A stretch of 64,000 nucleotides of DNA from Prevotella sp. GTDB lineage: Bacteria; Bacteroidota; Bacteroidia; Bacteroidales; Bacteroidaceae. Of this stretch, positions 1 to 64,000 are shown piece by piece (the first letter of the stretch is position 1; every line of letters begins with the position of its first letter). Made by a program: the position numbers and the translations under genes. The stretch covers positions 1-64,000 of the forward strand of contig JAFVGZ010000017.1 of assembly GCA_017478025.1 (NCBI GenBank), read 5' to 3'. The notes below the pieces were generated by a model that was not told where the DNA came from, ran no database searches, and saw nothing but the letters and a program-made list of their open reading frames with translations.

Positions 1-308
1 AATAGAGGCTCTTTTAGAGACCAAAATAAGTTGTTTTGGTTATGAAGGCAGTGAAGGTGAAGTGAATGTGAACTTTCTCACCTTCACCTTTCTAAACCTT
101 TGTTCCACATGATGTTACGAGCATTTAGTGAAGGTGAAGGTAATTTCTTAAAGTTTCGCTTTTTTTGCTTGCTAAGGAGTAGGAGGGAGATAAATGGAGA
201 TAGAGGACAAATGTCTTAGACTGTCTGACTGCTAATAGTAATGTCTTCTCGCTCGGCCCTTTGGGACGCTTGCAGAGCAAGAACTACTGACTACTTGAGA
301 AAGTCGAG
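1..308. other. Gene-free left edge with GTGAAGGTGA repeats
   Basis: I find no convincing gene here. The 10-mer GTGAAGGTGA occurs at 51-60 and 128-137 and in inverted orientation at 78-87, so the first and inverted copies could form a hairpin. A reading frame open from base 1 ends at a TGA near base 45 and could be the tail of a gene outside the window, but it is too short to identify. Confidence 0.4.
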
Positions 309-1118
309 TTATTTTATATTTTCTCTTTCTTGCTGGATTTTTTCAACTAGTTGTCTTTCCCTCTTGATCCTTTCTTCTACTATCTTACTGGCTCTTTTAA
401 CCATGGAGTCCCAAGGCTCCATGAAATCACTATGTGAGATCAGTGAATATCTTTCTATCGTAGAATTGTCAATCGCCGTTTTTATGTCTTTAACAGGAAA
501 GACGATAAACACACTATCTGGCAGAGATTGCCTTTTGTCAAAAGTTATAAGGTAACGCAATGTATCCTTATTACTCTTCACAGATCTATATGAAATATTC
601 TTATACTTAATAGGATTTGACATATCTAAAGGCAAATGTTCATAGTCACCATTATAAAAAGCCGTATAATGATTTTTCTTGTCAACTTTCTTTGAGATGT
701 CTAATTCACAGCTGACTTTTTTTCCTATGGTACTCCACCTTAATGGCTTAGGAAGAATTCTCTTATGACCATGAATGAAACTCAGTCTGTAAATGGTATC
801 ATTCAGACCGGCATCATAAGGATGTATTATCCCTCCAAGTATTTCGGGATCTCTGTACCGCGTTTCTGGATTGCATGCGTCTGTATAAGTCTCAAGTATA
901 TAGAGAGCATAGTTTTTGGAAGGAATGCCGTCTATAGATACACGATACATACGGATTCCCTCTATCTTGAAATTCTTATAATACGTATATAAGCCATTGA
1001 AAGGATATTGAAGGTCTGATTTCGTTTTTTCCTTCTTACATGCACACACCACAGCGAGTATTAGTGCAATCAGCACACTCACACTTAAGTTCACGCCTAT
1101 TCTTCTATTCTTTCGCAT
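309..1118 (-). CDS. Hypothetical lipoprotein
   Basis: This encodes a 269-residue protein of unknown function. The N-terminus has basic residues, a hydrophobic stretch (residues 10-25) and a lipobox-like VVCAC before a lysine-rich segment, so it is probably exported and lipidated. The rest is polar with many Tyr and Lys and ends in a charged helical segment (about 235-269, RIKRERQLVEKIQQER) likely to form a coiled coil. Its start overlaps the 3' end of the upstream secreted-protein gene by 14 bp, which suggests one transcript and coupled translation. No catalytic motif is visible. Adhesin or immune-evasion roles would be guesses. Confidence 0.6.
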   Translation of the reverse strand: MRKNRRIGVNLSVSVLIALILAVVCACKKEKTKSDLQYPFNGLYTYYKNFKIEGIRMYRVSIDGIPSKNYALYILETYTDACNPETRYRDPEILGGIIHPYDAGLNDTIYRLSFIHGHKRILPKPLRWSTIGKKVSCELDISKKVDKKNHYTAFYNGDYEHLPLDMSNPIKYKNISYRSVKSNKDTLRYLITFDKRQSLPDSVFIVFPVKDIKTAIDNSTIERYSLISHSDFMEPWDSMVKRASKIVEERIKRERQLVEKIQQERENIK

Positions 1119-1539
1119 ATTGACTTTTATTTATGAGGATAAGATCTTTGACGGGACAATTTCTTTCTGTCGTAGTTCCATATTTTGCCCATGACCAGTA
1201 GTTTATAAACCCATTGGATTTGCCTGTTATTTCAAGAGCGTGCGCATCGCCTTCGTTTGCAAAGTTTGTACTTGTACTATTATTTGACAGTCGTACACCC
1301 GCAAGATATGTATAAGAATCAGTATTGTAATTTTCTGTAAGACCCTTTAATTCATCACAGTCAAAGTATGCCTCGCAGTTTGGGCATTTCTCACGGCACA
1401 TCACTGCGCCCTCGCACGGCAAGTTGGTTGTATAACTATATCCATCATCCTCACAGTCATTCATAGATTCATTTGTCATGTTCTGTGCCGATACCTCAGT
1501 CAGCGAGAGCAAATTTAGCAAAACCATTGCTAATACCAA
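1105..1539 (-). CDS. Small Cys-rich secreted protein, weak start codon
   Basis: This is a secreted protein of about 144 residues. A hydrophobic signal segment ends in VSAQN, followed by a cysteine-rich stretch (MCREKCPNCEAYFDCDEL) that may bind metal or form disulfides. The only usual start in a good position is TTG at 1539. The frame stays open further upstream, where AGGAGG at 1558-1563 lies six bases before an in-frame ACG at 1549-1551 that would give a more typical signal start (T-K-W-I-L-V-L). This could be a mutated ATG. The downstream lipoprotein gene overlaps its end. I do not recognise the family. Confidence 0.5.
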   Translation of the reverse strand: MVLAMVLLNLLSLTEVSAQNMTNESMNDCEDDGYSYTTNLPCEGAVMCREKCPNCEAYFDCDELKGLTENYNTDSYTYLAGVRLSNNSTSTNFANEGDAHALEITGKSNGFINYWSWAKYGTTTERNCPVKDLILINKSQYAKE

Positions 1540-1865
1540 AATCCATTTCGTCCTGCACCTCCTTTTTTAACAATTATTGTACGAAGGTTGCACAAGATGC
1601 GACTACGGAAAAGGACTGGCAGATGACTCTCCTACATTACAGATACACCAGACCTGAACTGAGACAAATCCCCCTCCGGGGCACGTCAACAACAGGCGAC
1701 GAATGTTGCTGCTATTTGTTTTGAAAGAGGTCGAACCTTTATTTACGCGGGCGGGGACGCCCACGTCCCCAGTGGATGCTCGCTATCAGCGTAATTCATG
1801 GAACAATTCATGGGCATTCGTGTTAAAAAGCAAACATGAATTACCGCGAATTAACCATCTAATTT
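1540..1865. other. Intergenic stretch with one GC-rich hairpin
   Basis: No supported gene is visible. A perfect 7-bp stem with a 4-nt loop, GGGGACG-CCCA-CGTCCCC, lies at about 1758-1775. It is followed by an AT-rich stretch with repeated ATTCATG and AATTACCGCGAATTAA motifs that resembles degenerate interspersed intergenic repeats. Confidence 0.35.
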
Positions 1866-2021
1866 TCATGCATGGATATACCCAGTGGGTGCGCGTTGCT
1901 TCTCTGCGTCATCGGAATAATGCTCCGCAAGCGTGCACCTGAGCTCGGTCAGCTTGTCGTCTTGGGCGCACAAAGGTAGTATCGCCGTCAACATGACAGC
2001 GAGTAAAAGTATTCTTCGCAT
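1866..2021 (-). pseudogene. Remnant of a secreted protein (signal peptide only)
   Basis: A 51-residue frame begins with a textbook signal peptide (MRRILLLAVMLTAILPLCAQ) and then ends after about 30 polar residues. A mature chain this short with no cysteines or motif looks like the 5' stub of a larger exported protein whose remainder is gone. It could instead be a genuine small secreted peptide. It lies beyond the terminator of the upstream lipoprotein gene (2082-2510), on the same strand. Confidence 0.35.
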
Positions 2022-2036
2022 GGTTGTGATTGTTCT

Positions 2037-2076
2037 AATTGAGACCGTGTCAAAAGTAACAGACACGGCCTCAATT
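2037..2076 (-). terminator. Hairpin terminator after the 2082-2510 gene
   Basis: AATTGAGACCGTGTC and GACACGGCCTCAATT form a 15-bp stem around a 10-nt loop. The one plus-strand mismatch becomes a G-U pair in minus-strand RNA, so it fits the leftward transcript that ends at 2082. Confidence 0.6.
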
Positions 2077-2081
2077 GTTCG

Positions 2082-2510
2082 CTATTTTATTCGCTTTAAC
2101 ACCGTTGTGTGATCTCTACCCCCTATAAATTCTTTCTGTTTTTTCCAAAAAAGTACAAGTGAATCCTCATTTAATTTTATGATTTCTTTAGAAAACACTA
2201 CTCCATAATTATCTCGATAAGTGATGTGGCTACCTCTATTACTGATTCCAACTTTGTTGGTATCAAAGCGTGAACATATAGTGTCTGTCAGATAATACGG
2301 CCATTGGCTGGATACCGTGTCATTGTCATCATAAAATATGATTTTCTTTTTTATAGTAGTAGGCGTAAATTCTATTATGTCCATAGAATTAGTATATTTA
2401 TCTTCTTCACTCCAGATAGTTCCATTCAACATGGATGTGGTAAAATTGTTATTGTCAGCGTTACAAGCTAAGAACACCATCGTTGTAACTATAACTATTA
2501 TTTTTTTCAT
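2082..2510 (-). CDS. Hypothetical lipoprotein
   Basis: This encodes a 142-residue protein that starts MKKIIVIVTTMVFLACNAD, a clear lipoprotein signal with lipobox FLAC. The mature part contains LNGTIWSEEDK and a run of alternating hydrophobic residues suggesting a small beta fold, comparable to the neighbour at 2541-2981 (SQLVGTKWEMIGEKGD). Both have a G-T-x-W motif near the start of the mature chain, as in small lipocalin-like secreted proteins of Bacteroidetes. The two genes lie 30 bp apart on the same strand and may be diverged duplicates. Function unknown. Confidence 0.6.
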   Translation of the reverse strand: MKKIIVIVTTMVFLACNADNNNFTTSMLNGTIWSEEDKYTNSMDIIEFTPTTIKKKIIFYDDNDTVSSQWPYYLTDTICSRFDTNKVGISNRGSHITYRDNYGVVFSKEIIKLNEDSLVLFWKKQKEFIGGRDHTTVLKRIK

Positions 2511-2540
2511 ACATTTTTTATTTTCTTGATTTATAATGAC

Positions 2541-2981
2541 TTATTTTATACGTTTGAAATGATATGTTGCAATTAAATGTTCATTACCTATTTCCCCATC
2601 CTTTCTTTCGCGAACAAGGTACATGTCACCAGTCGATTGGTCTATAGATTGTATTATATACCAGTCATACCTCTGTATTTTATGATTATATACCACTAAA
2701 TACTTGCCTGATGTTCCTTTTCCTACTAAGTCCGAATTAAACGTAGAAGGAATGTTTTTTGATATATAATACTTTAACTTGTTTCTATAGTTTTTCCCAT
2801 TAGGTTTGAACAAAACGTCCTTAGTAATTTCACTTTTAGAAAAGCTCCACGTCGCAACTGTTTCATCACCTTTTTCACCTATCATTTCCCATTTTGTCCC
2901 TACTAATTGTGAAGCGGCTACCTGTGCATTAACGTTACAGAAAAACATCAACGCACTCATCAATAGTACAGCAAATTTCAT
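2541..2981 (-). CDS. Small secreted protein, lipocalin-like
   Basis: This is a secreted protein of 146 residues. I chose the ATG at 2981 because it begins a normal signal peptide (MKFAVLLMSALMFFCNVNAQ). The longer frame would start inside the broken gene upstream. The mature chain opens with QLVGTKWEM and continues with alternating polar and hydrophobic strands ending in LIATYHFKRIK, like a compact beta barrel. Its likely paralogue is the lipoprotein at 2082-2510. It probably shares a transcript with the frameshifted gene upstream, which ends 5 bp before this start. Function unknown. Confidence 0.6.
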   Translation of the reverse strand: MKFAVLLMSALMFFCNVNAQVAASQLVGTKWEMIGEKGDETVATWSFSKSEITKDVLFKPNGKNYRNKLKYYISKNIPSTFNSDLVGKGTSGKYLVVYNHKIQRYDWYIIQSIDQSTGDMYLVRERKDGEIGNEHLIATYHFKRIK

Positions 2982-2985
2982 CTGA

Positions 2986-3214
2986 TTAATGCTTTTTTCC
3001 CATTGTAAAAGTATATTTTGTATTTCCATTTGAGTCTGTTACATTTAAATCTTTCTTTGGTATCGCACATGGATCTTCGAAGCCTACTGCGCAGTAATAA
3101 TAAAGAATTACTGTATCTTACATATCCTCCATTGACAAGCCTATCTGCGTCACGGAGTATGCCTAACACCTTGTCTCGGTCATAGGGTATCATCTCTTGT
3201 ATCGCAGGATTCAC
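2986..3214 (-). pseudogene. Frameshifted small gene
   Basis: Minus-strand translation from GTG 3214 (or ATG 3193) reads MNPAIQEMIPYDRDKVLGI and on through NGGYVRYS, after which that frame becomes basic and low-complexity. The +1 frame becomes protein-like at the same point (ILYYYCAVGFEDPC, then DSNGNTKYTFTMGKKH) and stops with TAA at 2986-2988, just before the next gene. One missing base between about 3105 and 3118 would join the two into a protein of roughly 76 residues. A -7 element at 3249-3256 supports a once-transcribed gene. The cause could be a real mutation or a sequence error. Family unknown. Confidence 0.45.
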
Positions 3215-3248
3215 ATTAATTTAATGGCCATTAAGTTAATGCCGGTTG

Positions 3249-3256
3249 CAAAGATA
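3249..3256 (-). promoter_or_regulatory. Predicted -7 promoter element TATCTTTG
   Basis: TATCTTTG on the minus strand fits the Bacteroidetes TAnnTTTG box and lies about 35 bp before the start of the frameshifted gene at 2986-3214, also serving the small secreted-protein genes further on. Confidence 0.45.
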
Positions 3257-3375
3257 CTCGTTTTACGTGTACTACACAAGCGAAAACATGTGTTTTGTTA
3301 ATAGAGTCACGTTTTTTAACACTTTAGGAATTTGTTCAATTGCTCGTTTCAGCGGTGCATTAGCTGGGTTGCTGA

Positions 3376-4512
3376 CTACTGCTGCAATAGCCATTGTGCA
3401 AAGAATTGATCGTAAAGTGTGTAGGTACCTACGTCGTGAGTGACAAAGTCCTTTTCCAAGAGTCCTTTGACAGCTCCCTGCACCATACTGGCCGTGAGAT
3501 TATAGCGCTGCAGGAACGGACGGGAGGTCAGATTGGCAGCCTTGCCCTCCTTGCAGATGGCCATCAGAACTTCCTTCTGCTTTGACGGCAATTGGAAGAG
3601 TAGTGCTTTATAAGCAAAGCTCTGCTGATTTATAATCTGCTGAATGGCAGGTTCTATCATTTCCTCCGTGCATGATGCTCCCGACTCTGTTAATGTAAAC
3701 AATGCATTCAGAACTGACTGCATATACCAGGTGACTCCTTCATAGCGCTGATAGACAGCGATAATGGCGTCTCGAGTTATCTCTTTCCCGTATTCCCTGA
3801 ACAAGCCCTGCGCAAACTCTACATATTTTTCACAGTCAATAGGTTCGATAGACATCAGGCTCGTACTTTGATAGAATGGGCGAGACGGGGATACGAATAT
3901 CTCAGACATCATGTGACGTTGCGAACCTGAATAGATGAACCATGCATTCTTACATCTCTGAATCCTGGTACGGAGAACGGCTTCAACATTCTTGTCAGGA
4001 TAGTCGACAACAACTTGGAACTCATCGATAGCTACAATACACGGTTTGTCAGCCTGCTCCAAATATGTAAATATCTCATCCAGGGTAAACTCTGGCAATT
4101 TTATATCGCCCACACCCAATCCCCACTCCGGAATACCGTTAATGTCGAATGAGATATTGCCACGAAGTGAACCTATCGTGTTCAGAAACTTTTCCCAAGT
4201 CTTGCGACCTCTTGATTTCAGCACGCCAAGAACAGTCTTCCCCAGTTCATATACAAACTCTTGCAGGTTCTTAGTGGCGTAGATGTCCACTATGAACGTG
4301 TAATAATGGTCTTTGACTCCTTCTTGCTGAAAACAGTGATGTATCAGCCCTGTCTTCCCAAGGCGACGAGGCGATATGAGGGCAACGTTGTTACCATTGG
4401 TTACCATCCTTGTCAGTAACTCGGTTTCTTCCACACGGTCACAGAAATAGTGCGGAGAGAGGTATCCGTTGGTGATAAAAGGATTGCGTATCATCATAAC
4501 ATTCTCATTCAA
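3376..4512 (-). CDS. AAA-type P-loop ATPase (archaeal-ATPase-like family)
   Basis: This 378-residue cytoplasmic ATPase starts with the typical NPFITNGYLSPHYFCDR segment. It has a Walker A motif SPRRLGKT (residues 47-54), a Walker B CIVAIDEFQ (158-166) and a sensor-like YSGSQRHMM. The C-terminal 100 residues (PSKQKEVLMAICKEGKA onward) look like a winged helix. Bacteroidetes carry many such STAND-like ATPases, often as isolated genes near variable regions. Their roles are mostly unknown, and stress, toxin-antitoxin or mobile-element regulation has been suggested. No partner nuclease or toxin is visible beside it. A predicted promoter lies 20 bp upstream, so it is probably monocistronic. Confidence 0.8.
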   Translation of the reverse strand: MNENVMMIRNPFITNGYLSPHYFCDRVEETELLTRMVTNGNNVALISPRRLGKTGLIHHCFQQEGVKDHYYTFIVDIYATKNLQEFVYELGKTVLGVLKSRGRKTWEKFLNTIGSLRGNISFDINGIPEWGLGVGDIKLPEFTLDEIFTYLEQADKPCIVAIDEFQVVVDYPDKNVEAVLRTRIQRCKNAWFIYSGSQRHMMSEIFVSPSRPFYQSTSLMSIEPIDCEKYVEFAQGLFREYGKEITRDAIIAVYQRYEGVTWYMQSVLNALFTLTESGASCTEEMIEPAIQQIINQQSFAYKALLFQLPSKQKEVLMAICKEGKAANLTSRPFLQRYNLTASMVQGAVKGLLEKDFVTHDVGTYTLYDQFFAQWLLQQ

Positions 4513-4531
4513 AGTAATTCATAACTTTATG

Positions 4532-4539
4532 CAAAGATA
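4532..4539 (-). promoter_or_regulatory. Predicted -7 element TATCTTTG for the ATPase gene
   Basis: TATCTTTG on the minus strand lies about 20 bp upstream of the ATPase ATG at 4512, which implies a very short leader. Confidence 0.5.
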
Positions 4540-4682
4540 ATTATAATCTTATTATAAAGCACACATAACCCCGTTGTTTTAACTTTATTTATACTCCTCG
4601 CCTCATTCGTCGCTGCTGATTTATGCCCATTGGAACCGTTTCGCTGTCATCAAATCTCACATCTGCCCCCCCATTAATGTAG

Positions 4683-4709
4683 AAAAATAGCGCCTCTTGA
4701 GGGGCGCTA
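4683..4709 (-). terminator. Rho-independent terminator, minus strand
   Basis: In minus-strand RNA, TAGCGCCCC and GGCGCTA pair around a short loop and are followed by TTTTT. The nearest upstream minus-strand gene is the AraC regulator ending at 5189, with the broken gene fragment in between, so it may terminate either. Confidence 0.55.
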
Positions 4710-4866
4710 ATATGATTTCCATACAGAGAATGTTTGTTTTGTCCTATGGCGGCAACAAGGGTTGCAACGGCTGCAAAATGGCATTGCGGAGTGGAGGCAG
4801 GTCGTTCGTTTTGTGCAATGAGACGCGTAACATCATAGAGGGATTGCCCTGACATCATGAAGGCTG

Positions 4867-4995
4867 TCAATAGGTGTTGATGGCAGACCAGGTCATTGCC
4901 TCTGCCCTGACGTAGCCTATCTTCTTGCCCACACGGAGTTTGAACCACTGGCTGTAGAGGCCGTCGGCGCCTTTCATGTTATAGTAGCCAAGGCA
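4867..4995 (-). pseudogene. Broken copy of the 3' end of the gene at 11503-12825
   Basis: Minus-strand translation gives about 42 residues ending SQWFKLRVGKK..GYVRAEAMTWSAINTY and a TGA, almost identical to the C-terminus of the secreted protein at 11503-12825. DNA similarity runs over 139 bp (4857-4995 against 11493-11631) with about ten mismatches, mostly silent, and includes ten bases past the stop codon. On the 5' side similarity stops abruptly and in-frame stops follow, so this is a truncated paralogue and not a gene. The rest of 4513-5188 shows no coding sequence. Confidence 0.8.
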
Positions 4996-5188
4996 TCATC
5001 ATAACACCATGACCACTGACGAACTGCATGCCCCCCCCTGAAGGAGGGCTATCTGAAGACGATTGAAGACATGTCCGTCCGTCGTGCCTGAACACCTGAT
5101 GAGGTGGGTGATATGGACGCATTAGCGAGAACAAAACTTGGCAGACTTGATTTTGCCGAGCGTGAGTAGGCTCGAACGAAGTTCAAGG

Positions 5189-6043
5189 CTACGCATTAGT
5201 GGCTGAAAGCCGATACTGCTGCGGCGGCATCCCGACGTGCTGGCGGAACAGACGGTTGAAATAGGCCATATCCTCGTAGCCAAGTGAGAGGGCTATCTGC
5301 TTGACGGGCTGGATTGTTGTGACCAATAGCAGTTCGGCCCGTTCCATCTTTTTGCTGATGAGCCAGGCATTGGGGGTTTGGCCCGTCTCTTTCTTGAACA
5401 TGCGAATGAAATGGTCTTTCGACATACAGGCCACACTAGACAGTTGCTCCATACTGATGTGGCTGCTGATGTTCGACCTGGCGTAATCCATCGCCTGTGC
5501 TATCCGCTTGTCGCTGACCCTGTTCCTTGGCTTTGCCTGCCGCAGAAAGCGGGAAAGGAAGATGAGCAGGATGCCACGCGACTCCATTTTGTCGCAGAAG
5601 GGTAGCTGCCGGTTGCGCAGGATGTTATCCTTCAGGGTCGTGCGGTTGTCGTAGCTGGCAGGGTCTGACTGTGGCAGTCGCATCCAAGGGTTAGTCTCGC
5701 AGAGTCGCTGCATCAGGTGCTGGTCTATCTCACACCCGTTCACCTCGACGGGAAAATCCCAGTCCTCCAGCACTCTCTGTTCCTCATATATGTGTATGTA
5801 ATAGTGAGCGAAAAAGCCGTGACAGATGTCGTTATGAACGATATAGGGTGGAACCAGATAGAGGTGGTGGGGCCGAAGCGTGATGACACACGTGGGCAGC
5901 TTAATCTGTGCCGTACCTTCGGTCACATAGTAGAGCCGTGCAAAGGGACTTCGCACATTCTTCCAGTTCCAGTCGCCGTGATGACTGGCAAAGCCCACGT
6001 TGAGCATGAGTGGGCGCAGGTGATATAAGGATAGATTCTTCAT
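5189..6043 (-). CDS. AraC-family transcriptional regulator
   Basis: This 284-residue cytoplasmic regulator has an N-terminal cupin-like sensing domain (about residues 1-150, with RPHHLYLVPPYIVHND) and a C-terminal double helix-turn-helix of the AraC type (about 185-280: ISMEQLSSVACMSKDHFIRMFKKE, then QIALSLGYEDMAYFNRLFRQHVGMPPQQYR, each described here only as motif landmarks at those positions). I chose ATG 6043 because the predicted promoter at 6053-6060 would leave the longer upstream starts untranscribed. The gene is divergent from the glycoside hydrolase at 6229, with both promoters in one 190-bp space, so it probably controls that operon in response to a sugar. The ligand is unknown. Confidence 0.85.
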   Translation of the reverse strand: MKNLSLYHLRPLMLNVGFASHHGDWNWKNVRSPFARLYYVTEGTAQIKLPTCVITLRPHHLYLVPPYIVHNDICHGFFAHYYIHIYEEQRVLEDWDFPVEVNGCEIDQHLMQRLCETNPWMRLPQSDPASYDNRTTLKDNILRNRQLPFCDKMESRGILLIFLSRFLRQAKPRNRVSDKRIAQAMDYARSNISSHISMEQLSSVACMSKDHFIRMFKKETGQTPNAWLISKKMERAELLLVTTIQPVKQIALSLGYEDMAYFNRLFRQHVGMPPQQYRLSATNA

Positions 6044-6052
6044 AACTGGGTG

Positions 6053-6060
6053 CAAAGATA
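6053..6060 (-). promoter_or_regulatory. Predicted -7 element TATCTTTG for the AraC gene
   Basis: TATCTTTG on the minus strand, followed by GCACCCAGTT and the ATG at 6043. The spacing of about 10 bp implies an almost leaderless transcript and decides the start-codon choice. Confidence 0.55.
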
Positions 6061-6136
6061 CGAATAATTCTGGATTCATGTCGATAAAGTGAAATAGAAT
6101 CGCAATATTTTCTACTGAAATTATCGATATTATCAC

Positions 6137-6144
6137 TACCTTTG
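6137..6144 (+). promoter_or_regulatory. Predicted -7 element TACCTTTG for the glycoside hydrolase operon
   Basis: TACCTTTG on the plus strand lies 31 bp before ATG 6175 and 85 bp before ATG 6229. The space between it and the divergent AraC promoter is the likely regulator-binding region. Confidence 0.55.
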
Positions 6145-6228
6145 CACGCAAAATAATATTAAAACAACTGAAAGATGAAGAAACTACTGGTTATTGTGAA
6201 TGAAAAGTATCTAAAAGAATCAACAGCA

Positions 6229-9228
6229 ATGAGAAAACTGACCCTTTTTGTTTCAACAACCCTCATTGCTCTTTCTATGGGTGCACAGACACTCGTCAAG
6301 GGAGGACAGTTCAAAGATCGCATCCTTCCGATGCAAGGCTCTGTCACCAAGTCTGCCGGGCAGAACATCTGGGGCCAGGAAGGAGTGCAAGGCAGATTTC
6401 TTGACAATGGTGCAGAACCTGCCTCTACCACAGACGGCAAGCCAACATTGTCATACTGGGGAGGCAACATTGTGAAAGATGCAAACGGTACTTACCATAT
6501 GTATCTCGCCGGATGGGATGCCACCCAGAGAGCGCACAGTTACTGGCCAAATTCTGATGTCTATCATCTCACTTCCACTAATCCTTCCGGTCCTTTCAAC
6601 CTGACCTCTAACCATAATATTGGTACAGGTCATAACCCAACAGTCTTTCAGGCAGCTGACGGCACATACGTGCTTTACGTCCTAATAGGCAATACTGCTG
6701 CCTATCGATATAAGTCATCAACACTCGGCGACTCGTGGGGCGCAAAGGAACTGATGCCTACCAATCTACGAGACAGAGCCCTCTCAACCGGTACTGCCCA
6801 GTCATATTCAAACTGGACCTTCGCACAGCGCCCTGACGGTTCTGTTTACTGCATGGACCGTGGTGGTGCTATGTGGATAAGCGAGACGGGGCTTTCAGAT
6901 TTTGAAGAGGTCTGCGACAAGTCCGCATATCCAGGTGGTTACCAGCGTTACTTTGAGGATCCTGTAGTATGGAGAGATGAGTTCCAGTACCACATGATTG
7001 TGAACCACTGGAACAACAAAATAGCCTATTACAGTAGATCTAAGGATGGATTCCACTGGATTAGCGAGACCGGTACAGCTTATGACCCTACGGTTGCTAT
7101 GCACGCAGACGGCAAAAAGGAAACATGGGATAAGTTCGAACGTCCTCGTGTCTATCAGGATCAGTACGGACGTGCCACACATCTCAATATGGCTGTAATA
7201 GACTCAGACAAGGGACAAGACCTCGCCGGCGACATTCACAGTTCAAAGAATATCGTGATGCCTCTCAACCCTGGTATGAGAATGGAAGTACTGAATACCG
7301 AGAAGATTACCACTTCAACAACTTCTATACGCATTAAAATATATAAGGAGGAGGGTTTCACTCCTGCTACAGACCTGAATATCGGGACACTCCGTTTCGG
7401 TTCTCATGGCACAGTGAACACAGGCGGCGGTGCATCAGCCACCTCACACGAGACAGATGCCGACGGCAATCTCATTCTTACATTCAATGGTGCGTCATCA
7501 GGACTCACTGCTGATGAGTTTGCTCCAAAGATTATCGGTCAATACACAGACGGCAAAATGTGCTATGGCTATGCCCGCCTCTCATACATTGACTACGAAC
7601 CAGCTTATCTGTCACCAGTTCTCCCAACTATCAGCAACGAGAGCAAGACAACGGGTATAAAGGTTAAAAACTATGGACTGAAAACTTCGCGTGAAGGTGC
7701 TGTAATAAAGGTTATCTCAAACAATGGGGCAGTTATTGCTACAGGCACAGTACCTGCCACTGACAAATACGCCACCGTTGATGTCTCTCTTACAGCGACT
7801 TCGAAGATTCCCGCAGGCAGCACTGCGCTTAAGGTGACAGTCTGCGAGGACGGCGTTGTTACCGACACCCACATCCTTCAGCTCACCGATGCCGTAGCAG
7901 CACAACAGAAACTCCAGACGGTGGTATCAGAAGCCGAAGCTCTCCACGGCAATGCCACCTACAAGGAAGGCAAGGAAGAAATCCTATCGGCCATAACAGC
8001 GGCGAAGTCACACCTTAACAGTTTCTACATACCAGAACTGGCAAAGGCAGAAAGTACGCTTGCCAAAGCAGTCAATGCATTCAAGTTTTCCAATGCAACG
8101 AGCCATAATCCTGTAAGTATCACTATTGTGAATGCAGACATGAGCAGTCTTGAGGGGTGGGAGTTGCTCAATACGGAGAGTAAAGGCTTTCATGTCAACT
8201 CTTCCAATAATCATGACTACAACGCTCTCGGACGCAATCCTTTCATGGAGGCATATAATGGAGGTGGCATAACAAGTCCTAACTACGCACAGCAAACATT
8301 CAAGGACATGCCTGCTGGCAAATATGTATTCTCGGCTGATGTCATTGCACAGAGGGGTACCGGTGAATGCACAGGCATTGTTGTCTTTGCAAACAACGAG
8401 ACAGCAAATTGTTCTTCCACTCAGCAGAATCATTCAGAGAATTATTCTGTAGAACTGATCCTTACAGAGAAGGCAGACATAACCGTCGGTCTTAAGGTTC
8501 TCGCAGGAAGCAATGCTACATGGGTTGGTTTCGACAATGCACAGCTGAAATACTATGGAGATGGCAGTCACGATAATGATCCTGTTATCCACAATATATC
8601 ATGCAAGAATTACTATCTGAAGACAGCCAACTCTAATTCCGGTAATATCTATTGCTATGTAGATGCCAACGGAACCTTTGCACGCAAAACAACAAAGGAA
8701 GACACTGGCATTTTCACCATCATACGTGATGACGAGAACAATCGCAACTACATCTACAATCCTTCAAGCAAAACGTTTGTCGGCTTTGAATCGGAGTGGA
8801 AGGCATCCAGCACCATTGCTTTCATGATACCAGAGATAGCAAACAGTACAACGACTTCAAATGCATATACAATAAAAGGTGGTATGGGAGCAAGTACATA
8901 TCTTAATGCTAAAGGAGGAACAGCAACCCACACCGATTTCGCAGCTTACAATGGCACAGATGCAAACAGCCAGTGGAGTTTAGAAGAATGCACAAATCAG
9001 ACTTACACTTTCGACATAACAGATATTGCGACAGGCACAGACGAATTCCTTGCTACCGCGTCATTGATAGATGGTGCTACAATAATACAGAATACAACAT
9101 CCATTAAGAATATTGGTACAGAACAGGACAAGACAAGCAGTTGCATATTCTCCATTTCCGGTCATAGGCTTGCTGCTCTCCAAAAAGGAATCAACATTCT
9201 CAATCGAAGAAAGATCTTAGTTTACTAA
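6229..9228 (+). CDS. Large secreted glycoside hydrolase, 5-bladed propeller type, family uncertain
   Basis: This is an exported enzyme of about 999 residues. ATG 6229 starts a clean signal peptide (MRKLTLFVSTTLIALSMGAQ); an upstream in-frame ATG at 6175 is possible. Residues about 70-330 read like a GH43/GH117-type beta-propeller (SYWGGNIVKDANGTYHMY, GTGHNPTVFQ, FEDPVVWRDEFQYHM). Then come an Ig-like region, a FIVAR-like helical segment (KLQTVVSEAEALHG), a jelly-roll carbohydrate-binding-like domain (MSSLEGWELL to VGFDNAQLKYYG), a lectin-like region and a Prevotella tail (ISGHRLAALQKGINIL). The next gene follows after 4 bp, so they form one operon. The substrate is unknown; the neighbouring fucosidase/esterase suggests a branched, acylated glycan. 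Confidence 0.7.
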   Translation: MRKLTLFVSTTLIALSMGAQTLVKGGQFKDRILPMQGSVTKSAGQNIWGQEGVQGRFLDNGAEPASTTDGKPTLSYWGGNIVKDANGTYHMYLAGWDATQRAHSYWPNSDVYHLTSTNPSGPFNLTSNHNIGTGHNPTVFQAADGTYVLYVLIGNTAAYRYKSSTLGDSWGAKELMPTNLRDRALSTGTAQSYSNWTFAQRPDGSVYCMDRGGAMWISETGLSDFEEVCDKSAYPGGYQRYFEDPVVWRDEFQYHMIVNHWNNKIAYYSRSKDGFHWISETGTAYDPTVAMHADGKKETWDKFERPRVYQDQYGRATHLNMAVIDSDKGQDLAGDIHSSKNIVMPLNPGMRMEVLNTEKITTSTTSIRIKIYKEEGFTPATDLNIGTLRFGSHGTVNTGGGASATSHETDADGNLILTFNGASSGLTADEFAPKIIGQYTDGKMCYGYARLSYIDYEPAYLSPVLPTISNESKTTGIKVKNYGLKTSREGAVIKVISNNGAVIATGTVPATDKYATVDVSLTATSKIPAGSTALKVTVCEDGVVTDTHILQLTDAVAAQQKLQTVVSEAEALHGNATYKEGKEEILSAITAAKSHLNSFYIPELAKAESTLAKAVNAFKFSNATSHNPVSITIVNADMSSLEGWELLNTESKGFHVNSSNNHDYNALGRNPFMEAYNGGGITSPNYAQQTFKDMPAGKYVFSADVIAQRGTGECTGIVVFANNETANCSSTQQNHSENYSVELILTEKADITVGLKVLAGSNATWVGFDNAQLKYYGDGSHDNDPVIHNISCKNYYLKTANSNSGNIYCYVDANGTFARKTTKEDTGIFTIIRDDENNRNYIYNPSSKTFVGFESEWKASSTIAFMIPEIANSTTTSNAYTIKGGMGASTYLNAKGGTATHTDFAAYNGTDANSQWSLEECTNQTYTFDITDIATGTDEFLATASLIDGATIIQNTTSIKNIGTEQDKTSSCIFSISGHRLAALQKGINILNRRKILVY

Positions 9229-9232
9229 ATTT

Positions 9233-11455
9233 ATGCGTCTTATAATGAAAAAGATAATTGCTTACATAATAACAGCACTTTGTTCTTTGGCTTTGCAGGC
9301 AGAGAATGTTAAAGTGCTCTTTATCGGAGACTCTGTGACTGACGGCGGCTGGGGAAACAGCGCAGGACATTCCACGCCTTCGGACAAACGTAACCAATGG
9401 GATCTGAACCATATCTTTGGGCATAGCTACATGATGCTGTGTGCCGCACATTTTCAGAGTTTGCTGCCTGAATATGACTACGAGTTCATGAATCGCGGTA
9501 TCAGTGGCGACGATCTTACAAGGCTTGAGGCACGATGGGAAAAGGACGTCATCAAAATGAATCCTGATGTGCTCTCTGTATTGGTGGGTACCAATGATGT
9601 ACATTATTACATGGAAAACAAAGATTCTGATTTTGACTTCGCTGCCTGGGAACACCGCTATCGCAATTTGCTTGACAGGACCCGCAACTCTAATCCGAAA
9701 GTAAAGTTTGTGTTGGGAACGCCTTTCGTAGCAAAAGTGGGAAAGATCGGAGCGAATGAAGACTACACCTTGCGTGACAGCCTGATTCAAAGACTGTCTG
9801 GCATCGTTGCTACAATTTCCAAAGACTATGATGCCGTTCTCCTGCGCTACGACGAGTTGTTTGCCGCGCAAAAAAAGGAGCATCCACTTGTCCCTATGAA
9901 GCAATGGATATGGGATGGCATACATCCCACGACAGCAGGACACAGGCTGATGGCTGACCTTTGGATTAAACAATGCACCCACTTGATGCGTACAGACAAC
10001 CGTAAGACTATCAGCGTCACGCCAAAAGATCTTGAGAAGTGCCCCAATGGACCATATCAAGCTACGTGGCAGTCTGTAGCAGAGCACTATCGTACTCCTC
10101 AGTGGTTCAAGGATGCCAAGTTCGGTATATTCATCCATTGGGGAGTGTATAGTGTGCCTGCTGCTGGTAGTGAGTGGTATCCCAAGCACATGTATAATGG
10201 CCTTAGTGCCGCACATCGGGAGAAATGGGGGGACCAGAAGTCTTTTGGCTACAAGGACTTTATTCCTATGTTCAAGGCTGAGAAGTTCGACCCCATGCAA
10301 TGGGCAGAACTCTTTCAAGAGGCTGGAGCACGTTATGTCATCCCTACGGCAGAGCATCATGACGGATTCGCCATGTACGACAGTAAACTTACACGATGGG
10401 ATGCAAAGGATATGGGGCCTCATCGCGACATCATTGGCGAACTGGCAGAAGCCGTGCGTGAAAAAGGTATGAAGTTCGGGGTTAGCAATCATCGTATTGA
10501 GAACTGGGACTTCATGTATCCACTCAATATGTCTCTCGATGACACAGATCTCCTCGACAGTGCTTACTCTGACCTTTATGGGCCTCCGCAGAAGCCTATC
10601 CTGCAAAGCGGAATGGGGCCAAAAGCCTTGGCCGTTCCAACATCTGGAGGCGCTACAGAAGCGGTGATAAACGAATCAGCAGAAGAAGGACGCCATCCTC
10701 AGAGCAATGCTTTCCTCAACGAGTGGGAAATGCGTGTCCATGAGATAATAGATCGCTATCAGCCCGACCTGTTATATTTTGACAACGGCATCAACTACCG
10801 CTCACTCGACCCATGGAAACTACGAATAGCACGTTACTATTATAACAGCGCATGGCAATGGCAAAAAGAGGTAAGCATACAGTCAAAGTCACAGGCCTAT
10901 CTGGCTGGCTCCATTCAGGACTTCGAACGTATGAGCCGCGCCCCTAAGCAGACGCTCGATCGCTATTGGCAGGTGGACGACCCCATAGGTAACAAGTTCG
11001 GCTATATCGAGGGGCTGAAGCTACAGAGCACCGACGGAATCATCCGATCACTTGTCAACATTATCTCAAGGAACGGTAACCTTTGCCTTAACATATCACC
11101 AAAAGCCGACGGCACCATACCTGATGACCAGCAGCAGATACTGCGTGCTATAGGAAACTGGCTGAAAACCTATGGCGAGGGCGTGTATGGTACGAGGGCT
11201 TACAAGACATCTGCTGAAGGAAACGTACGTTTCACGTGCCGTGGCGACAGCATTGTATATGTCTTTGTCATAGGTTGGAATGGAAAGCCTTTCACCCTGC
11301 AAACACTCAATAACCAGAGCATCGACAGTGTCACCTGTCTTGCCGACGGACAACCTGTTGTATTCCACCATACTGGCAATGGTCTGTTAGTAGATGCCAC
11401 TATGCCATATGTCGCCGGCCCCGTAGTCTGTTTCAAGGTCAAGATCAAACCGTAG
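9233..11455 (+). CDS. SGNH esterase - GH29 alpha-L-fucosidase fusion
   Basis: This 740-residue exported protein contains two enzymes. After the signal peptide (best start ATG 9245, MKKIIAYIITALCSLALQAE), residues 26-250 form a GDSL/SGNH hydrolase with block I GDSVTDGG (Ser34), GTND (Asn121) and DGIHPT (Asp228, His231). Residues about 285-740 form a GH29 fucosidase, shown by KFGIFIHWGVYSVPA, AEHHDGFAMYDS and PDLLYFDNGIN, whose Asp517 matches the family nucleophile. Such a fusion would remove acyl esters and fucose from the same glycan in the periplasm or at the surface. It starts 4 bp after the glycoside hydrolase stop. The acid/base residue cannot be assigned by eye. Confidence 0.88.
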   Translation: MRLIMKKIIAYIITALCSLALQAENVKVLFIGDSVTDGGWGNSAGHSTPSDKRNQWDLNHIFGHSYMMLCAAHFQSLLPEYDYEFMNRGISGDDLTRLEARWEKDVIKMNPDVLSVLVGTNDVHYYMENKDSDFDFAAWEHRYRNLLDRTRNSNPKVKFVLGTPFVAKVGKIGANEDYTLRDSLIQRLSGIVATISKDYDAVLLRYDELFAAQKKEHPLVPMKQWIWDGIHPTTAGHRLMADLWIKQCTHLMRTDNRKTISVTPKDLEKCPNGPYQATWQSVAEHYRTPQWFKDAKFGIFIHWGVYSVPAAGSEWYPKHMYNGLSAAHREKWGDQKSFGYKDFIPMFKAEKFDPMQWAELFQEAGARYVIPTAEHHDGFAMYDSKLTRWDAKDMGPHRDIIGELAEAVREKGMKFGVSNHRIENWDFMYPLNMSLDDTDLLDSAYSDLYGPPQKPILQSGMGPKALAVPTSGGATEAVINESAEEGRHPQSNAFLNEWEMRVHEIIDRYQPDLLYFDNGINYRSLDPWKLRIARYYYNSAWQWQKEVSIQSKSQAYLAGSIQDFERMSRAPKQTLDRYWQVDDPIGNKFGYIEGLKLQSTDGIIRSLVNIISRNGNLCLNISPKADGTIPDDQQQILRAIGNWLKTYGEGVYGTRAYKTSAEGNVRFTCRGDSIVYVFVIGWNGKPFTLQTLNNQSIDSVTCLADGQPVVFHHTGNGLLVDATMPYVAGPVVCFKVKIKP

Positions 11456-11502
11456 GATGTAGTATTCAAACAATATGGATTGCACTGACACAATGAAGGC
11501 TG

Positions 11503-12825
11503 TCAATAGGTGTTGATGGCTGACCAGGTCATTGCCTCTGCCCTGACGTAGCCTGTCTTCTTGCCCACACGGAGCTTGAACCACTGGCTGTAGAGGCCGT
11601 CGCTGCCCCTCACGTTGTAGTAGCCCAGGCAGGGATATGCCTCGGGGATGTCGCCCCAGAGATTCTTCAGTTTGGCTATGACCTTGCTGCCCGGGCGGGT
11701 ATTCATGCGCACCTCGGCAACATTGTCACCACTCACCACGAGCCAGCCCTGTCCCTTCTCGGCCTTATACTCTACCTTGCGATGACCGTCTTTGGGCACC
11801 AGACCGTAGTCCTGAGCCAGCACGAGGAAGTTGTCTGCGGTCTCGCCGACATAGCGACCGGCCTCTGTGCCGGCAGCATCAATAACGACCAAATCCTCCG
11901 GTATGCCGTAAGAGGGATAGAGGACCTCGTCCTCTGAGGTTAACTCGATGTCCTTTGAGGGCACGAAATTCTTGCCGTGCCACTCTATGGCGCTACCATT
12001 GGGGAAAGCCAGCGTGTAATGTTTCTTGTAATAGCCTGTGTTGCGCTCAAAGCTGTATATCTGCCCTGCACCGTCGGCAGAGGTGAACGGGTGGCTCATG
12101 AAGAGGCTGTCCTCCAGACACACCCCTACCCCAATGTCTGCCTTGATGCGCAGCGTGAAGTCGTCAATCCTGCGATTGGCCCAGCGCATGGCAGGCGTGA
12201 GCCAATAGGGGATGCTGAAGCGGTTTACCACGTTGTTGCTCATGTGGTAGCGGTACGTGTGGTGGACGGTATTCTTGCCGGGCAGGAACGTGGCATCAAA
12301 GTAATAGCCATATCCGTAGGACACAATGGTGTCCAGCCGTGGATTGTATATCATGGAACCATGGGGCATGATGCTGTCGGGTACCTCGCCGTAGGTCTTC
12401 CACTCTTTGAGGTTCACGGGCTTCGAATTGTGTTCGCTGCCTTCCTTTCCATAGTCTATTGCCACGACGGCATTGCGGTAAGGCAGCGAATGACCGTTCA
12501 TCTCCACAGAGAAATCGGAGATATACGGATGCACTCCGGCCTTACTGAAGTGCTCCTCCACATTGTAGGGCGCATCTGCCTCGAACGCCATCACAACGGT
12601 CTTGGCGCTGTCGCTACCGTTGAGGAACTCATAGCTGACATCCACGTAGGCATGGTCATCGCGGCCCACGGTGATGGTGAGCACCTCGCGCGACACGGAG
12701 ATGTCTGACTCTGTCAGCGGGAAGAGCATCCCGCCGTTTGAATAGAACACACCGTCATTGGCGCTCATGCCGCAGACAAGGCCTAACAGGAAAAGGATTG
12801 ATGATAAGAGTCTTTGCATAGTCAT
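11503..12825 (-). CDS. Secreted protein with SH3-like C-terminal domain
   Basis: This 440-residue exported protein starts with a signal peptide (MTMQRLLSSILFLLGLVCGMSA). Residues about 25-300 form an all-beta region with Tyr-rich strands (VDVSYEFLNGSDSAKTV, YRYHMSNNVVNRFSIPYW), like DUF4424-type periplasmic proteins. The C-terminal 100 residues resemble a bacterial SH3-type domain (EAGRYVGETADNFLVL, SQWFKLRVGKKTGYV), which often binds peptidoglycan or the cell envelope. Its last 139 bp are duplicated at 4857-4995. It converges with the fucosidase fusion and has its own promoter at 12875-12882. The exact role is unknown. Confidence 0.65.
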   Translation of the reverse strand: MTMQRLLSSILFLLGLVCGMSANDGVFYSNGGMLFPLTESDISVSREVLTITVGRDDHAYVDVSYEFLNGSDSAKTVVMAFEADAPYNVEEHFSKAGVHPYISDFSVEMNGHSLPYRNAVVAIDYGKEGSEHNSKPVNLKEWKTYGEVPDSIMPHGSMIYNPRLDTIVSYGYGYYFDATFLPGKNTVHHTYRYHMSNNVVNRFSIPYWLTPAMRWANRRIDDFTLRIKADIGVGVCLEDSLFMSHPFTSADGAGQIYSFERNTGYYKKHYTLAFPNGSAIEWHGKNFVPSKDIELTSEDEVLYPSYGIPEDLVVIDAAGTEAGRYVGETADNFLVLAQDYGLVPKDGHRKVEYKAEKGQGWLVVSGDNVAEVRMNTRPGSKVIAKLKNLWGDIPEAYPCLGYYNVRGSDGLYSQWFKLRVGKKTGYVRAEAMTWSAINTY

Positions 12826-12874
12826 TTATCATAAAGAATGGGAACAATAGTGCCCCATGCAGCATTTCACGGTG

Positions 12875-12882
12875 CAAAGCTA
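12875..12882 (-). promoter_or_regulatory. Predicted -7 element TAGCTTTG
   Basis: TAGCTTTG on the minus strand lies 50 bp upstream of the start at 12825 and fits TAnnTTTG. Confidence 0.5.
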
Positions 12883-12970
12883 ACTAAAAATCCTAACATA
12901 CACAACATTATTCCGATAAATTTGCACTCCGGACACCGCCGTCGAGAGCCGATAGGAGCGGTGTGCGGGG

Positions 12971-13005
12971 AAAAAAAATGGGCCCGGCATAGAATACCGG
13001 GCCCA
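12971..13005 (-). terminator. Strong terminator after the 1319-residue protein gene
   Basis: TGGGCCCGG and CCGGGCCCA form a perfect 9-bp stem with a 9-nt loop, followed on the minus strand by a run of eight T. It lies 39 bp past the stop at 13044. Confidence 0.85.
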
Positions 13006-13043
13006 CTTTCTATAGTGTATAATGTGTCGAAAAAGGATATCGC

Positions 13044-16000
13044 TTAGTTCTCTGTAGCGCCTGCAGCGTTGAACTCCTGGCCGTCCTTCACGATGATGAG
13101 CTTGCCGTCCTTGAAGTACTTACCGTTCTTCTTGGCCTTTGCTGCCTCTACGTTGGTGACGCCTGTAGCACCGCCCTTGACAGAGCTTACGGCAGCGCCC
13201 TTGAGCTGCAGAGTCTGGGTAGCGATAACGACGTGGCGCTTAGCGTCGAAGATTCTCAGTGTCAGTACATCCTCATAGACAGTATTTGCCTCGTGTGGGT
13301 TGTAAGTAATCTTCAGACGATAGCGGCGTGTGCCACGCTCCGGTGTGGTCTGATAGCTGATAGATTGGTCAATTGAGAACCAGTCAGTGTTGGTGTAAGC
13401 GCCGAAATTGATAGCGTAGTTATAGTAGTTGTCAACGTCTTTCACATCAACATACCATATCTTGTCGCCTGCCTCGGTGAACTCCCATACGGCGTTACCG
13501 TCAACCTTGTCAACAATCTCGCTGAAGTAAGGCTGTGTCTGGTTGAAGTTGATTCTAACTGTATCCTGATCCTGCCAGATAACCTGGAGCTGTGCATCGT
13601 GCTGACCCTTGTTGATATTCTCATCAAGGTCATTGGTCTTTACCTTGATAAACATTGTGCCTGAACCGTCAAGCGTCTCTACCTCTGTAGATACGTCGAA
13701 GTATTCACGATTGTTGATAGTGATCTGAACAGGGTAGGTGATGTGCTCCTCTACGAGTCCATCGGCAGCAATCTTCTCATTAGTGATAACAATATTTCCG
13801 TCCTCATTACTTACAACGGCCTGTCTGTTCACGCCATCATAGTTAGAGAATGTGATTGGGAGGATGTATGTCTCACCGTCGGCTGGATAGAAGTAAGCAT
13901 TTGTGCCGTTCTGCTTCTGGCTGAGTGGAATTACATTATCATTCACATCCACTACTGTAGCGGTAGCAGGATCGAAGCTTACAGAGCTCTTAGCAGCACT
14001 TACCATGAGGACGATGTCGTCAGCAGTGCGGACAGTGTCAGAGATGACAACCTTCACAACGTCGGCACCGAGGTCTTCCGGATAGTAAGATACAGTGAAC
14101 TTGGTCTGGTCGAGGTCATTGTCCTTAGCATAAGCAGTGAACTCATTCTTAACCAATGTTGTCTTAACCTCGCTGGTAGCGAGCACCTCATTGTTAGCAT
14201 CATAGAATGTAGCCTTGAGAGGAGACTTCTCATAGAGGTAAGCATAGCCGCGACCATAGAGGTCATAGGTGATGCTGTCCTTACGATGCAGGTTCAGGCT
14301 GTGAGTCTGGAGCAGAGTGTTCTCCTTGAGAGAGAGCTTAGGATTAGCGCCATAGAGGTTCTGCTGGAGAGAATCCTTACCCTCGTCCTGATAGTTCAGG
14401 TTACCCACCTTCACGTCGAGGACTGCGCGATACTCACGGTAGTCAGCAGGATAGTTATTACCTGGGTTGAACCTAACGGTGATGGTGGTTGTAGAGTCAG
14501 CGCCGATAACGTCACCGTTAGAGATGATAGCCCAGTACTGTGCGTCCTTCTTAGTCCAGTCATTAGTCTGATCAATAATTTTAGCGTCAATCTTGTCGCC
14601 AGGAGCACCCATTACAGTATAAGTGCGCTCTACGTCAGCATATGCACCGTCAGCGATTACACCATAGAGACTGTCGCCCAGAAGCATGTTGACCTGATTG
14701 ATGCTGTTCTGCACCTTCTCCATAGCGGCCTTGATGCGGTCAGCCTGTGGCAGCCAGTCCACACCGTCTGTCTCTACGGCCTTTCTCAGCTCCTCAAGGG
14801 CTTCAGTGTCATAGTGGCTCAGGTCCTCAGAGTTGTTATACCAGTCGGCAGCCTTCTGTGCAGCCTGATGGAAGAGGTACTGGTTCTTGTCGATGAACTG
14901 AACGTGGTGCCACTTACCATTGAGCACTGCTGTACCATTGTTGAAGTCGAAGAGTGTCTCAGTGTTGTCATAACCCTTGTCGCCGTCAAGAACAAGGTCG
15001 GTGTTGATGAAGTATGTACCGTCAGAAGCAGGGTTAGAGATATATGTCTTCACGTCTTCAACCGTACGTGTGTCACCAGTCTCGTCGTAGATAGAGAGGA
15101 GTGCAGGCACGCGATATATACCGCCCTTGTTGTTGTCGGACCACTTGAAGGTGTAGTAGCGTCCGGTGTATTTGCCGTTTTCGTCAAAGTTCTTGATAGT
15201 GTAACCAGGGATGCTCACTGTATTGACGTTAGTAACTGCAGAAGCGATCCAGACCGATGCACCTACGCTGATAATATCACCTGGTTCAATCTTGCTACCA
15301 GGGATAACGATGTTGTTGTATTTCTCCTGATATGACCATCCGAAAAGGTCGTAGTTATTCAAGTCTGAAACGCCTGTGCTTGACAGTGTTACAGAGTTAA
15401 CATCATAGTCATTACCGGATGAGAATGCCTTCCAAGTGAACTTGTTAGCAGGATCAGCCTCTTCATGGCCAACGAGGAAGAGGTCAACGATCTCATTGGC
15501 AGCTCCATTGTCAGCGATGGAATACTTTCCTACGAGCTTGATGTACTGAACCTGGTTAGGATCAGGATCGTTAGACTTCCAATCCTTTACAACCATTGGT
15601 GCATCGGTAGCCTGGTGTGACCAACGGTCCTTATCCATTTCAGTCTTCAGATTGTTGTAAGCACCTACCATATCTGCAACGATTGTCGCGAGCTTGTCCG
15701 CATCCGTAGTGAATGCCTTAGCAACAGCAGTCTCTCCATTCTCGATAGCTGTAGCAAGCTTTTCTGTTGGCTCCTCTGAAAGCTTAGCCTCGGCGAGGGC
15801 TTCCTGCAAATTCTTCTTTGCGGCGTCATAGGCAGCAGCCTTAATGGCGGCTATTGCGAGATTTGCGTAGCAGGTGGCCAAGTTTTCAGGTGTTGAGTTG
15901 ACATTATCGATAGCTGCCTGAGCCGCTGCAACTTCACTAATCATGTCAGAATACTGTGAAGTTGAACCAACAAGATTCGTCAGGTCAGTTTTTGCCTCAA

Positions 16001-17003
16001 GGATACGAGCCTGCAGCAGACTGGCATCGAGTTCTTCTACCATCTCAGTAACTTCATCAGCTGTCACAGGGCTCTCAGATGACTCATAGGTCTCAAGCAT
16101 GCGCTGTGCCTTAGCAATGCTGGCGTCAACGATAGCCTTGGCATCAGCATTCACTAACCCCTTGTAATCATCATCGTTCTGTATTTTAGCGACAGCCTCC
16201 TCAAGGCGAGTCTTGTTGTCCTTACCTAAGCTGGCCTGTACAACCTGATTAAGTTTGGTCTTGGCAGACGTCAACTCTTCATAGGTTGCATCATTGTCGA
16301 TATACACATCGTTGGCTTCCTTAATAGCATCTGTAAGCTCCTTTTTGACGGATGGAGATACCAGAATGTTCTTGAGCAGAGTAGCCTTCTCAATCTCATC
16401 TGCAAGACCCTTGCGAGCCTTAGCCACATCAACTGCAGCCTGGCCTTCCTGCAGGACCTTATTCAGAGCCAGAATCTTGGAAGCGATGGCAGCAGTATAT
16501 GCCTTATACAAATCCTCGTAACGGTTGACGAAATAGTAGTAACTCCCGGTCAGAGCGCCTCCCGTATGGAGGTCTTCAGTGGTGCTGGGACGTAACACGA
16601 GACCAAAACGGAACGCTGCAGAACGCCAGTCACGCTCTACATCTTTCTTCAGAGCTATCGCAGAACTGTGTTCACCGCTAATGTTCTGATAGACCCCGGC
16701 AGGGAGAATTTCCTTATTCTCCTCAAGCAAATCCGCAATTGAATTCAGGACTGCGTCATAATTTTCCCAGTTGAGCTCATAGGCCGAGGAACTGGCATCC
16801 CTTGAATCGCTGACAACAGCCTCAGGCACAATACCCAAGGCCCAATCACTTGCATTCTCGCGGATGGTGGTCTGGTAGTACTCCTGCTGGCTGGAAGTAT
16901 AGCCGTTTTGCTGCCACCATGCGTTATCCTTACCCGTCCAAGCATAGGCTATGGATGCAATAAGCGCAAGCAACATACTTAATGAGAATAGTTTTTGCTT
17001 CAT
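13044..17003 (-). CDS. Giant secreted protein with FIVAR-like helices and Ig-like repeats
   Basis: This is a 1319-residue exported protein. I chose ATG 17003 because it begins a signal peptide (MKQKLFSLSMLLALIASIAY). Residues about 160-460 are Ala/Glu/Lys-rich helices like FIVAR modules of cell-surface proteins (KARKGLADEIEKATLL, DAAKKNLQEALAEAKL). The second half is beta-rich with Ig-like modules (PGNNYPADYREYRAVL, NPHEANTVYEDVLTLRI) and ends in a Prevotella tail (KNGKYFKDGKLIIVKDGQ). No catalytic motif is visible. The composition suggests a surface adhesin or scaffold. The predicted promoter at 17213-17220 gives a leader of about 200 nt. A terminator closes the single-gene transcript. Confidence 0.7.
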   Translation of the reverse strand: MKQKLFSLSMLLALIASIAYAWTGKDNAWWQQNGYTSSQQEYYQTTIRENASDWALGIVPEAVVSDSRDASSSAYELNWENYDAVLNSIADLLEENKEILPAGVYQNISGEHSSAIALKKDVERDWRSAAFRFGLVLRPSTTEDLHTGGALTGSYYYFVNRYEDLYKAYTAAIASKILALNKVLQEGQAAVDVAKARKGLADEIEKATLLKNILVSPSVKKELTDAIKEANDVYIDNDATYEELTSAKTKLNQVVQASLGKDNKTRLEEAVAKIQNDDDYKGLVNADAKAIVDASIAKAQRMLETYESSESPVTADEVTEMVEELDASLLQARILEAKTDLTNLVGSTSQYSDMISEVAAAQAAIDNVNSTPENLATCYANLAIAAIKAAAYDAAKKNLQEALAEAKLSEEPTEKLATAIENGETAVAKAFTTDADKLATIVADMVGAYNNLKTEMDKDRWSHQATDAPMVVKDWKSNDPDPNQVQYIKLVGKYSIADNGAANEIVDLFLVGHEEADPANKFTWKAFSSGNDYDVNSVTLSSTGVSDLNNYDLFGWSYQEKYNNIVIPGSKIEPGDIISVGASVWIASAVTNVNTVSIPGYTIKNFDENGKYTGRYYTFKWSDNNKGGIYRVPALLSIYDETGDTRTVEDVKTYISNPASDGTYFINTDLVLDGDKGYDNTETLFDFNNGTAVLNGKWHHVQFIDKNQYLFHQAAQKAADWYNNSEDLSHYDTEALEELRKAVETDGVDWLPQADRIKAAMEKVQNSINQVNMLLGDSLYGVIADGAYADVERTYTVMGAPGDKIDAKIIDQTNDWTKKDAQYWAIISNGDVIGADSTTTITVRFNPGNNYPADYREYRAVLDVKVGNLNYQDEGKDSLQQNLYGANPKLSLKENTLLQTHSLNLHRKDSITYDLYGRGYAYLYEKSPLKATFYDANNEVLATSEVKTTLVKNEFTAYAKDNDLDQTKFTVSYYPEDLGADVVKVVISDTVRTADDIVLMVSAAKSSVSFDPATATVVDVNDNVIPLSQKQNGTNAYFYPADGETYILPITFSNYDGVNRQAVVSNEDGNIVITNEKIAADGLVEEHITYPVQITINNREYFDVSTEVETLDGSGTMFIKVKTNDLDENINKGQHDAQLQVIWQDQDTVRINFNQTQPYFSEIVDKVDGNAVWEFTEAGDKIWYVDVKDVDNYYNYAINFGAYTNTDWFSIDQSISYQTTPERGTRRYRLKITYNPHEANTVYEDVLTLRIFDAKRHVVIATQTLQLKGAAVSSVKGGATGVTNVEAAKAKKNGKYFKDGKLIIVKDGQEFNAAGATEN

Positions 17004-17212
17004 AAGCGTTGGTTGTTTAAATTTAGAAATAATATATATGTGTTTATAATGACATCCACGGAATGTAGCATATTGCCTGATCTTCCGCGCCAATCATCTC
17101 ACTATCTGTTGTCTGTGGTTCTAGTATTTGTGCTTTATTTACAATCAATGCAGTTTTGGATACGCCCTATTGCAATCTTTTTCTTTTTATATTACATTTT
17201 CATCTGCATTTG

Positions 17213-17220
17213 CAAAGTTA
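17213..17220 (-). promoter_or_regulatory. Predicted -7 element TAACTTTG for the giant secreted protein
   Basis: TAACTTTG on the minus strand is the best match upstream of ATG 17003 and implies an unusually long 5' leader of about 200 nt. Confidence 0.45.
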
Positions 17221-17561
17221 CGGAAAAAACAGCACTACGGCAAACAACGATACAGAAAAATCTGCAAATTTAGAGTAATTTAACAACTGATTTTTAGCAT
17301 CGAAATTGGCCCTCAGATTAATCAATAAACCTACAGATAGAGTTGTGTGTAGCTATTGATACTGCCGGGGGCAATTGATAGTACTTATTGATATCTTTTG
17401 GTATTTTTTTCCGTAAGCATACGTTGCTATAGTATATAGGTATTACAACCTGTAGTTTATCGAATGCTTACGATAATGTAGGTAAATGCAAAAATGAGTA
17501 AAAAAAATCCCGGGAGTCGTAAGAACGGAGGATTCTTTTTTTTTATTGGACAGCAACAATA

Positions 17562-17600
17562 AAAATACGGCGCAACCGGATTAAATCCAGTTGCGCCGTG
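17562..17600 (-). terminator. Terminator after rpsJ (end of str operon)
   Basis: ACGGCGCAAC.GGA pairs with TCC.GTTGCGCCGT around TTAAA. The single plus-strand mismatch is a G-U pair in minus-strand RNA, and TATTTTTATTG follows. It shows that transcription stops after rpsJ. Confidence 0.8.
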
Positions 17601-17668
17601 TATTTGAATTGTCCACGCAGTCCCTATGAATTGCCTGCGCCGTATCCTGGCTTTCTGTCAGCCCAGAA

Positions 17669-17974
17669 CTACACCTTGATTTCTACCTCAACACCTGAGG
17701 GAAGGTCTATCTTCATCAGGGCATCGATGGTCTTCGTTGTAGAAGAATAGATGTCGATGAGACGCTTGTAGTCTGAAAGCTGGAACTGCTCACGGCTCTT
17801 CTTGTTAACGAAGGTAGAGCGGTTCACGGTGTAGATACGCTTGTGTGTAGGCAGAGGTATAGGACCACTGACAATGGCACCTGTAGCCTTTACGGCCTTC
17901 ACGATGTTTTCTGCTGACTTGTCAACCAGAGTGTGGTCGTAAGACTTCAGCTTGATACGAATTTTCTGACTCAT
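17669..17974 (-). CDS. rpsJ: 30S ribosomal protein S10
   Basis: S10, 101 residues, is a 30S head protein that also serves as NusE in antitermination complexes. The sequence ([20 protein letters not shown] at the start, [17 protein letters not shown] in the middle) matches the family along its full usual length. It follows fusA on the same strand after 134 bp. A strong hairpin terminator comes about 70 bp after its stop, and no rplC-rplD genes follow, unlike the usual continuation into the S10 operon. Confidence 0.97.
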
Positions 17975-18108
17975 GATCTTTAATTGATAATTGAAAATTA
18001 ATAATTGGGAATATATCCTGCCACTAAAGAGTCATTTGCTCAGCGACAGATTTTTGATGTAAGCGAAGAGCAAAGAACATTCTTCACTCTTCACTTTTCA
18101 CTCTTCAC

Positions 18109-20229
18109 TTACACGAGGTCAGCACGACCGCCTGCCTCCTCAAGGATAGCTTTGGCGATAGAACTTGACACTGGCTCGTGGTGGTCATACTCCATAGAAG
18201 AGGTTGCACGGCCAGAGGTGATGGTACGCAGGGCGGTCACATAACCGAACATCTCGGCCAGTGGCACCATTGCCTTCACAATCTTAGCGCCCGAACGTGC
18301 ATCGTCCATACCCTGAACCATACCGCGACGCTTGTTGAGGTCACCGATTACGTCACCCATTGACTCCTCTGGTGTTACTACCTCTACCTTCATGATAGGC
18401 TCCATGAGACAAGGACCTGCCTTAGGACATGCATTCTTGAAGGCATTGCGTGCAGCGAGTTCGAATGAGAGCTGGTCAGAATCGACTGGGTGGAAGCTAC
18501 CGTCAAGCAGCGTCACCTTCATGCCTGTTACAGGGTATCCACCGAGTACACCTGCCTTGAGGCAATCCTCGAAGCCCTTCTGAACTGCAGGGATGAACTC
18601 CTTAGGCACGTTACCGCCCTTCACCTCGTTGATGAACTGCAGGTCGCCATCCTTGTAGTCCTCATCCTTAGGACCGATGTTGACGATGATGTCGGCGAAC
18701 TTACCGCGACCACCTGACTGCTTCTTATATACCTCACGGAGGTTAACCTCCTTGGTGATGGCCTCTTTGTAGTTAACCTGAGGCTTACCCTGGTTACACT
18801 CTACCTTGAACTCACGCTTCAGACGGTCAATAATGATGTCGAGGTGGAGCTCACCCATACCAGAGATAACGGTCTGTCCTGACTGCTCGTCGGTACGTAC
18901 GGTGAATGTTGGATCCTCTTCTGCCAGCTTAGCCAGACCGTTGTCAAGCTTAGCGATGTCAGCCTGTGACTTAGGCTCTACGGCGATAGAAATCACGGTG
19001 TCAGGGAATGTCATAGACTCCAGCACGATTGGATGAGCCTCATCACAGAGGGTATCACCGGTGCGGATATCCTTGAAACCTACACCTGAACCGATATCAC
19101 CTGCAGCAATCTCCTCAACAGGGTTCTGCTTGTTAGAGTGCATCTGGAAGAGACGGCTTACGCGCTCCTTCTTGCCTGAGCGGGGATTGTAAACGTATGA
19201 GCCAGCTTCAATCTTACCGGAATAAACGCGGAAGAACACGAGACGACCTACGTATGGGTCGGTAGCAATCTTGAATGCCAGAGCTGATGTAGGCTCTGTC
19301 TCCTTTGCCAGGAACTTCACCTCTACGTTCTCATCGCTTGGATCAGTACCGATAATCTCCTCGTTGTCCAGTGGTGAAGGCAGCAGTGCGCAAACGTAGT
19401 CAAGCATAGTCTGCACGCCCTTGTTCTTGAATGAAGAACCGCAGAGCATTGGAACACACTGCAGAGCGAGAGTACCCTTGCGGATAGCAGCGATAATCTC
19501 ATCCTCTGTGATAGTAGAAGGATCGTCGAAGTACTTCTCCATGAGAGCCTCATCGAAGTCAGCAGCTGACTCGAGGAGCTTGTCGCGCCACTCATTGCAC
19601 TCGTCAACGAGGTCGGCAGGGATGTCCTCTACGTCATAGTCAGCACCCATTGTCTCGTCGTGCCACAGGATAGCCTTCATCTTGATAAGGTCAACGAGGC
19701 CCTTGAAGGTCTCCTCAGCACCTATAGGCACACAGAGAGGAATTGGGTTAGCGCCCAGTACGTCCTTCATCTGCTGCACTACGTCAAAGAAGTTGGCACC
19801 TGAACGGTCCATCTTGTTAACGTAACCGATACGTGGTACATTGTACTTATCAGCCTGACGCCATACAGTCTCAGACTGTGGCTCCACGCCGCCTACGGCA
19901 CAGTATGTAGCTACGGCACCGTCGAGCACACGCAGTGAACGCTCCACCTCTGCGGTGAAGTCCACGTGTCCCGGAGTATCAATAAGGTTAATCTTATACT
20001 GCTTATCGTTGTACTTCCAGAAACATGTCGTAGCAGCAGATGTGATAGTGATACCACGCTCCTGCTCCTGTTCCATCCAGTCCATCGTAGCACCGCCTTC
20101 ATGCACCTCACCAATCTTGTGGGTCTTACCGGTGTAGAAGAGGATACGCTCTGATGTTGTTGTCTTACCGGCATCAATGTGAGCCATGATACCGATGTTA
20201 CGGGTCAAATGCAAATCGTGCTTAGCCAT
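18109..20229 (-). CDS. fusA: Elongation factor G
   Basis: EF-G is the GTPase that drives ribosomal translocation. This 706-residue protein has the normal length. G-domain motifs are [15 protein letters not shown] (P-loop, near residue 20), RGITIT (switch I), DTPGHVDF and NKMDRSG, followed by domains II-V ending [10 protein letters not shown]. It sits third in the str operon (rpsL-rpsG-fusA-rpsJ), 50 bp after rpsG. The space before rpsJ carries direct repeats of CTTCACT-type sequence, seen in AT-rich spacers elsewhere in the window. Confidence 0.98.
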
Positions 20230-20278
20230 TTCTCTTTTTCTCCTTGTGACTTATTATCCTTTATACTTAAATCAACGA

Positions 20279-20755
20279 TTAGAAACGGAAGTGAGCGAAA
20301 GCACGGTTAGCCTCAGCCATGCGGTGCATATCCTCCTTACGCTTGAAGGCACCACCCTGGTTGTTGTATGCGTCCATTATCTCTGCAGCGAGCTTCTCAG
20401 CCATGCCCTTACCGCCGCGCTTGCGAGCGAAAGAGATGAGGTTCTTCATAGATACAGACTCCTTACGGTCGGGGCGTATCTCTGTAGGCACCTGGAATGT
20501 GGCGCCACCGATACGACGGCTCTTTACCTCCACGTGTGGGGTAACGTTGTCAAGGGCCTGCTTCCAGATCTCAAGGGCAGACTTCTCCTCGTTCTGCATC
20601 TTCTGGCCAACGATGTTTATTGCTTCATAGAATATCTCGTATGAGATGTTCTTCTTACCATCATACATCAGATGGTTTACAAACTTCGACACTTTCTTGT
20701 CGTTGTACACGGGATCCGGCAGGATCACACGCTTCTTTGGTTTTGCTTTTCTCAT
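20279..20755 (-). CDS. rpsG: 30S ribosomal protein S7
   Basis: S7, 158 residues, is the primary 16S rRNA-binding protein of the 30S head and contacts E-site tRNA. I chose ATG 20755 ([19 protein letters not shown]) because it matches the conserved N-terminus; the frame is open further upstream but without homology. Landmarks are [35 protein letters not shown] and [12 protein letters not shown]. In E. coli S7 represses its own operon by binding the rpsL-rpsG spacer. Here the spacer is 275 bp and strongly structured, so similar control is plausible but unproven. Confidence 0.97.
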
Positions 20756-20882
20756 TGTTTTGTTATAGTTTTGGGTTGTCTGTTTCCGGTCTTCAACGCT
20801 CTCTCCAGAGCATTTACTCAACCTTCTCGTATCCTATCCAATGTGAGTGCAAGCAACTTTTGCCTGCTTTTTCTTTTCAGGA

Positions 20883-20909
20883 GAAGGCTGAACCAGTGGC
20901 TCAACCTTC
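20883..20909 (-). promoter_or_regulatory. RNA hairpin in the rpsL-rpsG spacer
   Basis: In minus-strand RNA this 27-nt segment forms a 12-bp stem (GAAGGUUGAGCC with GGUUCAGCCUUC) and a 3-nt loop. Two pairs are G-U in the RNA but mismatches on the other strand, which points to an RNA-level structure in the rpsL-rpsG-fusA transcript. It has no U-run, so it is not a simple terminator. Confidence 0.55.
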
Positions 20910-20917
20910 TTCTGTTT

Positions 20918-20954
20918 GCGATGAAATCGCATGTTTTTTTTACGATTTCATCGC
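20918..20954 (-). promoter_or_regulatory. Perfect 12-bp inverted repeat in the rpsL-rpsG spacer
   Basis: GCGATGAAATCG and CGATTTCATCGC pair perfectly across a 13-nt loop that is A-rich in the RNA. It lies beside the hairpin at 20883-20909 and a GC-rich foldable stretch at 20970-21025, giving a chain of structures between rpsL and rpsG. Possible roles are translational autoregulation by S7 or an RNA processing site. Confidence 0.55.
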
Positions 20955-21030
20955 TGATTTTCAAGAGTGTTTGCGGGGGTCTCGGCCCGTCCTTGCGGCC
21001 GGGTTTTATCCGAGAGAACCGGCATTTTCT

Positions 21031-21414
21031 TTACTTCTTAGCAGCCTTTGGACGCTTAGCACCGTACTTAGAGCGGCGCTGTGTGCGGTTGGCTACTCCG
21101 GCTGTATCCAGTGTACCACGCACGATGTGGTAACGTACACCTGGAAGGTCCTTCACACGACCACCGCGAACCAGCACGATGGAGTGCTCCTGAAGGTTGT
21201 GTCCCTCGCCGGGGATGTAACTGTTGACTTCTTTTGAGTTCGTCAAGCGAACACGGGCTACCTTACGCATAGCCGAATTAGGCTTCTTAGGGGTAGTTGT
21301 GTACACACGCACGCACACACCACGACGCTGAGGACATGAGTCCAAAGCTGGTGACTTGCTCTTGTCCACAAGTACCTTTCTGCCTTTTCTTACCAATTGT
21401 TGAATTGTAGGCAT
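21031..21414 (-). CDS. rpsL: 30S ribosomal protein S12
   Basis: S12, 127 residues, lies at the decoding centre and controls accuracy. The full family sequence is present ([12 protein letters not shown] start, [48 protein letters not shown] end). The lysines of the PKKPNS and GGRVKDLPG loops, where streptomycin resistance changes arise, are wild type. It is the first gene of the str operon, with a predicted promoter at 21554-21561 and a leader of about 130 nt. Confidence 0.98.
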
Positions 21415-21553
21415 TTTGTTTTACTGTTTTTGATTAATATATTTTATTTTGTTCGATTTCAATACTTTAGCCGGCATAATTCATTTTTCTTTAGCCTACA
21501 AAAACAGCACTAAACTGTCGTCCAGACACTATAGGGCCATAATTTTGCGGGTG

Positions 21554-21561
21554 CAAAGGTA
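21554..21561 (-). promoter_or_regulatory. Predicted -7 element TACCTTTG for the str operon
   Basis: TACCTTTG followed by GCACCC on the minus strand, the same context as the tRNA-tuf promoter at 41407-41414. The leader to rpsL is about 130 nt and contains two GGCTAAAG copies. Confidence 0.6.
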
Positions 21562-21595
21562 CCGCTTTTTATCCATTCCACCTAATTATTAATAT

Positions 21596-21650
21596 AAAAA
21601 GGGACCCTTTCGAATGTTATTTTAAGATTGTTTAACACCCGAAAGGGTAT
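21596..21650 (-). terminator. Terminator after the GH28 gene
   Basis: TACCCTTTCG and CGAAAGGGT pair across about 28 nt and are followed on the minus strand by CCCTTTTTAT. It separates the pectin/uronate operon from the str promoter about 35 bp further on. Confidence 0.65.
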
Positions 21651-21677
21651 TTTAGTAGTAATTACGTCCCGTTACTC

Positions 21678-23114
21678 TTACTTTTTCAGTGTTGAAACGG
21701 TGAGGTTCTCAATATTTATGTCATGGCTCTTGCCGGTCTTATAGAGCGGCTCGGCGGTAAGACCCTCAAAGCGACAGTTCTTGATATTGATGTTATAGAC
21801 GCGGTCCTCTTCCTCCAGACCGTTCACCAGGATGCCATACTTCGACTTCTTACATGTGACATTCTCCATATAGACATTGCGCACAGTGGGGATATGTCCG
21901 CGCTCGGCAATCTCATTGGGCTCATACACCAGGTTGATACGCATCACTGCCTGGGCGCACTGTCCCACTTTGATGTTGCGCATGAATATGTTCTGTATGA
22001 TGCCGCCGCGACAGGTGTTTGTCTTGATACGCAGCACGCGGTCCAGATTCGGCGAGTCCATCTCGCAGTCCTCAGCGAAGACATAGTCTGCTCCGCCGCT
22101 TATCTCAGAGCCTATCACCACGCCTCCGTGGCCGTCTTCCATCTTGCACTTGCGCACGATGACGTTCTTACACGGCACGTTAGCACGCAGGCCGTCGCCG
22201 TTACGTCCGCTCTTCAGCGCTATGCAGTCGTCTCCGGTGTGGAACGTACAACCCTCTATGAGCACATCCTCACACGATTCGGGGTCGCAACCGTCACCGT
22301 TAGGGCCCTCATTATATATATACGCGTTGCGCACGATGAGGTTCTTGCAGAACAGTGGATGTATCACCCAGAACGGTGAGTTGAGCAGACTCACGTCTTC
22401 TATCAGCACATTCTCACAACGCACGAAGTTCACCAACTGCGGACGCAGGCCTTTGCCCTTACCGAACCTGCGCTCTGCGGCAGGCACATTGTTGTCCGAC
22501 ATCTTTATCAGCTCAGCGCGTGTGCCCTGCTTGGCTGTACCCTGCCACTCATCCACACCCTCGTGGAATCCGTGTTCCTTCAGGCCTTTCATGTACCACC
22601 AGTTGCCTTCTTTCTTCACTGTACCGTCGGCAGCTATGTCGCCATCGGTACCGTTACCGTTGATGATACCCTTGCCGGTCAGGGCGATATTCTTACAGTC
22701 TATGGCATACACACACGGCTGGTAGTTCCACAGGTCCAGGCCCTCCCAGCGGGTATAGACGAGCGGATAGAGTGAGCGGTCAAAGGCAAATACCAGCTCA
22801 GCGCCCTCCTCCACGCGGAGGTTCACGTTGCTCTTCATCGTGATAGCGCCCGTCATGTATTTTCCCGGACGTATCACCACAGTACCGCCGCCGCTCTTTG
22901 AGCACTTGGCGATGGTCTGGTTGATAATCCGCTGATTCTTTTTGGCAGCATTCTTAGTCTTGACGGCTGCCACGTAGGTCTTCTGTTTGAACGTAGGAGC
23001 CTGCATGCGGCTCTCTATTTCTTTGTAAACAGTGTTCCACGCATCCTGCTGAGCGAAGGCCGTAGCTGCCGACAGCATCGCGAGGATTAGGGTAAGGATG
23101 CTCTTTTTCTTCAT
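21678..23114 (-). CDS. GH28 polygalacturonase-type glycoside hydrolase
   Basis: This is a 478-residue exported enzyme with a signal peptide (MKKKSILTLILAMLSAATAF) and a right-handed beta-helix of family GH28, which cleaves alpha-1,4-galacturonic linkages in pectin. The family motifs are NGDGCDPES, TGDDCIALKSG, GHGGVVIGSE and RIKT, carrying the catalytic Asp residues and substrate-binding His/Arg/Lys. The closely spaced Asp pair and the extra insertion near residues 180-240 are typical of Bacteroidetes exo-acting members. It follows uxuA by 84 bp on the same strand. With the SDR and UxuA genes it suggests local release and catabolism of hexuronates. Confidence 0.92.
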   Translation of the reverse strand: MKKKSILTLILAMLSAATAFAQQDAWNTVYKEIESRMQAPTFKQKTYVAAVKTKNAAKKNQRIINQTIAKCSKSGGGTVVIRPGKYMTGAITMKSNVNLRVEEGAELVFAFDRSLYPLVYTRWEGLDLWNYQPCVYAIDCKNIALTGKGIINGNGTDGDIAADGTVKKEGNWWYMKGLKEHGFHEGVDEWQGTAKQGTRAELIKMSDNNVPAAERRFGKGKGLRPQLVNFVRCENVLIEDVSLLNSPFWVIHPLFCKNLIVRNAYIYNEGPNGDGCDPESCEDVLIEGCTFHTGDDCIALKSGRNGDGLRANVPCKNVIVRKCKMEDGHGGVVIGSEISGGADYVFAEDCEMDSPNLDRVLRIKTNTCRGGIIQNIFMRNIKVGQCAQAVMRINLVYEPNEIAERGHIPTVRNVYMENVTCKKSKYGILVNGLEEEDRVYNINIKNCRFEGLTAEPLYKTGKSHDINIENLTVSTLKK

Positions 23115-23198
23115 TGTCTCTTATTTGTTATAGGTTAGTAGTTTGTGTTGCGACACTTGCCGGCCAGACCTTGTGCGGGACCATTACGCCCCTTCACA

Positions 23199-24485
23199 TC
23201 AGTCAAAGAAGCCCGGCTGATGATATTTTATGCCCATTTCCTTATCCACAGCGGCTATGATGCCCTGCACCTGACCCAGGGCGAACATACGTCCGAGGAA
23301 GGAATAGCCTGCGTTATAGCCTCTGTCCTCGTCGCCCAGCATTGTCATACCGTGATCCACGCGCATCGGCAACAGTGCCGTGGGGCTGTCCGCACCCTTC
23401 GCTTTCAGGCGCTCCTGCTCCTCCTGCTCAAAGATATGTGCCAGTTCTACCAGGTCTGCACGGCCTCCCAGGTGGCTTGCCTCGGTGAAGTCGCCGTTAG
23501 GGAAGATGTGGCATGAACGCAGATGTACGAAGTGCGTGCGCGAATGATACTTCTTTGCCAGCTCGGTGATGTCGTTGTGACCGCCTGCCGACAGGCTGCC
23601 TGCACAGAAGGTGAGGCCGTTGTGCGGGTTTGGCACGGCTTCGAGGAAGGTCTGTATATCCTCGTCGCAGTTCAGTATGCGTGGCAGACCGAGTATGGGG
23701 AACGGCGGATCATCGGGGTGTATGCACATATTGATGTCATACTCATCGCAGATAGGCATGATGGCCTCAAGCCAAGTCTTCATATTCTCCTGCAGTTTCT
23801 CCTTTGTCACGCCGTCATAGAGTGCCAGCAACTGACGGAACAGCTCTACCGGCTTGTCGTCGCCCTCCTTGAAGTTACCGCTCACGAAGCCCTGCGTCTT
23901 TATCACTATCGTGTCAACCAGGTCGTGGTCTTTCTCTGGAGTCATCTGCTTGCGATACTCTTCTACCTCAGCCATCAGGTCGCGTCCCTTGATGGCTTTC
24001 GACACGTTGCCGCCGTTACCATTGGCTATGGCCTGCCATTCCTCCTTGGCACCCTCGCGCTGAAGGATGTATATATCGAAGTATGCGAACTCAGCCCAGT
24101 TGAAGTACAGGTTGCTGGAGCCGTTGGGGTTGTCGTGCAGCAGGTCGGTGCGAGCCCAGTCAAGCACAGGCATGAAATTGTAGCACACGCAATGTATGCC
24201 CTCCTTGCCCAGGTTTGCCAGCGATTCCTTGTATATCTCTATCTGCTCATCGCGGTCCGGGCCGCCATATTTTATCGTCTCAGTGACGGGCAGCGACTCT
24301 ACAACAGACCATCGCATGCCGTAACTCTCGATGTATTCCTTCAGGTCGCGTATCTTCTCGCGAGTCCACACCTCGCCCAATGGCACGTCATGCAGGGCCG
24401 TCACAATGCCCTCAACACCAATCTGCTTGAGCATACCAAGCGTTATCTTATCGTTCTTACCGAACCAGCGCCATGTTCTTTCCAT
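23199..24485 (-). CDS. uxuA: Mannonate dehydratase
   Basis: UxuA removes water from D-mannonate to give 2-keto-3-deoxygluconate in glucuronate breakdown, in the cytoplasm with a divalent metal. The 428-residue protein shows the family N-terminus (MERTWRWFGKNDKITLGMLK), ALHDVPLGEVW, CYNFMPVLDWARTDL, MCIHPDDPP and the C-terminal MRVDHGMTMLGDE with metal-binding His and Cys/Asp positions in place. Its start follows the SDR oxidoreductase by 49 bp. The spacer holds a two-copy 21-bp tandem repeat (TGAATTATTAATTATGCATTA). Confidence 0.95.
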   Translation of the reverse strand: MERTWRWFGKNDKITLGMLKQIGVEGIVTALHDVPLGEVWTREKIRDLKEYIESYGMRWSVVESLPVTETIKYGGPDRDEQIEIYKESLANLGKEGIHCVCYNFMPVLDWARTDLLHDNPNGSSNLYFNWAEFAYFDIYILQREGAKEEWQAIANGNGGNVSKAIKGRDLMAEVEEYRKQMTPEKDHDLVDTIVIKTQGFVSGNFKEGDDKPVELFRQLLALYDGVTKEKLQENMKTWLEAIMPICDEYDINMCIHPDDPPFPILGLPRILNCDEDIQTFLEAVPNPHNGLTFCAGSLSAGGHNDITELAKKYHSRTHFVHLRSCHIFPNGDFTEASHLGGRADLVELAHIFEQEEQERLKAKGADSPTALLPMRVDHGMTMLGDEDRGYNAGYSFLGRMFALGQVQGIIAAVDKEMGIKYHQPGFFD

Positions 24486-24490
24486 ATCTT

Positions 24491-24532
24491 TGAATTATTA
24501 ATTATGCATTATGAATTATTAATTATGCATTA
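24491..24532. repeat. Tandem 21-bp AT-rich duplication between uxuA and the SDR gene
   Basis: TGAATTATTAATTATGCATTA is present twice head to tail. It contains the palindromic core TAATTATTAATTA. It lies in a short operon spacer and may only be slippage. Confidence 0.6.
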
Positions 24533-24534
24533 CC

Positions 24535-25341
24535 TCAGACTCCCGAGAAGGCGGAGAAGCCTCCGTCGATAGGTATGATGGTACCGGTGATGAACGATGC
24601 CTCGTCAGAGCAGAGGAAGTTCACCATGCCGTTCAGCTCGGTTATGTCACCGAAGCGTCGCATCGGGGTCTTGTTTATCACCTTATGGCTGCGCTCCGTA
24701 TATGAGCCGTCATCGTTGAGCAGGGCCTTACGGTTCTGGTTGCCTATGAAGAATCCCGGCGCTATGGCGTTGACGCGTATCTTCTCCGAATACTTAATCG
24801 CCATCTCCTGCGCCAGCCACTTGGTCAGCGCGTTCACGCCCTCCTTGGCTATGGAGTAACCCATGACGCGTGTCAGCGAGTCGTATGCCGCCATCGACGA
24901 TACGTTGATGATGGAACCAGACTTCTGCTCTGCCATCACCTTACCAAAGATGAGGCAAGGATATATCGTGGCCCACAGGTTGAGGTCTATGACGCGGTGC
25001 AAATCCTCCAGCTTCATATCGTCAAAGATGGACTGGTCATCCATCACCGTCGCACCGGGCACGTTGCCGCCGGCAGCATTGACGAGGATGTCTATCCTCC
25101 CCCACTCTGCCATCACCTTGTCGCGAGCCACCACCGAAGCCTTAGGGTCTAGCATGTTGCACGCCAATCCCTTCACCTCACCGTAGGGGGAGAGCTTCTC
25201 CAGCGCTGCGGCTACTGTCTCCTCGCGCGAGCCTATCACCATTACCTTGGCGCCAGCCTGAAGCAATCCCATTGCCACATTGCTGCCCAAAACACCTGTG
25301 CCGCCCGTCACGACGGCTATCTTTCCTGTTAAGTCTGTCAT
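24535..25341 (-). CDS. SDR-family D-mannonate oxidoreductase (fructuronate reductase type)
   Basis: This 268-residue cytoplasmic short-chain dehydrogenase has the Rossmann motif TGGTGVLG (residues 12-19), NAAG (88-91), catalytic Ser149 and the YSIAK pair Tyr162/Lys166. It ends with IPIDGGFSAFSGV. Next to uxuA, the likely reaction is NAD(P)H-dependent interconversion of fructuronate and mannonate, replacing the classical UxuB. Its promoter (25376-25383) lies inside the terminator region of the upstream lipoprotein/OMP pair, so it starts a separate operon with uxuA and GH28. The substrate is inferred from context only. Confidence 0.88.
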   Translation of the reverse strand: MTDLTGKIAVVTGGTGVLGSNVAMGLLQAGAKVMVIGSREETVAAALEKLSPYGEVKGLACNMLDPKASVVARDKVMAEWGRIDILVNAAGGNVPGATVMDDQSIFDDMKLEDLHRVIDLNLWATIYPCLIFGKVMAEQKSGSIINVSSMAAYDSLTRVMGYSIAKEGVNALTKWLAQEMAIKYSEKIRVNAIAPGFFIGNQNRKALLNDDGSYTERSHKVINKTPMRRFGDITELNGMVNFLCSDEASFITGTIIPIDGGFSAFSGV

Positions 25342-25375
25342 AGATTTAGTATATATTATTTATTGTTTACTGCGA

Positions 25376-25383
25376 CAAAATTA
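25376..25383 (-). promoter_or_regulatory. Predicted -7 element TAATTTTG for the uronate operon
   Basis: TAATTTTG on the minus strand lies 35 bp before the SDR start, adjacent to the terminator hairpin of the preceding gene pair. Confidence 0.55.
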
Positions 25384-25385
25384 CA

Positions 25386-25428
25386 GAAAAAACCCGAAAG
25401 TGCAAAAACTTTCGGGTTCTTTTTTTCT
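25386..25428 (-). terminator. Terminator after the outer-membrane protein gene
   Basis: AACCCGAAAGT and ACTTTCGGGTT form an 11-bp stem with a 6-nt loop and T-runs on both sides, 14 bp past the stop at 25442. Confidence 0.85.
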
Positions 25429-25441
25429 ATCTTACGCTGAT

Positions 25442-26206
25442 TTACTTCAGCCTGTAGAACGCTCCGATGGTGCCGTAGATGGGGTACAGGGTCTGCTCCA
25501 CAGTCTTGAAGTCGCTCTTGAAGATGCCCGTCAAGCCCCAGTCGATGTCGGCAGAGAGTCCCCAGCGGCTACCTATCTTGAAGTCTGCACCCAGGTCAAT
25601 ACCGAACTGCAGCCTGCGCATGTCATCGGTAAATTCGTATGTGGCCCACTCGCCCTCCACGTTGCCTATGAGAATCTTCGGTCCCGTGGCGGTTCCCTGG
25701 CGCAGGTAACCGTCAGAGGCGATGCCGTCAAACTTTCTGCTGAAGACGTATGAGATGTACGGGCCCAGCTTGAGCTTCACCACTCGGCTCACATTGAGCG
25801 TGCCATGTACGGGGAGCGTCACCATCCATTCCGTCACATTCTGATCCACCATGCCGGTGAAGAGTCCGTCCATCACGCTGTTTCCGCGTACCAGTTCCAT
25901 GTGATAGGCCTTGGTTCTCACTGAGCCTTTCATGGCTTTGTTCTCCACACGCAGACCTACCAGGAGTCCGAAGCTTTTATTGAAACTGTGTTCGGCATCT
26001 GCACCGACCATGAACGATGGTGTGAGCTTGTAGCTCTCTATGCTGCGAATGCTTCGCGGCAGAGGCACAGGGGCTGTACCGCCAATGTTATAACCCACGC
26101 GAGCCTTCACCTGCAGGCTGTCCCAGAAATCGCCGGCCACTGCCTGAGCAGGCATAAGCACAGCCACGATTGCAATTGCTATGATATTGTATATTGTCTT
26201 TTTCAT
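25442..26206 (-). CDS. Outer-membrane beta-barrel protein
   Basis: This 254-residue protein has a signal peptide ending AQAVAGD, then alternating amphipathic strands (VKARVGYNIGG, FGLLVGLRVENKAM, LKLGPYISYVFS, QFGIDLGADFKIGS) and a C-terminal aromatic strand (YGTIGAFYRLK), the pattern of small PorT-like or porin-family barrels in Bacteroidetes. The ligand is unknown. It starts 4 bp after the lipoprotein at 26210-27412, so the two are co-transcribed and probably work together at the surface. Confidence 0.75.
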   Translation of the reverse strand: MKKTIYNIIAIAIVAVLMPAQAVAGDFWDSLQVKARVGYNIGGTAPVPLPRSIRSIESYKLTPSFMVGADAEHSFNKSFGLLVGLRVENKAMKGSVRTKAYHMELVRGNSVMDGLFTGMVDQNVTEWMVTLPVHGTLNVSRVVKLKLGPYISYVFSRKFDGIASDGYLRQGTATGPKILIGNVEGEWATYEFTDDMRRLQFGIDLGADFKIGSRWGLSADIDWGLTGIFKSDFKTVEQTLYPIYGTIGAFYRLK

Positions 26207-26209
26207 ACG

Positions 26210-27412
26210 TTACTTCTCCTCCTTATTTTTTACTGAAACCACTACATCGTCTATGTAGAGCGTGCTGCCGATGGCTCCCTCAAAGCTTGCGCCCTCTTTG
26301 CTGGACGAGAATACGAGCGCCAGATTATATCCCTGATTAGCCAGCAGTTCAGCGTCTATCTTTTTGTCACCTTCAAAGAACATGTCAAACGGTGTCCACT
26401 CCTCAGTAGGAGGCAGAGAGGCCACGCGTGCCTTGCGTACTATGTAAGGGCTGGTGAGCACGTTGCCGCCATTGAGCATCACGGCTTTACCGTTCTCGTC
26501 TTTGTTCAGGTATAGAACAGCATAGATGTCTGCCTCGTCCAGACGGTCGGGGATAATACGGCTGTCCTTGTCCGTGAACTCCTTTCCACGTGTGTACTTA
26601 TAGTAACCCGTCACTCTCACCGGCTCGAAATTGAACGGTATGCCCATCTCAGTAGCGAGCAATGAATTAGTGGCAGCGTATGTGACATTGAACCTACCCA
26701 GGAAGAGGTTACCCGCCGCAATGGGGCGATGTGAGGACTTGCCCAAATCTCCAGTGCTGAGCGTCTGCAACTTCACGCAGCGACCAGTACGGCCGTTGGG
26801 GTCTGAGTAAGTGGGGAACTCCTCGGGACGACCTGGCAGATTGCTGAGAATCCTGTTGAGCATCGACAGACAGAAGCCCTCATTGCCTGAGGCCCAGACA
26901 TTATTCAACTTCTCGCCAGTACTGCTGGTTTCAAGGAAGCGATGATAGTATATCTGGCTATAGCTATAGCGCACCTCCTCATAGTCCTCAAAGCTATTAG
27001 TCCTGTTAGTGACGGGCAGCGCAGGCTCTCTGAAGCCCACCTTATATGTGCGTGTGGTCACGCCATCCTCTGCCGTCACGGTGTATGTCACGTCGCCGTT
27101 GCTGAAGTCCTGCACCGAACCGTTCTCCGGAGAAATCGTTGCACCAGGTGTGAGGGTAAAGTGCACAGCCACCTTGTTTGGCATAAGGATGACCGAACGA
27201 ACATTGAATGTAGGGTTACTCTCAGTAGAGAGCACCACCTTCTTCATGTCGTTGACATCATAGAAGTACGGCTTGTACTCATCGCCTTCTATCCACATCG
27301 TCTCAATGTCACACTCCATTGTAGGGTCTTCGTTCCTGATACAGGACGACAGAAAGCCCAAAGCCAGCACAGCAATGGCGCAAGCCTGGAGCAATAGTCT
27401 GTTCTTTCTCAT
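26210..27412 (-). CDS. PCMD-domain lipoprotein
   Basis: This 400-residue lipoprotein starts at ATG 27412 (MRKNRLLLQACAIAVLALGF), with lipobox FLSSC. Residues about 25-150 form Ig-like DUF4959/BACON-like strands (VILMPNKVAVHFTLTPGA, VTYTVTAEDGVTTRTY). The C-terminal 250 residues match the putative carbohydrate metabolism domain of Bacteroidetes (NVWASGNEGFCL, GRTGRCVKLQTL, FTGYYKYTRG-type strands, STLYIDDVVVSV). Such proteins are surface glycan-associated lipoproteins, often paired with an outer-membrane barrel, as here. A promoter lies at 27484-27491. Confidence 0.8.
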   Translation of the reverse strand: MRKNRLLLQACAIAVLALGFLSSCIRNEDPTMECDIETMWIEGDEYKPYFYDVNDMKKVVLSTESNPTFNVRSVILMPNKVAVHFTLTPGATISPENGSVQDFSNGDVTYTVTAEDGVTTRTYKVGFREPALPVTNRTNSFEDYEEVRYSYSQIYYHRFLETSSTGEKLNNVWASGNEGFCLSMLNRILSNLPGRPEEFPTYSDPNGRTGRCVKLQTLSTGDLGKSSHRPIAAGNLFLGRFNVTYAATNSLLATEMGIPFNFEPVRVTGYYKYTRGKEFTDKDSRIIPDRLDEADIYAVLYLNKDENGKAVMLNGGNVLTSPYIVRKARVASLPPTEEWTPFDMFFEGDKKIDAELLANQGYNLALVFSSSKEGASFEGAIGSTLYIDDVVVSVKNKEEK

Positions 27413-27483
27413 TTTCTTCTTATCTGTTTTGGTCTTTATATCCTTGCACACCCCCTTACGGAGCATAAATACAAAATCGTGCG

Positions 27484-27491
27484 CAAAGTTA
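27484..27491 (-). promoter_or_regulatory. Predicted -7 element TAACTTTG
   Basis: TAACTTTG followed by GCGCACG on the minus strand, 72 bp before ATG 27412 of the PCMD lipoprotein. Confidence 0.5.
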
Positions 27492-27612
27492 CAACATTTT
27501 TTTCATATACACAAAAAAGAAATATAAAGAAGAAAAAACGAACACTTAAAAACACACACCACTACGATTTACTATTGCTATAAAACATGACAAAATCGGC
27601 ACCCACCAACTC

Positions 27613-27770
27613 TGCCATTTTGTCAGTTGAACTATTACGTTCTAATAGTAGGTCTTTTACCCGGTAATAGTAGGTCTTTTACTGTCTAATAGCAGGTCTT
27701 TTACCGTCTAAAAGACCTACTATTGCAACGCTCTGATTATCAGACAGTTTAGGACTGCCATTTTGTCAGT
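27613..27770. repeat. 22-bp-period repeat array A downstream of rpoC
   Basis: Three direct copies of TAATAGYAGGTCTTTTAC start at 27643, 27665 and 27687, exactly 22 bp apart. A fourth unit at 27709, in the same register, is the inverted sequence TAAAAGACCTACTATT, so units 3 and 4 form a 15-bp hairpin. The array is bounded by direct repeats TGCCATTTTGTCAGT at 27613-27627 and 27756-27770. It lies between the rpoC terminator and the PCMD lipoprotein promoter. Two other arrays with the same period but other sequences occur at 48663 and 58126. Confidence 0.85.
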
Positions 27771-27803
27771 CTGCATATTAACTGTATTTTGGGTGTGCGG
27801 ACA

Positions 27804-27843
27804 TGAAAAAAGCCCCCTTCCGGTTGTGGAAGGGGGCTTTTTG
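27804..27843 (-). terminator. Strong terminator after rpoC
   Basis: AAAAAAGCCCCCTTCC and GGAAGGGGGCTTTTT pair around GGTTGT, giving a long GC-rich stem with T-runs on both strands, about 11 bp past the rpoC stop. Confidence 0.95.
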
Positions 27844-27853
27844 ATGCTTATTA

Positions 27854-30800
27854 TTAGTTTCTGTACTCAAATACGTTCTGGCGACTCATCACCTTGCGGT
27901 CCATGTCTTCGCGTGAGCCTACGATGATTTTCTCAAACTCGCGCATACCGGTTCCGGCTGGGATGAGGTGTCCGCAGATGACGTTCTCCTTCATGCCCTG
28001 GAGCATGTCGCTCTTCCTGCGGATTGCTGCTTCGTTGAGCACCTTGGTGGTCTCCTGGAAGGAAGCGGCTGACATGAAGCTCTTCGTGTGGAGTGCGGCA
28101 CGTGTGATACCCTGCAGTATCTGTGTAGATGTGGCAGGCACGGCATCACGAACCACTACGGGCTTGAGGTCGCGGCGCTTCAGGAAGGCGTTCTCGTCGC
28201 GCAGCTTGCGGGCGGTGACAATCTGTCCTGGGTGGAGATTCTCTGAGTCACCGGCGTCAACGACAACCTTCTTGCCCCAGATGCGGTCGTTCTCCTCGCG
28301 GAAATCGAGCTTGTCAACGATGTCGCTCTCAAGGAAGCAGGTGTCTCCAGGCTCGTTGATTTGAACCTTACGCATCATCTGGCGCACGATAATCTCAAAG
28401 TGCTTGTCGTTGATGCGCACACCCTGCAGGCGGTAAACGTCCTGCACCTCGTTGACGATGTACTCCTGAACGGCTGTCAGACCCTTGATCTGAAGTATGT
28501 CGTTAGGTGTTACAACACCAGCAGAGAGCGGCGTTCCGGCACGTACGGCGTCGCGGTCCTGAACCAGCAGCTGCTTTGACGTAGGAACGAGGTACTTACG
28601 CTGCTCACCTGTCTTAGAGGTAACGGTGATCTCGCGATTAGCACGCTTGAGCTGCGGATTGATAGATACCTCACCATCGATTTCGCTGACCACTGCAGGA
28701 TTGGATGGGTTACGGGCCTCGAAGAGCTCTGTGACACGAGGCAGACCACCGGTGATATCGCCCGCACGGGCTGCAGAACGTGGTATCTTGACGAGGGTCT
28801 CACCAGTGCTGACCTTCTTCTTCAGCTTGTTGTCAGTATCAAATACTGCCACGTGACCGTCAACAGGGAGGTTGTAGGTGCCCAGTACCTCGCCGTTGGC
28901 ACCAAGGATGTCAAGGGTAGGTATCATAGAGCGATCCTTAGACTCAATGATGATGTGCTCGGTCATACCGGTAGAATCATCGGTCTCAGCCTTGTAGGTC
29001 TGGCCTTCAACAAAGTCATTGAGGCGTATCTTACCCGCAAACTCGGTAACGATGACGGCATTGAACGGATCCCACTTGGCTATCACGTCGCCACGCTTCA
29101 CTACGTCGCCGCTCTTGAAGTAGAGCGAAGAGCCGTAAGGCACAGGCACGGTGGAGAGCACAATGTTGGTGTTCTGGTCGATGAAGCGGCACTCTGCCAG
29201 ACGGCTGACTACCATTTCGCACTTCACATCCTCGCCCGTAGCATCGTCCTTCTCGGTGAATGGCACGGTGCGGAGCTCGTCGAACTCTATCTTTGCCTCC
29301 TCATAGTTACACTTGATGTCAGCACTTACAGCAGCGCCACCGGCAATACCACCGGCGTGGAAGGTACGGAGGGTCAGCTGTGTACCAGGCTCACCAATAG
29401 CCTGAGCGGCAATGACACCGACGGCTTCACCCTTCTGAACCATGCGCTGAGTAGCCAGGTTGCGACCATAACACTTCTTGCAGACACCCTGACGAGACTC
29501 ACAGGTGAGGACGGAACGGATATCTACTGACTCAATACCAGCTTCCTCGATGGCCTTGGCGCGAGCTTCGTTGATTTCCTCGCCTGCAGGACAGATGAGT
29601 GCACCGGTATGAGGATTGGTAACATCGTGTACGCTGACACGACCAAGGATACGATCATAGAGGCTGGAGATAACATCGTCACCGTTCTTGATAGCCGTGC
29701 AGGTGAGACCACGCAGCGTGCCGCAGTCGTCCTCAGTGATGATAACATCGTGAGAAACGTCCACAAGACGACGTGTGAGGTATCCGGCATCGGCTGTCTT
29801 CATGGCGGTATCAGCCAGACCCTTACGTGCACCGTGAGATGCGATGAAGTACTCCAGCACTGACATACCCTCCTTGAAGTTTGAAAGGATAGGGTTCTCA
29901 ATGGTACCACGGTCATCGGCACCGGCCTTCTGAGGCTTTGCCATCAGTCCGCGGATACCGGAGAGCTGCTTAATCTGGTCCTTAGAACCACGGGCACCAG
30001 AGTCAAGCATCATGAATACGGCGTTGAAGCCCTGGTCGGCCTCAGTCATCTCCTTCAGCAGGATATTACCGATATCGTTGTTGACGTGGGTCCATGTGTC
30101 GATGACCTGGTTGTAACGCTCCTGGTCTGTGATGAAGCCCATGTTGTAGCTCTCGGTGATCTGCGCCACGTCAGCATTACCCTTGGCAATCAGCTCTTCC
30201 TTCTCTGGTGGTATGATGATGTCGTCAAGGTTGAAGGAAAGACCTGCGAGGTATGCCATACGATAGCCGAGGTTCTTGATACCGTCAAGGAACTCACATG
30301 CACGGGCAAAGCCTACGAGGTTGATAACGTTCTGGATGATGTCGCGCAGAGACTTCTTTGAGATTACGTCGTTGACGTATCCCATCTCTTCGGGCACAAG
30401 ACCGTTGACGATGACACGTCCTACGGAGGTCTCTACCATGTGGCGCACCTTCTGGCCGTCAACCACATCATCTACCAATACCTTTACAGGAGCGTGCAGG
30501 TCGCACTTCTTGTTGTTGTATGCGATGATGGCTTCTTCGGGACCATAGAATGTCAGACCCTCGCCCTTTGCACCTGGGCGCATCTTGGTGATATAGTAGA
30601 GACCGAGCACCATGTCCTGTGAAGGCACCGTGATAGGAGCGCCATTAGCAGGATTCAGGATGTTGTGGCTCTGCAGCATGAGGATCTGTGCCTCAAGGAT
30701 TGCTTCGTTAGAGAGTGGAAGGTGCACAGCCATCTGGTCGCCGTCGAAGTCGGCATTGAAGGCGGTACATGCCAGTGGGTGAAGCTGGATAGCCTTACCC

Positions 30801-32206
30801 TCGATGAGCTTTGGCTGGAAGGCCTGTATGCCGAGACGGTGAAGCGTCGGGGCACGGTTGAGCAGTACGGGGTGACCCTTCATCACGTTCTCAAGAATAT
30901 CATAGATGATAGGCTCGCGACGATCCACGATACGCTTGGCGCTCTTCACCGTCTTCACTACGCCGCGCTCTATGAGCTTGCGGATGATGAATGGCTTGTA
31001 GAGCTCGGCTGCCATCAGCTTTGGCAGACCGCACTCACCCATGTTGAGCTCTGGACCCACGACGATAACGGAACGTGCAGAGTAGTCAACACGCTTACCA
31101 AGGAGGTTCTGACGGAAACGACCTGCCTTACCCTTGAGAGAGTCGGACAGAGACTTCAGAGGACGGTTGGATTCGCTCTTCACTGCACTTGACTTGCGCG
31201 AGTTGTCGAAGAGGGAGTCAACAGCCTCCTGAAGCATACGCTTCTCGTTACGCAGGATTACCTCGGGAGCATGTATCTCGATGAGTCGCTTCAGACGGTT
31301 GTTACGGATGATGACACGACGGTAGAGGTCGTTGAGATCGGAGGTAGCGAAACGTCCGCCATCCAATGGAACGAGAGGACGAAGCTCTGGTGGAGTGACA
31401 GGAAGGATCTTCATAATCATCCACTCCGGACGGTTTTGGTCACCGTTCTCGCCGCGGCTGTTGCGGAAGGCCTCAACTACCTGCAGACGCTTCAGAGCCT
31501 CTGTCTTGCGCTGTACTGAGGCCTCGTTGCTGGCCTGGTTGCGCAATTCGTATGAGAGAGTGTCAAGATCCAGGTTGGCCAGAAGCTCATAGATAGCCTC
31601 GGCACCCATCTTGGCGATGAACTTGTTGGGGTCGGTGTCCTCGAGAAGGTCATTGTTTGGGTCCAGACGATTATCTACGATGTCAATATATTCCTCCTCG
31701 CTGATGAAGTCGAGACGGTGTGAACCGTTCAGCTCGTTGTTCTCATCATCCTTGGCACCGGCCAGCAAACCGGGCTGTATGATGACGTAACGCTCGTAAT
31801 AGATGACTGACTCCAGCTTCTTGGTCGGTATGCCGAGGAGATAGCCAATCTTATTAGGCAGTGAACGGAAGTACCAGATATGTGCCACAGGCACTACGAG
31901 CTCGATGTGGCCCGCACGCTCACGGCGCACTTTCTTCTCTGTTACCTCTACGCCGCAGCGGTCACACACGATGCCCTTATAGCGAATGCGCTTGTATTTG
32001 CCGCAGGCACACTCGAAGTCCTTCGTAGGACCGAAGATGCGCTCGCAGAAGAGACCGTCGCGCTCAGGCTTGTAAGTGCGGTAGTTGATGGTCTCAGGCT
32101 TGGTTACCTCACCGTAGGAGTTCTCCAGAATGTCCTCAGGAGAAGCCAGACCGACAGTAATCTTGGTGAAGTTATTCTTTATCTTGTTGTCTTTCTTGAA
32201 TGCCAT
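27854..32206 (-). CDS. rpoC: RNA polymerase beta-prime subunit
   Basis: Beta-prime, 1450 residues, carries the catalytic Mg site of RNA polymerase. The N-terminal zinc ribbon ([20 protein letters not shown], near residues 65-85), the active-site [12 protein letters not shown] (near 485) and the second zinc-binding segment with [13 protein letters not shown] are intact. The length is normal for Bacteroidetes. It follows rpoB by 52 bp and is closed by a strong terminator, so it is the last gene of this transcript; the str operon, which usually lies close downstream in relatives, is 6.5 kb away. Confidence 0.99.
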
Positions 32207-32258
32207 ATTCTTTGTTGCAATTTTACAATTAACGGTTTGGTTAAATTGTCCAACTTAA

Positions 32259-35200
32259 TTAATCAAGTCTAACACTGAGACCCAGACCGCGCAGCTCGTG
32301 GAGCAGCACGTTGAGTGACTCCGGTATGCCCGGTGTAGGCATGGCATCGCCCTTTACGATTGCCTCGTAACTCTTTGAGCGGCCCTGCACATCATCAGAC
32401 TTGACGGTGAGTATCTCTTGCAGCACATGGCTGGCACCGAAGGCCTCAATAGCCCAGACCTCCATCTCTCCGAAACGCTGTCCACCGAACTGTGCCTTAC
32501 CACCGAGCGGCTGTTGCGTGATGAGAGAGTAAGGACCAATGGAGCGTGCATGCATCTTATCCTCTACCATGTGGCCGAGTTTGAGGAAGTATGTCACGCC
32601 GACTGTAGCAGGCTGGTCGAAGCGCTCACCCGTCTCACCATCATAAAGGTGGGTAGAACAGAGGCGTGGCAGGCCGGCTTTGTCAGTCCATTCAGACAGG
32701 TCATCAAGCTTAGCACCGTCAAAGATAGGCGTAGCGAACTTGACACCGAGCTTGCTGCCGGCAGCGCCGAGGATGGCTTCGAATATCTGTCCGAGGTTCA
32801 TACGAGACGGCACACCCAATGGGTTCAGCACCAAATCTACAGGACGACCGTCCTCAAGGAACGGCATATCCTCCTGACGTACCACCTTGGAAACGATACC
32901 CTTGTTACCGTGACGACCGGCAAGCTTATCGCCGACACCGATCTTACGCTTCTTGGCAATATAGACCTTAGCCATCTGGAGCACTCCGCTGGGCAGGTCA
33001 TCACCGATGCTGATGGCAAAGCGGGCACGCTTCAGCTCTGCATCGAGCTGCTTATACTTGCGTATATAGTTCATGATGAGCTGCTTTATCATGCCATCGG
33101 TGTGGTCATCGCCGGTCCAACCGCCTGACTGTACACCGTCGTACTCAAGGTTGGCAAGCATAGCAGCAGTGAATTTGCTGCCCTTGGTGATAACCTCGGC
33201 ACCCGTATAGTCGGTGATACCGGTAGAAGTCTTGCCCTTGGTGAGCTTGAGAAGCTTCTCGATGAGGATATCCTTCAGGTCGTTTGCCTTTGCTTCGTAC
33301 TCCTGGTCTATCTTAGCAAGAGCTATCTTGTCCTGCTTCTTAGACTCGCGGGTCTTGATGGCGCGTGAGAAGAGCTTCTTGTCGATAACGACACCTGAGA
33401 GTGATGGATTTGCCTTCAGAGAGGAATCCTTCACGTCACCGGCCTTGTCACCGAAGATAGCACGGAGCAGTTTCTCCTCTGGTGATGGGTCGCTCTCGCC
33501 CTTTGGAGAGATCTTACCTATCATAATATCACCAGGAACGACGCGGGCACCGATGCGGATGATACCGTTCTCATCGAGGTCCTTAGTAGCGTCTTCTGAT
33601 ACATTAGGTATATCAGAGGTCAATTCCTCTACGCCGCGCTTGGTGTCGCGCACCTCGAGGGAGTATTCATCAACGTGAACAGAGGTCAGTACATCGTCGC
33701 GTACCACACGCTCAGAGAGCACAATGGCATCCTCATAGTTGTAACCCTTCCAAGGCATGTATGCCACGAGGAGGTTGCGGCCCAGTGCCAGCTCGCCATT
33801 CTCGGTGGCATAGCCCTCGGTGAGAATGTCTCCGGCCTTCACACGCTGGCCTTTGTCACAGATAGGACGCAGGTCGATGACCATGTTCTGGTTAGTGCGA
33901 CGGAACTTTGGAATACGATATTCCTTGATAGCAGGCTCGAAGCTGACGAACTCTTCATCCTCTGTACGGTCATAGAGGATGCGTATTGTCGTAGCATCAA
34001 CGTACTCGATGACGCCATCGCCCTCTGCGGTAATCATGGTGCGAGAGTCTTCGCAGACCTGACGCTCTATGCCGGTGCCCACGATAGGAGCATCGTTATG
34101 GAGCAGAGGCACTGCCTGACGCATCATGTTACATCCCATCAGCGCGCGGTGACCGTCATCATGCTCCAGGAATGGGATAAGGCCTGCTGATACAGAGGCT
34201 ATCTGCTGAGGTGACACGTCCATGAGATCCACCTGTGACGGTGGCACTACTGGGAAGTCTGCATCCTGACGACACTTTACGACTGAGCGTATGAAGCTGC
34301 CGTCATCATTCAGCGGAGCGTTACCCTGACCGATGATATGCTTCTCTTCCTCTTCGGCTGTGAGATATACTACATGGTCGTTGTCGAGATCTACGAGGCT
34401 GTCCTTTACCTTACGATAAGGTGTCTCTATGAATCCCAGACCGTTGATCTGAGCATACATACAGAGAGAAGAGATAAGTCCGATGTTCGGTCCTTCAGGT
34501 GACTCGATAGGACAGAGACGGCCATAGTGGGTATAGTGTACGTCACGGACCTCAAATCCGGCACGCTCACGAGACAGACCGCCAGGACCCAGGGCTGACA
34601 GACGACGCTTGTGCGTCACCTCTGCCAATGGGTTCGTCTGGTCCATGAACTGTGACAGAGGGTTGGTGCCGAAGAAAGAGTTGATGACACTCGAGATGGT
34701 CTTGGCATTGATGAGGTCTGTCGGAGTAAATACCTCATTGTCACGTACGTTCATCCTCTCGCGGATAGTGCGGCTCATACGGCTCAGGCCGATGTTGAAC
34801 TGATTAGCCAGCTGCTCGCCTACGGTTCTGACACGACGGTTTGACAGGTGGTCTATATCATCAACGGTAGCGTTGGAGTTGATGAGGTTGATGAGGTACT
34901 TTATGATTTCTATGATATCTTCCTTTGTCAGAACGCGGGTTTCGATATCGGTATTCAGTCCAAGCTTCTTGTTGATACGGTAGCGTCCTACCTCACCAAG
35001 GTCGTAACGCTTGTCCGAGAAGAAGAGGTTGAAGATGACTTCACGTGCAGAAGCCTCATCTGCCGGGTCGGCATTACGCAGCTGACGGTAGATGTAGAAC
35101 ACGGCTTCCTTCTCAGAATTGGACGTATCCTTAGCCAGTGTGTTGAAGATGATGCTGTACTTTGCGGCGCTTTCCTCATCCTTATGCACAAGGATTGTAG

Positions 35201-36071
35201 ATTGCTCGCTATCCAGAATGTCCTGGATATTGTCGGCAGTAATCTCTGTCTCACGCTGCATCAGGATCTCGTTGCGCTCCATTGATACTACTTCACCAGT
35301 ATCCTCATCGGCGAAATCCTCCGTCCATGTTCTCATGATATTGGCTGCAAGCTTGCGGCCTACCATGTCCTTCAGATTCTTCTTTGTTACCTTTACCTCC
35401 TCTGCCAGGTCAAAGATTGAGAGGATGTCCTTATCCTTCTCATATCCGATGGCACGCAGAAGTGTAGTTACAGGCAGCTTCTTCTTACGGTCGATGTAGG
35501 CATACATCACGTTGTTGATGTCGGTGGCGAACTCTATCCATGAGCCTTTGAACGGTATGATACGCGCAGAATAGAGCGTAGTACCATTGGCATGGGTTCC
35601 CTGGCCGAAGAATACGCCTGGTGAGCGGTGCAGCTGTGACACTACAACACGCTCGGCACCGTTGATGATAAAGGTGCCATTGCTGGTCATGTAAGGTATT
35701 GTACCCAGGAATACGTCCGATGTGATGGTCTCAAAGTCAATGTGATCCTCATCGGTACAATAGAGTTTCATCTTTGCCTTCAGTGGCACACTGTAGGTAA
35801 GGCCGCGCTCCAGACACTCTTCTATGGTGTAGCGAGGCGGGTCGATGAAATAGTCGAGGAACTCAAGGACGAAGTTATTACGCGAGTCCATGATAGGGAA
35901 GTTCTCTGAGAACACCTTATACAGACCGTCGTTCTTACGTTCCTCGGGTGGAGTGTCCAACTGAAGGAAGTCGCGGAAGGACTTCAGCTGCACGTCAAGG
36001 AAATCCGGATAGGGCATCGGATTCTTCACACGTGCAAAGGAGATTCTGTTTTCTGCAACCTTTGATGTCAT
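32259..36071 (-). CDS. rpoB: RNA polymerase beta subunit
   Basis: Beta, 1270 residues, forms the other jaw of RNA polymerase. The rifampicin-binding region at about residues 465-500 ([20 protein letters not shown], then [17 protein letters not shown]) has the wild-type residues at the usual resistance positions. The C-terminal clamp and switch segments ([20 protein letters not shown]) are present. The start ATG 36071 gives [19 protein letters not shown], typical of the phylum. A partial terminator/attenuator hairpin lies upstream, between rplL and rpoB. Confidence 0.99.
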
Positions 36072-36221
36072 GCTTCTTGTTTGATATTATATATAATGTG
36101 TATTATTATTTCAACGCTAATAGCTCTCTAACTCACTGTATCCTCTCTTTCTTTTCTCTCATTTCAGAATGACGAACTACTGTTTTTGCATACTGACATC
36201 CCTGTTTCCAAAAGATAAGAA

Positions 36222-36260
36222 AAGGTTAGGACCCACCTACTTAGTAGATCCTAACCTTTG
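36222..36260 (-). terminator. Attenuator-like hairpin between rplL and rpoB
   Basis: AAAGGTTAGGA and TCCTAACCTTT form an 11-bp stem around a 16-nt loop, followed on the minus strand by TTCTTATCTTTT. It sits in the 257-bp rplL-rpoB spacer, where E. coli has a partial terminator that lowers rpoBC expression relative to ribosomal genes. A similar role is inferred here. Confidence 0.7.
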
Positions 36261-36328
36261 TTTATACGTTGTGAATTTTGCCTGAGAATGACACCGAAAT
36301 GTCGTTCTCAATGCCGGTTGGTGTCTGA

Positions 36329-36709
36329 TTACTTCAGCTCTACCTTTGCACCAGCCTCTTCGATAGCCTTCTTCAGGTTCTCTGCCTCAGCCTTTGGCAG
36401 GCCTTCCTTGATGGTAGCAGGAGCACCGTCAACGAGGTCCTTAGCGTCCTTCAGACCGAGACCGCAAGCCTCCTTCACTGCCTTAACAACAGCGAGCTTG
36501 TTAGCACCAACCTCAGCGAGGACTACATCGAAAGAGTCCTTCTCCTCAGCAGCAGCGGCACCTTCGCCGGCTGCAGGAGCAGCAGCAACTGCAACAGCTG
36601 CAGCAGCAGGCTCAATTCCATACTCGTCCTTCAGGACCTGTGCGAGTTCATTTACTTCTTTAACGGTGAGGTTCACGAGTTCCTCAGCGATAGCTTTAAT
36701 ATCTGCCAT
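36329..36709 (-). CDS. rplL: 50S ribosomal protein L7/L12
   Basis: L7/L12, 126 residues, forms the multi-copy stalk that recruits elongation factors. The N-terminal dimerisation domain ([20 protein letters not shown]), the Ala-rich hinge (residues 35-52) and the C-terminal factor-binding domain ([20 protein letters not shown]) are complete. It follows rplJ by 57 bp in the L10-L12 unit. Confidence 0.98.
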
Positions 36710-36766
36710 GATTATTAAATGTTTTTTTAATTGTTTTTTACTTGAATTGTTTGATTTTTTGCCTTT

Positions 36767-37282
36767 TTACTCTGGGCGCTCTCCCAGAGTGGTGAGCAGG
36801 CCGTGAATAGTTCCGGCACCGGACTGCAGAGCAGAAACCACGTTCTTTGCAGGAGACTGGAGCAGTGCCACAACCTCTGCGATGAGTTCATTCTTGCTCT
36901 TGAGAGCTGCAAGCTCTGCGAGTTTCTCAGCACCTACGAAGATGCTCTCCTCAGCATAAGCAGCCTTCAGAGAAGGATTTGCATCCTTATACTCCTTCAG
37001 AAGCTTTGCAGGCACGTTAGCTGTCTCACAGAACATGAGGGCTGTGTTGCCCTTCAGCGAGCCGTAGAGTTCAGAGAAGTCCTGCTCAGCGGCGTCAAGA
37101 GCCTTGATGAGCAGCTTGTTCTTAACCACAACGGTCTTGATGTTCTGCTGGAAAGCCTTGCGACGCAGATCGACAGTCTTCTCAGCATCGAGTCCCGTTA
37201 CATCTACAATGTAGAAGTGTGGGTACTGCTTAATTAGCTCGCCAAGCTCTGCGATGATAGTATTTTTTACTTCCTTCTTCAT
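36767..37282 (-). CDS. rplJ: 50S ribosomal protein L10
   Basis: L10, 171 residues, anchors L7/L12 dimers to 23S rRNA at the stalk base. The N-terminal rRNA-binding domain (IAELGELIKQYPHFYIVDVT, VVVKNKLLIKAL) and the C-terminal helix that binds L12 are recognisable. It starts 18 bp after rplA, so translation of the two is probably coupled. In other bacteria the L10-L12 complex represses this part of the mRNA. Confidence 0.97.
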   Translation of the reverse strand: MKKEVKNTIIAELGELIKQYPHFYIVDVTGLDAEKTVDLRRKAFQQNIKTVVVKNKLLIKALDAAEQDFSELYGSLKGNTALMFCETANVPAKLLKEYKDANPSLKAAYAEESIFVGAEKLAELAALKSKNELIAEVVALLQSPAKNVVSALQSGAGTIHGLLTTLGERPE

Positions 37283-37300
37283 GTTACAAAACTTTTAGAG

Positions 37301-37993
37301 TTAATCAGCTGATTTAGGATCTATCTTGATACCCTTACTCATGGTGCTTGAGATGAAGATGCTCTTGATGTAAGCACCCTTAGCAGCAGCTGGCTTCAGC
37401 TTGATGACGGTAGCGAGGAACTCCTTAGCGTTGCCTGCCAGTGCGTCAGCACTCATTGAAACCTTGCCGATAGATGTGTGGATGATGCCGGTCTTATCAA
37501 CCTTGAAGTCGATCTTACCCTGCTTCACTTCCTTCACAGCCTTTGCTACATCCATTGTCACGGTGCCGCTCTTTGGGTTTGGCATCAGTCCGCGAGGACC
37601 GAGGATACGTCCGATAGGACCTATCTTACCCATGCAAGAAGGCATAGTGATGATGACATCTACATCTGTCCAACCGCCCTTGATCTTCTCGATATACTCG
37701 TCAAGACCAGCGTAGTCAGCACCAGCTTCTTTAGCAGCAGCCTCCTGATCGGGGGTAACAAGAGCGAGAACGCGTGTCACCTTACCTGTACCGTTTGGCA
37801 GGCTAACGACACCACGAACCATCTGGTTGGCCTTACGTGGATCCACACCAAGACGTACGTCAACGTCAACAGAGGCGTCAAACTTTGTCGTAGTGATTTC
37901 TTTCACCAGCGCTGCAGCCTCGGCGATAGTGTACAGACGTCCTGCTTCCACCTTGTCGGCAACTGCCTTTTGATTCTTTGTCAGTTTACTCAT
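37301..37993 (-). CDS. rplA: 50S ribosomal protein L1
   Basis: L1, 230 residues, forms the mobile stalk at the ribosomal E site. Landmarks are [18 protein letters not shown], the conserved [12 protein letters not shown] and the C-terminal [15 protein letters not shown]. The spacer to rplK is 139 bp, longer than the usual few bases, and might hold the L1 mRNA binding site, though I could not fold it convincingly. Confidence 0.98.
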
Positions 37994-38132
37994 TTTGTTT
38001 GAAGTTTTTTCGGTAATAGCGGCAGCATTCTTTCAGTCTGCCTCCCGGAAATGTTAAATTAATCAGCGGATCTCATTTTACAGAGTCTGCATTACTATTT
38101 TGCATCAGAGTCTCCCCATTCGGGGCTTTCTC

Positions 38133-38570
38133 TTATGCAGGGAAGTCACCTTTTACGGTGATACCCATGCTGCGTGCTGTACCTGCAATCTGCTTCATAG
38201 CAGACTCAACGGTAAAGCAATTGAGGTCCTTCATCTTGTCCTCAGCAATGGTGCGGATCTGGTCCCATGTCACCTCAGCCACCTTGTTACGGTTTGGAGA
38301 TGCAGAGCCGGACTTCACCTTTGCCAACTCCTTCAGCTGCACAGCAGCGGGAGAGGTCTTGATGACGAAATCGAAAGACTTGTCAGCATAATAAGTAATG
38401 ACAACAGGCAACACCTTACCCGCTCTATCCTGGGTACGTGCATTGAACTCCTTGCAGAAGCCCATGATGTTGATACCCTTAGAACCCAGTGCAGGTCCTA
38501 CCGGAGGAGATGGGTTTGCGGCACCGCCTTTAATCTGTAACTTGAGTTGTCCAGCAACTTCTTTAGCCAT
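38133..38570 (-). CDS. rplK: 50S ribosomal protein L11
   Basis: L11, 145 residues, binds the GTPase-associated centre of 23S rRNA and is needed for RelA-type stringent signalling. The N-terminal proline-rich motif [20 protein letters not shown] and the C-terminal RNA-binding domain ([14 protein letters not shown]) are complete. It follows nusG after 94 bp. Confidence 0.98.
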
Positions 38571-38664
38571 CTTTCTTGTTTATTATTATTGTTGATTTAT
38601 ATAGAATCGCGGATTGTTGGAAGCATTATATATGTCAATCCGTTTTCCTTTCCTGTTTTGTTTC

Positions 38665-39210
38665 CTATCCTTCTTTCTCTACCTGAACGTAGTTGAGCTC
38701 CAACGGAGTATCACGTCCGAATATCTTCACTATAACCTTCAGTGTATGTTTTTCGGAGTTTACTTCCTCTATTGTTCCGGTAAATCCGCTGAATGGACCA
38801 TCTGTTACCTTCACTGGTTCGCCCACCATGTACGGTATATCCATTTCTTCTACCAATTCTGTCTCTTCTGCTGCACCGATCATACGGTTTATATCAGCCT
38901 GTCTTACGGGAGTAGGATTGTCCAATCCCCCGAGGAATCCGAGGCAGTTAGGCATGAAACGCAACGTGTGGGCGGTATCACCGACCATTTCAGCCTCCAC
39001 GAAAAGGTATCCTGGCAGTGCCGTCTTCTCTTTTACCACGCGTTTACCGTTCTTCAGCGCAGCATGCTTCTCCATCGGCAACAGCACCTGATAGACATGC
39101 TTAGCCAGCTCAGGGTTGTGAGAGCATTCCTTCTCTATGTACTCCTTGAGCTTAGCTTCCTTGCCACTGACTGAACGCATGGCATACCATTTCTTTCCTG
39201 TCTCTGCCAT
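38665..39210 (-). CDS. nusG: Transcription termination/antitermination factor NusG
   Basis: NusG, 181 residues, binds the RNA polymerase clamp and links it to Rho or to S10 and the ribosome. I chose ATG 39210 (MAETGKKWYAMRSVSGKEAK), which matches the NGN domain start; the longer open frame runs antisense-like through secE. The NGN domain includes ALPGYLFVEAEM, and the C-terminal KOW domain reads GEPVKVTDGPFSGFTGTIEE. It starts 5 bp after secE. Confidence 0.97.
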   Translation of the reverse strand: MAETGKKWYAMRSVSGKEAKLKEYIEKECSHNPELAKHVYQVLLPMEKHAALKNGKRVVKEKTALPGYLFVEAEMVGDTAHTLRFMPNCLGFLGGLDNPTPVRQADINRMIGAAEETELVEEMDIPYMVGEPVKVTDGPFSGFTGTIEEVNSEKHTLKVIVKIFGRDTPLELNYVQVEKEG

Positions 39211-39215
39211 ATTCC

Positions 39216-39404
39216 TTAGCCTGGATAGATGGTGCTCATTACAAATCTGAATACGGAATCCATGCAGAACACCACGAGTGCAATGACGAGTGATGCAGAC
39301 AACACTACCATTGCGGAGTGTGTCAACTGCTGGCGTGTAGGCCACGTGGTCTTGTGTGCCAACTCATCATAGCATGCCTTGCAATAGTTGATAAATTTCT
39401 TCAT
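39216..39404 (-). CDS. secE: Preprotein translocase subunit SecE
   Basis: SecE, 62 residues, stabilises SecY in the inner-membrane translocon. It is the short single-span bacterial form: an amphipathic N-terminal helix with the conserved ELAHKTTWPTRQQL segment, then one membrane helix (residues about 31-55). It lies between tRNA-Trp and nusG, a classical arrangement. Confidence 0.95.
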   Translation of the reverse strand: MKKFINYCKACYDELAHKTTWPTRQQLTHSAMVVLSASLVIALVVFCMDSVFRFVMSTIYPG

Positions 39405-39420
39405 AAGTGTCGTTTCTTTT

Positions 39421-39494
39421 TGGCACGGGAGGAAGGAATCGAACCCTCATTGACGGTTTTGGAGACCGCTTTCCTACCATTGAAAGACTCCCGT
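39421..39494 (-). tRNA. tRNA-Trp (CCA anticodon)
   Basis: The minus-strand cloverleaf has acceptor ACGGGAG/CTCCCGT, anticodon loop CTCCAAA and T-loop TTCGATT. The 3' CCA is encoded. It sits between tuf and secE and is probably released from the tuf transcript. Confidence 0.95.
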
Positions 39495-39632
39495 AGAAAA
39501 ACCTTCTCCAATCCCTTTCCTGGGAGTGACATCCACTTTGCTGGATGGGGATTGGTGAAGGTTCCGTTATTTTCTTCCTCTTTGGCCTTGTGCTGACGTA
39601 TCAGTATTTGGCCTTAAAGGAGCGTTTTCATA

Positions 39633-40820
39633 TTAATCCTCGTAAACCTCTGTGATCTGACCAGAACCTACGGTGCGGCCACCCTCACGGATAGCGAAAC
39701 GCAGACCTGCGTTCAGAGCCACAGCGTAGATGAGCTCTACGGTGATCTCTACGTTATCACCAGGCATTACCATCTCAACACCTGCTGGAAGAGTGATCTC
39801 ACCTGTGCAGTCCATTGTGCGGAGATAGAACTGAGGACGATACTTGTTGCCGAATGGAGTGTGACGACCACCCTCTTCCTTCTTCAGCACGTAGATAGAA
39901 GCCTTGAATCTCTTGAAAGGCTTGATCTGTCCTGGGTGGCAGAGCACCATACCGCGCTTGATCTCGTTCTTGTCGATACCACGGAGCAGCAGACCTACGT
40001 TATCACCAGCCTGACCCTCGTCCAGGATCTTACGGAACATCTCAACGCCAGTTACAACAGACTTCTTATCCTCACCGAGACCGAGGAGCTCTACCTCGTC
40101 ACCAACGTGGATACGACCTGTCTCGATACGACCTGTAGCAACAGTACCACGACCTGTGATAGAGAATACGTCCTCTACAGGCATCAGGAATGGCTTATCG
40201 AGGTCACGTGGAGGATCCTGGATCCATGTATCACAAGCGTCCATCAGCTCCATGATCTTCTCTTCCCACTTCTCAACGCCGTTGAGTGCACCGAGTGCAG
40301 AACCGCGGATGATAGGAGTATTGTCGCCGTCGAACTCATACTGGTCGAGGAGTTCGCGCATTTCCATCTCAACGAGCTCAAGCATCTCCTCGTCGTCAAC
40401 CATGTCGCACTTGTTGAGGAATACAACGAGGCGAGGTACGTTCACCTGACGAGCGAGCAGCACGTGCTCACGAGTCTGAGGCATAGGACCGTCAGTAGCA
40501 GCTACTACGATGATAGCACCGTCCATCTGAGCAGCACCAGTTACCATGTTCTTCACATAGTCAGCGTGTCCCGGGCAGTCTACGTGTGCGTAGTGGCGGT
40601 TAGCTGTCTGATACTCTACGTGTGCGGTGTTAATAGTGATACCGCGCTCCTTCTCCTCAGGAGCATTATCAATCTGGTCGAAAGACTTAACCTCAGAGAG
40701 GCCCTTCTTTGCGAGCACAGTAGTGATAGCAGCGGTCAGAGTTGTCTTACCATGGTCAACGTGGCCGATGGTACCGATGTTTACGTGAGTCTTGTCACGC
40801 TGGAAAGTCTCTTTTGCCAT
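39633..40820 (-). CDS. tuf: Elongation factor Tu
   Basis: EF-Tu, 395 residues, delivers aminoacyl-tRNA to the ribosome. The G motifs are [25 protein letters not shown] and NKCDMVDD. Domains II and III end with [16 protein letters not shown]. It is preceded by tRNA-Thr, Gly, Tyr and Thr and followed by tRNA-Trp-secE-nusG, the ancestral tufB arrangement. It is the only tuf copy in this window. Confidence 0.99.
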
Positions 40821-40856
40821 TGTTCTTGTTTGGTTTTTGTTTGTTTGTTAATAAAA

Positions 40857-40931
<75 letters not shown>

Positions 40932-40975
40932 AACATCGGTGTTCAATCCTCTCTTCTCTCGGCCCTCTATATGAG

Positions 40976-41051
40976 TGGAGCGGAAAACGGGGCTCAAACC
41001 CGCGACCCCCAGCTTGGAAGGCTAGTGCTCTATCAACTGAGCTATTTCCGC
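40976..41051 (-). tRNA. tRNA-Gly (TCC anticodon)
   Basis: Minus-strand cloverleaf with acceptor GCGGAAA/TTTCCGC, anticodon loop CTTCCAA and encoded CCA (40976-40978). Confidence 0.95.
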
Positions 41052-41154
41052 AGAAAAAATTTGCGAAGGCGTTGCTTCTTTGTTCGTCTCATTTGTTATA
41101 TGAAACATTCACAAGAACAAGCGTTTCCGCAATTTCACGACACTCATGTGTCTT

Positions 41155-41240
41155 TGGTGGGTGGTGATGGATTCGAACCACCGAAGTCGAAAGACAGCAG
41201 ATTTACAGTCTGCCCCATTTGGCCACTCTGGTAACCACCC
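41155..41240 (-). tRNA. tRNA-Tyr (GTA anticodon)
   Basis: This is an 86-nt class II tRNA with a long variable arm. The acceptor is GGGTGGT/ACCACCC, the anticodon loop is CTGTAAA and CCA is encoded (41155-41157). Confidence 0.95.
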
Positions 41241-41279
41241 TTTATATGTGCACCTCTCCACGCCTATGGGCTTTAGGAG

Positions 41280-41353
41280 AGCCTCTTGTCGGATTCGAAC
41301 CAACGACCCCGAGATTACAAATCACGTGCTCTGGCCAACTGAGCTAAAGAGGC
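41280..41353 (-). tRNA. tRNA-Thr (TGT anticodon)
   Basis: Acceptor GCCTCTT/AAGAGGC, anticodon loop TTTGTAA with one U-U mismatch in the anticodon stem. Unlike its three neighbours, the 3' end (T then CTC) does not encode CCA. It is the first gene of the tRNA-tuf operon. Confidence 0.93.
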
Positions 41354-41406
41354 ATGTCCCTGCGTCCGAAACACGTCACGAGGCGACGGCTTTCTTATTT
41401 CGGGTG

Positions 41407-41414
41407 CAAAGGTA
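41407..41414 (-). promoter_or_regulatory. Predicted -7 element TACCTTTG for the tRNA-tuf operon
   Basis: TACCTTTG then GCACCC on the minus strand, 54 bp before tRNA-Thr(TGT). The same context is found before rpsL, suggesting shared growth-rate control. Confidence 0.65.
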
Positions 41415-41454
41415 CACATATTTTTCAAATCACCAAAACTTTTTCGAAGTTTTT

Positions 41455-41766
41455 TTAATGATTTCTTGTTTTTTCTTTCATTTTCGTCAGTTTTACCCTC
41501 ATAGCGTCAACACACAGGTCTATGCTTTCCTCGAATGTATCGCAGGTTTTCTCTACATACTGTGTGCCGCCAGGGATTGCCACACTTAGGCTTACCTCCT
41601 TGTTGAGGGCCGTCTGCGGCTTGACGAGCTTCATTTGCACCTCTACTTTCTTTATATCTTCGTAAGACTTAGAGAGCTTCTCTACTTTCTTCGTAGCAAA
41701 CTCCTTTAATTTCTCTGTTGCGTCGAAATGGACAGCCTGAATGTTGATTTCCATAGTCTGTTTCAT
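41455..41766 (-). CDS. hpf: Ribosome hibernation factor HPF/RaiA family
   Basis: This is a 103-residue short-form HPF/RaiA-like protein that would bind the 30S A and P sites and inactivate ribosomes in stationary phase. The beta-alpha-beta pattern begins MEINIQAVHFDATEKLKEFA (second Met at 41754 is an equal start candidate) and continues with a helix KKVEKLSKSYEDI. No long-HPF C-terminal dimerisation domain is present. It sits between xerC and the tRNA-tuf operon, fitting the rpsU-xerC-hpf order. Confidence 0.9.
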   Translation of the reverse strand: MKQTMEINIQAVHFDATEKLKEFATKKVEKLSKSYEDIKKVEVQMKLVKPQTALNKEVSLSVAIPGGTQYVEKTCDTFEESIDLCVDAMRVKLTKMKEKTRNH

Positions 41767-41799
41767 TTTTGGGGGTTAGAAATATAAGAATTCAATTCT

Positions 41800-42702
41800 C
41801 TACTTCCGGCTCTCCCTTGGATGAGCCATAGAGTAAGTTCGCTTCAGATCCTTGAATGTGACGTGCGTGTAGATCTGCGTTGTCGTCAGGCTTTGGTGCC
41901 CTAAGAGCTTCTGCACACTGCCAAGCTGAGCATCGTTGTTGAGCATTGCCGTGGCGAATGAGTGCCTGAGCACGTGCGGTGAACGCTTTTTCTGCGTTGT
42001 GACTTGCGAGAGGTAGGTGCGCACTGTGCTGTACACGCTGGCCTCCGTCAATGCCTTTCCGCTATCATTACGAAACAATGCTCCTCCGCTGACGGCCTCG
42101 CTGTCGGACTGCTCACGGTCCCTAAGGGACATATAGTGTTGCAGCTCCTTCACGATTTCATCGCCCAGCGGTATGATGCGCTGCTTGCGGCGCTTACCCG
42201 TCACCTTTATCTCGCGGCTCACGAGGTTCACATCGCTGTCGCGCAGCGCTATTACCTCAGCCCGTCTGATGCCCGTGGAATATAACAGTAATAATAAGGT
42301 ACGCGCACGTACATCTTTTATATTGTTCATATCCCAATGCATTTCATCAAAGAGTTTGTCGGCCTCCTGTTCTTTTATGAACACCGGCAGGGCCTTTTCC
42401 TTCTTCGGTCCTTGCAGGGGGTGTGCGGGATCACGTTTCACGATGCCCATACGCAGAGCGTATCTGTAGAGCGATTTCACAGCTGAGAGGTACTTGCAGA
42501 CGGTCGAGGCCTTGTGGCCACTGTCCATCAGGTGCTCCATCCAGTCGCGTATTACATCGCTGTCGGCATCTTCAAGGGTCATGTCTCCGAGCTCCATGAC
42601 ATAGGCGGCATAATCACCCAGAGCTTGCTCATAGGTTCTGACGGTCAGCGGCGACGCCTCACGTTCTGCCTCCATATATCTTAGGAAGTCTTCAACAATC
42701 AT
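41800..42702 (-). CDS. xerC: Tyrosine recombinase XerC
   Basis: XerC/XerD-type recombinase, 300 residues, resolves chromosome dimers at dif. It has an N-terminal SAM-like core-binding domain (residues 1-85) and a C-terminal catalytic domain with Arg146 (GIRRAEV), Lys170, His243/Arg246 (HVLRH), His269 (LLGHQS) and Tyr278 (QIYTHV). All catalytic residues are present. Its housekeeping position between rpsU and hpf, and the lack of phage or transposon genes, argue against an element integrase. Distinction of XerC from XerD is by context only. Confidence 0.92.
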   Translation of the reverse strand: MIVEDFLRYMEAEREASPLTVRTYEQALGDYAAYVMELGDMTLEDADSDVIRDWMEHLMDSGHKASTVCKYLSAVKSLYRYALRMGIVKRDPAHPLQGPKKEKALPVFIKEQEADKLFDEMHWDMNNIKDVRARTLLLLLYSTGIRRAEVIALRDSDVNLVSREIKVTGKRRKQRIIPLGDEIVKELQHYMSLRDREQSDSEAVSGGALFRNDSGKALTEASVYSTVRTYLSQVTTQKKRSPHVLRHSFATAMLNNDAQLGSVQKLLGHQSLTTTQIYTHVTFKDLKRTYSMAHPRESRK

Positions 42703-42845
42703 GTTGCGAATTTACTGAAATAAATTCAGACTGCCAAAAATTTTAACAAGGTTTAATGTTTAGGGCGCCTCCCGATAGGTTTAGCGCCTCTCAGACCGTG
42801 TGGTCTGCCTCCATTTCACCTTGTCTGCATGGTGAGGAGCAACGA

Positions 42846-43040
42846 TTAGTTCTCCTCGCTCTGGCGCAACTTCTGTACATAGATGGCGTGCTCCATCTTC
42901 AGGCGCTTCAGGACAGAAGGCTTGTTGAACTGCTGGCGTGAGCGGAGTTCCTTCACAACACCGGTCTTCTCAAACTTTCTCTTGAACTTCTTAAGCGCTC
43001 TTTCAATGTTCTCGCCTTCTTTTACAGGTACGATAATCAT
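42846..43040 (-). CDS. rpsU: 30S ribosomal protein S21
   Basis: S21, 64 residues, is a small basic protein near the 3' end of 16S rRNA that aids initiation. I chose ATG 43040 (MIIVPVKEGENIERALKKF), which matches the family start. KRKFEKTGVVKELRSRQQF and FNKPSVLKRLKMEHAI are conserved. It begins the rpsU-xerC-hpf unit, with a promoter at 43131-43138. Confidence 0.96.
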   Translation of the reverse strand: MIIVPVKEGENIERALKKFKRKFEKTGVVKELRSRQQFNKPSVLKRLKMEHAIYVQKLRQSEEN

Positions 43041-43130
43041 CTGTCTTTTCTTTGTTTTTAATTGGTTAATAATAAATGAATTCTGCTCTCTGCGGGCGCC
43101 CAAAAGACGTGCCGACAAGAAAAGCGGGTG

Positions 43131-43138
43131 CAAAATTA
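43131..43138 (-). promoter_or_regulatory. Predicted -7 element TAATTTTG for rpsU
   Basis: TAATTTTG then GCACCCGC on the minus strand, about 90 bp before rpsU. Confidence 0.55.
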
Positions 43139-43249
43139 CTACATTTTCCCGATATACACAAGAAAAAACGCAATTATTTTCAGACAGTTAGCCACCTTTG
43201 GGGCTATTGGGAACCTGAAAGTTATCAGAACACGAACCCTGAGGGGAAA

Positions 43250-43286
43250 CAAAAATTGAGCCCACTCAGTCAAGCGGGCTCAATTC
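43250..43286 (-). terminator. Terminator after the 503-residue secreted protein gene
   Basis: AATTGAGCCC and GGGCTCAATT pair around 12 nt, and TTTTTG follows on the minus strand. It lies 18 bp past the stop at 43304. Confidence 0.85.
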
Positions 43287-43303
43287 CTAAAGGTTTGTAT
43301 GGT

Positions 43304-44815
43304 TTATTCTACCGGCACCTCTTCCTCTTCCTGCATAGTGAAGAGCTTGATGATGTTGCCTATGATGACGCCATGCTTTGATACTATTGTTGAGAGCGGC
43401 TTCACGCAGTGGTCGGCAATGTTAAGAATATAGCAGGCAGACTTCACGTCAATCAGCTCTGGAACTGGAGTGAATGTCTGTCCGTCGAAGCTGATAGCGG
43501 GCAGGACAGTCCAGTCAACACCGACTTGGGCAGCTACCATCTTCGCAGGCAGCTCCGCACCAAGCTTCTTGGTCTTCACCGTCAGCTGAATGAGCTGGTT
43601 GAGCGCCTCGGCGTGCTGGCTGAGAGTAGCCTCGTCGCCACCGTTGCGGCGTGCCTCTTTCATTGCCTTCATAGCCTGACTTGCCATGAAGATATTGTTG
43701 ACATTGACTGCAAGAGTCAGGTCGCCGAGCAGCGTCACCTCATAGTTGTCGATGGTCGCACCGTTGAGCAGTACAGAAGATATGCCGGTAATCATTTCCT
43801 TGGCATTACCGGATGACAGTACCTCGCCGAGTACATCAATGATAGAACCGCCGTTGAGCCCCGACATATTGCCTATCAACGGAATAATCTGAGAGAGTTC
43901 CCTCAGTATAGGGAACGTAACCTGTGCCTTACGCTCGATGACCTGCTGTCCATTCAACTCAAAGCTGTTTTCTGAAGTGATTGTGCCCGTAGAGTTATCA
44001 ATGCCCAGGCTCAGCTTGATAGTATTCTCATCGTTGACCTCCTTCAGGTTAGCCTTTATCTCGGTGCTGATGTTCCACTTGTCCTGGAGAGGGATGATAT
44101 AAGAGGATCCCTCTGACTTCTTCTCAAATGCGAAGTTCATCTTTCCCTCAAACAGCTTTGCGCCCTCCTTGTTGCTCGCAGCGAAGTTCAGCGTCTCGGG
44201 GAAGCGTATGATGAGTGCAACGCTCTTGTCTCCAATGTATGACATCAGCATCTCTGTCGCGTTGCCGCTGCCGGTGAACGAAACACTGACGCTACCCTTG
44301 TAATCCTCTACGTCAACGGGGAAATTGATCTCCACCTTTCCGGAAGCCTCACCCACCGTGACACCTTCATTCGAATAGGTATAAACGCCGTCAAACATTC
44401 TGTAGTCAATGACAAGATACTTCTCATAGCCGGCCTTCGCAAGTTCAGAACCTTCCTCTACGGGCTTTACCTGACTCTTCACTGCGCCATAGGCCTGCTG
44501 AACCAGAGCTGCTACGAGGTTCCTATTGGGGAGCAATATCTTGACAAACTCTGACAAGATGTCGGTGGACATATTGAGTGCAGCAAAGTTCATCTTAGTT
44601 GATGCGAGGCCATACAGGCTGTTGCGTACTTCAGTCATCATCGCTACCTTGGGTGACAGCGCGCCCTCTACGAACGTTACGCTCTCCACCTCGTCGGCAT
44701 TGAACATTTCTACCTGGCCGTTGGTCTTTGTGACCTGCATCATATACTGTGTCTGTGCGCTGGCTCCGAGGCAGAGTGCCGAAGCCGCGATAAGTGTAAG
44801 TAAACCTTTTTTCAT
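43304..44815 (-). CDS. Hypothetical secreted protein
   Basis: This 503-residue exported protein has a signal peptide (MKKGLLTLIAASALCLGASA) followed by TQYMMQVTKTNGQVEMFNAD, a strand pair common to secreted Prevotella proteins. The middle is beta-rich (KVEINFPVDVEDYKGSVSVS), perhaps a LolA/lipid-transfer-like or barrel-related fold, and the C-terminus is helical and acidic (MQEEEEVPVE). No catalytic motif is seen. The upstream gene (44852-45328) starts with a related strand pair and shares the transcript, so the two probably act together. Confidence 0.55.
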   Translation of the reverse strand: MKKGLLTLIAASALCLGASAQTQYMMQVTKTNGQVEMFNADEVESVTFVEGALSPKVAMMTEVRNSLYGLASTKMNFAALNMSTDILSEFVKILLPNRNLVAALVQQAYGAVKSQVKPVEEGSELAKAGYEKYLVIDYRMFDGVYTYSNEGVTVGEASGKVEINFPVDVEDYKGSVSVSFTGSGNATEMLMSYIGDKSVALIIRFPETLNFAASNKEGAKLFEGKMNFAFEKKSEGSSYIIPLQDKWNISTEIKANLKEVNDENTIKLSLGIDNSTGTITSENSFELNGQQVIERKAQVTFPILRELSQIIPLIGNMSGLNGGSIIDVLGEVLSSGNAKEMITGISSVLLNGATIDNYEVTLLGDLTLAVNVNNIFMASQAMKAMKEARRNGGDEATLSQHAEALNQLIQLTVKTKKLGAELPAKMVAAQVGVDWTVLPAISFDGQTFTPVPELIDVKSACYILNIADHCVKPLSTIVSKHGVIIGNIIKLFTMQEEEEVPVE

Positions 44816-44851
44816 AGTTCTTCTTTGTGTTTTAGGGGGTTGGTGTGTGTG

Positions 44852-45328
44852 TTACTCGTTTAATACTTTAATAGAGGTAGTAGGCGACTTAATGATATAG
44901 ACGCCCTTTGGCAGCGTGGTCAGATCTATGTCCACACGTCCGTCGGCAGCAACACGCTGTGCGCTTACCCTGCGGCTGTCGGCACCATAGACCGTGATTG
45001 TCTCGCCGGCCTTTACATTACTCATGAATACATGACCCTCTGACAGGTTGTAGCCGTCTGCCAGGATTTCGCTGATGGCGGTAGCACGCTGGTCCTGGAA
45101 CGTGTATTCCCTTACATTAGCAAGACTGGTGGAGACTTTCTCCACACCACCTACGGACACCTTCAGCACGCCGCCCGAGACCGTCATCACCGGATTGTCG
45201 GCCAGTGCTATTACCTGCTGCCCGTCTGTCGTGCTGAGTACCAGGTACTTCACCACATCGGCTCGCGCGCCCATCGACACTCCCAAAAGAAGAGCGAGGA
45301 CTGCAAATAGCTTCTTTTTTAGTTTCAT
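44852..45328 (-). CDS. Small secreted protein with T9SS-like C-terminal domain
   Basis: This 158-residue exported protein has a signal peptide (MKLKKKLFAVLALLLGVSMG), the strand pair KYLVLSTTDGQQVIALADNP also seen in the downstream gene, and a C-terminal Ig-like domain (ETITVYGADSRRVSAQR, LPKGVYIIKSPTTSIKV) that resembles type IX secretion sorting domains. It may be a surface-delivered partner of the 503-residue protein 36 bp downstream. The sorting-domain call rests on resemblance only. Confidence 0.55.
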   Translation of the reverse strand: MKLKKKLFAVLALLLGVSMGARADVVKYLVLSTTDGQQVIALADNPVMTVSGGVLKVSVGGVEKVSTSLANVREYTFQDQRATAISEILADGYNLSEGHVFMSNVKAGETITVYGADSRRVSAQRVAADGRVDIDLTTLPKGVYIIKSPTTSIKVLNE

Positions 45329-45512
45329 AAAATGTTTTTTTATAATTAATAATAAAAATGTTTTTACAATTTAAGGATGCAAAGATTCTTGCATAACCCT
45401 GATATCTTAATGCTCGTAGGATGTATGCACCCTTCACAACCAATCAGGATAACCAACCTTAAACCCTCAGTAGCGGACGTCAGAGAGACGCACCTCCCAT
45501 TAAGAGTTGGCG

Positions 45513-45520
45513 CAAAGATA
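45513..45520 (-). promoter_or_regulatory. Predicted -7 element TATCTTTG
   Basis: TATCTTTG on the minus strand, upstream of the secreted-protein pair; the leader would be about 180 nt. Confidence 0.4.
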
Positions 45521-45605
45521 CAACTTTTTTTTTACATACGCAAGAAAATCACCATAATTCTCAGAATAATTAGGCATTACGGAGTGTCCCAGCAGGCAGA
45601 TGGGC

Positions 45606-45758
45606 GACCCTTTCAGGGTCGATATACAGCGACCATTGCTATCCGGGGGTGCGGCTGTCGCCGTACCCCCGGTTCTTGGACAAGCCAAGCGAACAAGTTC
45701 TTTGTGGGCAAAGCGGCAAAGCCGAGCGCGAGTCCTGAGCGGTGACGCCTCCAGCGTC
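45606..45758. repeat. Composite of REP-like hairpins
   Basis: Three stems lie close together: GACCC-TTTCA-GGGTC (45606-45620), a 13-bp stem CCGGGGGTGCGGC-TGTC-GCCGTACCCCCGG (45643-45671, described by its arms) and GACGC-CTCCA-GCGTC (45744-45758). GCCCT-AGGGC mini-hairpins also occur at 48586-48598 and 63089-63100, suggesting a dispersed intergenic repeat family. No RAYT-type transposase is in the window. Confidence 0.6.
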
Positions 45759-45870
45759 ATAAGCTGCTGAACTGAAGACCCAGAAAGAGCGAGTACCCCC
45801 GAACAGAACGGAATTTTAACATGTTTCATAATTCCGCTGATTTATATTTTGTCGTTTCGGGAATAATTCG

Positions 45871-45878
45871 TAATTTTG
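45871..45878 (+). promoter_or_regulatory. Predicted -7 element TAATTTTG for the LacI-transporter operon
   Basis: TAATTTTG then GCACGC on the plus strand. The transcript would carry a leader of about 200 nt containing the C-rich repeats. Confidence 0.5.
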
Positions 45879-45980
45879 CACGCAAAGAACTGTATATCTA
45901 TTAGTCGATGACATCTCGCCCGATGATTTCGCCGCACTGATTCAGCATTAACGACCGCGACACCTGCAGCCCTCCACCAG

Positions 45981-46085
45981 CATCCAACCCCTATCAAACC
46001 CTCATCCCTCATCCATCACCCCTCATCCATCACCCCTCATCCAACCCCTATCAAACCCTCATCCATCACCCTCACCCCTCATCCA
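45981..46085 (+). repeat. C-rich low-complexity repeat in the LacI leader
   Basis: The segment is built from CATCCATCACCCCT-like and CATCCAACCCCTATCAAACCCT units. The 22-mer occurs at 45981 and 46038. It contains no G until the last bases before the ATG at 46088, which leaves no recognisable ribosome binding site. Repeat number could alter expression of the regulator. Confidence 0.75.
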
Positions 46086-46087
46086 GC

Positions 46088-47137
46088 ATGATTCCAAGCA
46101 ACAAACCTCTCACAATGAAGGACCTGGCGCGCGATCTCGGCGTGTCGGTCTCTACGGTGTCACGCGCCCTCAGCGGCTCTGCGATGATCTCGGCAGAGCT
46201 GCGCGAAAGGGTGGTGTCATACGCCGACAGCAAGGGTTTCACACCCAATGCCCTGGCGTCGCGCCTGCGCAGGACGAATGTGCAGCCCACGAAGATGATA
46301 GGTGTCATAGTGCCAGAGATAGTACACTACTACTTCTCCACCATCCTCTCGGGCATTGAGTCCGAGGCCCACAGCCACGGCTACAACCTGCTGGTGGCAC
46401 AGAGCAACGAGAGCTATGAGCGCGAGGTGGAGATATGCCAGCGCTTTATGGAACTGCGTGTCTGCGGCGTCATAGTGTCACAGGCCAAGGACACGACGGA
46501 GTATGACCACTTCTGCCGGCTCATGGACAACGGTTGCCGACTGGTATTCTACGACCGCATCTGCACGGGCATCAACGCATCGCGTGTGGTGGTGGATGAC
46601 TATGACGCAGCCTTTCATGCTGTCAGCCACCTCATAGAGACGGGCTGCAAGCGCATAGCGTTCTTCGGCAGCCGCCCCAACATGGAGATTACGAAGAACC
46701 GTTACAACGGTTACGCCGATGCGCTGCTACAGGCGGGGCTGCCGATAGACGATGAACTCGTGATAAACTGTGACACCGGAGCCCAGGCCACGGAGCTGAT
46801 TCCCACCATCTTCGGCCCTGAGAGCACGCTGTCAGCACCGCCCGATGCCCTCTTCTGCATCAATGACGACACCGCCGTCAGCGCCGTTCACGCCCTGAAG
46901 CGCATGGGGATAGCGATACCCCAGAAGGTCAGCATCTGCGGCTTTGCCAACGATAACCTCTCCAGCGCCTGCGACCCACAGCTGACCACCGTGGAGCAAC
47001 GCGGCAAAGAGGTGGGACGTCTCGCCGCAGAGATTCTCATATCGCAGGTAGAGGGCGAGGACCCCGACCCGCGGCCCATCAAGCGCATCGTAAGGACAAA
47101 CCTCATCATCAGGGGTACAACGCGCGAAATCAAGTGA
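46088..47137 (+). CDS. LacI-family transcriptional regulator
   Basis: This 349-residue repressor has a LacI helix-turn-helix (MKDLARDLGVSVSTVSRALS, about residues 10-30; ATG 46115 is an alternative start) and a periplasmic-binding-protein-like sugar domain (VIVPEIVHYYFSTILSGIES, PDALFCINDDTAVSAVHALK) ending NLIIRGTTREIK. The sugar is not identified. The MFS transporter starts 38 bp after its stop, so the regulator probably controls uptake of its own inducer. Confidence 0.93.
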   Translation: MIPSNKPLTMKDLARDLGVSVSTVSRALSGSAMISAELRERVVSYADSKGFTPNALASRLRRTNVQPTKMIGVIVPEIVHYYFSTILSGIESEAHSHGYNLLVAQSNESYEREVEICQRFMELRVCGVIVSQAKDTTEYDHFCRLMDNGCRLVFYDRICTGINASRVVVDDYDAAFHAVSHLIETGCKRIAFFGSRPNMEITKNRYNGYADALLQAGLPIDDELVINCDTGAQATELIPTIFGPESTLSAPPDALFCINDDTAVSAVHALKRMGIAIPQKVSICGFANDNLSSACDPQLTTVEQRGKEVGRLAAEILISQVEGEDPDPRPIKRIVRTNLIIRGTTREIK

Positions 47138-47175
47138 TCCCCGAATCGAAAACCAATCCTCCCAACAAACGAAAT

Positions 47176-48507
47176 ATGAAAACAAAACCTAATCTTTCCT
47201 TCAGGCAACTGTGGAATCTCAGTTTCGGATTCTTCGGAGTGCAGATAGCATACGCTCTGCAGTCAGCCAACATCAGCCGTATCTTCGCCACCCTTGGCGC
47301 CGACCCTCACCAGCTCAGCTTCTTCTGGATACTGCCGCCGCTGATGGGCATGGTGGTGCAGCCACTCATCGGATACTTCAGTGACCGCACATGGTGCCGC
47401 TTCGGGCGCAGAATACCATACCTCTTCATCGGCGCCCTCATAGCCGTAGCGGTGATGGTGCTGCTCCCCAACGCCGGTTCCTTAGGCCTCACCACGCAGA
47501 TAGTGCTGTGGGGACTGTCGGGCACGATGCTCTTCGGACTCTTCTCGCTCATGCTGCTGGACACCAGCATCAACATCGCCATGCAGCCATTCAAGATGAT
47601 GGTGGGCGACATGGTGAATGAGGAGCAGAAGGGCAAGGCCTATTCCATACAGTCATTCCTGTGCAACGCCGGTTCGCTCGTGGGCTATCTCTTCCCATAT
47701 TTCTTCACATATATCGGCGTGAAGAACGTGGCTCCCGAGGGTGTCATACCCAATTCGGTAATCTATTCCTTCTATATCGGTGCCGCCATACTCATCCTCT
47801 GCGTCATCTATACCACCCTGAAGGTGAAGGAATGGCCGCCCCAGGAGTTTGCGGAGTACAATGATGCCTCGCTCACAGAGGCGTCACAGTCAGCACCGCA
47901 GAAGAAGAGCGGCAGCGTGGGGAGCACCTTCCTGACCATCGGACTGGTGCAGTTCTTCTGCTGGGCAGCGTTCATGTATATGTGGACCTACACGCCCGGT
48001 GCCATAGCCGACAACTGCTGGGGCACCACAGACCCTGCCTCTGCAGGATATCAGGAGGCTGCCAACTGGGTAGGCGTAGTCTTTGCGATACAGGCCATCG
48101 GCTCCGTCATCTGGGCTGCCATCATACCGTCGTTCGGCACTAATTACCGTACCGCATACGTTGTCAGCCTCTGTCTCGGAGCTGTCGGCTTCATATCATG
48201 CCAGTACATACACAACCAGTATGTGCTCTTCCTGCCTTTCCTGCTCATAGGATGTGCCTGGGCCGCCATGCTTGCACTGCCCTTCACGCTCTTCACCAAC
48301 GCCCTGCAGGGCAATCCGAAGATGGGTACGTACCTCGGTCTCTTCAACTGCACCATCTGCCTGCCGCAGATAGTAGCAGCCGTGCTGGGCGGACAGATAC
48401 TCAAGCACATTGCCGGAGGCTCACAGCCCATGATGCTCCTCATCGCAGGAGTACTGCTCCTGCTGGCAGCCCTCAGCGTGCCTATCATCAAGAGCAGCAA
48501 GGCATAG
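47176..48507 (+). CDS. MFS sugar transporter (GPH/SLC45-like)
   Basis: This 443-residue inner-membrane transporter has about 12 membrane helices. I chose ATG 47176 (MKTKPNLSFRQLWNLSFGFF); a GTG at 47134 overlaps the upstream stop but adds a polar tail. Motifs such as GYFSDRTWCRFGRRIPYL between helices 2 and 3 and the FGVQIAYALQSANISRIF start match cation-coupled maltose/sucrose-type carriers of Bacteroidetes. Co-transcription with the LacI gene suggests a sugar substrate. A terminator lies at 48534-48572. Confidence 0.92.
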   Translation: MKTKPNLSFRQLWNLSFGFFGVQIAYALQSANISRIFATLGADPHQLSFFWILPPLMGMVVQPLIGYFSDRTWCRFGRRIPYLFIGALIAVAVMVLLPNAGSLGLTTQIVLWGLSGTMLFGLFSLMLLDTSINIAMQPFKMMVGDMVNEEQKGKAYSIQSFLCNAGSLVGYLFPYFFTYIGVKNVAPEGVIPNSVIYSFYIGAAILILCVIYTTLKVKEWPPQEFAEYNDASLTEASQSAPQKKSGSVGSTFLTIGLVQFFCWAAFMYMWTYTPGAIADNCWGTTDPASAGYQEAANWVGVVFAIQAIGSVIWAAIIPSFGTNYRTAYVVSLCLGAVGFISCQYIHNQYVLFLPFLLIGCAWAAMLALPFTLFTNALQGNPKMGTYLGLFNCTICLPQIVAAVLGGQILKHIAGGSQPMMLLIAGVLLLLAALSVPIIKSSKA

Positions 48508-48533
48508 CGACAACCATACAAGGGATAAACGAT

Positions 48534-48572
48534 ACAGCCCTGGCTCCCAATGCGGGAACCAGGGCTGTTTGC
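48534..48572 (+). terminator. Terminator after the transporter gene
   Basis: ACAGCCCTGG and CCAGGGCTGT pair with an inner TCCC/GGGA stem, followed by TTTG. Confidence 0.75.
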
Positions 48573-48662
48573 GTATTCAAAGTTCGCCCTGAAAGGGCAT
48601 CTTCTACTTACGAAACATGAAATTCTTATTCAATGCAACCCAAATACCAACACCTAACAAAC

Positions 48663-48750
48663 CGATTACCAACGCTTGGTAAACCGATTACCAAGGCTTG
48701 GTAACACGATTACCAACGCTTGGTAACTCAATTACCAAGGCTTGGTAACA
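48663..48750. repeat. 22-bp-period palindrome array B
   Basis: Four imperfect palindromes TTACCAASGCTTGGTAA start at 48665, 48687, 48709 and 48731, exactly 22 bp apart, with 5-nt spacers. The central bases alternate CG, GG, CG, GG, so a 44-bp higher period exists. A degenerate unit lies just before (about 48642-48663). The array lies between the convergent transporter and GH2-part genes, after the transporter terminator. Confidence 0.92.
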
Positions 48751-48782
48751 CTGATGGTAATGGCCTATTGCATGATGTTTTT

Positions 48783-50615
48783 TTACCTCTCCGTGGCCGA
48801 TGAGGTGCGGAGTGTCTTCTTGCCGTTGTGGATATACAGGCCCTGGCCGGGGGCTGATACGCGCTTGCCGTCAAGGGTGTAGTATCCGTCATCATCGTTG
48901 GTCACGCCCAGGCGATAGACCTTTGTGATTGAAGTCTCATGGCCGTCATCCTCAAACACCATCTTCAAGGCGTCGTATTCCATGCGCTCCGTCGGCACAT
49001 GCAGGTATGCCTGACCCTTTGGTATCGACTGGCTCGCAGCCGCCATGCGGTCAAACTGCTCCTGTTCGCCGTTGGTGATGAAGTTCATGTATATCAGATC
49101 GTTGCCCTCCTTATGGAACGGCTCGCTCCAATCGTTCCAGTATTTCCTTATGCCCTCATCGCGGCAGTACTCCATCATCCACATCGGCTTGGTCTGCGAC
49201 TTATTGATATAGAGCATCTCACCACCGTATTCAGCCTCTACCACGTCCTTCATGCCGCGTGAACCCATAGCCCTGCCGCCGTTGGGGTCATACTCGTTGC
49301 GTATGGCAAGCATCTCGTTCATGTGTGCCACGCTGATGTCGGCATTGCCACACTCATAGAAGATGATGCTGGGGTAGTTGCGCAGATAGATGATAGCATC
49401 GCGCATCAGCTCCTTACGGTCCGTCCATTGCTGACCTGTAGCATCGGCCTCGGCATCGCCGGCAGGCATGGCCTGTATCAGTCCCACACGGTCACAGGAC
49501 TGCACATCCTGTATCCACGGCGTCACATGCATCCATCTCACGAGGTTGCCGCCTGACTTTACCAGCAGGTCATTGCTATAGTCGCTGACCCATGCAGGCA
49601 CGCTCATACCCACTCCGGGCCACTCGTTGGTGGTGCGCTGGGCATATCCGTGTACCATCATGACGCGGTCGTTGAGGTAGAACATACCGTTCTTGAATTC
49701 AGTCTTGCGGAAACCCGTGGTGGTGACAACGGTGTCATTGGCAACGATGGTCTTGACATTATAGAGATATCCGTAGCCCCAAGACCAGAAATGCAGGCCG
49801 CTGACCTCCTTCTCAGCCTTCAGCACTGTACGCTTACCAGCAGGTAAAATCTGCCCCGAAACTCCGATGAAATGGGCGATTTCTGTGCCGTCAAGCTCGG
49901 TGATGATGACCTCCAGCGGCTCATCCTTTGCTGCTGCGCCGTCGTTCTGCACCTCGCTCTCCACGCAGATAGTGGCTTTGCGCGACGGAATGTCAAAGTC
50001 CTTGGCATAAACATACACGCCTGTGGTGCCGAGGTTGGAATAGAGCGGCAGCGTCTGGTGCACCTCCGGCAGTATGTGCAGCCATACATTCTTGTTCAGA
50101 CCGCCATAGTTGGAGTAGAAATTGCTGCTGTTCCACTGCAGCGTGGTATTGGTATTTCTCTTGCGATAAGACCAGGAGTTGTTGGTTTTCACCTCAACGA
50201 GATTCTCACCCGCCTTGAGCAGGCCGGTGATATCAAGTCCGAATGCCATGACACCGTTCTCGCTGTAGCCGGCAGTCTTGCCGTTCACCAACACGTCGGC
50301 AGCCAAGCGGCAGCCCTCAAACTCCAGGATTACGCGCTTACCCTGTGCCGACTCGGGCAGGGTGAACGTCTTGCGATACCATACTATACCGTCGCTCTGG
50401 TCGGTGATATAGACCTTGAAGGCCTCATCCTCGTTCCAGGCATGGGGCAAGGTGACACGCTCGGTACCGGTCTTCACGCCCGATGCCAGCTCAGAATAGT
50501 CTATCTCCCAATCGCTGTTGAAGTTATACACCTCGTGCGCCATTGCCGGGACTGACAGCAGGTGGCAGATGACAAACGAAAGGTTTATCAGAAGTATTCT
50601 ATATATCTTGTTCAT
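48783..50615 (-). CDS. N-terminal part of a GH2 glycosidase fused to the tail of another secreted protein
   Basis: This is a 610-residue exported protein (signal peptide residues 1-27). Residues 28-181 form the GH2 jelly-roll (LPHAWNEDEAF), 182-305 the Ig-like domain and 306-510 most of the TIM barrel. Glu421 (IIFYECGN) is the likely acid/base and Glu482 (WMMEYCRDEG) the likely nucleophile. The GH2 sequence stops in the barrel at residue 510 (EPFHKEGNDLIYM). Residues 511-610 match the second half of a Prevotella surface-protein domain (ASQSIPKGQAYLHVP, DGYYTLDGKRV, GLYIHNGKK). The missing barrel end and C-terminal domains are in the gene upstream (50652-52934). The reaction is probably beta-galactosidase- or glucuronidase-like. 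Confidence 0.88.
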   Translation of the reverse strand: MNKIYRILLINLSFVICHLLSVPAMAHEVYNFNSDWEIDYSELASGVKTGTERVTLPHAWNEDEAFKVYITDQSDGIVWYRKTFTLPESAQGKRVILEFEGCRLAADVLVNGKTAGYSENGVMAFGLDITGLLKAGENLVEVKTNNSWSYRKRNTNTTLQWNSSNFYSNYGGLNKNVWLHILPEVHQTLPLYSNLGTTGVYVYAKDFDIPSRKATICVESEVQNDGAAAKDEPLEVIITELDGTEIAHFIGVSGQILPAGKRTVLKAEKEVSGLHFWSWGYGYLYNVKTIVANDTVVTTTGFRKTEFKNGMFYLNDRVMMVHGYAQRTTNEWPGVGMSVPAWVSDYSNDLLVKSGGNLVRWMHVTPWIQDVQSCDRVGLIQAMPAGDAEADATGQQWTDRKELMRDAIIYLRNYPSIIFYECGNADISVAHMNEMLAIRNEYDPNGGRAMGSRGMKDVVEAEYGGEMLYINKSQTKPMWMMEYCRDEGIRKYWNDWSEPFHKEGNDLIYMNFITNGEQEQFDRMAAASQSIPKGQAYLHVPTERMEYDALKMVFEDDGHETSITKVYRLGVTNDDDGYYTLDGKRVSAPGQGLYIHNGKKTLRTSSATER

Positions 50616-50651
50616 AGTTCACTCGGAAAATTATTAGTTGTCTTTTATTCG

Positions 50652-52934
50652 TTATTCGTTTCCTGCATCTTTAAGGAATTCTATCTCGGCAATGTTCAGC
50701 ACGTAGCTGCTACCTGACACTGCTGCCGTTGAGCCGCTCAACTCCACGATATCCCCGAAGGCATCGCCCGTGGTGCTCTGGTTCAGCATCTTGACCGTAT
50801 AAGTCTCAGAGGCAGGTGCCTCGCTGAGCTTCATGCGCACATATCCGAGCGACTTTGGGGTCCAGCCGCGCCACACCTCAGTCTCGCCTGCATAGATGGC
50901 GAGAGGATAGCTCGTGGTGCGGAAGTTGGTGCCGCCCATCTTGCATGAAATCTCCTTCAGCTTCACCGGTTCGTTGAAAGTAAACTCTATCCACGAGGTG
51001 TTGAGCGTGTTGCCGCTTGACCATGAGGTGGTCTCTTTGTCATCGTAGCATGTCTTCGGGTCACCTCCGCTGCCCGCCTTGGCACTCTTCACTGGAACGC
51101 CTACGAGACTCTGCACGAATGAGGGCTCAGAAGGTGTCTCGCCGCGGTCCAGAACAGGTTTCAGACCGTCTGACGGCTTGAATGTTGACAGTCCGCCGAC
51201 AGTCTCGACGGGGATGGTGGTGAAGTCAATGCTTGCTGATCCCAGTCCCTCAGCGCTTGCCGTGAGCTTTACCTCACCTGCCTCAGGGAGCGAGCGCAGC
51301 ATGACACGGTTGATGCCGCACTCCACCGGCAGCGTGGTGGCACGGACATAGTTATCGTTGGTCCAGCGGTTGCCAATGGGCTTGGTAGAGCCATGAGCCA
51401 CGCCGCCGAGCCATTCTGCCGGTCCGTCAAGAGTGAAAGTCACATCGCGGTTGTCCAACGGGCAGCGACGGCCTTTGCTGTCCAATATCTCCACATCAAC
51501 CAGAACCAGATCGGCACCGTCGGCCTTCCAGCCCGTAGGATGCTTCATGGCAGTGAGAACCAGCTGAGCGGGCTCGCCTGTGGTCTCCAGAGAATAGCGT
51601 GACTGCTCGCTGTGCTGCTCGTCATAGCCGATAGCGGTGAGCGTACCTGCCACGTATGGCACATCGGTGAAGGTGTACAGGAAGTCACCTTCCTTGCTTG
51701 CAGGCTGCAGAATGTTGTCGCCCGGGAGCACCAACTCAACCGCAGGGCTGGTGGAGACCACGTAGATGCGAGGTATGGTCATGCCCTCATCATAGTTCCA
51801 GTGGCCGCAGATGTAGGTGTGGGGCTTCAGGTCATCAACCCATCCGTCCCACATTGCCTGGTGAGTATAGAACGCATCCTTAGGCAGACGCATGGGATCG
51901 ACAATGCCGCTGGTACGGAAATTCTCCACTCCGCGGCTGTGGGTCTGCGAGTCACTGAAGATAATCTTCACACCACCGGCATTCACACGAGTGCCCTGAC
52001 CGGGGCGCTCCTGCCAGTATTCCTGCCAGCGGCGAACCAGCTCGGCAGAGAAATTATCTCCGTTATGGTGGTAAGAGGCTGATCCATCCACTGCCTCCTC
52101 ACTCTTTGCCTTTCTCGCAGTCATGGCCGGATAGAGCATGTTATTGCCTATTTCACCGGCTGTTTTCATCACTGGCACGGTGTATGTCTGCCCCGCCTTG
52201 CCGCGCATCACTACGCCGGTCTGTCCCGGAACGGTCTCAATGCGCTTCATGTTCACCTTGTCGTCCTTGACAGACTCAGCGACGTATGCCCTGAGTTCTG
52301 ACTTGCTCAGGTCGAGATTGAGCGGTGAGGCAAAAGAGAAACAGTCAGCCGGAGCCATAATGCTATACTCTTTTACATCAGGCACGAAGCGTACTGCCAA
52401 CAGGCTATAGGCTCTGTCAGAGGTGAAGAAGTACACGCCTTCAGTGGTGGCCGTGTGCTTCAGCTCTTTAGGCGACGTAGAGGTAGGGAACTCCTGCACT
52501 GTCTCTCCGTTGAACTTCATGACCATTTTACGTCCATCGTAGTTGCTGGAGTTCTTCATTATGACATACAACGTACCGGGAACGGCCACGTGGATGGCAA
52601 AACAGTCATCGGTTGTTTTGCTTACCGTACTCTGCGAAGCCGTCATGCCCTTAGAGTCAAAGATATTTCCTGCTACGTTTGTTCCGATGCGCTGCACGCT
52701 CCACTTACTGCCGTCGCTGAAGGTTCCCTCGTATGAACCCGACTCAATGGTCAGAGTTCTGGCGCTGGAGGCTCGGAGGTAGAGGCCGTTAAAGGGGGTC
52801 AACGTCTGGAAGGTGCGGCCAGCATCAAACTGGTCGAAGCACCAAAAGGACGGTTCGCTGACCAGTACATCAGCCGCAAAGCTTGCCATCGCACACAGCG
52901 ACAGCAAGCAAGACACAATAAAATTTCTCTTCAT
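50652..52934 (-). CDS. Secreted protein N-terminus fused to the C-terminal part of a GH2 glycosidase
   Basis: This is a 760-residue exported protein (signal peptide residues 1-21). Residues 22-185 are a beta-rich binding-like domain. Residues about 190-290 match the first half of the surface domain whose second half ends the 610-residue protein (DCFSFASPLNLDLS, VPGQTGVVMRGKAGQTYTVP). From residue 291 it continues as GH2: RRWQEYWQERPG, GGVKIIFSDSQTHSRG, AFYTHQAMWDGWVD, then Ig-like (LVLVDVEILDSKGRRCPLD) and discoidin-like C-terminal domains. It has no catalytic Glu of its own. It lies 36 bp upstream of the N-terminal half and shares its promoter. Confidence 0.88.
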   Translation of the reverse strand: MKRNFIVSCLLSLCAMASFAADVLVSEPSFWCFDQFDAGRTFQTLTPFNGLYLRASSARTLTIESGSYEGTFSDGSKWSVQRIGTNVAGNIFDSKGMTASQSTVSKTTDDCFAIHVAVPGTLYVIMKNSSNYDGRKMVMKFNGETVQEFPTSTSPKELKHTATTEGVYFFTSDRAYSLLAVRFVPDVKEYSIMAPADCFSFASPLNLDLSKSELRAYVAESVKDDKVNMKRIETVPGQTGVVMRGKAGQTYTVPVMKTAGEIGNNMLYPAMTARKAKSEEAVDGSASYHHNGDNFSAELVRRWQEYWQERPGQGTRVNAGGVKIIFSDSQTHSRGVENFRTSGIVDPMRLPKDAFYTHQAMWDGWVDDLKPHTYICGHWNYDEGMTIPRIYVVSTSPAVELVLPGDNILQPASKEGDFLYTFTDVPYVAGTLTAIGYDEQHSEQSRYSLETTGEPAQLVLTAMKHPTGWKADGADLVLVDVEILDSKGRRCPLDNRDVTFTLDGPAEWLGGVAHGSTKPIGNRWTNDNYVRATTLPVECGINRVMLRSLPEAGEVKLTASAEGLGSASIDFTTIPVETVGGLSTFKPSDGLKPVLDRGETPSEPSFVQSLVGVPVKSAKAGSGGDPKTCYDDKETTSWSSGNTLNTSWIEFTFNEPVKLKEISCKMGGTNFRTTSYPLAIYAGETEVWRGWTPKSLGYVRMKLSEAPASETYTVKMLNQSTTGDAFGDIVELSGSTAAVSGSSYVLNIAEIEFLKDAGNE

Positions 52935-52996
52935 GTGTTGCTTTTTGTTGTTTAGTTTATGTAGATTGATAATCGTTTAGGATATAAAATCTGCGA

Positions 52997-53004
52997 CAAA
53001 GGTA
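52997..53004 (-). promoter_or_regulatory. Predicted -7 element TACCTTTG for the GH2-part genes
   Basis: TACCTTTG on the minus strand, 63 bp before ATG 52934. It is the only promoter candidate seen for the pair. Confidence 0.55.
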
Positions 53005-53088
53005 CAAAAACCTTTGTAAATAGGATACATTTAACACACAGAAATTCAATTTTCTGCGTCCAATCTTCTCAGTTCCATAAAAAAGTAT

Positions 53089-53096
53089 TACCTTTG
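53089..53096 (+). promoter_or_regulatory. Predicted -7 element TACCTTTG for the SRPBCC-argH operon
   Basis: TACCTTTG then GCAGCC on the plus strand, 37 bp before ATG 53133, divergent from the promoter at 52997. Confidence 0.6.
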
Positions 53097-53132
53097 CAGC
53101 CTAATAATAAGAAACTACCCAAAGAAACAACA

Positions 53133-53609
53133 ATGACACAATTCGAAAGTGAAGTAAAGTATATCTCAGCCCCTGTGGAGCGTGTTTACGCCATGCTGAG
53201 CAATCTTGAGAACCTGCGTCCGCTGCTGTCATCAGCTCAGGATAACGACACCATTCGCCAGCAAATGGAGCAAGCAGGGCAAGACCCGTCAATGCTTGAC
53301 AGCCTGAAAGACGTGCAGCTCACAGAGGATCGCATCGCCGTACCCGCACCGATGATAGGCGAAATATCTCTCTGCATCATTGAGCGCGAGGAGAACAAGA
53401 CCATCAAGTTTGCCACGGAGCAGTCACCCGTAGAGGCTAATATGTGGATTCAGGTGCTCCCCGCTGCCAGCAATGAGAGCCAGGAGGCAACGAAGATGCG
53501 CCTCACACTGAAGGCCGACCTCAACCCAATGCTGAAGATGATGCTCGGCAACAAGATAAAAAGCGGACTGGATAAGTTTGCCGACATGCTCTGCATGATA
53601 AACTATTGA
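53133..53609 (+). CDS. SRPBCC/START-like small protein
   Basis: This is a 158-residue cytoplasmic protein. ATG 53133 is chosen because the -7 box is at 53089. The N-terminus FESEVKYISAPVERVYAMLS and the C-terminal helix KMMLGNKIKSGLDKFADMLC fit the helix-grip fold of SRPBCC proteins that bind hydrophobic ligands. It begins the unit with argH (91 bp gap), a neighbourhood I recall from related genomes. No ligand can be given. Confidence 0.75.
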   Translation: MTQFESEVKYISAPVERVYAMLSNLENLRPLLSSAQDNDTIRQQMEQAGQDPSMLDSLKDVQLTEDRIAVPAPMIGEISLCIIEREENKTIKFATEQSPVEANMWIQVLPAASNESQEATKMRLTLKADLNPMLKMMLGNKIKSGLDKFADMLCMINY

Positions 53610-53634
53610 AACTAATTCGTAATTTCGTTATCCC

Positions 53635-53700
53635 GACATTTCGACATATCGACATATCGACATCACGTTAATTTGTTAACTCGTTAATTCGTCAATTTGA
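53635..53700 (+). repeat. Short tandem repeats before argH
   Basis: CGACATTT/CGACATAT repeats with a 9-bp period (53635-53665) are followed by GTTAATTTGTTAACTCGTTAATTCG, a quasi-palindromic AT-rich run up to the argH start. It is probably slippage-derived spacer DNA. Confidence 0.55.
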
Positions 53701-55041
53701 ATGAAACTCTGGTCAAAAGGATTTGAAATCAACAAGGAGATAGAGCGTTTCACCGTTGGGCGTGACCGCGAGATGGACCTCTATCTGGCAAAATACGACG
53801 TGCTGGGCAGCATGGCCCACATCACAATGCTCAACAGCATAGGCCTCATCGCCGATGACGAGCTGCCCCAACTGCTGCAGGAGCTGCGCAACATCTACGC
53901 CCTCTGCGAGCGTGGAGAGTTTGTCATTGAGGACGACATCGAGGATGTTCACTCTCAGGTGGAGCTGCTGCTGACCCGCGCCCTGGGCGATATGGGCAAG
54001 AAGATACACAGCGGACGCTCCAGAAACGACCAGGTATTGGTTGACCTGAAGCTCTTCACCCGCGCCGCTTTGCGCGAGATAGTGGAGGAGACAAAGACTC
54101 TCTTCGACGAGCTCATAGCCCAGAGCAACGCCACAAAGGACGTGCTCATGCCCGGCTACACACATCTGCAGATTGCCATGCCGTCAAGCTTCGGACTGTG
54201 GTTCGGGGCATACGCCGAGTCGCTCACCGATGATATGCTCTATCTTCAGGCGGCATATCGCATGACAAACCGCAACCCTCTGGGCTCTGCTGCGGGCTAC
54301 GGCTCATCCTTCCCCCTCAACCGTCAGATGACGACTGACCTGCTGGGCTTTGACTCCATGAACTACAACGTGGTCTATGCCCAGATGGGGCGCGGCAAGA
54401 TGGAGCGCAACGTGGCGTTCTCCATAGCCGGTCTGGCGGGCACAATGGCCAAGATGGCGTTTGACGCGTGCCTCTTCAACTCACAGAATTTCAGCTTCAT
54501 CAAGCTGCCAAAGGAGTGCACCACGGGCTCAAGCATCATGCCCCACAAGAAGAATCCCGATGTCTTTGAGCTCATCCGCGCCAAGTGCAACAAGCTGCAG
54601 GCACTGCCCACACAGGTGACACTCATACAGAACAACCTGCCATGCGGCTACTTCCGCGACCTGCAGATTATCAAGGAGTGCTTCCTGCCAGCCTTCGACG
54701 AGCTGAAAGACTGCCTGCGCATGTGTGCGTATATAATAAATAAGGTGGAGGTGAAGCGCGACATTCTGGACAATCCGATGTACGATGCCATCTTCTCCGT
54801 AGAAGAGGTGAACCGCCTTGCAGCTGCGGGCATGCCGTTCCGCGATGCCTACAAGAAGGTGGGACTGGACATTGAGGCGGGCAATTTCACCCCCAACAAG
54901 GAGATACACCACACCCACGAGGGCTCTATAGGCAATCTGTGCAACGACCGCATCACCGCACTGATGGACCAGATACTCAAGGATTTCCACTTTGAGCGTG
55001 CTCTCGAGGCTGAAGAGAAACTTATCAAGGGAGGCAATTGA
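53701..55041 (+). CDS. argH: Argininosuccinate lyase
   Basis: ArgH splits argininosuccinate into arginine and fumarate, the last step of arginine synthesis. This 446-residue protein has the family motifs HSGRSRNDQV (near residue 103), PGYTHLQIAMP and the signature GSSIMPHKKNPDV (near 275) with the catalytic Ser loop. It starts MKLWSKGFEINKEIERFTVG. The neighbouring lipoprotein gene follows after 38 bp. Confidence 0.97.
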   Translation: MKLWSKGFEINKEIERFTVGRDREMDLYLAKYDVLGSMAHITMLNSIGLIADDELPQLLQELRNIYALCERGEFVIEDDIEDVHSQVELLLTRALGDMGKKIHSGRSRNDQVLVDLKLFTRAALREIVEETKTLFDELIAQSNATKDVLMPGYTHLQIAMPSSFGLWFGAYAESLTDDMLYLQAAYRMTNRNPLGSAAGYGSSFPLNRQMTTDLLGFDSMNYNVVYAQMGRGKMERNVAFSIAGLAGTMAKMAFDACLFNSQNFSFIKLPKECTTGSSIMPHKKNPDVFELIRAKCNKLQALPTQVTLIQNNLPCGYFRDLQIIKECFLPAFDELKDCLRMCAYIINKVEVKRDILDNPMYDAIFSVEEVNRLAAAGMPFRDAYKKVGLDIEAGNFTPNKEIHHTHEGSIGNLCNDRITALMDQILKDFHFERALEAEEKLIKGGN

Positions 55042-55079
55042 TTCGCTTCGTCAGAGAAGAAAAAACTTATCAAAGGAAT

Positions 55080-55637
55080 ATGAAAACATTACTGAGACAC
55101 CTCCCTACCCTACTCGTTGCACTGCTGATGATATGCGGTTGCGGCAAGCTGGAGGATGAATACAACAACAGATACCGTTGCCGCTTCTTCTTCAACAACG
55201 CCATCCACAACAATACAAAGGTACAATCGGCGTGCTCCTCATGGGGTACATTCATACATATCACGCTCACGGGCAACCGAACAGTGAAGATTGAGGCCTT
55301 TGGACAGGATGCTGATTTGGTGCAACCCGTTGCCAGCGAGCAGCCGGAGCTTTGGGCTCTCGGTATAGACAACGGCAGCGGACTATTCATTGGCAGCTCA
55401 AGTTTTAACACAGGAACCATCTATGCCTTTGACGGACAGTGTCCGAACTGCTACAGCGGGGGCATGACGTCTCACCGTCTGGCCTTCAGTCAGAGCGGAC
55501 AATGGGTGACCTGTCCCACGTGTCATCGCTCCTATGACCTGAACAACGGCGGCCTTGTGGTGCAAGGTGAGGCAGGATCAAAGCTCTACAGGTATCGTGC
55601 CTCATACAGCGGACAGATACTTCAGGTGAATAATTAA
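55080..55637 (+). CDS. Lipoprotein with Rieske-like fold and four Cys
   Basis: This 185-residue lipoprotein starts at ATG 55080 (MKTLLRHLPTLLVALLMICG) with lipobox MICGC. The C-terminal half has the layout of a Rieske domain, with box 1 AFDGQCPNCY and box 2 TCPTCHRSYDLNNGG, but the ligands are CxxC plus CxxC instead of CxH plus CxxH. It may bind zinc or an iron-sulfur/rubredoxin-like centre. It is followed by an outer-membrane protein gene 23 bp away. Function unknown. Confidence 0.65.
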   Translation: MKTLLRHLPTLLVALLMICGCGKLEDEYNNRYRCRFFFNNAIHNNTKVQSACSSWGTFIHITLTGNRTVKIEAFGQDADLVQPVASEQPELWALGIDNGSGLFIGSSSFNTGTIYAFDGQCPNCYSGGMTSHRLAFSQSGQWVTCPTCHRSYDLNNGGLVVQGEAGSKLYRYRASYSGQILQVNN

Positions 55638-55660
55638 CAACTCAACAGCAACACAACGTA

Positions 55661-56872
55661 TTGATTTCCCGTGTCGTGTGGTGTGCCACTGTATGGCGCA
55701 CACTTATCACCTCCCTCCTTTTCATTACTGTCCTACCCCTGCAGGCACAGATGGACAGCACGCTCTTCACGTCCCGCTATGCCATAGATAGCACAGCGGT
55801 GGGGGAGTTGCGGCTGCACATTGACAACCTTTCTTTCTTCAAGGACAACGAATGGGACGGCGAGATGGCTAAGGGCTACACTCTGCCGGGACTGTGGATA
55901 CAGCCCACCGTGAGCTATACCCCGCTCCGCAACGTACAGCTGCAGGCCGGACTGCACGCCCTGCTATATGCCGGCACCATCAAATACCCTTCGCTGATGT
56001 ATCAAGATCTGCCCTCGTGGAAGGGTGACCAATACCAGAAGGGTACGCATCTGCTGCCTTTCTTCCGCGCCAAGGCAAAGCTGGGAGCGGTGCATATCGT
56101 CCTCGGCGACATCTATGGCGGCAGCAACCACCTGCTGCCAGACCCGCTATACGCCCAGGAACTGAACCTCACGGCCGACCCGGAGATGGGTGCGCAGGTG
56201 CTCATAGACCTGAAGCGATGGCATTTTGACGCGTGGATCAACTGGCAATCCTTTATCTTCCGCGGCGACCACCACAGCGAGGCCTTCTGCTTCGGACTGT
56301 CAAACCGCCTCAGCCTGCTCTCCACGCGTTCCTCAATGACCCGCAAGGGCTATACGCTCACGCTGCCCGTCAGCCTGATAGCACAGCATGTGGGCGGAGA
56401 ACTGGACACCGTAAAGGCCGTCACAACACACTTCAACGCCTCCGTAGGCATAGAGCTGCAGCGACAGATGCCGTCGTCATGGCTCCGGAAGTGGGCCGTG
56501 GAGGCTCATCTCGTGGGCTATGACCAGAACAAAGGCGAGAAATGGCAGGTGACACAGGGCTGGGGTGCCTATGCCGCAGCAAGCGCACAGCTGAAATGCA
56601 GAGTAGGCCTGAAGGCGGGATATATGTACAATCACGACTTTCAGACGCTGCTGGGCTACAGCTATTACGGCACGATGTCTGAGACAAAGGCCTATCGCTA
56701 CCCCTCAGTCATCAATCTCAAAGCCGACTGGACCAAGGCTTTCACGCCACAGTATGCCATCGGAGCAAGGGTTGAGGCATTCGCTTTCTTCGCCGACCAG
56801 AACTCTTTCAACGTCTCATTCGGCGTCTTCTTCCGCGCCACGCCAAGCTTCCGGCTGAAGAAATTCAAGTGA
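55661..56872 (+). CDS. Outer-membrane beta-barrel protein
   Basis: This 403-residue protein has a TTG start (MISRVVWCATVWRTLITSLL signal). The mature chain has many aromatic-rich amphipathic strands (GLWIQPTVSYTPLRNVQL, AGARVEAFAFF-type repeats, NVSFGVFFRATPSFRL), ending RLKKFK. The length and strand number suggest a 16- to 18-strand barrel. It follows the Rieske-like lipoprotein and may share its transcript with argH. The ligand is unknown. Confidence 0.7.
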   Translation: MISRVVWCATVWRTLITSLLFITVLPLQAQMDSTLFTSRYAIDSTAVGELRLHIDNLSFFKDNEWDGEMAKGYTLPGLWIQPTVSYTPLRNVQLQAGLHALLYAGTIKYPSLMYQDLPSWKGDQYQKGTHLLPFFRAKAKLGAVHIVLGDIYGGSNHLLPDPLYAQELNLTADPEMGAQVLIDLKRWHFDAWINWQSFIFRGDHHSEAFCFGLSNRLSLLSTRSSMTRKGYTLTLPVSLIAQHVGGELDTVKAVTTHFNASVGIELQRQMPSSWLRKWAVEAHLVGYDQNKGEKWQVTQGWGAYAAASAQLKCRVGLKAGYMYNHDFQTLLGYSYYGTMSETKAYRYPSVINLKADWTKAFTPQYAIGARVEAFAFFADQNSFNVSFGVFFRATPSFRLKKFK

Positions 56873-56965
56873 GACAGCACGCCTGAATGCTCCTCATTAC
56901 AGGAATTAAAGCACGCCAGCATGTTAAATTGTGTGAAGAGGTTTGCCCATATCGGTAATTATCCT

Positions 56966-56973
56966 TACCTTTG
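56966..56973 (+). promoter_or_regulatory. Predicted -7 element TACCTTTG for tRNA-Leu
   Basis: TACCTTTG then GCACGC on the plus strand, about 50 bp before tRNA-Leu. Confidence 0.6.
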
Positions 56974-57023
56974 CACGCTGAAATACCGGCACCTCGCACA
57001 CGCCGGTGCATAGCATTCCCACT

Positions 57024-57109
57024 GCCGCAATGGTGGAATTGGTAGACACGAGGGACTTAAAATCCCTTGACCCGAAACGGTCGTGCGGGTTCGAGTCCCG
57101 CTCGCGGCA
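57024..57109 (+). tRNA. tRNA-Leu (TAA anticodon)
   Basis: This 86-nt class II tRNA has acceptor GCCGCAA/TCGCGGC, D-stem GTG/CAC, anticodon loop CTTAAAA and T-stem GCGGG/CCCGC. The acceptor has an A6-C67 mismatch. CCA is not encoded. A lipoprotein gene starts 13 bp later. Confidence 0.93.
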
Positions 57110-57122
57110 CTATTATCACGGT

Positions 57123-58037
57123 ATGATGATTATGAGATTTTTTCATAACTACATACTCCCCCTCCTATTCATCCCGGCACTACTGCTGTCCGTTTCATCG
57201 TGTGGCAGCGGCAGTTATGACGTGACTATTGACGGCCACCTGCTTCACATGAACCAGGGAAAGTTCTTCGTATTCTCTCCCGATGGAGCCATTGCTGCCA
57301 TCGATACCATCACCGTGACGGGAGGACGCTTCACCTACGAGACAGACCTGCGCCACGACGGCACACTCGTCATTGTGTTCCCCAACTTCAAGACCCTTGC
57401 CGTCTTTGTGGAGCGTGACTGCGACATAGACATCAAGGGCGATGCATCGCAGCTGAAAGATGTGGAAGTGAAAGGCACGAAGCTCAACGAAGAGTTTACG
57501 GAATGGCGTAAGGAAATGTCAAGCAAAGCTGACAAAGAAGTGGAGAAGAATGCCCGCCAATATGTCAGGGAGCACCCGGATTCACCCGTTGCGCGCTGGA
57601 TGCGAATGAAGTACATGCGCGAAGAGGACCATCCGGCCATAGGAGAACCGCTGCCAAGGTTTACTACGGTAGATGTGGATGGCCACCTGGTGAGCCATGA
57701 GCAGCTGACACAGGGCAATACGCTCATTGTGGTATGGTCTTCATGGAACTACGATAGCCAGAACGCGGTGCGCAGAGCATCAAACATCATGCGCGGCGCC
57801 GATGGAAGAAAGATAGACCACACCTTGGCAATATGCCTCGATGCAGAGGTGAGTAAGTGCCGCAGCATACGCAGAAGCCAGAACACGGACAATGTGATAC
57901 ACATCTGCGACGGCAAGATGCTGGACTCTCCGTTGCTGAAGACCTTTGGACTTTCGTCGTTCCCAGCAAACATTTTGCTGAAGAACGGCGTTGTAACAGC
58001 ACGCAACGTACCTACTGCAAAGCTCAGCTCATTATAG
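57123..58037 (+). CDS. DUF4369/thioredoxin-like lipoprotein lacking CxxC
   Basis: This is a lipoprotein of about 304 residues. ATG 57123, 57126 or 57132 all precede the signal (MRFFHNYILPLLFIPALLLS, lipobox SVSSC); starts further upstream lie inside tRNA-Leu and are rejected. Residues about 30-125 form a DUF4369 beta domain (TVTGGRFTYETDLRHDGTLV). The C-terminal part is thioredoxin-like, but the active-site WCxxC position reads WSSWNYDSQN, so no redox cysteines remain. Such proteins usually act in the periplasm; here a non-redox role is inferred. Confidence 0.75.
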   Translation: MMIMRFFHNYILPLLFIPALLLSVSSCGSGSYDVTIDGHLLHMNQGKFFVFSPDGAIAAIDTITVTGGRFTYETDLRHDGTLVIVFPNFKTLAVFVERDCDIDIKGDASQLKDVEVKGTKLNEEFTEWRKEMSSKADKEVEKNARQYVREHPDSPVARWMRMKYMREEDHPAIGEPLPRFTTVDVDGHLVSHEQLTQGNTLIVVWSSWNYDSQNAVRRASNIMRGADGRKIDHTLAICLDAEVSKCRSIRRSQNTDNVIHICDGKMLDSPLLKTFGLSSFPANILLKNGVVTARNVPTAKLSSL

Positions 58038-58103
58038 TTTAACCGGGGCAACTCCTATCATGAGTAAGGCTCCAAGTAGTCAACTGAAATCGTTAGACTA
58101 AAG

Positions 58104-58207
58104 CAGTCCTGTTGTTTCTCAATGGGAAACACTTTGTTTCCACCTGCGAAACAAAGTGTTTCAACCTACGAAACAAACTGTTTCGACCTGCGAAACAAAA
58201 CCGAAAC
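58104..58207. repeat. 22-bp-period palindrome array C
   Basis: Units start at 58126, 58148, 58170 and 58192, exactly 22 bp apart, with a degenerate unit before. Unit 1 (GAAACACTTTGTTTC) is the exact reverse complement of unit 2 (GAAACAAAGTGTTTC); unit 3 is GAAACAAACTGTTTC. The 7-nt spacers follow nACCTRC. The array lies between the convergent lipoprotein and HU genes. Confidence 0.92.
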
Positions 58208-58244
58208 AACTCCGAGAATGCCATAAATGCCCCCGCATAGGCAA

Positions 58245-58298
58245 TAAAAAAACTCCCGCAGCGCGGCTGATAGAAGCCATACTGCGGGAGCTTTTTTA
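58245..58298. terminator. Bidirectional terminator between lipoprotein and HU genes
   Basis: AAAAAACTCCCGCAG and CTGCGGGAGCTTTTTT pair around an inner GGCT/AGCC stem. T-runs on both strands fit termination from both convergent genes. Confidence 0.85.
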
Positions 58299-58312
58299 TC
58301 TCTTACGACTGA

Positions 58313-58573
58313 TTAAATCAGTGAAGAGCTTGCCTTAAACTTAGCGACCTTCTTTGCTGGAACCTTAACTACCTCACCGGTACGTGGGTTCTTAGCGGTG
58401 CGTGCGCTGCGCTCTGCAACACTGAATGTGCCGAAACCTAAGAGCTGAACGCTATCGCCACCCTTCAGAGCTTCCTGGATAGAGTCAAGTACTGCGTCAA
58501 CTGCTTCCTTAGCAATTGCCTGAGAAACTTCAGCCTTAGCTGCTACTGATTTTGCAAGTTCTGTCTTGTTCAT
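58313..58573 (-). CDS. HU-family DNA-binding protein
   Basis: HU, 86 residues, is a nucleoid protein that bends and compacts DNA as a dimer. The N-terminal helices (MNKTELAKSVAAKAEVSQAI) and the DNA-binding arm region (GFGTFSVAERSARTAKNPRT) are complete. A promoter lies at 58644-58651 and the leader is about 70 nt. Several HU paralogues usually occur in Bacteroidales, so no gene letter is assigned. Confidence 0.96.
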   Translation of the reverse strand: MNKTELAKSVAAKAEVSQAIAKEAVDAVLDSIQEALKGGDSVQLLGFGTFSVAERSARTAKNPRTGEVVKVPAKKVAKFKASSSLI

Positions 58574-58643
58574 AGTTTTAATGGATTAAAATTGTAAGTT
58601 AGTTATTGTATATTAGGAATATAGGCGCATATTCTTATGGTTG

Positions 58644-58651
58644 CAAAATTA
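58644..58651 (-). promoter_or_regulatory. Predicted -7 element TAATTTTG for HU
   Basis: TAATTTTG then GCAACC on the minus strand, about 70 bp before the HU start. Confidence 0.55.
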
Positions 58652-58756
58652 ATTATTTTCTGAGAACTACCAAACATTTTTGCGCAAAAAATGCGAAAAT
58701 TACCTAAAAATAATAGTAAAAAGGGCCAAATTGCCCCCTTTCTTGCACTTTTTTAG

Positions 58757-58764
58757 TAATTTTG
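58757..58764 (+). promoter_or_regulatory. Predicted -7 element TAATTTTG for the rhomboid gene
   Basis: TAATTTTG then CGCTGC on the plus strand, 73 bp before ATG 58837. Confidence 0.5.
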
Positions 58765-58836
58765 CGCTGCAATTAAACGCACTTCTAAGAATATATCTAA
58801 CATATACAACATTATATAGAAACCACTTCGTCAACT

Positions 58837-59793
58837 ATGCGCGAAATACCTGTCATAACGAAAAATCTTCTCATCATCAATGTCCTCTGCTTCTTGGCAG
58901 CCGTTGTCCTGGAGCCGCGAGGCATTGATTTCTCATCTATCTTCGGCCTGCACTACATCCAGGCTGAGAACTTCCACGTGTGGCAGTTCCTCACCTACAT
59001 GTTCATGCACGCCGGATGGATGCACCTCTTCTTTAACATGTTCGCGCTATGGATGTTTGGCGGACTGATAGAGCGCACCTTCGGCCAGCGCCGCTTCCTC
59101 ATCTATTACCTCGTCTGCGGACTGGGTGCAGCGCTCTGTCAGGAGGTGTCACAGGCCGTTCAGATATACAGCATGCTGGCTCCACAAGGCGTGACACTGA
59201 GCGACATGATGTCGCTCTCTGCCGCTGACCGCCACGTGCTCAATGCATTTACCACCGTCGGAGCATCAGGAGCGGTCTATGGAATACTCCTCGCCTTCGG
59301 CATGACATTCCCCGAAGAGCGGTTGTTTATATTCCCCCTGCCCGTGCCCATCAAGGCAAAGTGGTTCGTGGTAGGCTATGCAGCCATTGAACTCTGGTCT
59401 GCCATCGGCAATGCCCACGGCGCAGCAGACGGCGTGGCACACGTGGCACACCTCGGAGGCATGTTGTTCGGATACATACTCATACGCATGTGGCGCAAAA
59501 CCAGCTACAGCTTCAACGGCTGGGACGGCTATGAGATACGCGAAGACGGCTTCTTCACACGCCTGAGCAACAAGCTGCGCAACCTCTTCAAGGGCGGCAA
59601 CGGCGGCAGTTCAAGCCAAAACAGGAGCAACCGGAGCAGCAATAGCCAGAATGCACACAGTGCCGACTGGGACTATAACGCGCGCAAGAATGAGAAAGAG
59701 AAGGAGATAGACCGTATTCTGGACAAGATAAAGCACTCCGGATATGACAGCCTGACCGACGAAGAGAAGAAGAAACTCTTCGACTCAAAGTAG
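58837..59793 (+). CDS. Rhomboid-family intramembrane serine protease
   Basis: This 318-residue inner-membrane protease has about six membrane helices in residues 10-220. The catalytic Ser144 is in GASGAVYG and the His205 in VAHVAHLGG, with the L1-loop HAGWMHLFFNMFALW. It lacks an N-terminal cytosolic domain but has a soluble C-terminal part (residues 225-318) with a Ser/Asn-rich linker and the ending DSLTDEEKKKLF, as in Bacteroidetes rhomboids with a DUF6576-type tail. Substrates are unknown. Confidence 0.93.
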   Translation: MREIPVITKNLLIINVLCFLAAVVLEPRGIDFSSIFGLHYIQAENFHVWQFLTYMFMHAGWMHLFFNMFALWMFGGLIERTFGQRRFLIYYLVCGLGAALCQEVSQAVQIYSMLAPQGVTLSDMMSLSAADRHVLNAFTTVGASGAVYGILLAFGMTFPEERLFIFPLPVPIKAKWFVVGYAAIELWSAIGNAHGAADGVAHVAHLGGMLFGYILIRMWRKTSYSFNGWDGYEIREDGFFTRLSNKLRNLFKGGNGGSSSQNRSNRSSNSQNAHSADWDYNARKNEKEKEIDRILDKIKHSGYDSLTDEEKKKLFDSK

Positions 59794-59890
59794 TTTTATC
59801 AAGCCATATCCAACTTCATAAACTCCCAAAAGCGCATCACGACCCGCCGTTGGAGAGATAGATAACAAAACAGAGACCAAGCACAAGAAT

Positions 59891-60289
59891 ATGAAAACGA
59901 CAATCCTAAGACTGTCACTGCTGCTCGCCTTTGCCCTGCCGCTGATGAGCGCAGGAAAGGCAGACGACAGCGTTATGACAAAATCAGGCAGCGTGTATGT
60001 AGTAAATACCACCACCCTGGGCAAGAAAGTGAGCGGATACGTAGGAGCAACACCGCTGAAAGTCTATATCGAGAAGAACAAGATCACTCGTGTGGAACTG
60101 CTCAGCAATCAGGAGACGCCTAAGTATAACGCAATGATAAAGCGCAAGATGCTCCCGCTCTACGAGGGTAAGACAGTGAAGGAAATAAAGAAAAGCAACG
60201 TAGATGGCGTGACCGGCGCCACCTTCACATCCAATGCAGTGAAGGAAAACGTAAGACTTGCAGTGGAATACTACAACAAGAATAAGTAG
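59891..60289 (+). CDS. Secreted FMN-binding domain protein
   Basis: This 132-residue exported protein has a signal peptide (MKTTILRLSLLLAFALPLMS). The FMN-binding domain of NqrC/RnfG type spans about residues 30-130, and DGVTGATFTS contains Thr111, where FMN is covalently attached by ApbE in this family. It has no membrane anchor beyond the signal. It probably carries electrons in the periplasm. The endonuclease/phosphatase-fold gene follows after 121 bp. Confidence 0.88.
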   Translation: MKTTILRLSLLLAFALPLMSAGKADDSVMTKSGSVYVVNTTTLGKKVSGYVGATPLKVYIEKNKITRVELLSNQETPKYNAMIKRKMLPLYEGKTVKEIKKSNVDGVTGATFTSNAVKENVRLAVEYYNKNK

Positions 60290-60410
60290 TACAAGGATCC
60301 CTGACTGGAACAGTTGAAAGTTTTGAATACAGACCACAAGCCATTCAATACATATCATACGTAAGATAAGATACATACTCATATTCCTCAATGTCCTCAT
60401 CGCCATTGCG

Positions 60411-61535
60411 ATGCTGGCAACGGGCTACGCAGGGATACTGAACCCCACGAAGTGGCCGTTGCTGGCTTTGGCGGGATATACCTTCCCCGTGTTTCTGATA
60501 GCAACGGTGATATTCATGCTGATGTGGCTGTTCGTCAAGAAGCGATTTGTACTCATATCGTTCATTGCACTCATTGCAGCATACGGTCCGACAACGCTCT
60601 ACTGCCCTGTGGCATGGGGCAAAAACACCGATGGAACCGCAGAAAATCGACTTAAAGTGCTGACGTATAACACCTGCAATTGGGGCAAAGGGAGCAGAGG
60701 TGGCACAGACCGTGAAGACTTCAGACACATGCTGGATTACCTGCACAGCCAGAAGGCCGACGTGATGTGTCTGCAGGAGTCGGCACCATCCACACAGATA
60801 TATGAACTCTTTGACAGCATCTTCAGCGATGGGCCGCGCTACCACATGGACACCATCTGCTCACCCGTCAGCGGTGGACTGACCGTAACGCTTATCTCAC
60901 GCTTCCCCATAAAGCGCAAGCAGCGCATCGACATACAGTCAAAGGGCAACAACGCAGCAGCCTTTTGGGTGGAGATACCCAAGGAGGAAGGCGGCGGAAA
61001 GCCCGTCACGCTTTGCATCGTGAACTGCCATCTGGAGACGATGGGAATGTCTGTGAAGGAGAAGGATGAGTTCTCTACAGCCATGCACAGTATGGCACAC
61101 GGCAACGCAGAGAAGGATAGCCTGCGCTCCCTATCGCACCATCTGATAGGAAAGATTTCTGCGGCGTCACAGATACGCGCACTCCAGGCCGACATAGTGT
61201 CTGACTTCATTGCAAGGCAGATGACGGAACACCCCGAGATGCCGCTGCTCGTATGCGGTGACTTCAACGACATACCGCACAGCTACACGCACTACCGCAT
61301 TCAGCACCCGCAAAGGCTTGACACAGAGGGGACTGCGGACATCGCGCCCCTCACCGACTGCTACCAGGAGGCGGCAACAGGACCGGGATATACTATATAT
61401 CAGAACGCTATGCGCGTGAGGATAGACAACATCCTGTGCTCGCAACAATTCACCCCAATCCACACCATGACAGACCGGTCCGTACGCATGTCTGACCACT
61501 TCCCGGTAATAGCCTTACTCGAGTTTTACCGTTAA
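60411..61535 (+). CDS. Membrane-anchored endonuclease/exonuclease/phosphatase-family protein
   Basis: This protein has at least 374 residues, with two N-terminal membrane helices (about residues 10-65) and a DNase I-like domain (LKVLTYNTCNWGKG, LQESAP, NCHLE, CGDFNDIP, SDHFPV carry the metal and catalytic residues). It likely hydrolyses a phosphodiester at the membrane; substrates in this fold vary. The frame continues upstream to 60327 and encodes IRKIRYILIFLNVLIAIAM, a plausible further membrane helix, but lacks a standard start. ATA at 60357, in the position of an expected ATG, might be a mutated start. Confidence 0.85.
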   Translation: MLATGYAGILNPTKWPLLALAGYTFPVFLIATVIFMLMWLFVKKRFVLISFIALIAAYGPTTLYCPVAWGKNTDGTAENRLKVLTYNTCNWGKGSRGGTDREDFRHMLDYLHSQKADVMCLQESAPSTQIYELFDSIFSDGPRYHMDTICSPVSGGLTVTLISRFPIKRKQRIDIQSKGNNAAAFWVEIPKEEGGGKPVTLCIVNCHLETMGMSVKEKDEFSTAMHSMAHGNAEKDSLRSLSHHLIGKISAASQIRALQADIVSDFIARQMTEHPEMPLLVCGDFNDIPHSYTHYRIQHPQRLDTEGTADIAPLTDCYQEAATGPGYTIYQNAMRVRIDNILCSQQFTPIHTMTDRSVRMSDHFPVIALLEFYR

Positions 61536-61584
61536 TAAATCTTAAATATGATTAGCATTCGGTAATTTGTTACATAAAAAACAG

Positions 61585-61592
61585 TACCTTTG
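61585..61592 (+). promoter_or_regulatory. Predicted -7 element TACCTTTG for tRNA-Arg
   Basis: TACCTTTG then GCATTT on the plus strand, about 110 bp before tRNA-Arg. Confidence 0.55.
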
Positions 61593-61702
61593 CATTTAGA
61601 AACAGACGGGAGGCAATTGCCCTACGATAGTAACAGAATGCATTTACTTGCCAGCAGCGAAGCAACGCACCTGGCATTTGGTAGCTGCAAAATTCTGCTT
61701 AA

Positions 61703-61774
61703 GGCCTGATAGTTCAATGGATAGAACAAGTCTCTCCTAAAGATTAGATCCGAGTTCGATTCTCGGTCGGGCTA
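61703..61774 (+). tRNA. tRNA-Arg (CCT anticodon)
   Basis: Cloverleaf with acceptor GGCCTGA/TCGGGCT (two G-U pairs), anticodon loop CTCCTAA and T-loop TTCGATT. CCA is not encoded. It lies 71 bp before a lipoprotein gene. Confidence 0.9.
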
Positions 61775-61845
61775 CAATCTGTGGAGGGCATTGCCTCCCA
61801 TCTGCTCATAACATAACCTAAATTCATTCTCCTAACCTCAGTATT

Positions 61846-63060
61846 ATGAAAAAGAATTCATATAGAGTGAAATGTGCATTATGCTTTGTCTTTGCATGTA
61901 TGGCACTGGCATCATGTAAGGACAACGACTATGATTTGTCATATACCGACGCTACCGTCGGTGTGGGCGGTGATACCCTGCAGGTACCAACCAGCAGTAC
62001 CAAGTACATCACAATGGGCGATCTGATAGACCTAAGAGGTAATGACCTGGTTCACATAGACCATGCTACGGGCAATTACCTCATGGAGAAGTCGGACCAC
62101 AACGTCAAGCCGATTACCATTACGGTGCCCGGTGGCGCAACAGCCGCACCGGGCGGGGGCAACGGCACAGGATACCAACCCGAATCGGCGGTATGCAGCT
62201 TTGGAGAGGTGACGATTGAGCACGCTCCGGAGTTCCTGGCACACAAGGATGCAGTCCTGAAGCTGGACAATCCGCAGTTTATTCTGACCATAAAGAGCGA
62301 CATGCCTGTGGGCGGAACAGTCAGCGGAGACCTGAATTCCTACGACGAGGCGGGCAAGAAGATTGCCACTGTGCACATAGACGGGCTGAGAATAGAGAAG
62401 TCCGGCACATCCACAATCTGCATCTGTCGTCATGCCGACGGCATCGATGCCACCGGATATACGCAGGTGAAAGAGGTCAGCAACCTGGCAGACATCATGC
62501 CCGTTGTGCCCCATCGCATCCGTTTCGATGCCTCGGTAAAGGCCGATGACATGACGGGACAGGCCATAGCAGCAGGCAAGACCTATACCATAACGCCCAC
62601 ACTACGCTTCACTGCGCCGCTGACATTCCAAGAAGGCACCACACTGGTGTTTGTCTTTGTAGAAAACGGATGGAACCGGGACTTCAGAAAGCTCAGCCTC
62701 ATGGACGATGCCTATATGTCGGCAACGGTGAATGCGGACAACGGCATGCCTCAGGAGATGGAGGTTTCAGTCGTCGCAATAGACGTGGAGGGCAACCCCA
62801 TCAGCCGCGACAGGATAGAGATAAACGTGGATCGCAACGTGGCAGCATCGCCTGACGGCGTAAAGCGAGTGGTGACACCGGCAAAACTGAGAATGGACGA
62901 GAAAGTGGATCGCGCCATGCACGACATAGACGGAATGCAGTTCACATTCAAAGGACACCCAAGCGCAGGCATTCAGCTAAACGCTATCACCCACACCCTG
63001 AAGATGGATGACATCAAAGTATATTTCATTGGCAAGCTCGTAGCCGACTTTAACATCTAA
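61846..63060 (+). CDS. Hypothetical lipoprotein, DUF5723 partner
   Basis: This 404-residue lipoprotein has signal MKKNSYRVKCALCFVFACMA and lipobox LASC. The chain is beta-rich with a Gly-rich insertion (about residues 95-110, PGGATAAPGGGNG) and repeated Ig-like strands (FILTIKSDMPVGGTVSGDL, MEVSVVAIDVEGNPISRD). It is followed after 77 bp by a DUF5723-type outer-membrane protein, a pairing common in Bacteroidales. Role unknown. A GCCCTGAAGGGC mini-hairpin lies in the spacer. Confidence 0.7.
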   Translation: MKKNSYRVKCALCFVFACMALASCKDNDYDLSYTDATVGVGGDTLQVPTSSTKYITMGDLIDLRGNDLVHIDHATGNYLMEKSDHNVKPITITVPGGATAAPGGGNGTGYQPESAVCSFGEVTIEHAPEFLAHKDAVLKLDNPQFILTIKSDMPVGGTVSGDLNSYDEAGKKIATVHIDGLRIEKSGTSTICICRHADGIDATGYTQVKEVSNLADIMPVVPHRIRFDASVKADDMTGQAIAAGKTYTITPTLRFTAPLTFQEGTTLVFVFVENGWNRDFRKLSLMDDAYMSATVNADNGMPQEMEVSVVAIDVEGNPISRDRIEINVDRNVAASPDGVKRVVTPAKLRMDEKVDRAMHDIDGMQFTFKGHPSAGIQLNAITHTLKMDDIKVYFIGKLVADFNI

Positions 63061-63137
63061 GCGCAAGCCTTGCGAACAAGCAGGAAATGCCCTGAAGGGC
63101 AACAGAACAACATAATGACAATCAACAATAGCAAGCT

Positions 63138-64000
63138 ATGAACCACAGACAACATACATTCTCCCTCCGACTGGCACCGGCCCTGACGCTGATAATAATG
63201 CTTCTTTGCAGCTCTGCCACAGTGATGGCACAGGGACTGAACACCGGTTACTTCAGTGATGACCTGAAGACACGCCACACGATGAACCCCGCCATAGGCA
63301 ATGAGCAGTCGTATGTGGCCATTCCTGTCATAGGCAACGTCAACGTAAAGTCGATGGGTAACTTTGGATTGGAGGACATCATGTTTGACAATCCGCTCTA
63401 CGGCATCACCAGCGACAGAAAGAAGACCACGTTCATGAACCCCTATCTGACCGGAAACGTGCTGAGCGGACTGAGTGAGACAAACCGTCTCCGCGTGCAG
63501 GAGAATATCAGCCTCGCCTCCGTAGGCTTCAAATCCTTCGGCGGATACAACACCGTGGAGCTGAACGTGCGCACCGATGCCGCCATGAAACTGCCTTACG
63601 AGCTCTTCGCCTTTGCTGCCAATCAGGGCAACAAGCACTACAATATCGGCGACATCAACGGCGAGGTGCAGAGCTTTACAGAGCTGGCCTTCGGACATTC
63701 TCGCCAGATAAACGAGAAATGGCGCGTGGGAGGAAAGGTGAAACTGCTGTTCGGCATAGCTGAAGGCACGCTGGACCTGAACAATGTCACAGCCGACTTA
63801 CAGAGTGATAACCAATGGGTTATGACGCTCAACGGCGAGGCGAACGTGTCGATGAGGGGCTTTAAGTACAAGACTGAGGTACGCGACTATAAAAGAGGCG
63901 GCACCTATGAGCGCGTAAACGGTGCCGATGTAGATGGCGCAGGGCTGGGAGGCTTCGGCGTCGGAGTAGATCTGGGTGCCGTGTATAAGATAAACGAGGA
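63138..64000 (+). CDS. DUF5723-type outer-membrane protein (cut by window end)
   Basis: The first 287 residues are visible; the window ends inside the gene. The signal peptide ends in VMAQG. Then follows GLNTGYFSDDLKTRHTMNPA, a start typical of the DUF5723 family, and long amphipathic strands (YVAIPVIGNVNVKSMGNFGL, WRVGGKVKLLFGIAEGTLDL). The family is a predicted barrel of about 450-500 residues. It follows the lipoprotein and probably works with it. Confidence 0.8.
   Translation, partial: MNHRQHTFSLRLAPALTLIIMLLCSSATVMAQGLNTGYFSDDLKTRHTMNPAIGNEQSYVAIPVIGNVNVKSMGNFGLEDIMFDNPLYGITSDRKKTTFMNPYLTGNVLSGLSETNRLRVQENISLASVGFKSFGGYNTVELNVRTDAAMKLPYELFAFAANQGNKHYNIGDINGEVQSFTELAFGHSRQINEKWRVGGKVKLLFGIAEGTLDLNNVTADLQSDNQWVMTLNGEANVSMRGFKYKTEVRDYKRGGTYERVNGADVDGAGLGGFGVGVDLGAVYKINE

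Follow-up and report, generated by a model that had tools for sequence, protein, structure and literature searches.

An adjacent pair of Prevotella genes carries the exchanged halves of a GH2 glycosidase and of a secreted S module

The GH2 beta-galactosidases LacL/LacM of lactobacilli are heterodimers, each subunit having its own gene (PMC5145203, PMC3155831). LacL corresponds by homology to the N-terminal sandwiches plus the TIM barrel, LacM to a C-terminal domain (PMC5145203), and the lacL and lacM genes overlap (PMC3155831). LacLM is the closest known case to the gene pair described here, in which one GH2 enzyme is likewise encoded by two genes and a heterodimer is predicted from sequence. 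In LacLM, as there described, the barrel is whole within the large subunit, whereas here the cut would fall inside the barrel; moreover, the gene with the back half here precedes the gene with the front half, and half of another protein is attached to each. Another parallel is E. coli TrpA, whose fragments 1-188 and 189-268 are reported to regain activity on mixing (PMC7008512). There too an N-terminal piece combines with a C-terminal one to form a barrel, and by analogy a similar rebuilding is predicted here; but the TrpA fragments are described as products of laboratory proteolysis, whereas ours have natural genes, one for each piece, in which the piece is fused to part of a second protein.

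The arrangement also resembles circularly permuted genes, in which the back half is encoded before the front half, except that here the halves lie in two chains, each fused to part of the interrupted protein. It is unusual for a natural enzyme to be split within its TIM barrel, and we know of no natural case in which two different proteins have traded halves and both products have been kept. Among the titles listed in our literature searches, made in a collection short of most subscription papers, there was no natural half-trading protein pair.

The pair lies on the reverse strand of the window, by which we mean the whole 64,000-nucleotide stretch of Prevotella DNA that was analysed. Gene A (50652..52934; 760 aa), delimited by its open reading frame, Pfam matches and homologues, encodes the front part of a secreted protein, S (residues 1-283), joined to the back part of a GH2 glycosidase (about 284-760). 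Gene B (48783..50615; 610 aa) encodes the front part of the same GH2 (residues 1-510 or 511), joined to the back part of S (511-610). The stop of A and the start of B are 36 bp apart (50616..50651), and both frames are uninterrupted at these coordinates, which agree with those of the initial annotation.

Protein A begins with a predicted signal peptide, read by eye (residues 1-21, ending in MASFA and followed by A; 52872..52934). Next come S domain 1, a secreted domain without a Pfam match (22-185; 52380..52871), and the first part of the S module (186-283; 52086..52379), which in intact proteins is contiguous with the S back part, S_C. The remainder of A comprises what is presumably the end of the GH2 barrel, with alpha7, beta8 and alpha8 (284-381; 51792..52085), and the C-terminal GH2 domains (382-760; 50655..51791), namely DUF4982, GH2_C5 and an F5/8-like domain whose Pfam match is sub-threshold; PF18565 and PF16355 match A above their cut-offs. 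Protein B likewise begins with a predicted signal peptide, read in the same way (1-26, ending in PAMA and followed by H; 50538..50615), and both proteins are predicted to be exported. It continues with the GH2 sugar-binding and sandwich domains, assigned by Pfam (27-303; 49707..50537), the TIM barrel with presumably its first seven strands (304-510; 49086..49706), and the second part of the S module with a GLYIHNGKK-type C-terminal tail (511-610; 48786..49085). Over residues 53-445, the Pfam GH2 N-terminal, sandwich and barrel domains (PF02837, PF00703, PF02836) are all above their cut-offs.

The initial annotation proposed that these adjacent proteins have swapped halves, and comparison with homologues bears this out: a GH2 and an S module that are each intact in homologues are both divided between A and B. 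Among 100 genomes searched, the window's own included, 28 other genomes match the GH2 part of A (about 286-756) with E < 1e-60, mostly in open frames of 950-1076 aa. The front part of the GH2 (G_N) is followed by the back part (G_C) on the same strand in 78 of 80 loci, that is, in every locus other than L062 and L107, although L113 and L125, which are among the 78, run into the end of the stretch, and L080 lacks part of the second half. Exactly nine residues separate the positions of B510 and A291 in 105 of 108 intact frames, duplicates included. The closest solved relative of the split GH2 is the beta-galactosidase PDB 6hpd, whose residues 35-524 align with B 27-497 and whose residues 544-827 align with A 296-597, the match to A ending near A597. 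The intact, beta-galactosidase-like GH2s of Prevotella and relatives and 6hpd are homologous over both halves, but they form one chain, in natural order, and without the GLYI..GKK tail; a simple pattern search found this tail in none of the 94 distinct intact GH2 homologues, with both halves in one frame, that we aligned. Nor does the S-module HMM match the GH2 frames of the 78 unpermuted loci (E up to 0.01).

The S module, for its part, occurs intact, with its front part (S_N) followed by S_C in one frame, in 22 frames that represent 12 distinct proteins; the window's own genome has two of these frames. Another 23 frames match only S_N or only S_C, some being cut by the end of a stretch. At L080, an S-type gene lies about 240 bp upstream of the unpermuted GH2 on the same strand (S-module HMM E 6.6e-36; BLAST 22.5% identity), and at L140 the unpermuted GH2 is preceded, at a distance of about 2 kb, by another S module.

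Alignment with intact relatives leaves the junction in B at 49083-49085, where it had been placed at the outset. The junction in A, previously assigned to the AAC codon at 52062-52064, was off by about seven codons: S ends near residue 283 (about 52086), and A residues about 284-290 (GSASYHH) align with GH2, the intact equivalent being PADAYNH. Since these residues align with GH2, the shared AAC is probably not a recombination site, and its reading as a recombination scar is not supported; with the junction shifted, the three-base AAC homology is no evidence of mechanism. The halves fit nearly residue for residue, with about 0-2 residues missing in GH2 and about 0-1 in S, which matches the expectation from one reciprocal breakpoint. 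Two independent truncations are unlikely, given that the pieces fit with at most about 2 residues lost. Integration of a circular GH2 gene into S, as initially suggested, would yield the same product as a single crossover between S and GH2 with reinsertion of the excised piece, and the two routes cannot be told apart by it.

The GH2 would be cut, as we read its sequence, between the nucleophile-bearing strand (beta7) and the helix that precedes the last strand (alpha7-beta8), leaving B 304-510 with one part of the barrel and A 284-381 with the other. Since the cut would lie inside the TIM barrel, neither chain alone would have the whole barrel; a complete barrel in one chain was found in neither. 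Both catalytic glutamates had been assigned to B. Two glutamates in the B barrel, E421 (49353-49355, reverse strand) and E482 (49170-49172, reverse strand), are invariant, being present in all 94 intact proteins and in all four split ones; however, residue B425, which lies four residues after E421 and which we take to be the position of the acid/base Glu of the classical GH2 NE motif, after beta4, is Ala in the window. The same position is Glu in 47 of the 94 intact relatives. E482 (in MMEY) is presumably the nucleophile after beta7, a role assigned by homology.

The pair is rare, being present in 4 of 398 same-genus genomes: the window's own (G000), G210 (L107/L155), G228 (L154) and G338 (L062/L156). 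Gene order and strand are identical in all four; the gap is again 36 bp in G210 and G228, and 1 or 7 bp in G338, and the neighbours of the pair differ in G228 (where one neighbour is visible) and in G338. The two architectures always occur side by side in these four, and not as independent families in many genomes, an outcome that the initial annotation had raised against its own proposal. The genomes are distinct at the species level, with identities over A 1-290 of 100, 90, 83 and 62%, and B of the window shares 76-89% identity with its three counterparts. Given this divergence of B and dS values that range from 0.38 to 1.7 for the GH2 halves, we rejected a recent insertion: the rearrangement is old, and common to four species-level Prevotella genomes. 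Viral contigs scanned with A gave no match.

All four pieces are under purifying selection. In pairwise comparisons among the four split pairs (NG86), dN/dS is 0.058-0.098 for G_N and 0.065-0.122 for G_C (6 pairs each), 0.078-0.144 for S_N (4 of 6 pairs, 2 being saturated) and 0.199-0.287 for S_C (6 pairs), the least constrained part. Selection on both GH2 halves lends weight to the early suggestion that they may assemble into a split enzyme. The split proteins retain 176, 177, 177 and 176 of the 179 columns that are invariant in the 94 intact GH2s, a count that has no unbiased yardstick since the columns are defined by the intact set. At the looser cut-offs of 98% and 95% they retain 214-215 of 219 columns (intact, 215-219) and 277-279 of 289 (intact, 277-289), which places them level with the lowest intact proteins or slightly under them. 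Four strictly invariant columns have changed. In all four split pairs B506 carries D where the intact GH2s have G, and A289 carries H where they have N, both beside the cut; those changed singly are B145 (D to N, window only) and A538 (E to Q, G338 only).

The split clade is monophyletic, with support 1.0, in trees of G_N and of G_C, and it adjoins the same intact GH2 group in both, its 13 G_N neighbours all being among its 25 G_C neighbours. Its stem is long (0.55 and 0.68 substitutions per site). The split G_N is faster than its sisters (0.70-0.75 versus 0.23-0.57), while the split G_C is not (0.85-0.90 versus 0.55-1.20). Given the long stem and the faster G_N, function may have shifted.

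The long stem is what one might see if A and B were independent proteins that serve only in binding or as scaffolds, the sandwich domains of B and the C-terminal domains of A binding glycan with no enzyme formed; whole non-catalytic domains do remain in each half, and the classical NE Glu is absent. We nevertheless regard this reading as unlikely. In both proteins conservation peaks in the barrel piece: A 291-381, where A is most conserved, is identical in all four copies at 83 of 91 residues (91%; dN/dS 0.011-0.070) and B 304-510 at 174 of 207 (84%; dN/dS 0.050-0.080), as compared with 70-73% in the other GH2 segments. In addition, E421 and E482 are kept in all four, and the NE Glu is also missing in 47 of the 94 intact relatives.

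It is very improbable that the rearranged locus is a decaying by-product heading for loss, despite its rarity (4 of 398 genomes) and the weaker constraint on S_C (0.20-0.29), for all eight frames are open and uninterrupted, and dN/dS is far below 1 in every segment and all computable pairs. Decay would survive these ratios only if the four copies were recent transfers, which the dS of the GH2 halves opposes. Even less credible is protein trans-splicing, in which G_N would be ligated to G_C by the S pieces acting as the halves of a split intein. A split intein does have this layout, G_N-X plus Y-G_C, and HN, with Ser, Thr or Cys after it, is a frequent intein terminus; the GH2 side of A reads HHN followed by S in three of the four split copies (HHN followed by G in the window). 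But HN is native to the intact GH2 (YNHN), S_C starts with NFIT, NYIT or NYLT in the split proteins, without Cys or Ser, the signal peptide of A precedes its S part, and the S pieces form an ordinary module, contiguous front then back in intact proteins; intein models gave no match in Pfam (E up to 0.01) or NCBIfam (E up to 1). Finally, although the four genomes are all drafts, 68-85% complete, an assembly artefact or misjoined strain mixture, already disfavoured in the initial annotation, is effectively out, since four species-level genomes share the rearrangement, with two junctions at the same residues and B proteins as divergent as those above.

The explanation that we favour, and consider likely, is that S and GH2 long ago underwent a single reciprocal exchange and that the enzyme, split in its barrel, is rebuilt by the pairing of A and B. 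A gene for a secreted S protein and a GH2 glycosidase gene would have swapped back halves a single time, before the point at which at least four Prevotella species diverged or came to share the locus, and the outcome would be the tight same-strand pair, with A as S-front plus GH2-back and B as GH2-front plus S-back. Both proteins would be exported and would pair by barrel complementation, while at the same point the two S fragments would come together, restoring the S module next to the enzyme. Since the swapped halves have been kept conserved, A and B probably must join for a working enzyme. Rebuilding of S would be the weakest step, since S_C is the least constrained part. We are more tentative, and fall somewhat short of an even judgement, on whether a reciprocal one-point chain exchange between two unrelated secreted proteins has produced an obligate heterodimer with both the GH2 barrel and the S module completed in trans. 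For an ancestral adjacency of S and GH2 there is a single hint: of the 78 unpermuted loci, 1 (or 2, with L140) shows it, and this may be chance, as S modules are no rarity in these genomes.

The tail of B matches no NCBIfam sorting-tail model (E up to 1), nor do six other S-module proteins (E up to 10), in searches where HMMER filters drop most weak matches. The T9SS translocon SprA (TIGR04189) is above its cut-off in all four split-pair genomes and in 0 of 14 control genomes; with SprA present, a T9SS sorting function of the tail is kept as a lead, although the tail matches no NCBIfam model.

Through such an exchange the GH2 would have gained an S tail, found in 0 of 94 intact relatives, and an S N-terminal domain, and the enzyme may thereby have moved to the cell surface, with A carried by B. 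If the explanation we favour is true, the pair would be a ready-made obligate two-chain glycosidase, and would show how a rearrangement that ought to ruin both genes may instead make them depend on each other; its four natural versions would make the cost and benefit of enzyme splitting testable.

The minus strand carries gene A (50652-52934; 760 aa) and, 36 bp downstream of it, gene B (48783-50615; 610 aa). Pfam assigns to B the sugar-binding, sandwich and barrel domains of a GH2 enzyme, and to A the GH2 C-terminal domains GH2_C5 and DUF4982. A PDB search returned the same top match for each protein, the 990-residue GH2 beta-galactosidase 6hpd, of which residues 35-524 align with B 27-497 and residues 544-827 with A 296-597. 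Since the Pfam domains and the 6hpd alignments both divide between the two proteins, A and B hold, as judged from sequence, the two halves of one enzyme, with the gene order reversed. Just past gene B, at 48663-48751, is a tandem array of four 22-bp units, each with the palindrome TTACCAASGCTTGGTAA. The exact unit was not found in the other three loci with a split pair and, among the loci compared, turned up again only in L054, which is the window's own stretch.

When the GH2 part of A was searched against 100 genomes, its own included, 70 gave a match at E 0.001, and 28 other genomes matched at E below 1e-60, mostly in open frames of 950-1076 aa. From a search of B against genome contigs we took forward the best 80 of 584 relatives. 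Among these 80 loci, 78 encode the two GH2 halves in natural order on one strand, although in L113 and L125 the sequence is truncated at the edge of the stretch and in L080 a portion of the back half is missing. The swapped pair of the window recurs in the remaining two, L062 and L107. The positions of B510 and A291 lie nine residues apart in 105 of 108 intact frames, duplicates counted. The window's own genome (G000) has an intact GH2 paralogue on C20 (10811-13924; L157), an open frame of 1065 aa with 54% and 42% identity. Of the other three Prevotella genomes with a split pair, G228 and G338 also have intact paralogues (open frames of 1012 and 1033 aa), and in G210 the next best match is 31%.

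The remaining pieces, A 1-283 and B 511-610, are by alignment parts of a second protein, S, which consists of a signal peptide, a domain without a Pfam match and a C-terminal module. The front and back of this module follow one another in 22 frames, representing 12 distinct proteins, two of them in the window's genome (open frames of 1334 aa, L158, and 908 aa, L159); another 23 frames had a match to just one of the two parts. Our S alignment comprised the 12 contiguous proteins and two more, one of which runs off its contig. Alignments with intact relatives place the junction near residue 283/284 in A and at 510/511 in B, and rejoining the pieces costs the GH2 about 0-2 residues and S about 0-1. 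The initial annotation had proposed that A and B exchanged halves of a GH2 and a surface protein, and this is borne out, as the pieces map to intact GH2s (78 of the best 80 of 584) and to the 12 contiguous S proteins; the AAC codon at which it placed the A junction (52062-52064), however, falls within the GH2 part, by about seven codons.

Upstream of intact GH2s, genes of about 700-1500 aa frequently finish with just the final 35-50 positions of the S module, its GLYI..GKK tail (L070, L094, L105, L110, L112, L119, L121, L127, L137 and others); this tail is thus a common ending in intact-GH2 loci. In L080, an S-type protein (4027-5754) has an insert of about 175 residues in the S module, and its gene stands just upstream of an unpermuted GH2 (5980-8616) without part of the barrel end and the next domain.

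In a first search with the front piece of S (A 1-290), 11 of 60 relatives matched at E 0.001, all weakly except the window's own. At E 1e-10, nine of 398 same-genus genomes (own included) had matches: strong ones over residues 1-290 in G000 (100%), G210 (90%), G228 (83%) and G338 (62%), and the remainder at 29-38% identity. Further draws, which overlap one another, gave the same eight other genomes (397 of the genus), the window's genome only (399 of the family), and, in two sets of 248 relatives, around G338 and around G228 (E 1e-20), only the centre and a 33% match in G161, another genome of the genus. In all four split genomes A immediately precedes B, and both are on one strand; L155 and L156 are not extra species, because they have exact sequence in common with L107 (G210) and L062 (G338). 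The gap is 36 bp in three genomes and 1 or 7 bp in G338, according to which ATG is taken as the start. Both flanks carry the same genes in the window and G210, LacI and an MFS transporter on one side and proteins of 158 and 446/445 aa on the other. The single neighbour visible in G228 (a 5.9-kb contig) differs from the window's. In G338, genes for SusD, GH115 and acetyl-xylan esterase precede the pair, and GH88 and a further GH2 lie close by.

Between the four split genomes, dN/dS (NG86) is 0.058-0.098 for the GH2 front, 0.065-0.122 for the GH2 back, 0.078-0.144 for the S front (two of six pairs saturated) and 0.199-0.287 for the S back. The splits keep 176, 177, 177 and 176 of the 179 columns invariant in 94 intact GH2s, columns defined by the intact sequences themselves; when the cut-off is relaxed, 214-215 of 219 and 277-279 of 289 are retained, which equals or falls slightly short of the minimum among the intact sequences (ranges 215-219 and 277-289). 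In the barrel end on A (291-381) a fraction of 0.91 of the residues, and in the barrel on B (304-510) of 0.84, is the same in all four genomes; the corresponding figures are 0.70-0.73 for the remaining GH2 segments, 0.51-0.56 for the S part of A and 0.43 for that of B. A 91-residue piece of a barrel has no apparent role on its own, and our main reason for inferring that A and B pair is that this piece is the most conserved segment. Comparison of the window's pair (48783-52934) with L107 (G210) and L154 (G228) shows the closest partner shifting along the genes: DNA identity between the window and G210 is 97% over A 601-700 and falls to 80% over A 501-600, a segment in which G210 and G228 share 93%. 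This shift suggests recombination between species inside the pair.

The four splits group together in trees of either half (support 1.0), on long stems (0.55 and 0.68). They fall beside 13 intact GH2s in the tree of the front (support 0.90) and beside 25, including those 13, in that of the back (support 0.64). If S and GH2 genes of like orientation recombined through one crossover, both junctions would arise together: A would stay where it was, and B would be on a circle that then reinserted just downstream. Insertion of a GH2 circle into S would give the same product. L080, with its S-type gene about 240 bp upstream of the GH2, is compatible with such an S-GH2 ancestor, though as a single case among 78.

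LacL/LacM is likewise a GH2 encoded by two genes (PMC5145203 and PMC3155831), with its barrel located in LacL. Fragments of the TrpA barrel complement each other (PMC7008512). Among the literature matches listed we saw none on a natural gene pair that exchanged halves in this way; such an absence is weak evidence.

E482 (MMEY) and E421, both on B, are invariant in all 94 intact and all four split sequences. We take E482 to be the nucleophile on beta7, the strand numbers being our assignment from general GH2 knowledge and the sequence; the conserved strand that comes next, GGVKIIFSD, belongs to A (residue 320) in all four splits. E421 is a candidate acid/base, because the splits have Ala at the classical NE position, where just 47 of the 94 intact sequences have Glu. 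This classical Glu, at the B425 column, is thus missing from half of the 94 intact relatives, while every one of them has a Glu four positions before it; assigning catalytic residues by motif may go wrong in this GH2 group.

By a simple pattern, the S tail is absent from all 94 intact GH2s. SprA of the type IX system is present in all four split genomes, yet surface delivery through the tail is only a suggestion, because the tail matches no known sorting model. The working unit is likely a heterodimer of A and B that is exported and acts on a glycan bearing galactose or uronate, a substrate proposed from 6hpd and the genes neighbouring the pair in G338.
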